Shown: positions 1 through 40,087, numbered from the stretch's first letter. The stretch is DNA of 40,087 nucleotides from Acidobacteriota bacterium (GCA_003222535.1 QHWJ01000209.1:1-40087); one strand, 5' to 3'. The notes: a model not told the origin generated them from the sequence alone. Numbers and translations are program-made.

Positions 1-2
1 CC

Positions 3-674
3 AAAACCGTATCGGGCCTCGCGACCAAAGTCATCACGCCCGGCACAGGCAAGGACCATCCGGCGAAGGATGACGTCGTCACGGTCCACTACACGGGGTG
101 GAAAACCGACGGCACGATGTTCGACAGCTCGGTCGCGCGCGGCAAGCCGTCGAGCTTCGGTGTCGCCCGCGTGATTGCCGGCTTCGGCGAAGGCCTGCAA
201 CTCATGGTGCCCGGTGAGAAACGCCGGTTGTGGATTCCCGAGGCGCTCGCCTACAAAGGCCAGCGCGAACCGAAGGGGATGCTCGTCTTCGACGTCCAGT
301 TGATCGACATTCCGACCCACGCGCCGCCCGACGTGAAGGCGCCGCCCACGGACGCCAAGAAAACGGCGAGCGGCCTCGCGTACAGAATGCTGCAGCAGGG
401 AACGGGCGGCCGGCATCCGAGATCGAACAGCCAGGTGCAAGTGCACTATACGGGCTGGACAACGGACGGGAAGATGTTCGACAGCTCGGTGGTGCGCGGC
501 CAGCCGGCGGAGTTCGCGCTCGACGGGGTCATCGCGGGATGGACCGAAGGCCTCCAGCTGATGTTCGAAGGCGAGAAGACCCGCTTCTGGATTCCCGAGA
601 AGCTTGCCTATGGCGGGAAGCAGGCGCCATACGGGCTGCTGGTATTCGATGTGGAGCTGCTCAAGATCCAATAG
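3..674 (+). CDS. FKBP-type peptidyl-prolyl cis-trans isomerase, two FKBP domains (5' partial)
   Basis: Peptidyl-prolyl isomerase of the FKBP family, which catalyses cis-trans isomerisation at proline bonds in protein folding. The frame is open from base 3, so the N-terminus, and any signal peptide, lies outside the window. About 223 residues remain and form two consecutive FKBP domains. Each carries the family core: VHYTGW, a DGxMFDSS segment, a VIAGxxEGLQLM segment, an xFWIPExLAY-type segment and a closing LVFDVxL strand. The second domain is the better conserved; the first has LWIPEALAY with KGQREPKGM in place of the usual GxxG loop. The gene converges on the DUF349 gene and their 3' ends overlap by 14 bases (661-674). 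Family assignment is secure; substrate and location are unknown. Confidence 0.93.
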   Translation, partial: KTVSGLATKVITPGTGKDHPAKDDVVTVHYTGWKTDGTMFDSSVARGKPSSFGVARVIAGFGEGLQLMVPGEKRRLWIPEALAYKGQREPKGMLVFDVQLIDIPTHAPPDVKAPPTDAKKTASGLAYRMLQQGTGGRHPRSNSQVQVHYTGWTTDGKMFDSSVVRGQPAEFALDGVIAGWTEGLQLMFEGEKTRFWIPEKLAYGGKQAPYGLLVFDVELLKIQ

Positions 675-3636
675 GTCGGGTGGGTCTGGTAGGTGACTCA
701 CCCGACCGACCCGACCCACTCGACGCTTCCATGATTCGCCGAACCGCTTTTTGAAAACGCTCCGCGAGGGGTCGGCGAGCTTCCTCGGCCACCGGACCGA
801 GGCGCGACCAGCTCGCATGCGCCTGCCGCACTTCGTCGCTGGCCGCGCGGAAGCGGCTGTCGTCGTCCACCTTGCCGCCGATCGTGTTGGCCGCGAGCGC
901 TTCCTTCAGCATCGCTGCCAGGCGCGTGGTTGGCGAGAGCGCCGCGTCGGCGGCGCCGGCCGCCGGGCCGGCGAGCGATCTCGCGAGCTCCTCCATGCGG
1001 ATCGTGAGCGCTTCCATGCGCTTGCGATTTGAATCGGGATCGAGGTCGGTTCCGCCGAAGACGGATGGCCAGCGAGTGATGGCGCGGTTGAACGCGGTCG
1101 TGAAGCGCTCGTCGAGCGCCGCAGCGCGATCGCGATCGACGCCGCGCGCCGCCAGCTCCGACTGCCACCGCGCACGCAGCGATCGGACCTTTGCCATGAG
1201 ATCGGCTGGTGGCTCCTCGAGTGCGGAGTGCGGCGTGCGGAGTGCGGACTGCGGCGTGCGGACTGCGGAGTCCGGAGCGGGCGTTGCGGATTCGGAACTG
1301 TCGACGACCGACTCGGCACTGTCGACCGGCGACTCCTGACTGCCGGCTGCCTGCTGCTGATTATCGTCTGCGAGGCCTTCCAGTTCCTGACAAATGGCCT
1401 CGCGTGCGGCGATCCGCTCCGCACGGGTGACGTCGTGCCGCTGCGCATATCGCGTGAAGAAGTGGTCGCATGCGCCGCGGAAGCGCTGCCACAGCGCTTC
1501 GGAACGGCTTTTCTTCACCGGGCCGATCGTCTTCCATTCGGCCTGGAGGCGTTTGATTTCGCCGACGGTGGCGTCCCAGTCTGTCGACTCGCGGAGCGCT
1601 TCGACTTTCGCGCAGAGCGCGTCCTTCTTTGCCAGGTTCTCCGCCCACCTCGCTTTGCGTTCGGCGAGGTCGGCGTGACGACGCGTGAAGAAGCGATCGC
1701 AGGCGGAGCGGAAGCGCTCCCAGATCGTTTTCTCCTGCCCACGGGTGACCGGGCCGATCCCCTTCCATTCCGCCTGCAGCTTCTTGATCTCGTCGGCGGT
1801 CTGGATCCAGCTCGTCGACCCGGCGAGCGATTCGGCGCGCTCGCACAGGGCGACTTTCTTCGCGAGGTTTTCGGCGCGCGCTTCAGCCTGCGCCGCGAAA
1901 TGCGATTCGCAGCGCTTCCACGCCTCGTCGTGCGCCGCCTTGAACCGGCGCCACAGCGCCTCGCCCTGCGCGCGCGGCACGTCGGCGGCCTGGCGCCACT
2001 GCTGCTGCAGTTCTCTCACCTGCTTCGCGATCTCCTCGGGATCGTCGAGGGCCTTGACCGCTTCCATCTTTTCGCAGAGCTGCTCCTGGATGCCGACGTT
2101 CGCCCAGCGTTGCCAGTCGGCGACGTCGCGCAACTCCTGGACCTTCGGTATGAGCGCGGTCTGCGCGGCCTTCAGCCGGCGGACGGTTTCCTCGTAGTCA
2201 CGCTTGGACGGGAGCGGCGGAATCCTGCCAAGCGCCGTGCGGAGATCCTTGAGCGCGCGTTCGCCGGCCTTGAGCGACAAATCGGTACGTGCGGCAATCG
2301 CCTCGACGCGGCCGCCCAGCTGCTGCAGCCGGATCAAGGCCTCGCGGCGCGCCCGCTGATCCTCCTCGCGGGCCGCGGCGTCGCGGGCCGCGAACGCCGC
2401 GTCGGCCTCGGCGTAGCGCGCAAGGACGTCGGGATCGCAGGTCGTCCGGGCGGTCATGCCCTGCCATTCGCGGCGGACAACGTTGAACTGGCGGCGTGCC
2501 ACCGTCAGATCCTCGAATGCCGCGGTCCGCGCCGCCTCGTCGGCGAGCTCCGCGAACCGCTCGCGCCGGCGCTCCGCCTCCTTCCAGGCCGCGTGGCGCC
2601 GTTGGCAGGCCTGCGCCGCCAGATCGAAGCGGCGCGTCAGCTCGGCCTGAGCCGCGCGGTCGTCGAGCGCCGGCATGCCTTCCCATTCGGCGCGGGCGAC
2701 CTCGAGGTCCTCGAGCGCGGCGGCGCCGTCAAGCTGGTCGATCCGTTCGCAGACCGCGATGCGTGCCCGTGCCAGCGCGTCGCGCGTCGCGCGGGCCTGC
2801 CGCTCGACTGCGGCGCGCTCGGCCTCTTCACGCGCCCGCGCCGCGCGACGCTCGGCGTCCTCGCGCTCCGCGCGCTCGACTTCGGCGGGATCGGGTTCGG
2901 CCGCCTTCGCCGCCGCCGCGGCGGACGCGGCGGCCGCCGCTTCGGCGGCTGCGGCCTCCGCGGCCAGGGCATCCCGGGCCGCCGCCGCGGCGCGCTCGTC
3001 AGCCTCGCGCACGATCGCCCGCGCGCGCTTGGCCGCGCTCTTGTTCTTTGCGCGCGCGGCGATCTGCTCGAGCTCGTGCCGGTCGGCGATCCGATCAACC
3101 GCCGCGAGCGTCGGGTCCTTGAATTCGCTGTTCAGGGCGACGCTGAGGATCTCCGCCTGATCCTGGAGTGCGTCGAAGGCCGTCCGCCGCACGGATTCGT
3201 GGTCGCTGTGCCGCGCGATCGAACCGAGGGCATGGCTCTCGGTCACCCGCGCCACCGCGCGCTGCGCGCTCGATTCGCGCGGTGCGCTCTTCGCGATGCC
3301 CACCAGCGTCTTCATGTCAGCCAGCGCGTCGACCGCGGCCAGGCTCTCCGGTTCGCCGATGCCTTCGAACGCCTCGAGCGCGATGTCGCGGAGCATGCCA
3401 ATCGCCTGCACCCGCACGCTCTCGTCGACATCGTCGCGTGCGACCGCGGCCAGCACGGCCGGATCCATCAGCTTGCTCACGGCCGCGCGCCGCACACGCG
3501 CATCGGGATCCTCGCGGGCGACTTCGATCAGCAGATCGCGCTCGTCGAGCGGAGTCTCCTGCACGAAGGCGAGCCGAACGGCGGCGTCGGGATGCTTGTG
3601 ACGCGACTGAGTGCGGAATCGATCAAGCAGTGCCAT
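661..3636 (-). CDS. HEAT-repeat / DUF349 protein with Ala-rich coiled coil
   Basis: A 991-residue cytoplasmic protein without signal peptide. Residues about 1-190 are helical HEAT-like repeats (for example DPDARVRRAAVSKL). Residues about 200-290 are a very Ala/Glu/Arg-rich predicted coiled coil. From about 300 to 750 come DUF349-type helical modules, recognised by W-x-G-x-G-P cores such as LQAEWKGIGPV and LQAEWKTIGPV followed by ERFR..CDRFF; a last module lies near the C-terminus. DUF349 proteins are widespread but poorly characterised, and I assign no reaction. Residues about 764-806 are encoded by a word repeat (1219-1345) and read as a Ser/Pro/Thr linker that is probably disordered. The C-terminal tail is encoded by the palindrome at 674-724, so the ancestral stop may have lain further upstream. 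Confidence 0.85.
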   Translation of the reverse strand: MALLDRFRTQSRHKHPDAAVRLAFVQETPLDERDLLIEVAREDPDARVRRAAVSKLMDPAVLAAVARDDVDESVRVQAIGMLRDIALEAFEGIGEPESLAAVDALADMKTLVGIAKSAPRESSAQRAVARVTESHALGSIARHSDHESVRRTAFDALQDQAEILSVALNSEFKDPTLAAVDRIADRHELEQIAARAKNKSAAKRARAIVREADERAAAAARDALAAEAAAAEAAAAASAAAAAKAAEPDPAEVERAEREDAERRAARAREEAERAAVERQARATRDALARARIAVCERIDQLDGAAALEDLEVARAEWEGMPALDDRAAQAELTRRFDLAAQACQRRHAAWKEAERRRERFAELADEAARTAAFEDLTVARRQFNVVRREWQGMTARTTCDPDVLARYAEADAAFAARDAAAREEDQRARREALIRLQQLGGRVEAIAARTDLSLKAGERALKDLRTALGRIPPLPSKRDYEETVRRLKAAQTALIPKVQELRDVADWQRWANVGIQEQLCEKMEAVKALDDPEEIAKQVRELQQQWRQAADVPRAQGEALWRRFKAAHDEAWKRCESHFAAQAEARAENLAKKVALCERAESLAGSTSWIQTADEIKKLQAEWKGIGPVTRGQEKTIWERFRSACDRFFTRRHADLAERKARWAENLAKKDALCAKVEALRESTDWDATVGEIKRLQAEWKTIGPVKKSRSEALWQRFRGACDHFFTRYAQRHDVTRAERIAAREAICQELEGLADDNQQQAAGSQESPVDSAESVVDSSESATPAPDSAVRTPQSALRTPHSALEEPPADLMAKVRSLRARWQSELAARGVDRDRAAALDERFTTAFNRAITRWPSVFGGTDLDPDSNRKRMEALTIRMEELARSLAGPAAGAADAALSPTTRLAAMLKEALAANTIGGKVDDDSRFRAASDEVRQAHASWSRLGPVAEEARRPLAERFQKAVRRIMEASSGSGRSGESPTRPTRPIGS
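674..724. repeat. Palindromic GGTCGGGT-type word repeat at a convergent gene end
   Basis: GGTCGGGTGGGT-like words on the left face ACCCGACCGACCCGACCC-like words on the right, so the segment can form a strong G+C-rich hairpin. It starts at the stop of the FKBP gene and could act as its terminator, although no T-run follows. It also encodes the last residues of the DUF349 protein on the other strand. A closely similar palindrome lies at 7470-7552. Confidence 0.7.
1219..1345. repeat. In-gene word repeat, GGAGTGCGGCGTGC type
   Basis: Imperfect tandem words (GAGTGCG, GACTGCG, GCGTGCG), then a second family (ACTGTCGACGACCGACTCGGC-like), lie inside the DUF349 gene without breaking its frame. They encode a Ser/Ala/Pro/Thr-rich stretch containing TPQSALRTPHSALE. 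Repeated short words of this kind recur across the window. Confidence 0.75.
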
Positions 3637-3696
3637 TACGCGCTCCAGCCGGGTGCAGCCGGCTTGTGTCCCGGTTCGAGGTCCAGCGTGCAGCGT

Positions 3697-3973
3697 TCAA
3701 CGCCCGTTCGGTTCAACAGCGCGAACCCGGAACGTGGCGTCGGTGAACGCCTTCGGAAACCACCAACACCACAGGCGGCCAACCAGATCCCTTGAACGAC
3801 AGGTTCGACCATCCGATCCCGCGGGCGAGAAATCGGGCGCGGGGTTCGCCCGTCTTCAGCTCGAAGGATGATGCCTGCTGACCAGTGCCCACGTCGACGA
3901 CTCCTGCCGCCGTCGCCGCCACGGTGACAGCGATCCTGCTCAGCCGCTTCAAAAGGCCCATCGGCGGCTCCAT
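3697..3973 (-). pseudogene. AhpC/TSA-type peroxiredoxin remnant, multiply frameshifted
   Basis: On the minus strand three reading frames together resemble the N-terminal part of an AhpC/TSA redoxin. Frame one from 3973 gives MGLLKRL and ELKTGE. A second frame gives APDFSPAGSDGRT, the usual start of the thioredoxin-like fold, then RDLVGR. The first frame then gives PVVLVV, and the second gives WFPKAFTDA, which matches the strand and loop that normally leads to the peroxidatic cysteine. That cysteine (expected just after KAFT) and the rest of the fold are absent, and a stop follows at 3697-3699. At least three small indels are needed to rebuild one frame. Recognition rests on short motifs, so the call is moderate. 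Confidence 0.55.
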
Positions 3974-4020
3974 CGGGATATGCCATTCTAGTGAAGGGCA
4001 GTGAGTTCAATCGGCAATCC

Positions 4021-4236
4021 ATGAGCAGCTTTTTTCATGTCATCGGCAATTCTCCAATTCTGCGGATCGGAATCGCCGCGTTCCTTCTGGCGGCATCGGG
4101 CGCGTGTGACACATTAGGACTCGGTGGTGACAAGAGCCCGATGGCGCCCGGCACACCCGCTCCGGGCTCCACAATCGTTTACACGGCGGTCGGGGCCAGC
4201 GATGCGAACGGTGTCGGATCGAGCGTCCCTTTATGA
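4021..4236 (+). pseudogene. N-terminal remnant of a secreted SGNH/GDSL-hydrolase-like lipoprotein
   Basis: A 71-residue frame with an N-terminal signal, a lipobox-like LAASGAC, a Pro/Gly linker and then YTAVGASDANGVGSSVP. That last block resembles the first conserved block of secreted SGNH hydrolases, where GASD holds the catalytic serine (GDS equivalent). The frame stops directly after the block, so the body of the enzyme is missing. The stop overlaps the start of the Nudix gene as ATGA (4233-4236), so a deletion probably fused the remnant to it. It could also be a genuine small lipoprotein. Confidence 0.45.
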
Positions 4237-5030
4237 TCTTTGCGGACGCCGTGCAGCAACTCGAAACGAGTCTGCGCAGCGAACTTCCCGGGCCGGACGC
4301 GCAAGCACGGCTTGCCCCGATCCCCCGGCGCCAGTGGCCAGCCGGCTTCAATCCCGCGCGGATCCGGCCTGCAGCGGGTCTCCTGCTGGTATTTCCGAAA
4401 CCGATCGACGCCGATCCCGCATCCTTCGACAAGCCTGTCCTGAGCGAGACGCGCACCCTTCGACCAGCTCAGCGTGAGCGGCGAGTCGAAGGGCTCAGGA
4501 TGAGTGCTCATGGTGAGCCTGACGAACGCATGCGTGCTTCGCGCCCTTTGCGTTCATCGTCTGGAGACGCGCACGTCGTGCTTACCGTGCGCGCCGACTC
4601 GCTCGGGCGTCACAGCGGTCAGGTGTCGCTGCCAGGCGGCGGCGTCGAGCCAGGCGAAACCATCGAGCAGGCCGCGTTGCGCGAGGCGCACGAGGAAATC
4701 GGGCTGCGGCTCGAACAGGTTCGCGTGCTCGGCGTGTTGACCGCGCTGGACATTCCGGTCAGCGGCTTCCGCCTCCACCCGGTACTTGCCGTGACCACGT
4801 CGCATCCGAGGCTCTCCCCGTCGGACGCGGAGGTGGCGCACATCCTCGAGGTGGGCCTGGAAGATCTTCTGAACCCCGAGAATTTCGTAGCGGCCGAGCG
4901 CGAACGAGACGGTTTCCCACAGACCGTTCCTGCCTTTCACGTCGGCGGCCATGAAATCTGGGGCGCAACGGCGATGGTGCTGGCGGAATTTCTGGCGATG
5001 CTTGGCTGGACCGGCCGGCCGGCCAGATGA
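4233..5030 (+). CDS. Nudix hydrolase, CoA pyrophosphatase type
   Basis: Predicted to hydrolyse CoA or acyl-CoA diphosphate bonds with Mg2+ or Mn2+. The CoA-specific signature LTVRADSLGRHSGQVSLPGG leads directly into a perfect Nudix box: G-x5-E-x7-REAHEEIGL. The N-terminal helix and RPAAGLLLVFP strand are typical. Intact relatives are about 200-220 residues; this one is 265 because residues about 62-100 are encoded by a repeat (4434-4512) between the first strand (LLLVFP) and AHVVLTV. The loop is an external turn in the Nudix fold, so activity may survive. The start ATG overlaps the stop of the upstream remnant; ATG4233 fits the family N-terminus. Confidence 0.85.
   Translation: MIFADAVQQLETSLRSELPGPDAQARLAPIPRRQWPAGFNPARIRPAAGLLLVFPKPIDADPASFDKPVLSETRTLRPAQRERRVEGLRMSAHGEPDERMRASRPLRSSSGDAHVVLTVRADSLGRHSGQVSLPGGGVEPGETIEQAALREAHEEIGLRLEQVRVLGVLTALDIPVSGFRLHPVLAVTTSHPRLSPSDAEVAHILEVGLEDLLNPENFVAAERERDGFPQTVPAFHVGGHEIWGATAMVLAEFLAMLGWTGRPAR
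4434..4512. repeat. REP-like repeat (CCTTCGACnnGCTCAGnnTGAGC) inserted in the Nudix gene
   Basis: Two to three degenerate copies of the CCTTCGACAGGCTCAGGATGAGCGG family, in both orientations, are read in frame. The same family occurs at 10183-10345, 28333-28385 and 30657-30727. It can fold into a hairpin. Confidence 0.75.
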
Positions 5031-5113
5031 TCCGTTGTTTGTGCAAAGTGTGCACATTTTTATGATCATTTGGCACTTTTTGGCAGTCGAATAGAGTGCT
5101 TTTAATGTGTATG

Positions 5114-5142
5114 TTGCACTGCGTGCACGAATACGCGATAAT
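5114..5142 (+). promoter_or_regulatory. Predicted sigma-70-type promoter of the glutamine synthetase gene
   Basis: TTGCAC (5114-5119) and GATAAT (5137-5142) are separated by exactly 17 bases. They sit in an unusually A+T-rich intergenic stretch (5031-5286), about 145 bases before the ATG of the glutamine synthetase gene. The long leader has no further element that I recognise. Confidence 0.55.
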
Positions 5143-5149
5143 GCACGCA
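5120..5149. promoter_or_regulatory. Inverted repeat over the glutamine synthetase promoter (operator candidate)
   Basis: TGCGTGCA (5120-5127) and TGCACGCA (5142-5149) are perfect reverse complements, 14 bases apart. They cover the spacer and the last base of the -10 box, a placement typical of a repressor operator. Further GTGCA words lie upstream at about 5040-5056. Confidence 0.45.
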
Positions 5150-5286
5150 TTGATAGGCCGCGATATGATCCTCCCTTTGGGCTGAACATCTTCTAAAGCC
5201 GCGTTCTGACTCGGCGGTTTGAGGGAAGCCTCGTTACTGTTTCGGCGTTCGATTGTGCGTGTTTCAGTTCCGAAGGGGGCGACGTC

Positions 5287-7464
5287 ATGGGTTCTGCTGT
5301 GCTCGGTGAAGCGATCAGCTCGATACGGGATTGGTCCGTGACGGAAGCCAAAGAGCCGCGGGGGCCGCGCGCGACCGAGGCGTTCGGCAGTCTCGTGTTC
5401 AACGACGAAGTCCAGCAGACGCGCCTGCCCAAGCCGATCTATCACGCGCTGCGGCGCACCATGTCGCACGGCCAGCAGCTCGATGGCTCGGTGGCCGACG
5501 CGGTGGCTTCGGCCATGAAGGAGTGGGCGGTCGAACACGGCGCGACGCACTATACGCACTGGTTCCAACCCCTCACGGGCATCACCGCGGAAAAGCACGA
5601 TTCGTTTCTGTCGCCGACCGGCGACGGCAGAGCGGTCGCCGAATTCTCTGGCAAGGAGCTGGTGCGCGGCGAGCCGGACGCGTCGAGCTTCCCCTCCGGC
5701 GGCATGCGCTCCACCTTCGAGGCGCGCGGTTACACCGCGTGGGATCCGACCAGCCCGCCGTGGCTGCTCAAGAGCGGTAATTCCACGACGCTGGTGATCC
5801 CGACGGCATTCGTGAGCTGGACGGGAGAAGCGCTCGACAAGAAGACGCCGCTGCTGCGCTCGATGGAAGCGTTGTCGTGGCAGGCGATCCGCATCCTCAG
5901 GCTGTTCGGCTCGACGGCCGAGCGCGTCATCACGACGTGCGGGCCCGAGCAGGAATACTTCCTCATCGACCGCTACTTCTATCTGTCGCGGCCCGATCTC
6001 ATCAACGCCGGCCGGACGCTGTTCGGCGCGAAGCCGCCGAAGGGCCAGGAGCTCGAAGATCAGTACTTCGGGGCGATCCCGGACCGCGTGATGGCGTTCA
6101 TGTCGGACGTCGAGAACGAGCTCTACAAAGTCGGCGTCCCGGTGAAGACCCGCCACAACGAGGTGGCGCCAAGTCAGTACGAGATCGCGCCGGTCTTCGA
6201 GAACGCGAACGTCGCCACCGATCATCAGATGATGATGATGGAGACGCTCAAGCGCACGGCGCCGAAGTACGGGCTCGCGTGCCTGCTGCACGAGAAGCCA
6301 TTCGCGGGCGTCAATGGATCGGGAAAGCACGTCAACTGGTCGATGAGCGACGACGAGGGCAACAACCTGCTCGGACCGGGCGCGAACCCTCACGACAACA
6401 TGCAGTTCCTCGTCTTCTGCACGGCGGTGATCCGCGCCGTCAACAAGTGGCAGGGGCTGCTGCGCGCGAGCATCGCCAGCGCCGGCAACGATCACCGGCT
6501 CGGCGCGAACGAGGCGCCGCCGGCGATTCTGTCGATCTTTCTCGGCGACATGCTCACGGACATCTTCGAGCAGATCGAAAAAGGCGGCGCGAAGTCGAGC
6601 AAGCACGGCGGCGAGCTGGACACCGGCGTCCTCGTTCTGCCGAAGCTGCCGCGGGACGCCGGCGATCGCAACCGCACGAGCCCGTTCGCCTTCACGGGCA
6701 ACAAGTTCGAGTTCCGCGCGGTGTCGTCGAACCAGAGCATCGGGTACCCGAACATCGCGTTGAACGTGGCGGTCACAGAATCGCTCGACTACATGGCGAC
6801 CGAGCTGGAGAAGGCGACCAGGGCCGGCAAGAAGCTCGAGGCCGCGGTGGCCGAGCTGCTGCCGAAGGTGATCAAGGAGAACAAGCGGATCATCTTCAAC
6901 GGCAACAACTACTCACGGGAGTGGGAGATCGAGGCCGGCAGGCGCGGCCTGCAGAACCTGAAGAACACCGTCGACGCGCTGCCGCAGCTGGTCACCAAGG
7001 ACGTGATTGCAGCGTTCGCAAAATACAAGATCCTCAACGCGCGCGAGCTGCACGCGCGCTACGAGGTCATGCTCGAGACCTACAACAAGACGGTGAACGT
7101 CGAAGGCCAGCTGATGGTCCTGATGGCCAACCGCTACATCCTTCCGGCGGCGTTCAACTACCAGACGTCGGTCGCCCAGAGCGTGACCGCGGTCAAATCG
7201 GCGGGCGGCAGGTCGGTGGAGGGAAAGAAGACGCTCGACGCGCTGACGAAGCTGACCGACGAGCTGAAGCGCCGCACCGACAAGCTCGCCGGGGCGCTCG
7301 ACCACGAAGGCAACGGCTCCGCGGAAAAGCACGCCAAGCATTTCCGCGACACCATCGTGCCGGCGATGGCCGCGCTGCGCGAGACGGGCGACGCGCTCGA
7401 GCTGATGATCCCGCATGAGATATGGCCGCTCGCGACGTACCGCGAGATGCTCTTTATCAAGTAA
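5287..7464 (+). CDS. glnN: Glutamine synthetase type III
   Basis: ATP-dependent ligation of ammonium to glutamate, the main entry of nitrogen into metabolism; cytoplasmic. The length of 725 residues is typical of GSIII. The N-terminal FGSLVFND and the [15 protein letters not shown] segment with EKHDSF are GSIII hallmarks. Central catalytic blocks include [10 protein letters not shown] (metal-binding glutamate), [28 protein letters not shown] (ATP and ammonium region) and NKFEFRAV. The C-terminal helical extension (about residues 560-725) is also GSIII-like. A purine-rich AAGGGGG precedes ATG5287. The gene stands alone with its own A+T-rich promoter region, and a palindrome at 7470-7552 may end transcription. 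The identification is secure. Confidence 0.96.
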
Positions 7465-7469
7465 GCATT

Positions 7470-7552
7470 GGTCAGGTAGGTCAGGTAGGGTGGGTGGGTA
7501 GGTCGCGACCTGACTCACCTGCCCTACCCCACCCACTCGACCCACGCGACCT
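7470..7552. repeat. GGTCAGGTAGG/ACCCACC word palindrome
   Basis: GGTCAGGTAGGTCAGGTAGG-type words to about 7504 face CCTGACTCACC and CCCTACCCCACCC words. This gives a long imperfect hairpin right after the glutamine synthetase stop. It is the same kind of element as 674-724 and may act as a terminator. Confidence 0.7.
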
Positions 7553-7617
7553 CTCAGAAGCCCTCTTCAGGTCCCCTTCAGCGGCGATGAATCTGAACGC
7601 ATTCCACGCCTTGCTAA

Positions 7618-7623
7618 GATAAT
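7618..7623 (+). promoter_or_regulatory. -10 box (GATAAT) just before the GTG start of the subunit A gene
   Basis: GATAAT ends 6 bases before GTG7630. Transcription would start near the start codon, suggesting a leaderless mRNA. No Shine-Dalgarno sequence is visible, and no convincing -35 box is seen at 17 bases. Confidence 0.4.
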
Positions 7624-7629
7624 CGAACT

Positions 7630-10098
7630 GTGGCGAAACGCAGGAAAAGGCCGGACCACTCGCTGTTCGACCAGATCGACACGGCCGGCGCGGGCGAGAC
7701 ATCGACCGGCAGCGAGGCGGCTGTGCGCGGCGCGCTGCTCTCGGGCGGCGGCCACGGACCCGGCAGCACCGCGAACGTCGCGCTGCACGAAGCGGCGCGG
7801 TCGCGCTATCTCAACTACGCGCTCTCGGGCATCACGGCGCGCGCGCTGCCCGACGCCCGCGACGGCCTGAAGCCGGTGCAGCGCCGCATCCTCTTTACGA
7901 TGAGGGAGCAGAGCCTGACCGCCGACGCCAAGCACCGCAAGTGCGCGAAGGTCGTCGGCGACGTCATGGGCAGCTTCCATCCGCACGGCGACTCGGCGCT
8001 CTACGAGACGCTCGTGCGCATGGCGCAGTCCTTTTCGCTGCGTTATCCCCTCGTGGACGGCTCCGGCAACTTCGGATCGCTCGACGGCGACGGCGCGGCG
8101 GCCATGCGGTACACGGAGTGCCGCCTCACGCGCATCAGCGACGAAATGCTCACCGAGATCGAGCAGTCGACCGTACCCTTCCGGCCGAACTACGACGGGA
8201 CGAAGACCGAGCCGGTCGTGCTGCCGGCGCGCGTGCCCAATCTCCTGGTCAACGGCGCCACCGGCATCGCCGTCGGCATGGCCACGAACATTCCGCCGCA
8301 CAATCTGGGCGAGATCTGCACGGCGCTGGTCAAGCTGCTCGACAACGAAGAGCTCAGCAGCGCGCAGTTGTGCCGGTACGTGAAAGGCCCGGACTTCCCA
8401 ACCGGCGGCCAGATCCTCAACTCGCAGGACGAGCTGAAGGAGATCTACAAGACCGGATCGGGATCGATCCGCTTGCGAGGCACCTGGGACATCGGGCCGG
8501 AGACACGGTCGACCAGGACGATCTACATCGACAGCGTGCCCTACACCGTCAACAAGGCGCAGCTCGTCGAGCGGATCGCCGAGATCGTGATCGGCCGGAA
8601 GCTGCCGCAGCTCCTCGACGTGAAGGATCTGTCGACTGAGGACGTGCGCATCGCGATCGAGATGAAGAAGGACGCCGACGAGAAGATGATCATGGCGTAT
8701 CTCTTCAAGCACACGCCGCTGCAGATCAATTTCCCCGTCAACCTGACCTGCCTGGTTCCGACCGAGAGCCCGGACGTCGGCCGCCCCGAGCGTCTCGACC
8801 TCAAGCAGATTCTCTGGCACTTCCTGCATTTCCGCCTCGACGTCGTCACCAGGCGGCTCGAGCACGAGCTCGCGGCGCTCAAGAAGCGCGTCCACCTCCT
8901 CGAAGGCTTCGAAACGGTCTTCGATGCGCTCGACGAGATCATCAGGATGATCCGCAAGTCGGACGGCAAGGCGGACGCCGCGGAAAAGGTCATGGCGCGC
9001 TTCAAGCTCGACGCCGAGCAGACCGACGCCATCCTCGAGCTCAAGATTTACCGGCTGGCGCGCCTGGAAATCCTGATCATCCGCAAGGAGCTCGAAGAGA
9101 AGCGCGGGCGCTCGCGGCAGATCACCGCGCTGCTGAAGGACGAGGCGGGCCGCTGGAAGCTGGTGCGCTCCGAGATCGAGGACGTCAGCGCCCGGTACGG
9201 CGACAAGCGCCGCAGCGCCATCGCGAGCGACAGCGAGGAGCCGGAATACAGACCGGACGACTTCATCGTCGAGGAGGACAACGTCGTCATCGTGTCGCGT
9301 GACGGCTGGGTGAAGCGCCAGAAGGAAGTGAAAGATCTGTCGACGTCCAGGCTGCGCGAGGGCGATGCGGTGCTGGCGGCGTTCGCCGGCAGCACGCGCG
9401 CGAGCTGCGTGTTTTTCTCGAACTTTGGCGTCGCCTACACGAGCCGCATCGTCGACGTGCCGGCGTCCACCGGCTACGGCGAGCCGATTCAGCGGCTCTT
9501 CAAGCTGAAGGACGGCGAGAAGATCGTCGCCGCGCTGAGCCTGGACGCGCGCGTGGCCGGCAACATCATGCCTCCTCCGCCGCGTAAGCCCGGGGCTTCA
9601 GCCGCAGCCGAAGAAGCCATCCCACCGGTCCACGCCATCGCCGTTACAAGCGACGGCTATGCCCTGCGTTTCGGTCTGGACGGCTTCGTCGAGCCGAGCA
9701 CTCGATCGGGACGCCGGTTCGCCCGTCCGTCGGAGGGCGCCGAGGTCCTGGCCGTCGCCAGGCTGACGGGCGGCGAGGTGCTCATCGCGGCCACCGCCGA
9801 GGCCCGGGGCATCCTCTGCCGGGCGGACGAAGTGAACTACCTGTCGGGACCAGGCAAGGGCGTGATCCTCATCAAGCTCGGCGACGACGACCGCGTGCTG
9901 GGCGCCATCGCGTCGAGGGGCGACCGCGATCTGCTGACGGTCGAGACCACCCGCGGCGCGGAGCAGACCATCAGCACCGCGAAGTACGAAGTGACTGGAC
10001 GAGGCGGAAAGGGCCGCGAGCTGCTTCAGCGCGGCCGGTTCACACGGGTGCTGTGGCCCGCGCCGGAAGCGCCCCCACCGCTCCCGGAATTGAGCTAG
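7630..10098 (+). CDS. parC: Type IIA DNA topoisomerase subunit A (topoisomerase IV ParC-like)
   Basis: Breakage-reunion subunit of a type IIA topoisomerase, which decatenates or relaxes DNA as an A2B2 enzyme. The length is 822 residues. An N-terminal extension of about 45 residues, Lys/Arg- then Gly-rich, precedes [32 protein letters not shown]. The HPHGD motif follows, and the catalytic tyrosine lies in AMRYTE at Tyr161. The tower and coiled coil run to about residue 520. The C-terminal third is a beta-propeller-like DNA-wrapping domain without a clear gyrase GQRGG-type box, which argues for ParC over GyrA. The start is GTG7630; nothing further upstream in the frame is family-like. The likely partner, subunit B, is at 24346-26265. 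ParC versus GyrA needs phylogeny. Confidence 0.9.
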
Positions 10099-10182
10099 TG
10101 GCTGCTCCGAAGGTCCCACCACTCGGGCTGGTGCCGTGCCCGCGATGTGCCGATAACTCCCATGGCGGGCCATTCGGCCCAC

Positions 10183-10345
10183 CGCTCATCCCGAGCCTGT
10201 CGAACGATGACCCACCTCGGCGGCTCGTCCTTCGACGTCGATATCGTCCTTCGACGTCGATAGATGGAGGGCGAGCCTTTCAGGCGAGCCGCACCGCTCG
10301 CTGAAGCCTCGCTGCGCTGAGCAAACTCAGGATGAGCGGCGCACA
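10183..10345. repeat. Inverted pair of REP-like repeats
   Basis: CCGCTCATCCCGAGCCTGTC (from 10181) and the end of the segment (ACTCAGGATGAGCGGCG, to 10345) are near reverse complements. Between them lie two copies of CGTCCTTCGACGTCGATA. The arrangement resembles a bacterial interspersed mosaic element between the subunit A gene and the TPR peptidase gene. No gene is seen in 10099-10372. Confidence 0.7.
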
Positions 10346-10372
10346 GAAGTGTCAGCCTCGCGAAACTATCGA

Positions 10373-11458
10373 ATGTGGAAACCCCTGCTCGCGTGTGCAG
10401 CCATCGCTTTGGCGTCGATTCCGCTGCACGCTCAGGCGCCGGCGGCCGGCCGGGCCGAAGCTGGTTGGCAGGCCCTTCAAGCTGGCGACGGTGACAGAGC
10501 CGCGGCGGTCTTTCGCGAAGCGCTCACCCGGGATCCACGCGACGCCACGCTGCACTTCGGCGCCGGCGTCGCCGCCCACCTGCTCGGCCTCGAAACGGAT
10601 GCCGTGCAGTCGCTCAGGCGCGCGGTGCAGCTCGAACCGAGATTGATCGCCGCCTCGGCTCTGCTGGGCGAGATCGAGCGCCACGAGGGTAACATCGACG
10701 CCGCCATTCGCACCTACGAACAGGCACTCGCGCGCGCACCCGGGAATCCGTCGTTGCGGGCGCGCCTGGATGAGTGGCGCCACGAGTCGGCGGTGCACGA
10801 TACGCTGGAGCAGTGGAGCGATCACCGGTTCTCGGTGGTGTTCGATGGACAAATAAACCGAACGCTCGGGAAGCGCGGGTTCGACGTGCTCGACGCCGCC
10901 TACTGGCGGATTGGCAGGGCCATCGGCGCCTACCCGTCGGACCGCATCGCCGTCACGCTCTACAGCGAACGGCAGTTCCGCGATATCACGCACGCGCCTG
11001 CCTGGTCGGGCGGCATCTTCGACGGCCGCATTCGCATTCCGGTCAAGGGCGCGGCGCAGGATCTGCCTCAGTTCGATCGTGTGCTCACGCACGAGCTGAC
11101 CCATGCGATGGTGAGCAGCCTGGCGAACCGGGGGGTGCCCGGCTGGCTCCACGAGGGCCTGGCCAGCTATTTCGAGCCACGTGATGCGGCGCTCGCGGGG
11201 CGCCGCCTCAAGGCCTTGGGCGTGGTGATTCCTTTGGCCAATCTGCAGGGTGGCTTCGGCGGTCTTGGCGCGGCAGAGGCGGCTGTCGCCTACGAAGAGA
11301 GCCTCGTCGCCGCCGATGTTCTGGTCCAGCGCCTCGGCACGCACACCGCAATCCTGCTCGAATACATGGGGAAAGGTCAGACATTCGAGGAGAGCCTCAG
11401 CCTCCTTGGAGTCGCTCGGGGTGAATTCGAAAGCGCTCTCATGCGTCGCTTCAGATAG
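10373..11458 (+). CDS. Secreted TPR protein with gluzincin peptidase domain (MA family)
   Basis: Probable zinc metallopeptidase exported to the periplasm. From ATG10373 (MWKPLLACAA) there is a signal peptide ending near HAQAPA. The frame is open a little upstream to GTG10349, but the ATG gives the normal signal length. Residues about 20-135 are TPR-like repeats (AGWQALQAGDGDRAAAVF, then FGAGVAAHLLG). The C-terminal domain carries HELTH at about residue 242, with WLHEGLASYFE about 25 residues later supplying the third ligand. This is the HExxH...E pattern of the peptidase MA / DUF1570-like group. Substrate unknown. The neighbours do not form an operon with it. Confidence 0.82.
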   Translation: MWKPLLACAAIALASIPLHAQAPAAGRAEAGWQALQAGDGDRAAAVFREALTRDPRDATLHFGAGVAAHLLGLETDAVQSLRRAVQLEPRLIAASALLGEIERHEGNIDAAIRTYEQALARAPGNPSLRARLDEWRHESAVHDTLEQWSDHRFSVVFDGQINRTLGKRGFDVLDAAYWRIGRAIGAYPSDRIAVTLYSERQFRDITHAPAWSGGIFDGRIRIPVKGAAQDLPQFDRVLTHELTHAMVSSLANRGVPGWLHEGLASYFEPRDAALAGRRLKALGVVIPLANLQGGFGGLGAAEAAVAYEESLVAADVLVQRLGTHTAILLEYMGKGQTFEESLSLLGVARGEFESALMRRFR

Positions 11459-11463
11459 AGGCA

Positions 11464-11562
11464 TAATGGTCGATGGTCCACCCGGGCTCCGACCCGGCTG
11501 AGCCATCGGGCGACCGGGCCATGGACCGTCAGCCAGCCGCCATCAGCAGCCGTCAGCCATGG
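11464..11562. repeat. ATGGTC/CGTCAGCC word palindrome
   Basis: GGTCGATGGTCCA near the left faces TGGACCGTCAGCC, with further GCCATCAGCAGCCGTCAGCC words. The words fill the gap before the NYN gene and include the ATG at 11559, which is one reason not to use that ATG as the start. Confidence 0.6.
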
Positions 11563-11582
11563 GCTTCATCAAGGAATCCGTT

Positions 11583-12053
11583 TTGTCTCACCAAGACCGC
11601 TTGAACATCGCCGTTTTCATCGACTTCGACAACATCGAGATCGGCGTCAAAACCACGCTCGGCCAGCAGTTCGACGTCGGCATCATCCTCGACGCCATCA
11701 AGGAGCGCGGCGAGGTCGTCACCAAGATCGCCTACGCGGACTGGACGCGCGCCGGCGAGTACAGCCGGCATCTGACGCAGCACGCCATCCGGCTCGTGCA
11801 GCGCAACCTCACCCCCGGCGGCGACAAGAACGGCGCCGACATCAACCTGGCGCTTGATGCGCTCGAGATGGTGTTCACGCACCAGCACATCAACGCGTAC
11901 GTCATCGTCGGAGGCGACAGCGACTTCCTCTCGCTCGTCGAAAAACTCAAGCAGTACGACAAGAAAGTGTTTGTCGTCGGCGGCCGCGCCTTCACCAGCG
12001 TGATCCTGCAGCGGAACTGCCACGAATTCATCGCGTACGAGAACGCGCGCTGA
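11583..12053 (+). CDS. NYN (PIN-like) RNase domain protein, front half of a split NYN-LOTUS gene
   Basis: NYN/LabA-type PIN-like domain expected to bind metal and cleave RNA. Acidic residues lie in AVFIDFDNIE, GGDKNGADINLALDAL and VIVGGDSDF, the usual NYN active-site pattern. TTG11583 is preceded at 7 bases by AAGGA and is preferred over ATG11559, which sits in a word repeat. The frame ends after HEFIAYENAR. In related proteins a linker and then LOTUS/OST-HTH domains follow. Here those domains lie directly downstream in another frame (12050-12964), so the protein is truncated to the catalytic domain of 156 residues unless frameshifting restores it. Confidence 0.85.
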   Translation: MSHQDRLNIAVFIDFDNIEIGVKTTLGQQFDVGIILDAIKERGEVVTKIAYADWTRAGEYSRHLTQHAIRLVQRNLTPGGDKNGADINLALDALEMVFTHQHINAYVIVGGDSDFLSLVEKLKQYDKKVFVVGGRAFTSVILQRNCHEFIAYENAR

Positions 12054-12964
12054 AGATCCTCGCCGATCGCGAGGTCTCGCCGCAGACCGGCCTGCTCAAG
12101 AGCACGCTCCTGCAGCTCGACTCCACGTTCTCCGAGCGCAACTACGGCGCCTCGTCGTTCCTCGATTTCGTCGAGAAGCTGGCGCAATCCGGGTTCGTGC
12201 AGCTGAAGACGTCGGGCCGCAGCGTGATGGTGGAGCTCAACGCGGCCTTCTCCGACGAGAGTGCATCGGGGGCGCCGGCGCTGGCGGCCGAGCCGCCGGC
12301 GGCCGTATCCGCTCCGCGTTACAGCACCCCTCGCCGCAGTGAAGACGGAGGCGGGACCCTCCGGCCTCCGGCCGATGTCGCGCAGATGTTCAGGGCCGCG
12401 GAAGATCAGGCGGCACAGTACGGAGACGAGCCGGCGGCCCCGGTGGAAGGGCGCCCCACTGAAGCGCGCGCGACCGAGAGCGCCGAAGCCGGCGTTCTGC
12501 GCGCCGGCCGAATCCTCGGCGCCGCGACAACCGCGCGCTGGCCGATGTACCTACGCAACGTGAAACAGATCCTCCGCCAGGCCGACGGCGGCTTCGACGA
12601 GCGGCGCTACGGCTTCAGCGGGCTGATGGATCTCCTGAAAGCGTGCCAGCGTGACGGACTCTTGCGGATCGAGCGCGATCGCCGCGGCGGCCTTCGCGTG
12701 TTCCAGGGTGCTTCGTTGCAGCGAGCGGCGCCCCCCGCAGCCGGACCGGGCGAGGTGATCGAGCTGCCCGAGATGGAGTCGATCCCGATCGATACGACGG
12801 CGGAGCTGCTCGGCCGCGCCAAGCCGCGGAAACCCCGCGCGCGGGCACCGCGCCCGGCCCCCGCGACGACGCCGCGGAAGGCCGCCGCGAGGAAACCGGC
12901 AGCGCGGCGGACGCGGAACAAGAAGCCCGCAACGGTCCACGCGAACGACGACACCGAAAACTGA
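12050..12964 (+). pseudogene. LOTUS/OST-HTH half of the split NYN-LOTUS gene, frameshifted
   Basis: Reading frame two from 12050 gives LKILADREVSPQTGLLKST and then LDSTFSERNYGASSFLDFVEKL, a classic OST-HTH/LOTUS domain. It is fused out of frame to the NYN domain. A second LOTUS-like domain follows (MYLRNVKQILRQADGGFDER, then LLKACQRDGLLRI), about 12545-12720. The protein ends in a Lys/Arg/Pro/Ala tail with KPRKPRARAPRP, likely nucleic-acid binding. The first in-frame usual start is GTG12197, inside the first LOTUS domain, so separate translation would give a broken domain. The junction suggests loss of the linker plus a one-base shift. Confidence 0.75.
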
Positions 12965-13501
12965 GGAGCACATGATGACCGGGCGCACGCTGATCGGGCT
13001 CGTGCTTGTGTCGGTGTCTGGTCCGGCGCCGCTACATCGCGTGGTATTCGAAGTACCTGAAGCCGATCAGCAAGAGCTCCCCACAGTAACCTCCTCACAG
13101 TAACCACGAAAGACACGAAACCCGCGAAAGACACGAAACCGGTGAGAACACGAAAACCACGAAAGAAGAAACGCTGAACGCGGAGAACGCAGAGAACCCG
13201 CCAGCCCGATCATGGGATCCCAGGTCCGAACGCTGCGCGGCCGGACGCCCGAGCCGCTGGTACGATCCGCTCGCCTTCCACCCGGCGAGCTTCTCACAAG
13301 ACGGCCGGCAATCCCGCAACGACGCTCCCGGCCGCGGCAGCAGGGACGATCTGCTGCGACAGAACGGCGCGAAGAAATCAGCCAAGGTTAGGCGGCTCGT
13401 ACAACCTTCGGAAGACGACTTGGTCAGTCCTGTGAGCGTCCAAATGTAGATTCTTGGCTGTCGTGCTCGAATCACAGCGTTCCTCAGGAATGGTGGCGTC
13501 G
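12965..13501. other. Gene-poor stretch with repeats and gene debris
   Basis: No convincing gene. At 12974-13090, a short hydrophobic start (GRTLIGLVLVSV) and, in another frame, RRYIAWYSKYLKPISKSSPQ before a stop look like two ends of a small lost membrane protein. Word repeats occupy 13101-13200. GTTAGGC at 13387-13393 matches an integron R' core box and may mark the left edge of the cassette cluster, but no matching left arm is clear. Confidence 0.4.
13101..13200. repeat. CACGAAA word repeat
   Basis: Imperfect tandem ACCACGAAAGACACGAAACC words, followed by AACGCGGAGAACGCAGAGAAC words. The same two word families recur at 17301-17360 (reverse complement) and 27933-28285. Confidence 0.8.
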
Positions 13502-13972
13502 ATGAGATGCATCAAATTGTTAGGAGCGGTCACCGTTCTCGCCGCGCAAATGCTTTCCTTCACAGGCTGCGCCCATCGACGCGCTAGTGCTAGTGCCGCC
13601 CCAAACCGTAAGATCATTTCAACGTATTCTCTGTGGGATGGCATGGGACCGCCGAGCACGGATCGCCAGTTTGCGGCCTTGGGATGCCTGGGAACGCTGA
13701 CCATTTCGAATCTAGATGTGAGTTTTGAGCCCGGCAAGTCGCCCGGGTGCCTGTCACCGATTCATCAGCGGACGATGGGGACGCTCGGATACAGGGAGAT
13801 TCGCGAAATCCGCGTGACACGAAGACCTGAAGTGCTCATCTTCAGAACGGGAACTAATCCGCCAGCCCTGAGAGTGACCGACTGGGTAGGTGCAGAGGAA
13901 TTCCAACGAGTTGTCGCCGCCTTGAAGAAGGCCTATCAGGCCTGGAAGTCACAGCACCGGGATAGGAAATAG
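13502..13972 (+). CDS. Putative lipoprotein with PH-like fold
   Basis: A 156-residue protein from ATG13502 (ATG13490 is possible). The N-terminus MRCIKLLGAVTVLAAQMLSFTGC is a signal peptide with a lipobox-like end. The mature part has alternating strands (LTISNLDVSFEP, REIREIRVTRRP, EVLIFRTG) followed by a C-terminal helix (EEFQRVVAALKKAYQAW). That order resembles a bacterial PH/GRAM domain; this is a fold inference only. Base composition is visibly more A+T-rich than the core genes. It is probably the first cassette gene of the cluster that follows. Confidence 0.6.
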   Translation: MRCIKLLGAVTVLAAQMLSFTGCAHRRASASAAPNRKIISTYSLWDGMGPPSTDRQFAALGCLGTLTISNLDVSFEPGKSPGCLSPIHQRTMGTLGYREIREIRVTRRPEVLIFRTGTNPPALRVTDWVGAEEFQRVVAALKKAYQAWKSQHRDRK

Positions 13973-13987
13973 AGAATCAGCATTCTT

Positions 13988-14107
13988 GGATGACGACCGG
14001 CTCTGCTCGCGACCGTGTGATGCAGGATTCTGTCGCGGGCCTGGTCGTCGCGAGCGGAGTTGGGACGTGCGAATGGCGCAACTTCAGTGAGCCGCCTTGC
14101 GTTAGGC
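13988..14107 (+). repeat. attC-like site A (degenerate)
   Basis: The right end is CAGTGAGCC, a spacer and then GTTAGGC (14101-14107), a consensus R' box. The centre holds a hairpin (CTCTGCTCGCGACC against GGTCGTCGCGAGCGGAG). The left arm is poorly conserved (GGATGAC then GGCTCTGCTC), so only the right half is convincing. Confidence 0.4.
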
Positions 14108-14132
14108 GTACACTCGGAGGCATTCAGTTCTG

Positions 14133-14900
14133 GTGAACCCAATGGCATCGAACCCTGGCGTGGGGCACATCGTCGCGATGGGTGGTGGCGGTTTTTCGAT
14201 GGAGCCGGACAATCCCCTCTTGGACGATTTCGTGCTGTCGCTCTCGCGGCGGCATCCCGCCCGAGTCTGTTTCGTCCCGACCGCCAGTGCTGATTCAGCC
14301 ACCTACATCGTGACCTTCTATCGCGCTTTCAGCGGGAGGTGTTTTCCGACAGATTTGACGCTCTTCGATTCGCCGCTACTCACGCGACGTCCAGCACGAA
14401 GCTCAGAGCTGGCGACATTCGTGGCCGAACAGGATGTCATCTACGTCGGTGGTGGGAGCCCCGCAAACCTGCTTGCCTTGTGGCGGGTCCACGGGTTGGA
14501 CGTCGTGCTTCGGGAGGCTTGGTCAAACGGGATCGTGTTGAGCGGTGTCAGCGCAGGAATGGTCTGTTGGTTCAGCGGCGGGCTCACCGACTCATACGGC
14601 GGACTGGAACGATTGAGCGACGGACTCGCGTTGATAGAGGCGACCGCCTGCCCGCACTATAGCGGGAATGAAGAGCGGCGGCGAACCTATCATCGGGCAG
14701 TCGCTGAGGGGCTCGGATCGGGCTACGCTGCTGACGACGGCGCTGCTCTTCACTTCGCTGGGTCGGCGCTCGTTGAGGTGGTCAGCTCTCGACCCGACGC
14801 GGGCGCATATCGAATCGAGCGTGTAGAAGGACGCGTCGTCGAAACCCGATTACCGGTTCGCTTCTTGGGCGCAGCGGATTCGACGCCCAGGGACGCCTGA
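14133..14900 (+). CDS. Peptidase E-like protein (family S51 type)
   Basis: A class I glutamine-amidotransferase-like hydrolase resembling peptidase E, which cleaves Asp-X dipeptides in the cytoplasm. No signal peptide. MGGGGFSM is the usual N-terminal strand-loop; DVIYVGGGSPANLLALW is the conserved second block. The nucleophile elbow SGVSAGM places the catalytic serine at residue 140, followed by CWFSGGLTDSYG. CPHYSGNEERR and GYAADDGAALHF complete the family pattern. GGAGG ends 12 bases before GTG14133 and 21 before ATG14142; I use GTG. The gene starts 26 bases after the R' box of site A, and its stop lies inside site B, as in integron cassettes. Confidence 0.85.
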   Translation: MNPMASNPGVGHIVAMGGGGFSMEPDNPLLDDFVLSLSRRHPARVCFVPTASADSATYIVTFYRAFSGRCFPTDLTLFDSPLLTRRPARSSELATFVAEQDVIYVGGGSPANLLALWRVHGLDVVLREAWSNGIVLSGVSAGMVCWFSGGLTDSYGGLERLSDGLALIEATACPHYSGNEERRRTYHRAVAEGLGSGYAADDGAALHFAGSALVEVVSSRPDAGAYRIERVEGRVVETRLPVRFLGAADSTPRDA

Positions 14901-14967
14901 CACGCGTTGCACCAGTCGGCCGCGTGCGACCACGAGCGGCTGCTGGTGAACGCTTTCCGTGGTAGCC
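14895..14967 (+). repeat. attC-like site B
   Basis: R'' is GCCTGAC (14895-14901) and contains the TGA stop of the peptidase E-like gene. The left arm GCGTTGCACCAG (14904-14915) pairs with CTGGTGAACGC (14943-14953), leaving one unpaired G at 14909. The R' candidate GGTAGCC is degenerate. Confidence 0.6.
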
Positions 14968-14981
14968 GGCGACATCACGCG

Positions 14982-15010
14982 GCCCAACCCCGCGTTGCAC
15001 CCGGCGGCCG
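14982..15010 (+). repeat. attC-like half-site B2
   Basis: GCCCAAC (14982-14988) followed by GCGTTGCACCCGG matches the left half of an attC site. A GCGGCCGC pair lies just downstream (at about 15004-15036). No good right arm is found; CGGGTTAGCG near 15070 may be a decayed one. Confidence 0.45.
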
Positions 15011-15145
15011 CTGGTGCGATCGTGCGCGGCCGCTTAGACAAGCCCCATGCGCGACAACCAGCGGGTTAGCGTCAGAACGACTTCCGCGATTGGAAGTACC
15101 AGCAGCTTTGAACTCGTATCATCAGGAAACCGCTGTTCTGCAAGA

Positions 15146-15586
15146 ATGACCGCCGATGACCGGAACCTTCAGCTTGCGCGGATTTTCGCCATCGCCTCAT
15201 GTCTGTGCGCAAGTGTCTGCGTTGGCTGCGGCGGTCATCCCACTGAGCCGAGCCAGCTCACGCTCGGCCAGGCCTTCGAGCTGCGCCCCGGGACCTCGGC
15301 GATTCTGCGGGACGGACTGAACGTCAGGTTCGAAGGTGTGAGGTCTGATTCGCGGTGTCCGATGGACGCGCTTTGCGTCTGGGCGGGTGACGCCATCATT
15401 ACGGTGTGGTTGTCGCGACCGGCCGGCAGACAGGTCGGGCGCGAGTTGCATACCGATCCCAGCGGCTCGGAAGCATCGTATCTGGGATACGTGATCAAGC
15501 TGGTGGCGCTCGCGCCGTATCCGCGATCGGATCGGCAGATACGGCCGGATGATTACGTGGCGATTCTCACTGTCGACGCGAGGTGA
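15146..15586 (+). CDS. Small secreted lipoprotein of unknown function
   Basis: A 146-residue protein from ATG15146 with an N-terminal hydrophobic segment ending CVGCGG, a probable lipobox with a short Pro/Ser linker. The mature part is beta-rich. It contains LGQAFELRPGTSAILRDGL, then a conserved-looking block with two cysteines (SRCPMDALCVWAGDA), then VIKLVALAPYPRSDRQIRP and YVAILTV. The look is of a single compact beta-sandwich with one likely disulfide. I recall similar small proteins in Acidobacteriota but assign no function. It lies between attC-like half-sites and reads as a cassette gene. Confidence 0.7.
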   Translation: MTADDRNLQLARIFAIASCLCASVCVGCGGHPTEPSQLTLGQAFELRPGTSAILRDGLNVRFEGVRSDSRCPMDALCVWAGDAIITVWLSRPAGRQVGRELHTDPSGSEASYLGYVIKLVALAPYPRSDRQIRPDDYVAILTVDAR

Positions 15587-15610
15587 GATGAGGTCTCGCG
15601 CGTAAGCCGT

Positions 15611-15631
15611 GTGACAACACGTTGCACCAGG
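15611..15631 (+). repeat. attC-like half-site C
   Basis: GTGACAAC followed by ACGTTGCACCAG repeats the left arm of site B almost exactly (GTTGCACCAG identical). No right arm follows. Instead the sequence runs into a RelE fragment, so the site appears cut by a deletion. Confidence 0.45.
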
Positions 15632-15649
15632 AGACTTCGGGGTCTGAGC

Positions 15650-15784
15650 CAGCCTCAGTACCGCCTGCGACTGGACGACATCAGGGTGTTTGATGACGTT
15701 ACAGAAACGCAAGTCCAAGTCCTCGCCGTCGTCACGAAAGCCGACGCCCAAGCATGGCTCAACGAGCAACGGACGAACCCGGAC
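15650..15784 (+). pseudogene. RelE/ParE-type toxin C-terminal fragment
   Basis: The frame reads PQYRLRLDDIRVFDDV, then VQVLAVVTKADAQAWL. This is the last two strands and helix of a RelE-fold toxin. The N-terminal half is missing, its place being taken by half-site C, and the frame then runs on without the normal stop. It is most likely dead. Confidence 0.6.
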
Positions 15785-15882
15785 AAAAGATCACGGCCGA
15801 CGAGATGCGCGCTCTGCGGCTCAAGCCTCACACGTTTGATGGAGACTGGAACTACACGATCGAGCCACGCAAGGCGACTTGA
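15754..15882 (+). CDS. Small ORF between the RelE and PhyH fragments
   Basis: A 42-residue frame (MAQRATDEPGQKI start) with an LKPHTF block and WNYTIEPR near the end. It overlaps the RelE fragment and its stop overlaps the next start as TGATG (15880-15884), which would allow coupling. It may be an antitoxin remnant or a transposase end; WNYTI-like ends occur in some ISAzo13-type transposases. I do not recognise it firmly. Confidence 0.3.
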   Translation: MAQRATDEPGQKITADEMRALRLKPHTFDGDWNYTIEPRKAT

Positions 15883-16106
15883 TGTCTTATACGGGCGGGT
15901 TGCTCACCCACGACGAGATTCAGCGGCTGGCCGCCGTCGTCACGCCCGTCGCGTGTATGGCTTCGGCAGGCGGGGTTGTCGCGATGCGGCCGTTAGTAGT
16001 CCACGCCTCGTCGAAAGCGAGCGACAACCAGCCACGCCGCGTCCTGCACATCGAGTACGCGACTTCCGTTCACCTTGGCGCGGGCCTCGAGCTGGCCGTA
16101 GGCTGA
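15882..16106 (+). pseudogene. Phytanoyl-CoA dioxygenase (PhyH)-like C-terminal fragment
   Basis: A 74-residue frame. AGGVVAMRPLVVHASSKASDN and PRRVLHIEYA match the end of the PhyH Fe(II)/2-oxoglutarate dioxygenase fold. The histidine in VHASS would be the distal iron ligand, and the arginine in PRRVLH would bind 2-oxoglutarate. The HxD pair and most of the barrel are missing, so it cannot be an active enzyme. The TGA stop lies inside the R'' box of attC-like site D. Confidence 0.6.
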
Positions 16107-16173
16107 CAAGCTTTGCAGCCGACGGCGGCTGGCGCGAGAATGAGCCGGCGCGGCTGAAATCTTGCTGTTAGGC
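16101..16173 (+). repeat. attC-like site D (best complete site)
   Basis: R'' GGCTGAC (16101-16107) contains the upstream stop codon. The left arm TTTGCAGCCG (16112-16121) pairs with CGGCTGAAA (16151-16159), with one unpaired G at 16115. After a 7-base spacer comes a perfect R' box, GTTAGGC (16167-16173). At 73 bases, the size and layout are those of an integron attC site. Confidence 0.7.
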
Positions 16174-16195
16174 CGACGAAGGCGATGACAAGCGA

Positions 16196-16510
16196 CTACG
16201 GCAAACGGCTTTTCCAGTACCCGGGTTTGCGGCGGTCATGCGCAAGAGCGAGAACTCGGATTGCGGCGGATTCTTCGAGGTAGACCACGTGATAAGGGAA
16301 GCGCTTTACCGGGATTCGTCTCACCGGTAAGGAGGTGGGTAACCTGGGCACCTTTGCGCCTGCGCGCGGCAGGTCGACGATCTGACGAACGGCGGCGTCG
16401 ACGGCATCGAAAAATTCAAGGGCGAGGCCGGTTCGACGGCCTTCATACCAACGCGCGGCGGCTCGGTACTCGGCGTCAGCCTCGTCCTCAAAGCGAACGC
16501 GCGAGGTCAC
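16196..16510 (-). CDS. ParE/RelE-superfamily toxin
   Basis: Toxin of a type II toxin-antitoxin pair; ParE toxins poison gyrase and RelE toxins cleave mRNA, and the sequence does not decide between them. At 104 residues it has the compact RelE fold: N-terminal helices (EADAEYRAAARWYEGR, then ALEFFDAVDAAVRQI), then strands PVRRIPVKRFPYHVVYLEE and IRVLALAHDRRKPGYW. The helical N-terminus and the RRIPVKRFPY strand resemble the plasmid-stabilisation ParE group. It overlaps the antitoxin gene by four bases (ATGA), with the antitoxin first. It stands reversed to the other cassette genes, between attC-like sites D and E. Confidence 0.85.
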   Translation of the reverse strand: MTSRVRFEDEADAEYRAAARWYEGRRTGLALEFFDAVDAAVRQIVDLPRAGAKVPRLPTSLPVRRIPVKRFPYHVVYLEESAAIRVLALAHDRRKPGYWKSRLP

Positions 16511-16752
16511 CGTTTGCGCAGTTCAGCTTCGGCGCGGCTCCGCACGTCTTCCCACGAAATGCCTGCCGACTCTCCGGTCATGACCCGGCGGGCGCGTCTC
16601 TCGATTTCCGCGGCCCAGGCCGCTTCAACTTCGGCGATGTCTTCCGTCCCGGCATCGTCAAGACTGGCGAGGAGTTCGGCGGCCACATCAGCTCGTTCGT
16701 CAATCGGCAATGTCAGGGCTTCACGAAGAAGTTCTTGGGCTCGAGACGTCAT
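16507..16752 (-). CDS. Antitoxin, addiction-module component family
   Basis: An 81-residue, acidic helical protein (LPIDERADVAAELLASLDD, then VEAAWAAEIERRARRV, and ISWEDVRSRAEAELRKR). This is the pattern of the putative addiction module component family that pairs with ParE/RelE toxins (TIGR02574-like). It neutralises the toxin, and such antitoxins often repress their own operon. It is the first gene of the pair; its promoter must lie in 16753-16800, next to attC-like site E. Confidence 0.85.
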   Translation of the reverse strand: MTSRAQELLREALTLPIDERADVAAELLASLDDAGTEDIAEVEAAWAAEIERRARRVMTGESAGISWEDVRSRAEAELRKR

Positions 16753-16778
16753 ATGGCCATTCTAGACCCCGCCACGTA

Positions 16779-16848
16779 GCCCAACAAGCGGCTGCACCCG
16801 ACGGCTTCCTGGTTCTGTGCAGCCGCGGGTGAGCCACGGACGCTGGAC
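16779..16848 (+). repeat. attC-like site E
   Basis: R'' GCCCAAC (16779-16785) is consensus. The left arm GGCTGCACCCG (16790-16800) pairs with CGGGTGAGCC (16826-16835), with one unpaired G at 16794. The R' candidate GCTGGAC (16842-16848) matches the complement of R'' at five of seven bases. Confidence 0.6.
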
Positions 16849-16991
16849 TAAATAGCGAGAATCCGGCATCGAGCGGTTCGAGCCGCGAGCATCCGAATAC
16901 GCCAGCGGGCTCGTCGTATCGTTCCGAGGCTCGAGCAGATTCCCGCTGACCGCACGCTGCAGTTTGGAGTCGCCGGAAGGTTCAGTGGCAC

Positions 16992-17015
16992 GGTCCGGCT
17001 GAAGCCGGACACTAC
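16992..17015. repeat. Single GGTCCGGCTGAAGCCGGACACTAC arm
   Basis: A hairpin-forming 24-base word (the core GTCCGGCTGAAGCCGGAC is itself a near-palindrome). The same word forms the terminal inverted repeats of the insertion at 37311-37435. Otherwise 16849-17040 shows nothing recognisable. Confidence 0.75.
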
Positions 17016-17040
17016 GTACGATAAAGAAAGTCTTTGCGGG

Positions 17041-17300
17041 CTCTGCGTTGATCGTCGGTCTTCGTGGGCCTCGTGGGTCTCGTGGGTCTCGTCGTCACAA
17101 GAAATCTCTGCGGGCTTTGCGGGCTCTGCGTTGATCGTCGGTCTTCGTCGGTCTTCGTGGGTCTCGCGGGTTTCGTCGTCACAAGAAATCTCTGGGGGCT
17201 ATGCGGGCTCTGCGTTGATCGTCGGTCTTCGTGGGTCTCGCGGGTTTCGTCGTCACAAGAAATCTCTGGGGGCTATGCGGGCTCTGCGTTGATCGCCTTC
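17041..17300. repeat. Imperfect tandem repeat, unit 74-84 bp, about three copies
   Basis: CTCTGCGTTGATCG recurs at 17041, 17124, 17208 and 17282. Between copies lie TCTTCGTGGGTCTCG and GTCGTCACAAGAAATCTCTG words. The last two units are nearly identical, so duplication is recent. There are no spacers and no cas genes. Confidence 0.85.
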
Positions 17301-17360
17301 TTCGTGGGTTTCGTGTCTTTCGTGGGTTTCGTGTCTTTCGTGGGTTTCGTGTCTTTCGTG
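17301..17360. repeat. 18-bp tandem repeat TTCGTGGGTTTCGTGTCT, three copies
   Basis: Exact or near-exact 18-base units ending 3 bases before the stop codon of the minus-strand VWFA-TPR gene. It is the reverse complement of the CACGAAA word family seen at 13101-13200 and 27933-28285. Confidence 0.85.
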
Positions 17361-17362
17361 GT

Positions 17363-20197
17363 TCAACGCTTTTCCTTCTCGAGATAATCCACCCACTGCT
17401 TCACCAGCGCGAGCTGCGGGCCCCGCGCGCGCGCGTAGGCGTCGGCGTATTCCTTCGCGCGCTTCAGGTCCTCGGCCCGCGTGTGGACCATCGCGCCGCC
17501 TGCGTGCACGGTGTAGAGCCACTGCACCGCGAAGTAGTACGCGTCCCGGTCGTCCTGCCGCCCCTCGAGGTACCGCTCGAGCGTACGCACCGCTTCCCGG
17601 CCTTTCCCGAACGTCCCGTACAGCATCGCGAGCGGCTTGGTGAAGCGGACGTCGGCCGGCCATTTGGCGATCGCTTCTTCGTAAATCGCGCGCGCCTCGC
17701 CGAAGTCGTGGTTTCGGAGCAGCGCGTCGCCGAGCCATTGATAGATCTGCGGAAAATCGGTGCCCTCGACGAGCGCCGTCTGCCACGCGCTCGCGGCCTC
17801 GCGATCGTGGCCGGACGCGGCAAAGCACGCGGCCAGGAACGCGAGCGGCGCCGTGCTGTCGAGATCCGGATCGATGGCGCGCTTGAAGCTGGCTTCAGCC
17901 TTGGAATAGTCGCCGGCCGCCAGAAAGGCGAGACCCTGATCGAACGACGCGCGCGCGCTCGGCGCCAGCCGCTCGAGAAACGGCGACACCGTGGCGTCCT
18001 GGACCACCAGATCGCGGTGAAAGGACGGCGCCATCGTCGTGTCGTCGACCGGCAGGAACAGTTCGGCGTCCACCGAGGTGTCGCCCAGGCCGTCGGCGGA
18101 CGTCAACAGGACCTTGGGCGCCGCGATCTCGAAGCCCCGCGACAGCGTCTTGATCGACTTGCCGCCGGCGGAGAGGATCGCCCTCAGAATGTATTTGCCG
18201 GGCGGCAGCGCGTGCGTCGGCATCACCCGCGTGAAAATCACGCGCGCGTCGCCGACCGCGTGCGGCGGCACGTCGGCGTTGAACAGGGCGGGCGCGTCCG
18301 GGCCCGTCGCGATCTCGTATTCCATCGTCACGCCGTCGGTCTTCGCGCCGTATGCCTCGACGTAGCCGTGCACGCTCCCGAACGTGATCTGATAGCCGAT
18401 CGTCGGCGTCAGCAGCTGGCCGACCTCGAGCGGTCCGCCTACCATCAATTCGCTCAGCGTGATGCCGGCGGACTCCGGCAGCGTGGCGTGCATGGTGTGT
18501 TCGACCGTGCCCACGCGCTCCCCCTCGACGGCGGCGAGCTTCAGGGTGTACTCGCCCGGGGCGAGGCTCGCGCCCGACGTGTACTGCAGCGCCGACGGCA
18601 CGCCGGTCATGGTCGGCAGCAGCCGCATGTCCGCCGATTTGCTGTCCACCATGCGGCCGTTGTGATCGGTGATGATGTAGCCGACCGACACGACTTTCGA
18701 CGCCGGGTAATCGGTGCCGACGTCGGCGTGGATCAGGAGCTGCACCTTGTCGGGTTCGGGGCCCTGGAGCGCGAACGACGCGACGCGCAGCGGCAGCGCC
18801 GAAGCCAGGAGCGGCGAGGCGAGCGCGGCCGCGACCGCCTGACGCGGCGATCGCAGGGCCCGCGCCGCGCGCTGATCCGCCGGCGTGCCGAGGAGCTGCC
18901 GCCGCGATCGCACGATCGCGCCGCGGCGCGGCACCTCGATCCGCACCGGGTGCGATTTGCCGTCCTTGTCCCGGGCGTCGGATTCGACGCCGAGCAGGTA
19001 GTAGCCGGAGAGCTCCGATTCGATGCGCTCGAACAAGGTCTGCCCGGTGCCGGTGACGGTGAACAGCGTCCCGCGCGCGGCGCCCGCCAGCAGCTCGAGG
19101 CCCTCCGACCGCGCCTGGCGATCCGCGAACGGGTTGATCGGTATGCGCGCATCGGTGATGTCGAACAGCTGGTTGTCCAGCTTCAAGGCGTAGAGGCTGG
19201 TGCGCGCCTCCGCCGCCATGGTGCCGAGATCGATGATCATCGCCTCATCGGACAGGATGAAGCCTTCGGAGATGAGGATCAGCGTCTTCGGCGCATCGAT
19301 CCGGCGGAGGCCGGCAAACAGATCGCGGAGTGTCTGGATGGTCTGGTCGGCCTCGAGGGTGACATCCTGCGCGAGCGAGTGCGCCTCGATCTCGACCTGC
19401 CCGCGGCACATTTCCTGCGCGCCCGGCGACATCGCGATCCCCTGGCACTCCCGGGCCTGCACCCCTTCGAGCGTCGTGCGATCTCCCTTGTCGATCGCCT
19501 GCGCTTCGACCAGCGCGATGTTGTGACCGAGGTCCACCGATCGGCTGGCCTGCTTCTGGCCGACCATGCGGCTGATGGCCTGCTTGATGCGAGCGCGGTC
19601 CGCCGTGAACGTCGTCGCGGGAGCCCCAATGCCGAAGCCGGCCACCGCCACGCGGTCCGAGGGCGCCAGGCGATCGATGAACGCGTTGGCCGCTCTGGCA
19701 ATCGCCAGTGCGCCGCCGAACCGGATGTTCGGCTGGTCGATGGCCATGACGATCAGGCGGCCGCCGGTGGCACTCTCGTTGGTGCTGTACCCGTCAGGCG
19801 GCAACGCCACCGTGGCGCCGGCTGGCTCCGCCGCGAGCGGGATCCATTCGGCCGTCACGACGCGCCGCGTGTTGCCGTCGACGCGGACGACAAAGTCGGC
19901 GGGCGTCAGGTTGGCGACCGGCTTGCCGCGATCGTCGACGACCGTGACGTCGAGCGAGGTGACTTCGACCGACGTCTGAAAGCTCGGCTTCGGCGGAGGC
20001 TGCTGCGCGTGCACGGTCCGGCCGAAGCCGAACGCCACGTACATCGCAGCTAGCGCGACGACGATCGAACGCAAAGCCCGCAGAGACCGCAAATCGATCC
20101 TTTTTCTCGCAGTTCTACGCGCCTGGCCCACGTGCCCCTCCCGCCCATCTTGCCCTTCCTGCCGCACCCGCCGGTCCAGCCTGTCCCGCCCGCGCAT
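17363..20197 (-). CDS. Secreted VWFA-related protein with C-terminal TPR repeats
   Basis: A 944-residue exported protein of the VWFA-related Acidobacterial type. I start it at ATG20197, which overlaps the upstream stop as TGATG; a longer frame to 20278 would run 82 bases into the previous gene. After an Arg-rich leader comes a hydrophobic signal (IVVALAAMYVAFGF) cut near VHAQ. The domain start SVEVTSLDVTVVDDRGKPVANLTPADFVV is characteristic of this group. The VWFA-like domain has AIDQPNIRFGG where MIDAS would read DxSxS, so metal binding is probably lost. A long beta-rich middle is followed by TPR units from about residue 720 (FDQGLAFLAAGDYSKAEASF). It is the last gene of a three-gene operon. 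Confidence 0.82.
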   Translation of the reverse strand: MRGRDRLDRRVRQEGQDGREGHVGQARRTARKRIDLRSLRALRSIVVALAAMYVAFGFGRTVHAQQPPPKPSFQTSVEVTSLDVTVVDDRGKPVANLTPADFVVRVDGNTRRVVTAEWIPLAAEPAGATVALPPDGYSTNESATGGRLIVMAIDQPNIRFGGALAIARAANAFIDRLAPSDRVAVAGFGIGAPATTFTADRARIKQAISRMVGQKQASRSVDLGHNIALVEAQAIDKGDRTTLEGVQARECQGIAMSPGAQEMCRGQVEIEAHSLAQDVTLEADQTIQTLRDLFAGLRRIDAPKTLILISEGFILSDEAMIIDLGTMAAEARTSLYALKLDNQLFDITDARIPINPFADRQARSEGLELLAGAARGTLFTVTGTGQTLFERIESELSGYYLLGVESDARDKDGKSHPVRIEVPRRGAIVRSRRQLLGTPADQRAARALRSPRQAVAAALASPLLASALPLRVASFALQGPEPDKVQLLIHADVGTDYPASKVVSVGYIITDHNGRMVDSKSADMRLLPTMTGVPSALQYTSGASLAPGEYTLKLAAVEGERVGTVEHTMHATLPESAGITLSELMVGGPLEVGQLLTPTIGYQITFGSVHGYVEAYGAKTDGVTMEYEIATGPDAPALFNADVPPHAVGDARVIFTRVMPTHALPPGKYILRAILSAGGKSIKTLSRGFEIAAPKVLLTSADGLGDTSVDAELFLPVDDTTMAPSFHRDLVVQDATVSPFLERLAPSARASFDQGLAFLAAGDYSKAEASFKRAIDPDLDSTAPLAFLAACFAASGHDREAASAWQTALVEGTDFPQIYQWLGDALLRNHDFGEARAIYEEAIAKWPADVRFTKPLAMLYGTFGKGREAVRTLERYLEGRQDDRDAYYFAVQWLYTVHAGGAMVHTRAEDLKRAKEYADAYARARGPQLALVKQWVDYLEKEKR

Positions 20198-21363
20198 CAC
20201 TTCCCGGCCAGGGCGCGGTAGCCCTGCCGCGCACGAACGTCGTGGTGGCCGTCGACGTCGACCTTGATCTTCCTCCACGCGTCGTCGCGGCGCGTGTTGC
20301 TCGACTGGTATCCGAGCAGATACTGGTTCGACAGCTCGTCGAGCAGATCGGCGAAGGCGACCTGCAGATCCTCGGCGCTGTCGGTGAACAGCGCGCGGCC
20401 GCCGGTCGGCGTCGACAACCGCTCCATGATCCTCTTCAGCGGCTCCATCGTCACGCCCCGGCCCTGGCCGATCATGTAGAGCGTGATGTCGCTCGCCTGC
20501 AGCCGCCGCTCGACATCCTTGATCGTCGCATGGCTGCCCTGATCCTCGCCGTCGGTGAACACGACCAGCGCCTTGCGTCCCGTCTGGCGGCCCAGGATCT
20601 CGACGCCGCGCAAGAGCACGTCATACAGCGCCGTCGAGCCCCACGGGGCGAGGCGGTCCACGGCCTTGGTGCGCTCCGCCGGATCAGTGGTCTTCCGCGT
20701 CAACGTGAAGATGTTGTCGTTGAAGCCGAGCAGCGTCACCTGATCCTGCGGCGGAACTTCGCCGAGAAACTGCTTCACTGCACCCTTCACTCTGGGCATC
20801 GCCGACGCCATGCTGCCGGAGATGTCCACGGCCGCCACGAGCTCGAGCGGGACATCCTCGGACGCGAAATGCGTGATCGCCTGCGGATGTCCGTCTTCCG
20901 AGACGTGAAACGACGACTGCGGGACGTCTCGCACGAACCGGCCGCGGCCGTCGGTCACCGTCACGGTGACCTGCACGACGTCGACGTCGATCCGCTCGGC
21001 GTACCCGACCGTTCTGGTCCGGACCGTCTGGACCACGCGGGCGCCGCCCTGAAGCGTGGCGACCGCGCGCACCTGATGCTCGGCGATCACCGGGCCGGCG
21101 TCCCAGTCGCATTCGAAGGGCAGGCGCGTCAGCGCACAGGCCTGGCGGCCGTCGACGAAGAACGTCAACGCCACCACCGCCTCGGGCGGATCGACGCCAG
21201 CCCGCAGCACCGTCGGCCCGACGAGGTAGGCGTCGTCGCCGGGCGCGATGATCGTCAGCTGCGGGCCGTCGGAAGGCGCCTGCGCCCACATCGTCAGCGT
21301 GAGGCCGACCAGGGCCGTGATGACTATTGACGCGCGCGGGCGCTCGATGATCTCGATGATCAT
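20197..21363 (-). CDS. Secreted VWFA-domain protein with intact MIDAS
   Basis: A 388-residue exported protein. ATG21363 follows the upstream stop by one base and gives a clean signal peptide (SIVITALVGLTLTMWAQA). Residues about 30-130 form an Ig-like beta domain (LTIIAPGDDAYLVGPTVLRA, FFVDGRQ). Then comes DVVQVTVTVTDGRGRFV, the entry to the VWFA-related Acidobacterial domain, and a VWFA fold with complete MIDAS (DISGSMAS), FNDNIFTL, GSTALYDVLL and VVFTDGED. The domain ends in YLLGYQSSN, as in this family. It probably binds a protein partner through Mg2+ at the cell envelope. It is the middle gene of the operon, coupled to both neighbours. Confidence 0.88.
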   Translation of the reverse strand: MIIEIIERPRASIVITALVGLTLTMWAQAPSDGPQLTIIAPGDDAYLVGPTVLRAGVDPPEAVVALTFFVDGRQACALTRLPFECDWDAGPVIAEHQVRAVATLQGGARVVQTVRTRTVGYAERIDVDVVQVTVTVTDGRGRFVRDVPQSSFHVSEDGHPQAITHFASEDVPLELVAAVDISGSMASAMPRVKGAVKQFLGEVPPQDQVTLLGFNDNIFTLTRKTTDPAERTKAVDRLAPWGSTALYDVLLRGVEILGRQTGRKALVVFTDGEDQGSHATIKDVERRLQASDITLYMIGQGRGVTMEPLKRIMERLSTPTGGRALFTDSAEDLQVAFADLLDELSNQYLLGYQSSNTRRDDAWRKIKVDVDGHHDVRARQGYRALAGK

Positions 21364-21364
21364 C

Positions 21365-24328
21365 TCAATCCTGATGCCGCAGTCCCGCATCCGGGATGAG
21401 CGGGCCGGCCGCCGTCGCGGCCGCAATGTAGTCCTCGATCCGATCGCGCGAAATGACTCGCGCGGCTCTGGAGAGCGTCAGCCAGTCGGCGTCGTCGGTT
21501 GGCCTCACTTCGTCGATGAAGTCCTGCATCGCGCCCGACAGGACGACTTTGGCGAGGGCGGCGGGCAGGTGCAGCTCTTTGAGCATGATCGCGACGTGCA
21601 GGTTCAGGTCCGCAACGGCCGAGGCGGTCAACCCAAGCTGCGGCCGTCCCAACAGATTCGGCCAGCGGCCGGGCGGCGTCAAGCGGGAACATATGCAGCC
21701 CTGCAGTGTCACCATGGCCATCCCCCACGCGTCGAGGTCGGCCGTTTTGCCCCCGCCCAGCACGAGCATTTCGACGGAGGAGAACATCGACTCGATGCGA
21801 TTCGCCTCGTGCGCGAGCGTCCACCGCACGGCGCGACGGCGCCACGCCTCCATCGAGAGCTCGTCGGCGAGGCGGTCGAACGCCGCGTCGTCGTTTGGCC
21901 GGGACGCCGCGCGCCCGCGATCGGACGGCGTGGCGAGCGCGGCGACCCTGCGGCGGCCGCGTTCAAAGGCGTCGGCAATCGCATCGCGATCGGCGTCGTG
22001 CAGCGCGAACGGGCTCATGAGCGAGACGCTCAAGGCGAACGCGTCGCGCTCGTTCGACGTGAGCTTCGGCGCTTCGAGCACGCGCTCGTAGTTGAGCCGT
22101 CGCAGCGCGAGCGGCGCCAGCCCGAGGTCGAGGCCGAGCAGTGAGCCGGTGATGTGCCACGGCACGCCCGGGGTGACGTCCGCGCGCGGAACCGCCCACG
22201 GCAATCGCGCGCGGGTCTCGGCATCCCGGCCGCCGAAGCCGAAATCGTGGCGGCGAGAGACGTCGTCGGCGAGCAGGACCGCGCCGTCGGGGTCGCCGAC
22301 GTCCGCGGCGTAGGCGATCGAGGGCAGCGCCTCGGCGAGCAGCGTGTCCCCGAGCTCGATCAGCGCCTCGGCCATGCGCGCGGCCTTCTTGACGTCCTTG
22401 TTCCGGATGTCCCGCGAGAGCTCGTCTATCGCCTTGCGCAGCGCGTCGGCGGCATTGGGCGCGGGAGTGAGGCCCGTCGGCGTGCTGTCCTCGCCGTCGT
22501 GCCCGACACGCCGCGGGATGTCGGTCACCACGGCGCTCAACCGCGCGACGATCGACTCCGCGTCGTCGAGTGCCAGCTTTTCGGCCCTCAACGCGCGGCC
22601 GGCTGCAGCCACGTCGAGCGCCGCATCGAGCGGCACGCCTTCCTGCTTCTCGCGCACGCGCTGAAGGCGCCGCCGCTCAGCCGCGCCCAGATCGAGGCGG
22701 TAGCCTTGCCCCTCCCAGGTGACAGGCCGGGCGATCGCGCCGTCGGAAGCCGGACCGGACATGGCCGCGAGGACCGCCGCCTCAGTGGTCGGCGCGGAAG
22801 CGATCGCGGCGGCCAGGTCGTCGCGCAGCCACCGGGCCACCGCGCCCGCAAAGCGGCCATCCTCGGTCGTCGGTAACGCCATGAGCCGTTCGATCAGCTT
22901 CTGCGCGCGAGGCGCGTCGAGCGTCCCGACGCCGGCCATGCGCGTGAGGAGCGCGAGCGCGCCCTGGAACTGCGCCTGCGCCTCGAAGCCGCGACGGCCT
23001 TCGAGCGCCCCGATACGGGCGGCCCGTCGCGCGGCGGTCGCATACGCCGCGGGCGCCCTGATGCCGATGCGCTCGAACGTCCACAGCAGCATCCGGTAGC
23101 GCGAGAACGCCCGCAGCGCGACTAAGACATCGCCGCGCTCGCTGGTTTCGGCGGCACCGGCAAACACGCGCTGGCCGAACGACAGCTGGTCGAGACGCTC
23201 GGCCCGGAGCCGCACCTCCACCGACCCGATCGTGTCGATCAGCCACGCGGCATCGATCGGATCGTCCTCGGCGTTTCGCAGCTGCCGCACCGGATCGTCC
23301 GGAAGGTCGGCGCCGCCGAACACGCGCGACCACAGGCCGCGCGACGCCGGCGGGAGCGGGGTGCCGTCCGGACCGACTTCGATTCGCATCAGCGTCATCG
23401 AGAGATCGTAGGACGCCCTGCCGAGCGGCAGCGTGCGCAGCTGCGACTCGCGGAACACGCCGACACCGGCGGTCAGCGCCTTGAAGCGCTCCGTGCGCGC
23501 CACGGCGTTCGTCATCCAGAGGCCCAGCGCAAACGCGCGGCGCGGCGGATCGAGCTGGCCGATGACGTCGTACAGGTAGAAGAACCGTCCCTCGTTCAGC
23601 TCCAGCAGCTGGAGCACGAAGCGCTCGGGCCGCGTCATCTTTTCGGGGATGACCGCCTCCCACAACGCCGTCACCTCGTCCCGATCACCCTGAGCCTGGC
23701 GCTCCTCGACCTTGCGCGGGGCGACCCCGAGGCTCTCACCCCTCGATGGGGCTCGGGCTCCCGGAGGCACGACGCGATTGTCCTGAATGCGCAGGCTGCT
23801 CGAGAATGCGCCGAAGGCCGGCGCCGAGCGCTCGTAGATCCGCTCGATCAGCAACGGGTGATCCGCGAAGTACTCCAGCGTCCGATCGTCCAGCGCGGCC
23901 AGCCCGAGGCAGAGGAGCGCGGCCGAGCGGTCGGCGACGATGGCGGGGACGAGCTCCCGGGGCGCGACTTTGCGATGGAAGACGGCGCTGCTCCAGAGCT
24001 CCGCGTTCAGCGGCACCGGCACGAGCTCGGCCGGCCGCGTATCGACCGGCACGTCCAGTCGCCTGGCGCGCGCCACCGACTGACGAAGCGCCTGAAGAAA
24101 GGCGTCCGCCGACGGCCTCCTGCCTTCAGGCGTGTTGTACAGCAGCCGCGTGATCTCGAACATGAAGCGCGATCGGTCCGGTACCGGATCGATCCCGAGC
24201 GCTCGTGCCAGCGCGGCAGTACCGCCAGGGAGCGGCACGTCCTCGGTCACACCGGCTGCCGCGGCGGGGCGGAGCGGAAATACCGCTACAATCGTCGAGA
24301 ACGACAGTCGCAGCAGCCAGGATCTCAA
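21365..24328 (-). CDS. Large secreted alpha-helical protein of unknown family
   Basis: A 987-residue protein. TTG24328 gives MRSWLLRLSFSTIVAVFPLRPAAAAG, a standard signal peptide; any later start would remove it. The rest is almost wholly helical and Ala/Arg/Leu-rich, with no membrane segments and no motif I recognise. Visible landmarks are FEITRLLYNTPEGRRP near residue 57, ALWEAVIPEKMTRPERFVLQLL near 225, an aromatic LNEGRFFYLYDVIGQLDPPRRAF block, and a C-terminal part with DLNLHVAIMLKEL. It is first in an operon with two VWFA proteins (gaps of 1 base and minus 1 base), so it probably works with them at the envelope. It is divergent from the subunit B gene. Confidence 0.6.
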   Translation of the reverse strand: MRSWLLRLSFSTIVAVFPLRPAAAAGVTEDVPLPGGTAALARALGIDPVPDRSRFMFEITRLLYNTPEGRRPSADAFLQALRQSVARARRLDVPVDTRPAELVPVPLNAELWSSAVFHRKVAPRELVPAIVADRSAALLCLGLAALDDRTLEYFADHPLLIERIYERSAPAFGAFSSSLRIQDNRVVPPGARAPSRGESLGVAPRKVEERQAQGDRDEVTALWEAVIPEKMTRPERFVLQLLELNEGRFFYLYDVIGQLDPPRRAFALGLWMTNAVARTERFKALTAGVGVFRESQLRTLPLGRASYDLSMTLMRIEVGPDGTPLPPASRGLWSRVFGGADLPDDPVRQLRNAEDDPIDAAWLIDTIGSVEVRLRAERLDQLSFGQRVFAGAAETSERGDVLVALRAFSRYRMLLWTFERIGIRAPAAYATAARRAARIGALEGRRGFEAQAQFQGALALLTRMAGVGTLDAPRAQKLIERLMALPTTEDGRFAGAVARWLRDDLAAAIASAPTTEAAVLAAMSGPASDGAIARPVTWEGQGYRLDLGAAERRRLQRVREKQEGVPLDAALDVAAAGRALRAEKLALDDAESIVARLSAVVTDIPRRVGHDGEDSTPTGLTPAPNAADALRKAIDELSRDIRNKDVKKAARMAEALIELGDTLLAEALPSIAYAADVGDPDGAVLLADDVSRRHDFGFGGRDAETRARLPWAVPRADVTPGVPWHITGSLLGLDLGLAPLALRRLNYERVLEAPKLTSNERDAFALSVSLMSPFALHDADRDAIADAFERGRRRVAALATPSDRGRAASRPNDDAAFDRLADELSMEAWRRRAVRWTLAHEANRIESMFSSVEMLVLGGGKTADLDAWGMAMVTLQGCICSRLTPPGRWPNLLGRPQLGLTASAVADLNLHVAIMLKELHLPAALAKVVLSGAMQDFIDEVRPTDDADWLTLSRAARVISRDRIEDYIAAATAAGPLIPDAGLRHQD

Positions 24329-24336
24329 GGCCGGTC

Positions 24337-24342
24337 ATTATA
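24337..24342 (-). promoter_or_regulatory. -10 box (TATAAT) for the three-gene VWFA operon
   Basis: On the minus strand TATAAT lies 8 bases before TTG24328, so the transcript would be leaderless or nearly so. It also overlaps the region just before the divergent ATG24346. A TACAAT at 24287-24292 (plus strand) is a possible -10 for the subunit B gene. Confidence 0.4.
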
Positions 24343-24345
24343 TAC

Positions 24346-26265
24346 ATGGCATCCGCAAACTACACCGCCAAAGACATTACCGTTCTGGAGGGTCTCGAGC
24401 CGGTCAGGAAACGTCCCGGAATGTACATCGGGGGCGTCGGCTCAGCTGGACTCCACCACCTCGTCTGGGAAGTGCTCGACAACGCCGTCGACGAGGCGAT
24501 GAACGGCTTCGCAACACACATTTGCGTGACGCTTCACGCCGATGGATCGGCGATCACCATCGAGGACGACGGACGCGGCATTCCGATCGACAGGCACCCG
24601 ACATCGAAGACCAGCGCGCTCGAGGTGATCTTCACGGTGCTCCACGCGGGCGGCAAGTTCGAGCATGGCAGCTACAAAACGGCCGGCGGCCTTCACGGCG
24701 TCGGCGCGAGCGTCGTCAACGCGCTGTCGAAGGAGCTGATTGCGACCGTCAAGCGCGACGGCTCCCAGTGGGAGATGCGGTTCAAGCAGGGCAAGCCGGC
24801 TGGCGGGCTGAAGAAGCTCGGACCCGCGCGCGGCACCGGCACCACCGTGTACTTTCATCCCGACGCCGCCATCTTCCCGAAAATCGAGTTCGATCCGCAG
24901 GTGATCAAGGACCGTCTCGAGGTCGCGAGCTATCTCCACAAGGGGCTGAAGGTCACGTTCCACGACGAGACGTCGAAGGAGAAGTCGGTCTTCGAGCACA
25001 GCGAAGGGATCGTCGACTATCTGAAGAAGATCGTCGCCGAGCGCGGCGCGCGGCCGGTGCACGACGCGGCGTTCACGCTGGTGAAAGACGACGCGCTGCG
25101 GCTCGACCTCGTGCTGCAGTGGACGGAAGCGACCGACGAGCACCTGCGGTCGTACGTCAACGGCATCCCCACCGGGTCGGGCGGCACGCACGAAAACGGC
25201 CTGCGCGCCGGCATCGGGAAGGCCGTGCGCAATTTCGTCGAGACGCATAACCTCTCGCCGAAAGGCGTGGCGATCACCGCCGAGGACATCCGCGAAGGCC
25301 TGACGGGGGTGCTCAGCGTGTTCGTGCAGGAGCCGCAGTTTCAGGGACAGACCAAGGATCGCCTGAACAATCCGGAGCTCCTGTCCGCGGTGGACGGCCT
25401 CGTGCGGCCGGGGCTCGAGCACTGGCTGAACCACAACATCAGCGTCGCTGAAGCCATCGTCGCGCGCATCATCCTTTCGGCGCGGGCGCGCGAAGCGAGC
25501 CGCGCCGCGCAGGCCGAAGTGTCGCGGAAGAGCGCGACGTCCGCGCGCCTGAACCTGCCCGGCAAGCTGAGCGACTGCACCAACGGCAGCAGCGAAGGCA
25601 GCGAGCTGTTCGTCGTGGAAGGCGATTCGGCCGGCGGCTCGGCGAAACAGGGCCGGGACCGCGCCCGCCAGGCGATCCTGCCGCTGCGCGGCAAAGTCCT
25701 GAACACCGAGAGCGCGACGCTGGCGAAAGTGCTGGAGAACAAGGAGCTCTCGGATCTGGTCACCGCGATCGGCTGCGGTCTCGGAAAGAACTTCGAGCTG
25801 TCCAGGCTGCGCTACGGCAAGATCATCATCCTGGCCGACGCGGACTCGGACGGCAATCACATCGCGACGCTGCTCCTCACCTTCATTTACCGTCACCTGC
25901 CGCAGCTCATCACCAGCGGTCACGTGTTTCTCGCGCAGCCGCCGCTCTACCGCATCGACATCGGCAAGGACACCTTCTGGGCGCTCGACGATGCGCACAA
26001 GGATGCGATCCTGAGGCAGCACGCGAAAAACGGCCACGGCCGATCGACGCCGGAGATCACCCGCTTCAAAGGGCTCGGCGAGATGATGCCGAAAGTGCTG
26101 TGGGAAACGACGCTCAACCCGCGTACGCGGCGGTTGCTGCGTGTCGAGGTCACCGACCAGATCGTCACCGATCGCGTGATCAACGAGCTGATGGGCAAGG
26201 ACGCGTCGGCGCGATTTCGCTTCATCATGGAAAGAGCCGACGAGGCCGAGGAGCTGGACGTCTGA
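24346..26265 (+). CDS. parE: Type IIA DNA topoisomerase subunit B (topoisomerase IV ParE-like / GyrB)
   Basis: ATPase subunit of a type IIA topoisomerase. At 639 residues it starts at ATG24346 (MASANYTAKDITVLEGLEPV); the frame stays open upstream, but that part has no family features. The GHKL ATPase has EVLDNAVDEA, DDGRGIP and GGLHGVGASVVNAL. The transducer domain follows. The TOPRIM domain has EGDSAGGSAKQGRDR, PLRGKVLN and DADSDGNHI, where most GyrB/ParE read DADVDGAHI. The C-terminus is a normal short one (RFKGLGEMMP, then MGKDASARFRFI). No GyrB-type insertion is seen, which fits ParE. The subunit A gene lies 14 kb away on the same strand. The symbol is given by length and partner; phylogeny would settle it. 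Confidence 0.9.
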   Translation: MASANYTAKDITVLEGLEPVRKRPGMYIGGVGSAGLHHLVWEVLDNAVDEAMNGFATHICVTLHADGSAITIEDDGRGIPIDRHPTSKTSALEVIFTVLHAGGKFEHGSYKTAGGLHGVGASVVNALSKELIATVKRDGSQWEMRFKQGKPAGGLKKLGPARGTGTTVYFHPDAAIFPKIEFDPQVIKDRLEVASYLHKGLKVTFHDETSKEKSVFEHSEGIVDYLKKIVAERGARPVHDAAFTLVKDDALRLDLVLQWTEATDEHLRSYVNGIPTGSGGTHENGLRAGIGKAVRNFVETHNLSPKGVAITAEDIREGLTGVLSVFVQEPQFQGQTKDRLNNPELLSAVDGLVRPGLEHWLNHNISVAEAIVARIILSARAREASRAAQAEVSRKSATSARLNLPGKLSDCTNGSSEGSELFVVEGDSAGGSAKQGRDRARQAILPLRGKVLNTESATLAKVLENKELSDLVTAIGCGLGKNFELSRLRYGKIIILADADSDGNHIATLLLTFIYRHLPQLITSGHVFLAQPPLYRIDIGKDTFWALDDAHKDAILRQHAKNGHGRSTPEITRFKGLGEMMPKVLWETTLNPRTRRLLRVEVTDQIVTDRVINELMGKDASARFRFIMERADEAEELDV

Positions 26266-26325
26266 AACGTGAATAGAAAGCACACGGTCGCGCGGACACG
26301 GTGACGCGGCCGAAAGAGCTGAAGC

Positions 26326-27881
26326 GTGCGCATGCGTCATCGAGCGCGCCTGGTCGCCCTGTTCGTTTCGGTCGCGTGTGCGTACGGGTTCGGGAATATG
26401 GGTTGCGGCGATTCCATGTGGAGCATCCCGACCGCCGCCGCCCTGCTGGACGAGGGAACGCCTCGGCTGGATCGCTACCTCCCCCTCATCGAAGCGCGGC
26501 GCGCCGCATTCATCCAGGAAGCGGGAGGGCACTACTACACCGTCTATCCGTTTGCCACGTCCTTGATAGCGGCGCGTGGCGTGGCAGTACTCCGCCCGAT
26601 CGCCGCGGCGGTCTTCCGGTTGGCGCCGTCGCTGGCCGTCAAGATGGAGACGGTTCAAATGCAGCGTGGATGCGCTCCGCCGGACGGGGAGCCGGTGATT
26701 CATCTACATTCGTGGACCGAAGCGCTGATTGCCTCGGCGATCGTCGCGGCCACGACGGTCCTGATGTTCAACATCGCGCGCGTGGAGCTGGGTGTCGGGG
26801 GCGCATTGCTCGTGGCCCTGATCTTCGCGTTCGCCACCTCCGCATGGTCGACGGCCAGCCGGTCGCTCTGGCAGCATGGCGCGACACCATCAGGCCGACA
26901 AACGCGATTCCGCTCGCGTTCGGCGCGGTGTGGGCGTGGCTGGACCCGCGCGCTCGCGTCGCGGCGTTCCTTGCCGGCGCCGCCTGCGTCGGGGCAGTGT
27001 TCGCAGCCGCCACCCGGCACGTATACGGAACATGGCTCCCGCCGTACTATCAGCCCTCATTCTTCGGCTTCAACCAGTTCTTCTGGGAAGCGCTCGGAGG
27101 ACAGCTCGTGAGCCCGGCGCGTGGCCTGTTCGTGTATTCGCCCGTGCTCCTCGGGTCATTTGCCGGAGCGGCGATCAAGCTTCGGCAACGGCGCTTCGCC
27201 GCACTGGACCTCTCGCTCGCGCTCACGATCCTGGCGCACTGGGTCCTCATCTCGACGAACCGCAGCTGGTGGGGCGGCCACTCATATGGCCCACGCTTCT
27301 TCACCGACATGCTCCCGTATCTGGTTTACTTCTTGATCCCGCTCGTGAGCTGGTTTCGCGTCGGGCACGGAATCCGGCGCGCCGGCGCCGTCGGGCTCTT
27401 TGCGGCGTCGATCGCGGTCAGCGTCTTCATGCACGGCCACGGTGCGCTCAGCCGCGAAGCGCCGTACTGGAACCGGCGTCCGCTCGACATCGACTACGCT
27501 CAAGACCGCTTGTGGGACTGGCGGCGGCCGCCGTTTCTTGCGGGGATTACCTTTTCACCGTCCAAAGGCTGGCGAGACGCGAGCAACGTCATCTGCTCGT
27601 CACCTCCCGGCGCGCCCGCGAATGTCTCGGTGGTCTCAATCAACGGATCGACCGTCGTCCTGACGTGGGAGGCGGCGCCGGGACACGCCACGTCGTATGC
27701 GATCGAAGCGGGCTCGGCGTCCGGACTCACGAACCAGGGGACGCGGGAGTCATGGGCCAGCGAGTGGCTGGTCTATAGGGCAACGCGCGTGCCGCCGGGC
27801 GCGTACTTCGTACGCGTTCGCGGCAAGAATCGGTGCGGGGTTGGTCCCGCTTCCGACGATCTGAAGGTCGTGGTGCGCTGA
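26326..27881 (+). pseudogene. Polytopic membrane protein with C-terminal FN3 domain, frameshifted
   Basis: Two frames must be joined. From 26326 to about 26880, frame one encodes the N-terminal membrane segments and an extracellular loop (YYTVYPFATSLIAARGVAVL), ending in ATSAWSTASRSLWQHG. From about 26885, another frame continues with IRPTNAIPLAFGAVWAWLDP, further membrane helices (FFTDMLPYLVYFLIPLVSWF) and a C-terminal fibronectin type III domain (SVVSINGSTVVLTWEAAPGH, ending at 27881). Related proteins have some 35-40 residues between WQHG and RPTNA, so a deletion with frameshift is likely. The layout resembles glycosyltransferase-like membrane proteins, but no catalytic motif is clear. The early frame runs on to 27111 as nonsense. 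Confidence 0.65.
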
Positions 27882-27932
27882 CTTCTCATCGGCCGACAGC
27901 CGTTTCCGTTTGGTCAGCGAGCTTCGATAGAT

Positions 27933-28285
27933 CACGAAAACACGAAAACCACGAAAACACGAAAAAGAAGACGTTCAACCGCAGAGACCGGAAAGCCCGC
28001 CGAGAGGCGCGCGCGACGGCGGCCGGCGCAGCCGGCCGCGAGCGAGACGAAAAGCGTCTCACAAACGCAAACACCCTGGCAATACCGTGTTTGTGTTTGT
28101 GTTTGTGTTTGTGTTTGTGTTTGTGTTTGCGAGGCGCTTTTTCGTCTCGTCGCCCGCTCCGCGGGCGTCGCGCGCTCAGTCTTTTTCGTGGCCTTCGTGG
28201 CCTGGTGTCCTTCTTGTGCTTCGTGTGCTTCGTGGTTGAAGCTCTTTCTCTGCGGGTTCTGCGTCCTCTGCGGTTAAGTTAAACG
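27933..28285. repeat. Nested palindromic repeat cluster
   Basis: Outer arms: ACACGAAAACCACGAAAAC and CCGCAGAGACC words at the left face TTCGTGGCCTTCGTGG and CTCTGCGGTTAAG words at the right. Inner arms: GAGACGAAAAGCGTCTCACA (28044 on) pairs with the sequence ending CTTTTTCGTCTC (28148). Between them lies a GTTTGT hexamer run (28087-28130). No gene is seen in 27882-28365. Confidence 0.85.
28087..28130. repeat. Simple repeat (GTTTGT)n, about seven units
   Basis: A perfect hexanucleotide run inside the loop side of the nested palindrome. Such a run is prone to slippage, so its length may vary between strains or assemblies. Confidence 0.9.
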
Positions 28286-28332
28286 TCGGACACGATGCCG
28301 CGCGGCACTGATGATGACGCGGGTCAGCCGCC

Positions 28333-28385
28333 TGTCCTGACCGAACGGCTCATCCTTCGACAGGCTCAGGATGAGCGGCGAGTCG
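28333..28385. repeat. REP-like repeat at the aminotransferase 3' end
   Basis: GCTCATCCTTCGACAGGCTC followed by AGGATGAGCGG is the cleanest copy of the REP-like family; ATCCT...AGGAT and GCTCATCC...GGATGAGC form a hairpin. Its right end supplies the stop and last codons of the aminotransferase. Confidence 0.8.
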
Positions 28386-29559
28386 AATGGAGAATGTCTC
28401 GGAGCCCGCCCACCAGCCGCCCGATGCCCTCGGCGACCGTGTTCTTCTCCAGCGCCCCGTAGGCGACGCGCAAGTAGCAGCCGTCGGTCATCCCGAACGC
28501 CGAGCCTGGAATGACGGCCACTCTGTGCTCCCGGATGAGCCGCTCGGCGAGCGCGAGCGGGTCCATCGCGGTGTTCACCTTCAGCAGACAGTAGAAGGCT
28601 CCGTCGGCGGCGGGCACGCTGGCGAGCGGCGCCAGCGCCGACAGCTTCGCGACGACGACGTCGCGAACCTCCGCCAGCTGGCGCACGTGTGGCTGGCAGT
28701 ACGAGCGGCCCACCTCGAGGGCGGCCTGCGCGGCGACCTGCGACACGACCGGCGGACACACGAGAATGGTGTCCTGGCTCTTCATCATCGCCGATGCGAG
28801 ATGGTCCGGGTACGTCATGTAGCCGATGCGCCAGCCGGCGAACCCGTACGCCTTCGACATGGAGTACATCGCGATGGTGTGCGGCTCCGCCCCGGGAAAC
28901 GACCCGGCCGACACGTGCCGCACGGACCCGTAGGTGAAGTACTCGTACACTTCGTCGGCGATGTGGTAGATGCCGTGGTCGCGGCAGATCGTGTTCACCT
29001 CGCGCAGCGCCGACTCGCCGAACACGGCGCCGCTCGGGTTGTTCGGTGAAACCGTGACGATGGCGCGCGTCTTGTCGGTGATGGCACGGCCGAGCGCATC
29101 GGGGCGCAGCTGATACGAGGCATCGGTCGCCACGCGGACCGCCGCGCAGCCGGCCATCTGAATGGCCATCTCGTGATTGAAATAGAAGGGGACGTTCAGG
29201 ATGATTTCGTCGCCCGGCTCGCTGATCGCGAAGACGGCATGCATGAACGCCATGTTCGCGCCGGCGGTGACCATGATGCGGCTGCCGCGTCTGACGTCGA
29301 TCCCGTTCTCGTCGCGCAACTTGAGCGAGAGCCGCTCGACGAGCGCCGGCAGACCGCCGCCGTCCTGATACTCGTGCGTCGCCGGGCTCGTGAGCGCCGC
29401 ACCGACCGCGTCCATCGCCGCCCGGGGCGGCCCGTAGTGCACGACGCCCTGTCCGAGCGAAATGGTGCCGGGCACCTCACGAATCAACTCGCCGATGACC
29501 GCGATGATGGGCGCCTGCACGGCGTCCATGCGGCTTTGCAGCTTCAGCGAACGCGGCAT
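28366..29559 (-). CDS. Pyridoxal-phosphate aminotransferase, class I/II
   Basis: Fold-type I PLP transaminase acting on amino acids; the exact substrate is not clear. At 397 residues from ATG29559, the start is chosen because AAAGGA lies about 10 bases upstream and MPRSLKLQSRMDAVQAPIIA matches family N-termini; the longer open frame to 29886 has no family features. Blocks: PGTISLGQGVVHYGPP, then TAGANMAFMHA, then VSPNNPSG, then IADEVYEYF (Asp and Tyr contacts to PLP) and SMSKAYGFAGWRIGY with the Schiff-base lysine. The last residues (HSTRRSS) are encoded by a REP-like repeat. It is divergent from the M14 peptidase gene. Confidence 0.9.
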   Translation of the reverse strand: MPRSLKLQSRMDAVQAPIIAVIGELIREVPGTISLGQGVVHYGPPRAAMDAVGAALTSPATHEYQDGGGLPALVERLSLKLRDENGIDVRRGSRIMVTAGANMAFMHAVFAISEPGDEIILNVPFYFNHEMAIQMAGCAAVRVATDASYQLRPDALGRAITDKTRAIVTVSPNNPSGAVFGESALREVNTICRDHGIYHIADEVYEYFTYGSVRHVSAGSFPGAEPHTIAMYSMSKAYGFAGWRIGYMTYPDHLASAMMKSQDTILVCPPVVSQVAAQAALEVGRSYCQPHVRQLAEVRDVVVAKLSALAPLASVPAADGAFYCLLKVNTAMDPLALAERLIREHRVAVIPGSAFGMTDGCYLRVAYGALEKNTVAEGIGRLVGGLRDILHSTRRSS

Positions 29560-29623
29560 ATTCGAGCCGTGTCCTTTGTGATGAGTCGGCGTTGAGTCAT
29601 GATATGGGCTGTTTGGAGGCTTC

Positions 29624-32359
29624 ATGATACGCCGACGCGCACTGCTGCCCGCGGTCGTTCTGGCCGCGGTCTCCACGCTGTTCGCCACAGCCGCGGGACC
29701 GCTCCAGACACCCGACCGGTTTCTGGGCTTCAAGGTCGGGGCCGACAACAAACTCGTGCGCTGGGACAGGATTGTCGAGTACATGAAGCTGGCCGCGGCG
29801 AATTCCGATCGCGTGCGCTTCCGCGAGCTCGGCAAGACCAGCCAGAACAACCCGTTCATCGCGCTCGAGATCAGCGCGGCGGACACGCTGAAGAATCTCG
29901 AACGCTACAAGCAGCTCGAGCGCAAGCTGTACTTCCAGGGCGGTGCGCCGGGCGACGCCGAGCGCGACGAGATCTTCCGCCAGGGCAAGCTGGTGCTGGC
30001 CGTCACCTGCAGCATCCATGCAACGGAGATTGGCGCGTCGCAGATGTCCGTGGAGCTGGTACACCGGCTCGCGACGGACGATTCGCCTGCGGTGAAAAAG
30101 ATTCTCGACAACGTGATCTTCCTGCTGGTGCCGAGCCTCAACCCGGACGGGCAGATCATGGTGACCGACTGGTTCAACAAGAACGCCGGCACCGAGTACG
30201 CGAACAGCCCGATTCCCTACCTCTATCACCCGTACGTCGGCCACGACAACAACCGCGACATGTACATGTTCACGCAGAAGGAGAGCGAGCACACGGCACG
30301 GCTGCTGTGGCACGACTGGTTCCCGGCCGTGTGGCTCGACGAGCATCAGATGGGCAGCAACGGCGCGCGCATCTTCGTCATGCCGGCAACCGATCCGATC
30401 AACGCCAACGTGCACCCGCTCATCTATCGCTGGAACGGCATCCTGGGGCAGTCGCAGGCGGCGGCCCTCGAGGCCGCCGGCAAGGAAGGCATCATCTACA
30501 ACGCCACGTACACCAACTTCTGGGAAGGCGCGATGGCGTGGAGCGGGTGGTGGCACAACCAGATCGGCCTGCTCACCGAAGTGGCGAGCGCGCGCGTGGC
30601 GGCTCCAATCGACCAGGTGCGCGCCGGGGCTGGACGGGGCCTTGACGCGGCCGGCGGCCCGTCGACAGGCTCAGGGCGAGCGGGTGGTGACGGCGGCGGC
30701 CCTTCGACAGGCTCAGGGCGAGCGGGTGGCGAAGGCGGTGGCCGCTTCGGCAGCGGTCCGATCCCGGCGCCGACCGACATCAACTCCCGCACCGAGTATC
30801 CGCGTCCCTGGATGGGCGGTCACTGGACGCTCCGCGACATCGTCGACTACGAGCTGATCGCGACGATGGCGCTTTTGGAGACCGCGGCGGATCGGCGCGA
30901 GACGATCATGCGGGGGATTTACGAGGTGAACCGGCAGACGATCGAAGACGGCAGGAAAAACAATCCGTCGTCGATTCTGGTGCCGGTGGAGAACCAGCAC
31001 GACGCGCGGGAAGCGGCGCACCTCGTCGATCGCCTCAACCTGGGAGGCGTCGAGATTCATCGCGCCGATGCGGCGTTCGAAGCCGACGGGAAAACGTACG
31101 GCGCCGGGACGTTCGTCATCCCGATGACGCAGGTGTTCGCGCGGTACGCGAAGGATATGCTCGAGAGGCAGACGTATCCGGAAGTGCGCCGGGCGCCGAA
31201 CGCGCCGCCCGAGCCGCCGTACGACGTGACTGCGTGGTCGCTCGGCATGCTGCTCGGCGTCGACACGGTGTTCGTGAAGAACCCGCTGCCGGCGATCAGG
31301 ATGACGAAGATCGACGGTCTGCCGAAAACCGCCGGCCAGGTGACCGGCAGCGGCGCCCGCTTCGCGTTCGACTACAAAGGGCCCGATTCGGCGATCGCCA
31401 TCAATCGCCTGCTGAAGGACGGCGCACGCCTCGCGTTCGACGGTCCCTCGCACGTGGCCGTCAGCGGCGTGACGCGCGCGAAGGTCGAACAGATCGCCAG
31501 GGACTTCGGACTGTCCGTGCGCGCAACGGACCCGGAGCGTACCAAGGACCAGGGACGGACCAAGGACCAGGAACCAAACCCTAAGGACCTGGCTTTTCAT
31601 GCGCCCCGTGTCGCGATGTATCAACCGTGGACCGGCGGCAACATGGACGAGGGCTGGACGCGCTGGGTGCTCGAGCAGTACGAGTTCAACCTGACCTCGA
31701 TCCACAACGCCGACATCCGGGCGGGCAAGCTGCGCGAGAAGTTCGACGCGATCATCGTCGCCGATCAGAACCCGCGCGACATCATCGACGGCTTCGACGC
31801 GAGCGCCATCCGGCCGGAGTACCGAGGCGGCATCGGCGAGCCGGGGCTGGACAGGCTGAAGCAGTTCGTCGCAGAGGGCGGGACGCTCGTCGCGATGGGC
31901 AACGCGTGCGACCTCGCGATCGAGAGGCTGCCGATTCCCGTCCGGAATCTCAAGAAAGGGCTGACGCGCGATCAACATTTCGCGCCGGGCGCGATCCTGA
32001 AGCTCGAGGTCGACACGCAGCACCCGATCGGGTACGGCGTGGCATCCGAGACGTTCGGGTTCTATGTCAACAGCCCGTTCTTCTCGATCGTGGAAGGCTT
32101 CGCGTCCCAGAAGATCGGCGTGGTCGCCCGCTATCCGAACACCAACGTGATCGCATCGGGCTGGCTGAAAGGTGAAGAGCTGATGGCGGGCCGCGCCGCC
32201 GTCGTCTCGATCGACATGAATCCCGGCCGTGTCGTGCTGTTCGGTCTCCGCCCGCAGCACCGGGCGCAGACGCACGCAACGTTCCCGATGCTCTTCAATG
32301 CGCTCTACATGTCCACGGTTGGAGATGTCGCCCGCCGGACTCCCGCAACTGAACAGTAG
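29624..32359 (+). CDS. Secreted M14-family zinc carboxypeptidase-like protein
   Basis: A 911-residue exported metallopeptidase. GGAGG sits 7 bases before ATG29624; MIRRRALLPAVVLAAVSTLF is a signal peptide. The M14 zinc site is visible as SIHATEIGAS (His and Glu ligands), with a later histidine probably from the WLDEHQMGS region; LLVPSLNPDGQ is the usual M14 strand. A large C-terminal part follows (AVYQPWTGGNMDEGWTRWVL-like; IIVADQNPR; VAMGNACDLAIERLP), resembling a glutamine-amidotransferase-like fold. Two repeats are read in frame: at residues about 345-368 (Gly/Ser-rich STGSGRAGGDGGG) and 636-656 (TKDQGRTKDQEP). Both fall in likely surface loops. Substrate unknown. Confidence 0.85.
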   Translation: MIRRRALLPAVVLAAVSTLFATAAGPLQTPDRFLGFKVGADNKLVRWDRIVEYMKLAAANSDRVRFRELGKTSQNNPFIALEISAADTLKNLERYKQLERKLYFQGGAPGDAERDEIFRQGKLVLAVTCSIHATEIGASQMSVELVHRLATDDSPAVKKILDNVIFLLVPSLNPDGQIMVTDWFNKNAGTEYANSPIPYLYHPYVGHDNNRDMYMFTQKESEHTARLLWHDWFPAVWLDEHQMGSNGARIFVMPATDPINANVHPLIYRWNGILGQSQAAALEAAGKEGIIYNATYTNFWEGAMAWSGWWHNQIGLLTEVASARVAAPIDQVRAGAGRGLDAAGGPSTGSGRAGGDGGGPSTGSGRAGGEGGGRFGSGPIPAPTDINSRTEYPRPWMGGHWTLRDIVDYELIATMALLETAADRRETIMRGIYEVNRQTIEDGRKNNPSSILVPVENQHDAREAAHLVDRLNLGGVEIHRADAAFEADGKTYGAGTFVIPMTQVFARYAKDMLERQTYPEVRRAPNAPPEPPYDVTAWSLGMLLGVDTVFVKNPLPAIRMTKIDGLPKTAGQVTGSGARFAFDYKGPDSAIAINRLLKDGARLAFDGPSHVAVSGVTRAKVEQIARDFGLSVRATDPERTKDQGRTKDQEPNPKDLAFHAPRVAMYQPWTGGNMDEGWTRWVLEQYEFNLTSIHNADIRAGKLREKFDAIIVADQNPRDIIDGFDASAIRPEYRGGIGEPGLDRLKQFVAEGGTLVAMGNACDLAIERLPIPVRNLKKGLTRDQHFAPGAILKLEVDTQHPIGYGVASETFGFYVNSPFFSIVEGFASQKIGVVARYPNTNVIASGWLKGEELMAGRAAVVSIDMNPGRVVLFGLRPQHRAQTHATFPMLFNALYMSTVGDVARRTPATEQ
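30657..30727. repeat. Two direct REP-like copies inside the M14 gene
   Basis: TCGACAGGCTCAGGGCGAGC occurs at about 30661 and again at about 30706, each followed by GGGTGG. Read in frame they give two STGSGRAGG units. This is the same family as 28333-28385. Confidence 0.85.
31528..31592. repeat. ACCAAGGACCAGGGACGG word repeat inside the M14 gene
   Basis: Three to four GGACCAGG-type words in frame, encoding TKDQGRTKDQE. The same words make up the longer run in the first sulfatase gene (36784-36904). Confidence 0.8.
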
Positions 32360-32376
32360 CCTGGTCAGGTCCGGTC

Positions 32377-32590
32377 CGGTCCGGTTCAAGGTTCAGGGTT
32401 CACGGTTCAAGGTTCGTTCTCTGTTCAAGGTTCTCTGTTCAAGGTTCGATCGTTCGGAGTTCAGGGTTCCCAGAGTCGCGACCCACAACCGGGACCGTCG
32501 GACATGACACCGAACGCAGAACGAGGAACCTCGAACCTCGAACCTCGAACTCAGAACCTGAACGAACCTTGAACCCTGAACCATGAACCC
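32377..32590. repeat. Large palindrome of GGTTCAAGG words
   Basis: Left arm: GGTTCAAGGTTCAGGGTTC-type words to about 32470. Right arm (32518-32590): GAACCTCGAACCTCGAAC- and GAACCTTGAACCCTGAACC-type words, the reverse complement. A loop of about 50 bases separates them. The right arm ends at the start codon of the asparaginase-like gene, so that gene has no ordinary leader. Confidence 0.85.
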
Positions 32591-33086
32591 CGAACGGATC
32601 AGGCTCCTGGTGACCGGCGGCACGTTCGACAAGGAATACAACGAGCTGACGGGCACCCTGTTCTTCAAGGACACCCATCTGCCCGAGATGTTGCGGCTCG
32701 GCCGCAGCCGCGTCGATCTGGCCATCGAGACGTTGATGATGATCGACAGCCTCGAGATGACCGGCGCCGACCGGACGCTCATCGTCGAGCAATGCCGCCT
32801 GGCGGCCGAGGCGCGGATTCTGATCACGCACGGCACCGACACGATGGTCGAGACGGCGGGCGCCCTCGCCGCGGGACTGGCTCCACGCTCTGGAAAGACG
32901 ATCGTCCTCACCGGCGCGATGATTCCGTACGCGTTTGGCAGCTCCGACGGGTTGTTCAACCTGGGCAGCGCCCTGTCGTTCGTGCAGCTGCTGCCGCCCG
33001 GTGTGTACATCGCGATGAACGGCCGCTGTTTCACATGGGATGGCGTGCGAAAGAACCGCGAGACCGGGGTCTTCGAGGACGTATGA
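32583..33086 (+). CDS. Short asparaginase-domain protein
   Basis: Resembles the N-terminal catalytic domain of L-asparaginase, which releases ammonia from asparagine. Only 167 residues long, about half of a full asparaginase. VTGGTFDKEYN carries the first catalytic threonine (TGGT box) and ILITHGTDTMVETA carries the second (HGTDT box); IVLTGAMIPYAFGSSDG follows. Proteins of this short single-domain type exist in many bacteria, so this is probably not a truncation. No signal peptide. ATG32583 lies inside the right arm of a palindrome and has no Shine-Dalgarno sequence; MNPERIRLLVTGG fits the family start. Confidence 0.82.
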   Translation: MNPERIRLLVTGGTFDKEYNELTGTLFFKDTHLPEMLRLGRSRVDLAIETLMMIDSLEMTGADRTLIVEQCRLAAEARILITHGTDTMVETAGALAAGLAPRSGKTIVLTGAMIPYAFGSSDGLFNLGSALSFVQLLPPGVYIAMNGRCFTWDGVRKNRETGVFEDV

Positions 33087-33110
33087 AAACCTGACAAGGG
33101 ACAAAGGGTA

Positions 33111-34505
33111 TTATTTTCTCCACAGCCGTTCCCACCATTTGTTGGAGATCGGCTGCGCGTCGGGACCCTCGGCGCCGAGGTTCATCGTCTTCCGGATCTC
33201 GGAGACGTCCCATCCGGTCATCGACGCCAGGCGTTGGGCCTCCTGCTCCTGCCGATCGCGGAGGCTGCGGCGATACGCCCCGGCAGCCGGACACGACTCT
33301 TCTCCGTGCCAGGCGTGGCGCAGCACGTAGCGCCCCTGGAAGTTGACGCGGTCCGCGGTTTCCTGGAAGACGAGATCCTCCGGGAAGTGCGCGCTGTCGT
33401 AGCGGACGTGCAGTCGGGTCAGAAACACTTCCGGCGCGTTCATAGACGGTGGCATCGGGCGCGGCCGAACGACGGAGCCAGAGCCGCCAGGCGGTGGTGA
33501 CGGGCCACCGTTGGCGTCCAGCCAGAAGACACCCAGTTGACGCAGTTCGTCGTTCGACAACGGGTCGGCCGCGCACGGATCGCACCACCTCATGTCCCAG
33601 GCGTACTCGAGAAACAGCACGCGCATGCCTTCTTTGCCGACCTGGCGGCTGAACATGGCCGTGTAGAATCTGGCGAACTCTCCGGGCTCCTTCAGGTAGA
33701 CCGGCAGATCCATGTCGGTTGGAAGTTTCACCGTGCGATAGTTCGTCGTCTCGACGCGTCCCTTGCGAGTCAAGGCATACGCGAACAGCTCCTGCGCGCC
33801 GTCCGCGTTCACCATGCCGAGCCGGATCGGCAGCATGAACTTCGGCGATTCGTACGCCACTTGCAGCGGGCGCAGGTACGAGAACCCTAGCTTGGCCTGT
33901 TCCCTCAGATTGACCCTGGCGACGAAGAAGCGCATGTTCTGCTTCACGTAGCTCGATAACACCGAGGAGGCACCGGACGGGATCTTGTATCCGTTCTCGC
34001 GCAGCCAGGTCTCGAGCCCCGAGCTCTGCTGCGCCGAGAGAATGAGGATGTCGTACTCCCCGACGGTGTATTGGGCCTCGATCGTGACCCCGAGGCTTCG
34101 CGCTCGGCCACTAACACCGGCCGCCGCCGCCGGGCGAGACATGGATAACACCATGCGATCGCTCACGATCACCCGGCAGGGATCCTCGTCGAAATACTCG
34201 ACGAGCCGCGGCGCCGAGTACGCATCCAGGTGATCGATGAGCGCTTTGTCGCCCACGTGAATCTGCTCGCGCTGGAGGAACGTGGGCACCGGAATCACGA
34301 CCGCGAACTCCTTCAGGTCCCCCTTGAAGTCATTGGCCATCGTCATCACCGTTCGATCGCCGTCGCGAACCAGGACGACCTGCGAGGCCTTGTTGAAGAG
34401 TTTCGTGTCGGCCTTCGCGACATAGAAGCCGCAGAAGCCTAGAACCGTCGGCGCCGACCATGCGACCATCGACGCCACCACCACGCTGAACACATGCCGT
34501 TTCAT
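33111..34505 (-). CDS. Secreted DUF2330 protein
   Basis: A 464-residue exported protein of a conserved family with no assigned reaction. ATG34505 is preceded by a strong GAGGAGG and gives a signal peptide (MKRHVFSVVVASMVAWSAPT) cut before FCGFYVAKAD; a longer frame to 34724 lacks these. FCGFYVA, KASQVVLVRDGDRTVMTM and FAVVIPVPTFL are the hallmark blocks of DUF2330. Cysteines (FCGFY, DPCRV, MRWCDPCAADP, ESCPAAG) could form disulfides. A Gly/Pro/Ser linker precedes the C-terminal helical end. Its first four bases overlap the 3' end of the RnfD-like gene (ATGA), so the two are coupled. Confidence 0.85.
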   Translation of the reverse strand: MKRHVFSVVVASMVAWSAPTVLGFCGFYVAKADTKLFNKASQVVLVRDGDRTVMTMANDFKGDLKEFAVVIPVPTFLQREQIHVGDKALIDHLDAYSAPRLVEYFDEDPCRVIVSDRMVLSMSRPAAAAGVSGRARSLGVTIEAQYTVGEYDILILSAQQSSGLETWLRENGYKIPSGASSVLSSYVKQNMRFFVARVNLREQAKLGFSYLRPLQVAYESPKFMLPIRLGMVNADGAQELFAYALTRKGRVETTNYRTVKLPTDMDLPVYLKEPGEFARFYTAMFSRQVGKEGMRVLFLEYAWDMRWCDPCAADPLSNDELRQLGVFWLDANGGPSPPPGGSGSVVRPRPMPPSMNAPEVFLTRLHVRYDSAHFPEDLVFQETADRVNFQGRYVLRHAWHGEESCPAAGAYRRSLRDRQEQEAQRLASMTGWDVSEIRKTMNLGAEGPDAQPISNKWWERLWRK

Positions 34506-35431
34506 ATCGTCCTCCTCTGGAATCTGTCGAACGCTGCGGTCGTCGGTGTGCTCGGATGCCGCCATCTCAGTTCGGGCGCACCGGCTGCTGCGGCGGCCGG
34601 CGGCGAGAGCCAGGTGTAGCGGTCGCCAGGCAACAGCCAGTCGATGATCGGGACCGACAGCGAGCACGCCGCCAGCGACCAGAGCAGCCCATTCGTTCTG
34701 AACATCCGGAACTGCACGTACCACGCGCCGAAGGCGACCAGTCCGGCAAACAGCACGCGGCCCGCCCTGGAGTCAGGCGTCGTCTTCGGGTCCGAGATCA
34801 TGAAGAAGGTGAACAGCAGCAGCGCGCCGCTCTCGAGCCGATGCAGCGGGATGGCGAGCGGCTCGCCCAGATAGAGCGCCCGGCCGAACAGCATCGCACC
34901 GTAGAAGAGGATGAACGCGTACGTCACGTCGCTGCGGGAGGCACGCATCACGACAACGCTCCCGACCGAGGCCATGAGGAATACGAAGAGCACAGCGGAT
35001 CCCCATTGGCCCGGTGACACCCACACCTGGTCGGTCAGGAGCAGCATGGCCACGAGTCCGCCGTTGGTCGGGTTGAACAGATGTTTGCCGCGGAATCGAA
35101 GCAGGAACTTGACGGCAATCGTCAGCACCGCGGCCACGACCGCGAGTTCCGGGCGATTGGTGCGCAGCAGGAGGCAGAGCGAGAGCCCCGAGATGAGCGC
35201 GCTCTTGATGTTCACCGCCACCGGCCGACCGGGCATCAATCGACCAGCGGTCACCTGATCGCAGACGGCCTGAGTCGACAGCACCGTCGCCAGAATCAGG
35301 ATCGCGCGGGCCGCCGTGATCTCGAAATCCAGCCAGGTCAATCCGTATAGGAGCAGCGAGGCAAGCGTCGCAATTTGGTAGAGGCGGGGGTCTCGCGGGT
35401 GCAATCGACGAATCACGCCGGGGAGAGTCAT
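34502..35431 (-). CDS. RnfD/NqrB-like polytopic membrane protein, orphan
   Basis: A 309-residue inner-membrane protein with about eight to ten hydrophobic segments. GKHLFNPTNGGLVAMLLL and the later FFMISDPKTTPDSRAGR are the conserved loops of the NqrB/RnfD family, whose members carry flavin in Na+- or H+-pumping NADH or ferredoxin oxidoreductases. The SGAT-type motif that covalently binds FMN is not visible, and no other rnf or nqr gene is near. I therefore do not call it a respiratory subunit. ATG35431 follows a GAGG placed in the loop of a 9-bp hairpin (35432-35455). It forms a coupled pair with DUF2330; the truncated sigma-factor gene lies just upstream on the same strand. Confidence 0.75.
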   Translation of the reverse strand: MTLPGVIRRLHPRDPRLYQIATLASLLLYGLTWLDFEITAARAILILATVLSTQAVCDQVTAGRLMPGRPVAVNIKSALISGLSLCLLLRTNRPELAVVAAVLTIAVKFLLRFRGKHLFNPTNGGLVAMLLLTDQVWVSPGQWGSAVLFVFLMASVGSVVVMRASRSDVTYAFILFYGAMLFGRALYLGEPLAIPLHRLESGALLLFTFFMISDPKTTPDSRAGRVLFAGLVAFGAWYVQFRMFRTNGLLWSLAACSLSVPIIDWLLPGDRYTWLSPPAAAAAGAPELRWRHPSTPTTAAFDRFQRRTI

Positions 35432-35455
35432 TTCTCAGGCTCCTCTGCCTGAGAA
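35432..35455 (-). promoter_or_regulatory. Hairpin presenting the ribosome-binding site of the RnfD-like gene
   Basis: Read on the minus strand, TTCTCAGGC pairs with GCCTGAGAA around a loop AGAGGA that contains the Shine-Dalgarno sequence. The stem ends directly at the start codon. A GGA in a hairpin loop over the ribosome-binding site is also the form of a CsrA/RsmA site. Confidence 0.45.
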
Positions 35456-35534
35456 CGATCGTGTCGGGAGTTCTTGCAGTCATCGGACTGCCAGACGGCC
35501 GGTCCTCCTGTTCCCGGTCGCTGAATCGGTCGAA

Positions 35535-36011
35535 CTACAAAGAAGAGAGACGTTTAGCGGAGACGTCGGGGTGGCGGAACATCGCGGACAGGCGATCGAA
35601 CGCGGGCTCGGAGATCACCCCAATGGCACTGGTCGCCTGATGCCGCAGCTCGCGCTCGGCTTCATCGAAGTCGATCGGGACGAGCGTGACGGCACCGCCG
35701 CGTTTCAGACGCGTATAGGCCTTGCGCGCGTTGGACACGAAGCGGTCCAGACACGTGCGGAGATACGTGCGGAACCTCGCGCGCGATGGGTCGAACCCGG
35801 CGAAGAAATCCTTCTCGAACGCGCGGAGAAAAAACCCCTGCGTCAGATCCGCCGCGTCGTCCGGCGAGGTGTGCCATTTGAGGCGCACGTACTTGAACAC
35901 CGGCTTCCAGTAGGCGGTCACGAGGGTGTCGAACGCCGACCGGCGCACGTCGGTCCGCTCGCTGCGGATCGCGGCCACGATGGAATACCGGGTCACCGGA
36001 AATGCCGCCAT
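35535..36011 (-). pseudogene. ECF-like sigma factor, truncated after region 2
   Basis: A 158-residue protein. DTLVTAYWKPVFKYVRLKWH, DDAADLTQGFFLRAFEKDFF and RFRTYLRTCLDRFVSNARKA form sigma region 2, in the style of the long ECF factors of Acidobacteriota and Planctomycetes. The linker begins normally (VTLVPIDFDEAERELR), then the sequence departs (HQATSAIGVISEPAFDRLSA) and stops. Region 4, needed for -35 recognition, is missing, and I do not find it in the 100 bases before the RnfD-like gene. It may be inactive or act as an interfering fragment. It could still be expressed, since the frame is intact. Confidence 0.6.
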
Positions 36012-36160
36012 GAAAATATAGGGCTACCTTTTCCCGCCTCCACGCGGTCACAACGCCCCCGAGCTACGGCGAGGCTCGCCGGCCGGCCCCGCCAAGGCTG
36101 CGGCGGTCCGCCGACGCTTCAGCGAAGGCGGAAGCGCCGGAGGCGCGAAGGCGGCAGCGT
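36012..36160. repeat. GGCGAGGCTCGCC / CTTCAGCGAAGGCGGAAGCG word repeat
   Basis: G+C-rich intergenic stretch made of a GGCGAGGCTCGCCGGCCGGC near-palindrome and GGCTGCGGCGGTCCGCCGAC words, then GAAGGCGGAAGCGCCGGAGG words. No gene seen. Confidence 0.55.
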
Positions 36161-36169
36161 TGCCGACAT

Positions 36170-36196
36170 GGATTGTAACCGCGCTTGTTACAATCC
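36170..36196. promoter_or_regulatory. Perfect 10-bp inverted repeat before the sulfatase operon
   Basis: GGATTGTAAC (36170-36179) and GTTACAATCC (36187-36196) are perfect reverse complements, 7 bases apart. The right arm contains TACAAT, a good -10 box, 15 bases before ATG36211. Thus the element may be both promoter and operator. It is A+T-rich against its surroundings. Confidence 0.5.
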
Positions 36197-36210
36197 TCGG
36201 GATGCCTCCG

Positions 36211-38568
36211 ATGAGATCACGTCATGGCTCATGGCTGATGGCTGATGGCTCATGGAGGATGGCGCGGCCGTCGACCATAGCCATCAGCCATTTGCCATTG
36301 GCCATGGCGTTGGCGTGCAGCCAGCCCGCGCCGCCGGCGACGTTGCAGGCACGGAACGTCCTGCTGGTGACGATCGACACGTTTCGCGCTGACCGCGTCG
36401 GCACGGGCGTCGCACCGACCATCGATCGACTCGCGGCGGCGGGCACGCGCTTCACGGCCGCGCGGACGGCGGTACCGCTGACGCTGCCGTCGCACGCGAC
36501 CATCCACACCGGCCTCCTGCCGCCGGCGCATGGCGTCCGGCAGAACGGCACCGACGCGCTCGCAGACACGCATCAGACGATCGCGCGGCTGCTGAAGACG
36601 GCCGGGTACGCCACGGGCGCGTTCGTCGGCGCGTTCGTGCTCGATCGCCGGTTTGGCCTTGCGCAAGGGTTCGATACCTACGACGATCGGATCCCGCGCG
36701 ATCCCAACGCGACCGAACGGCTCGAAGCCGAACGTCCCGCGTCGGCGGTCATCGATGGCGCGATCGCATGGCTCGATCGGCGGACCAGGAACCCAGAACC
36801 AGGGAGGGACCAGGGACCAGGGACGGACCAGGGACCAGGGACGGACCAGGGACCAAGGACGGACCAGGGACCAGGGACGGACCAAGGACCAAGCACCAAG
36901 GCCAAAGGACCCTTCTTCATGTGGATCCACCTCTACGATCCGCATGCCCCCTACAATCCGCCGGGCGAGTTCCGCGCCCGATCGAGGACGCCGTACGACG
37001 GCGAGATCGCTTACGCGGATACGCAACTCGGCCGCCTGCTCGAATCGCTTCGCGCGCGCGGGGAGATCGATCGCACGCTGATCGTGGTCGCCGGCGATCA
37101 TGGCGAAGGGCTGGGCGACCATGGCGAGCGCACGCACGGCATGCTGCTGTACGACTCGACCCTGCGCGTGCCGTTGGTGATCGCCGCTCCAGGCCAGCCG
37201 GCGCGGACGATCGACGATCCGGTGAGCCTGAGCGAAATCGCACCGACGATCCTTCGAGCGGCGGGCGTCGCGCCGCCGGATGTGATGAAGGGACGGGATC
37301 TGCTCGAAATGGTCCGGCTGAAGCCGGACACTACCGAAACAGGTGTCGCCGCAGGTCGTGACTCCGGTGGTCGTGACTCTGGTCGTCGTGACTCCGGTCG
37401 TCGTGACTCCGGTAGTGTCCCGCTTCAGCCGGACCTGTATAGCGAAACGGAATACCCGCGCGTGGCCGGCTGGAGCCCGTTGCAGGCGTTGACCGACGGC
37501 CGCTGGATGGCCATCCGCGCGGGCGCATCGACCGAGGTCTACGACCTGCAGAACGATCCGCGCGAGGAGCACGACGCCTCTCTGGCACAGCCGGCTGTCG
37601 CCGCCGCGATGGCGTCGCGAGCCGAGGCTCTCCATGCAAGCGCGACGACTTCGCAGGCGCATTCGCTGTCCGCCGACGCCGCTGAGCGCCTTCGTGCGCT
37701 TGGCTACGTCGCCGGCACGCTGCAGCCGGCTCCCGCTTCCGGCGCACGGAACCCGGCGACGATGATCGCGACATGGAACGATTTCGAAGCCGCCCTGTCC
37801 GCCCTCACCGCGCACGTCCCCGATGCGGTCGGAGCCCTCAGGAGGCTCGCGTCGGCGAACCCCGGCGCGCCGGTGCTGCAGGCGACCTACGCGCGAGCGT
37901 TGAAGGAGGCGGGACAGGTCCAGGCCGCACTGGCGATCTATCGCCAGGCTGCCCGGCGCTGGCCGGCCGACGCGACGCTGCTGCACGACCTTGCAGTGTC
38001 GGCGCGCGACGCGGCCAACGCCGCGCACGGGACAACCGCTCGGGCGATGCGCGACGAGGCGAGGCGCACCGACCAGGCGGCGCTGGCCCTGGATCCCAAC
38101 AGCGCGATCGCGCACAACGGCCTTGGCCTGTTGGCGATCGATGACGGTCAACCGGGCGAAGCGGTCAAGGCCTTCGAGCGGGCCGCGGCGATCGATCCGA
38201 ACAACGCGTGGTACTGGACGAATCTGGGTAACGCGCGCCGCGCCACCGGCGATCGCGGAGGCGCCGAGCAGGCATTTCGGCGGGCGCTCGATGTCGACGC
38301 GCGGGCCGCCGACGCGGCGAACGGGCTCGGTGTCCTCCTGGTTGAGGCCCATCGGGCGGCCGAGGCCGCGCCGTGGTTCGAGCGCGCGATCGGCGCCGCG
38401 CCCGATCTCGTCGAAGCGCGCCTGAACCTTGGCATCGCGCTGCAGCAGAGCGGACAGGTGGCTCGCGCTGCCGAGGCGTATCGAGCAGTCCTCGCCGCGC
38501 GAGGCGGCCACGACCGCGAGAAACAGGTGGCCGCCACGTTGCTCGCCGCGCTCGCAAGCGCTCGATGA
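36211..38568 (+). CDS. Sulfatase-superfamily lipoprotein with C-terminal TPR repeats
   Basis: Alkaline-phosphatase-superfamily hydrolase, expected outside the cytoplasm. ATG36211 aligns with the start of the second sulfatase (ATG36202 is possible). The leader ends in LPLAMALAC, a lipobox. LLVTIDTFRADRVG supplies a metal-ligand aspartate, and AGDHGEGLGDHGERTHG another metal site. At the nucleophile position it reads PLTLPSHATIHTG, not the C/S-x-P-x-R of classical sulfatases, so formylglycine cannot form and the threonine is the likely nucleophile. Residues about 192-231 (GPGTDQ words) and 368-408 (VRLKPDTT...VPLQPD) are repeat insertions. TPR units fill about residues 540-785 (AHNGLGLLAIDDGQPGEAVKAF). 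The real substrate may be a phospho- or sulfo-ester. Confidence 0.85.
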   Translation: MRSRHGSWLMADGSWRMARPSTIAISHLPLAMALACSQPAPPATLQARNVLLVTIDTFRADRVGTGVAPTIDRLAAAGTRFTAARTAVPLTLPSHATIHTGLLPPAHGVRQNGTDALADTHQTIARLLKTAGYATGAFVGAFVLDRRFGLAQGFDTYDDRIPRDPNATERLEAERPASAVIDGAIAWLDRRTRNPEPGRDQGPGTDQGPGTDQGPRTDQGPGTDQGPSTKAKGPFFMWIHLYDPHAPYNPPGEFRARSRTPYDGEIAYADTQLGRLLESLRARGEIDRTLIVVAGDHGEGLGDHGERTHGMLLYDSTLRVPLVIAAPGQPARTIDDPVSLSEIAPTILRAAGVAPPDVMKGRDLLEMVRLKPDTTETGVAAGRDSGGRDSGRRDSGRRDSGSVPLQPDLYSETEYPRVAGWSPLQALTDGRWMAIRAGASTEVYDLQNDPREEHDASLAQPAVAAAMASRAEALHASATTSQAHSLSADAAERLRALGYVAGTLQPAPASGARNPATMIATWNDFEAALSALTAHVPDAVGALRRLASANPGAPVLQATYARALKEAGQVQAALAIYRQAARRWPADATLLHDLAVSARDAANAAHGTTARAMRDEARRTDQAALALDPNSAIAHNGLGLLAIDDGQPGEAVKAFERAAAIDPNNAWYWTNLGNARRATGDRGGAEQAFRRALDVDARAADAANGLGVLLVEAHRAAEAAPWFERAIGAAPDLVEARLNLGIALQQSGQVARAAEAYRAVLAARGGHDREKQVAATLLAALASAR
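36216..36310. repeat. ATGGCTCATGGCTGATGG palindrome, read as signal peptide
   Basis: ATGGCTCATGGCTGATGGCT-type words face AGCCATCAGCCATTTGCC-type words, with a GGCCGTCGACC centre. It lies inside the first sulfatase gene and encodes its leader from about residue 4 to the lipobox. Confidence 0.8.
36784..36904. repeat. GGACCAGGGACCAGGGAC word run inside the sulfatase gene
   Basis: About ten GGACCAGG/GGACCAAGG words, in frame, encoding repeated TDQGPG. They lie between AWLDRR and GPFFMWIHLYDPH, a loop of the fold. Confidence 0.9.
37311..37435. repeat. 125-bp MITE-like insertion with 25-bp terminal inverted repeats
   Basis: GGTCCGGCTGAAGCCGGACA plus CTACC at the left and GGTAGTGTCCCGCTTCAGCC plus GGACC at the right are reverse complements, with one mismatch. 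Between them lie four copies of a 15-base unit (GTCGTGACTCCGGTC type). The whole is translated in the sulfatase frame. A single arm is found at 16992-17015. Confidence 0.8.
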
Positions 38569-40087
38569 TGAGAGCACGTCATGGCTCAGGGCTGATGGCT
38601 GATGGCATATGGAAGATGGTGCGGCCCTTCGCCATAGCCATCAGCCTTCAGCCATTAGCCATGGCCGTGGCGTGCAGTTCCGGCGGGCCGACGTCGAATC
38701 CGACAGCCCGCAATCTGCTCTTGATCACTATAGACACCTTGCGTGCCGACCATGTCGGCGCGTACGGACACTCGCGCGCACGGACGCGGGCGCTGGACGG
38801 CCTCGCGAAAGGCGGCGCGCTCTTCGAGCGCGCGTATGCCGCGGCGCCGATTACGCTGCCTTCGCACGCCACGCTCATGACCGGCCGCTATCCACCCGGT
38901 CATGGCTCGCGCGACAACGGCCTGCGCGTGTCGCCGACCGTGCCGACGATCGCGACCCTGCTTCTCGCGCGCGGATTCAGGACCGCCGCATTCGTCGCCG
39001 CCTTTCCGCTGGATCACCAGTTCGGGCTGAACCGCGGGTTCGACGTGTACAGCGACCACCTCCCGCGTGGAGCGGACGGACGTCCATCGAACGAACGGCC
39101 GGCGTCGGACGTGATCGACGAAGCCATCGCCTGGCTGCGACAGCCAGCCCCCGGCCCCCGGTCCGCGGCCCCATTTTTTCTCTGGGTTCATCTCTTCGAA
39201 CCGCACGCGCCATATGGCAATCCCTCTACTCCGTCTGCAGCGGCGCGCCCGGTTCTCGAGCGCTACGACGAAGAGATCGCGACGGCGGACCGGGAGATCG
39301 GCCGCCTGCTCGGCGCAGTCCGGCCGGCAATCGGCGACACGCTCATCATCGCGGCCGGCGATCACGGCGAGGCGTTCGGCGAGCACGGCGAATACGCGCA
39401 CAGCATCTTCGTGTACGACACGACGCTGCGCGTCCCGCTGGTGATGAGTGGGCCTGGCATCCGGGCCGGCACGCGCGTCGCGGAACCGGTGACGCTCGCC
39501 GACGTGGCGCCGACGGTCATGCGCCTGCTCGGCGCGACGATGACCGGCGTGGACGGCGTCGATCTCTCGCCGGCGCTCGACGGCATGCCGCTGACCTCGT
39601 ACCAGGGGCGGGAGCTGTATGCGGAGTCGTTCGCGCCGGCCATCGAATTCGGCTGGGCACCGCTGCGGGCGATTCGGTCGGGGCCATGGAAGCTCGTCGC
39701 CGCACCGAAGCCCGAGCTGTTCGAGATCGACAAGGACCCGGGAGAGCAGATGAACCTCGTCGCCGCGCAGCCGAGCGCCGCACGGGCGCTCGCCGAGCGT
39801 GTGAGCCGCTACGGCGGGCCGGAGCTGCCAGCCGCGGCGTCCGCCGGCGCGGAAGCGCAGCAGCGCCTGCGCGCGCTCGGTTACAGTTCCGGGTCCGCAA
39901 TCCGCAATCCGCAATCCGCAATGGCTCGTCCCGACCCAAAGGACCGGCGCGAGCTCGCCGCGCGCATCGCGCAGGTGACGTCGGGCGAGCTGGCCGGCCC
40001 CGAGCTGGTGGCGGCGCTCGAAGGCATCGTGCGCGAGGATCCGCGCAACGGGCAGGCTCACCTGCGTCTCGGCTTCGCGCGGCTGCA
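38565..40087 (+). CDS. Second sulfatase-superfamily lipoprotein (3' partial)
   Basis: Open from ATG38565 to the window end (508 codons). Its start overlaps the stop of the first sulfatase as ATGA, so translation is coupled. The leader ends in LQPLAMAVAC, a lipobox, and is repeat-encoded like that of its neighbour. LLITIDTLRADHVGAYG and AGDHGEAFGEHGEYAHS supply metal sites. The nucleophile block is PITLPSHATLMTG, again without C/S-x-P-x-R. The loop before PFFLWVHLFEPHAPY holds a short PAPGPRSAA insert where the first sulfatase has its long word run. After RLRALGYSSG comes a short repeat (39896-39921), and VREDPRNGQAHLRLGFARL begins a TPR region cut by the window end. The two genes are probably a duplication. 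Confidence 0.85.
   Translation, partial: MMRARHGSGLMADGIWKMVRPFAIAISLQPLAMAVACSSGGPTSNPTARNLLLITIDTLRADHVGAYGHSRARTRALDGLAKGGALFERAYAAAPITLPSHATLMTGRYPPGHGSRDNGLRVSPTVPTIATLLLARGFRTAAFVAAFPLDHQFGLNRGFDVYSDHLPRGADGRPSNERPASDVIDEAIAWLRQPAPGPRSAAPFFLWVHLFEPHAPYGNPSTPSAAARPVLERYDEEIATADREIGRLLGAVRPAIGDTLIIAAGDHGEAFGEHGEYAHSIFVYDTTLRVPLVMSGPGIRAGTRVAEPVTLADVAPTVMRLLGATMTGVDGVDLSPALDGMPLTSYQGRELYAESFAPAIEFGWAPLRAIRSGPWKLVAAPKPELFEIDKDPGEQMNLVAAQPSAARALAERVSRYGGPELPAAASAGAEAQQRLRALGYSSGSAIRNPQSAMARPDPKDRRELAARIAQVTSGELAGPELVAALEGIVREDPRNGQAHLRLGFARL
38575..38665. repeat. ATGGCTGATGG palindrome, second copy
   Basis: CATGGCTCAGGGCTGATGGC-type words face GCCATAGCCATCAGCC- and TCAGCCATTAGCCATGGC-type words. 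It encodes the leader of the second sulfatase, as 36216-36310 does for the first. Confidence 0.8.
39896..39921. repeat. GCAATCC tandem word
   Basis: Three to four copies of CCGCAAT, read in frame as AIRNPQSAM between the sulfatase domain and the TPR part. It falls in a domain linker. Confidence 0.8.

What the first reader, a model, noticed from the sequence alone, without database searches (positions are those of the whole stretch)
13973..16848. Integron-type gene-cassette cluster without integrase in an acidobacterial-like chromosome
Accessory genes are separated by sites with the attC layout: RYYYAAC-like box, left arm, variable centre, right arm, GTTRRRY-like box. Three sites (14895, 16101, 16779) pair perfectly except for one unpaired G in the left arm. 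Integron attC sites are recognised as folded single strands with this kind of extrahelical base. No integrase is visible here, so the cluster is either a CALIN or the far end of a larger integron.
Basis: partly seen in the sequence, partly recalled or inferred. Interest (0 to 1): 0.78.

Follow-up and report, generated by a model that had tools for sequence, protein, structure and literature searches.

The report
Decayed integron cassette cluster lacking integrase
A 4.4-kb patch of this bacterial chromosome is a real but decaying set of mobile gene cassettes with integron attC sites and no working integrase nearby; this is a known kind of element that turns out to be very common in this group of bacteria.

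Summary
A covariance model trained only on relatives' attC sites finds the three named sites (16099-16175, 14893-14969, 16778-16850; 62.9, 51.0 and 46.4 bits) and a partial one at 15003-15033; the next hit in the window scores 10 bits. Run on class 1 integrons, the same model hits only cassette junctions (14 of 14). The sites lie in a 4.4-kb insert between two genes that are adjacent or nearly so in six relatives, none of which has an attC there. The cluster is therefore an isolated CALIN, not the far end of a larger integron. It is decaying: only 16099-16175 keeps an intact GTTAGGC box. The genome (95.5% complete) has no intact intI, only one on another contig with an internal deletion, beside two attC sites and a cassette. 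About 20 attC sites lie on 13 contigs. Across the order, 99 of 146 genomes carry such sites. This is a new member of a known kind. Side observation: the second extrahelical base is bottom-strand C in all 67 aligned sites, where most studied attC sites have G.

The parts
13387..13393 (+). GTTAGGC box with no hairpin: probable left boundary of the first cassette (attI- or attG-like junction)
   Evidence: One of three GTTAGGC in the window, all + strand and all in the insert; not similar to the candidate attI regions after relatives' intI genes. Inference.
13502..13972 (+). cassette 1 gene, small lipoprotein-like protein, no Pfam family
   Evidence: ORF; no Pfam match
14085..14107 (+). degenerate attC, right half only (L'-like CAGTGAGC and R' box GTTAGGC 14101-14107)
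   Evidence: sequence; GTTAGGC; no R1 hit
14133..14900 (+). cassette 2 gene, peptidase family S51 (255 aa, intact)
   Evidence: PF03575 E 2.8e-40; the 80 closest homologues listed in genome contigs include no record titled Acidobacteria
14893..14969 (+). attC site A (R'' GCCTGAC, stem fully paired, R' box interrupted: GTGGTAGCC)
   Evidence: R1 51.0 bits, E 1e-9
14982..15039 (+). attC site B, remnant: R'' GCCCAAC and left arm present, right arm deleted, R' reduced to CTTAGAC
   Evidence: R1 partial 15003-15033, 21.5 bits; sequence
15125..15586 (+). cassette 3 gene, unknown (ORF may start at 15047)
   Evidence: ORF; no Pfam match
15611..15630 (+). attC site C, left half only (GTGACAACACGTTGCACCAG)
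   Evidence: sequence
15640..16098 (.). gene debris between half-sites; stretches look by eye like a RelE/ParE toxin end and a transposase end, but Pfam finds nothing
   Evidence: translation; Pfam negative
16099..16175 (+). attC site D, best preserved (R'' GGCTGAC 16101-16107, R' GTTAGGC 16167-16173)
   Evidence: R1 62.9 bits, E 1.8e-12; folds as a single strand
16196..16510 (-). cassette gene, ParE-type toxin
   Evidence: PF05016 E 5e-8
16507..16752 (-). cassette gene, antitoxin of the addiction-module type
   Evidence: PF09720 E 1.7e-15
16778..16850 (+). attC site E (R'' GCCCAAC 16779-16785 intact, R' mutated to GCTGGAC)
   Evidence: R1 46.4 bits, E 1.2e-8
13030..13086 (+). remnant of an S9 peptidase 3' end, core DNA left of the insert
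   Evidence: tblastn, 70% identity over 20 residues to the gene at this place in G009
11858..12964 (+). left flanking core gene (OST-HTH)
   Evidence: PF12872; conserved in the same place in seven relatives
17363..20278 (-). right flanking core gene with TPR repeats
   Evidence: Pfam; conserved in the same place in the same seven relatives

Best explanation
It is a decayed CALIN: three recognisable attC sites, three remnants and about four cassettes, inserted between two core genes. Each attC would fold on its bottom strand into the hairpin that integron integrases recognise by two extrahelical bases, and recombination at the GTT of the R' box would have brought the cassettes in. The integrase acted in trans, from an intact integron in this lineage or in an earlier host. 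The copy now in this genome has lost its central 180 or so residues, so the cassettes are stranded and their sites are eroding. Shown: attC structure, insertion relative to relatives, the broken integrase, and linkage of such sites to intact intI in relatives. Inferred: that an integrase rather than ordinary recombination placed this group here, that it acted in trans, and that nothing moves the cassettes now.
For: A model trained without window sites finds the three sites. It finds only cassette junctions in 82 kb of class 1 integron DNA (14 of 14 hits). The stem covaries: 67 sites, 97% of cells paired against 70% in shuffles, 257 two-sided changes against 88 (the alignment was fitted to the model). 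Sites sit beside intact intI: in complete genome G144 all 12 sites lie within 13 kb of the only full intI; in G007 both strong sites follow intI. Empty locus in six relatives, no attC there. Cassette-type genes: S51 peptidase and a ParE toxin-antitoxin pair here; GNAT, BrnT, PIN, HTH and glyoxalase genes next to other attC sites of this genome. In the genome's only clear intI-like gene, TIGR02249 positions 65-243 are missing.
Against: No attI was identified and no junction could be fixed to the base, because no genome of the same genus is held. The genome is 95.5% complete in 450 contigs, so an intact intI could be missing from the assembly. The 18-bp repeats on both sides leave room for a rearrangement.
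Confidence: 0.88

Rival explanations
1. The cluster is what remains of a complete integron that once stood at this spot and lost its own intI and attI, rather than cassettes inserted in trans.
For: CALINs have been proposed to be degraded integrons (PMC9024848). Complete genome G141 shows a broken intI with attC sites beside it.
Against: No intI fragment anywhere on the contig; the intI relic of this genome is on another contig with its own attC sites; the locus is empty in six relatives.
Confidence: 0.25
2. The cassettes were carried here as a block by ordinary recombination between dispersed 18-bp tandem repeats that bracket the insert in inverted orientation.
For: Copies of the repeat at 13105-13137 (-) and 17301-17361 (+); similar repeats on both sides of the attC sites on contig C148 (L181).
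Against: The genome-wide frequency of the repeat was not measured, so bracketing may be chance; it does not explain how the cassettes were first assembled.
Confidence: 0.12
3. Far end of a larger integron cut by the contig end.
For: Draft assembly; CALIN counts are inflated in drafts (PMC9024848).
Against: The insert is in mid-contig and bounded by syntenic core genes on both sides; no further attC on the contig.
Confidence: 0.02
4. Dispersed hairpin repeats or terminators that only look like attC.
For: Many sites are single and scattered over 13 contigs.
Against: R1 hits known class 1 attC sites and nothing else there; sites cluster beside intact intI; conserved extrahelical bases and boxes.
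Confidence: 0.02

Closest known systems
CALIN (cluster of attC sites lacking an integron integrase; IntegronFinder)
   Same: At least two attC sites close together with short genes between them and no intI nearby
   Different: Small and strongly decayed; the sites belong to a lineage-typical family with bottom-strand C as the second extrahelical base
Chromosomal integrons of the same order (e.g. G144, G021, G009, G007)
   Same: attC sites recognised by the same model, similar cassette genes
   Different: Those have an intact intI (437-455 bits with TIGR02249) just upstream of the array and in the same orientation; here none
Class 1 mobile integron attC sites (aadA, VIM-2, qac)
   Same: R''-L''-loop-L'-R' layout, extrahelical bases on one arm, found by the same model
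   Different: Most have bottom-strand G as the second extrahelical base; VIM-2 and cmlA1 share the C
Published Acidobacteria attC covariance model (Ghaly et al. 2021, PMC8352920)
   Same: Shows that chromosomal attC sites of that phylum were already known and form a taxon-specific family
   Different: Not available here, so not run on the window

Membership tests
attC site | R''/L''/L'/R' layout with paired stem and variable centre | tested here: met
   R1 hits 62.9, 51.0, 46.4 bits; covariation; positive control on class 1 integrons 14 of 14
attC site | two extrahelical bases on one arm, six nucleotides apart | tested here: met
   alignment rows of the three window sites
attC site | intact GTTRRRY crossover box | tested here: inconclusive
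   met in site D (16167-16173); degraded in A and E
attC site | bottom strand recombined by an IntI | not testable with these tools
   needs a recombination assay
CALIN | two or more clustered attC sites | tested here: met
   three within 2 kb; threshold of two from PMC9024848
CALIN | no integron integrase nearby | tested here: met
   no TIGR02249 match on the contig
CALIN | call by IntegronFinder itself | not tested
   program and its model not available
complete integron | functional intI | tested here: not met
   none in the window; the genome has one intI with an internal deletion of 179 profile positions
complete integron | attI | tested here: inconclusive
   GTTAGGC at 13387 is unlike candidate attI regions of relatives

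The most novel reading that the evidence does not exclude
Throughout this bacterial order the second extrahelical base of attC is bottom-strand C instead of the G of most studied sites: 67 of 67 aligned sites and 24 of 24 in a scan that did not specify the base (the sites come from two of the order's families). In two thirds of the sites the first base is T, giving the T-N6-C type that three of four tested integrases excise better than T-N6-G and for which a 2011 study knew only one natural example, blaVIM-2 (PMC3053210). If general, a whole lineage of chromosomal integrons runs on a recognition base that laboratory work treats as an exception.
Probability: 0.5. Interest if true: 0.5.

Novelty: new member of a known kind. 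Interest (0 to 1): 0.34.

Why it matters
It shows by comparison with relatives that a short intergenic place gained a cassette block, in a genome whose own integrase is dead, and that integrons and stranded cassettes are common in this order (99 of 146 genomes). It makes a concrete question testable: whether the C at the second extrahelical position, uniform in the sites looked at, goes with higher cassette mobility or with its own kind of integrase.

Tried and rejected
Rfam has no match in the window; this is uninformative, since R1 later found attC sites there. A first strict pattern missed all own-genome sites and was loosened on the family. TIGR02249 hits on C85, C42 and C40 are below the cut-off, as are those in control genomes without integrons; I read them as Xer-type recombinases, not intI. 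The S51 peptidase was used to look for the same cassette elsewhere: of 35 homologue loci scanned, none has an attC. Comparison of the left junction with relatives' attI gave no likeness. The idea that blaVIM-2 came from this lineage because its attC scores 42.5 bits with R1 was weakened by aadA and qac sites at 33 bits, by cmlA1 sharing the same extrahelical base and by VIM-1 scoring 18; Ghaly et al. list no VIM cassette among those assigned to a taxon. A link between dead intI and scattered sites was dropped: G021 has an intact intI and scattered sites too.

Full report
Setting. The window is one whole contig (C220, 40,087 bp) of an 8.06-Mb draft genome of 450 contigs, 95.5% complete. It carries gyrA, gyrB-type and other core genes. 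The genomes compared are unnamed, so the acidobacterial label was not tested.

Are the sites real? A pattern search in 27 genomes of the same family gave 15 attC-like sites with none in the reversed control. Thirteen of them, excluding the window's own, were aligned, shown to covary (96.8% of cells paired, 78.5% in shuffles), and made into covariance model R1. The only other hits in the window are a partial one at 15003-15033 (21.5) and noise at 10 bits or less. As a positive control, R1 was run on 82 kb around class 1 integrons: all 14 hits, down to 12.6 bits, lie at cassette junctions (annotations). As a negative control, 146 kb of syntenic DNA of relatives gives at most 16.8 bits.

Anatomy. 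Reading the + strand: GTTAGGC at 13387; a small lipoprotein-like gene; a right half-site ending in GTTAGGC at 14101; an S51 peptidase gene (14133-14900); site A; remnant B; an unknown gene (15125-15586); left half-site C; gene debris; site D with an intact GTTAGGC at 16167; a ParE toxin-antitoxin pair on the opposite strand (16196-16752); site E. The three GTTAGGC of the window are all in this stretch and on this strand, with 1.54 expected in the whole window on both strands. Sites A and E have lost the crossover triplet or its spacing, so the array is decaying.

The place. In seven relatives (G009, G021, G023, G006, G022, G026, G014) the left gene (OST-HTH) and the right gene (TPR) lie in the same order. 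In five the matched stretches are about 140-405 bp apart; G023 has about 1 kb between them, and G009 an S9 peptidase. The window has 4.4 kb there. None of these loci has an attC. The window keeps a 20-residue remnant of the S9 gene at 13030-13086 (short match, supported by its position). The cluster is thus an isolated insert in mid-contig, and the 'far end of a larger integron' reading falls.

The integrase. No TIGR02249 match lies on the contig. The genome's best match is on C146, where one frame holds profile positions 1-64 and then 244-315. Alignment with intact IntI proteins shows an internal deletion between 'SAST' and 'AVANAAR'. Against the solved Vibrio IntI4 (2a3v) the missing part covers the residues that PMC3053210 lists as contacting the extrahelical bases (W157, K209, Y210, W219, H240, H241), so this copy should be dead. 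A GNAT gene and two attC sites follow it in the same orientation.

The rest of the genome and order. R1 finds 18 sites at E<0.001 on 13 contigs of this genome and a few more in the fetched stretches, often next to toxin-antitoxin, PIN, BrnT or acetyltransferase genes. In the family 20 of 27 genomes have sites and 12 of 27 have an intI above the curated cut-off. In the order 99 of 146 genomes have sites. Complete genome G144 has one intact intI and all 12 sites within 13 kb of it; G141 of the same genus has a broken intI, four sites beside it and six elsewhere. Two intI types occur: one in the same orientation as the array (G144, G007, G021, G009), and one with an N-terminal extension and the classical opposite orientation (G023). 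Inverted integrases are known from soil and freshwater bacteria (PMC8352920).

Extrahelical base. In 67 R1-aligned sites the second extrahelical base is G on the top strand, hence C on the recombined strand. R1 was seeded with a pattern holding that G, so a second scan left the base free: 24 of 24 are G. The same scan on class 1 integrons gives C for seven cassettes and G for VIM-2 and cmlA1. Bouvier et al. call the bottom-strand G conserved, with a G-to-C change costing little (PMC2727003). Larouche and Roy found C to favour excision by three of four integrases and knew only blaVIM-2 as a natural case (PMC3053210). This is the one point a specialist may not expect; whether other phyla share it was not tested.

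Verdict. A real, decaying CALIN, ordinary for this order. Confidence is high for what it is and moderate for how it arrived (integrase in trans, against a relic of a local integron).

Noticed in passing
A3 alignment; L170-L190, L271-L272; window sites: Second extrahelical base of attC is bottom-strand C in 67 of 67 aligned sites and 24 of 24 in a base-free scan, where most studied sites have G.
   Followed up: partly
L277:4813-4887 (plasmid CP066118.1, blaVIM-2 cassette): The attC of blaVIM-2 is the best-scoring mobile attC with the model of this order (42.5 bits; others 33.6 or less), but the gap is too small to claim an origin.
   Followed up: partly
L009:13539-13943 (contig C146): Integron integrase gene with an internal in-frame deletion of about 179 codons, followed by a GNAT cassette and two attC sites.
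   Followed up: yes
window 13105-13137 (-) and 17301-17361 (+); L181:8557 and 14690: An 18-bp tandem repeat (TTCGTGGGTTTCGTGTCT) brackets the cassette insert in inverted orientation, and similar copies bracket the attC sites on C148; genome-wide frequency not measured.
   Followed up: partly
window 13030-13086: Remnant of an S9 peptidase gene that is intact at this place in relative G009.
   Followed up: yes
L173 (G023:C19), L061 (G008:C76): A second type of integron integrase with an N-terminal extension of about 130 residues; in G023 it stands opposite to its array.
   Followed up: no
window 10349-11458: TPR-like gene between gyrA and the NYN gene, absent from this place in relatives; another accessory insertion.
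   Followed up: no
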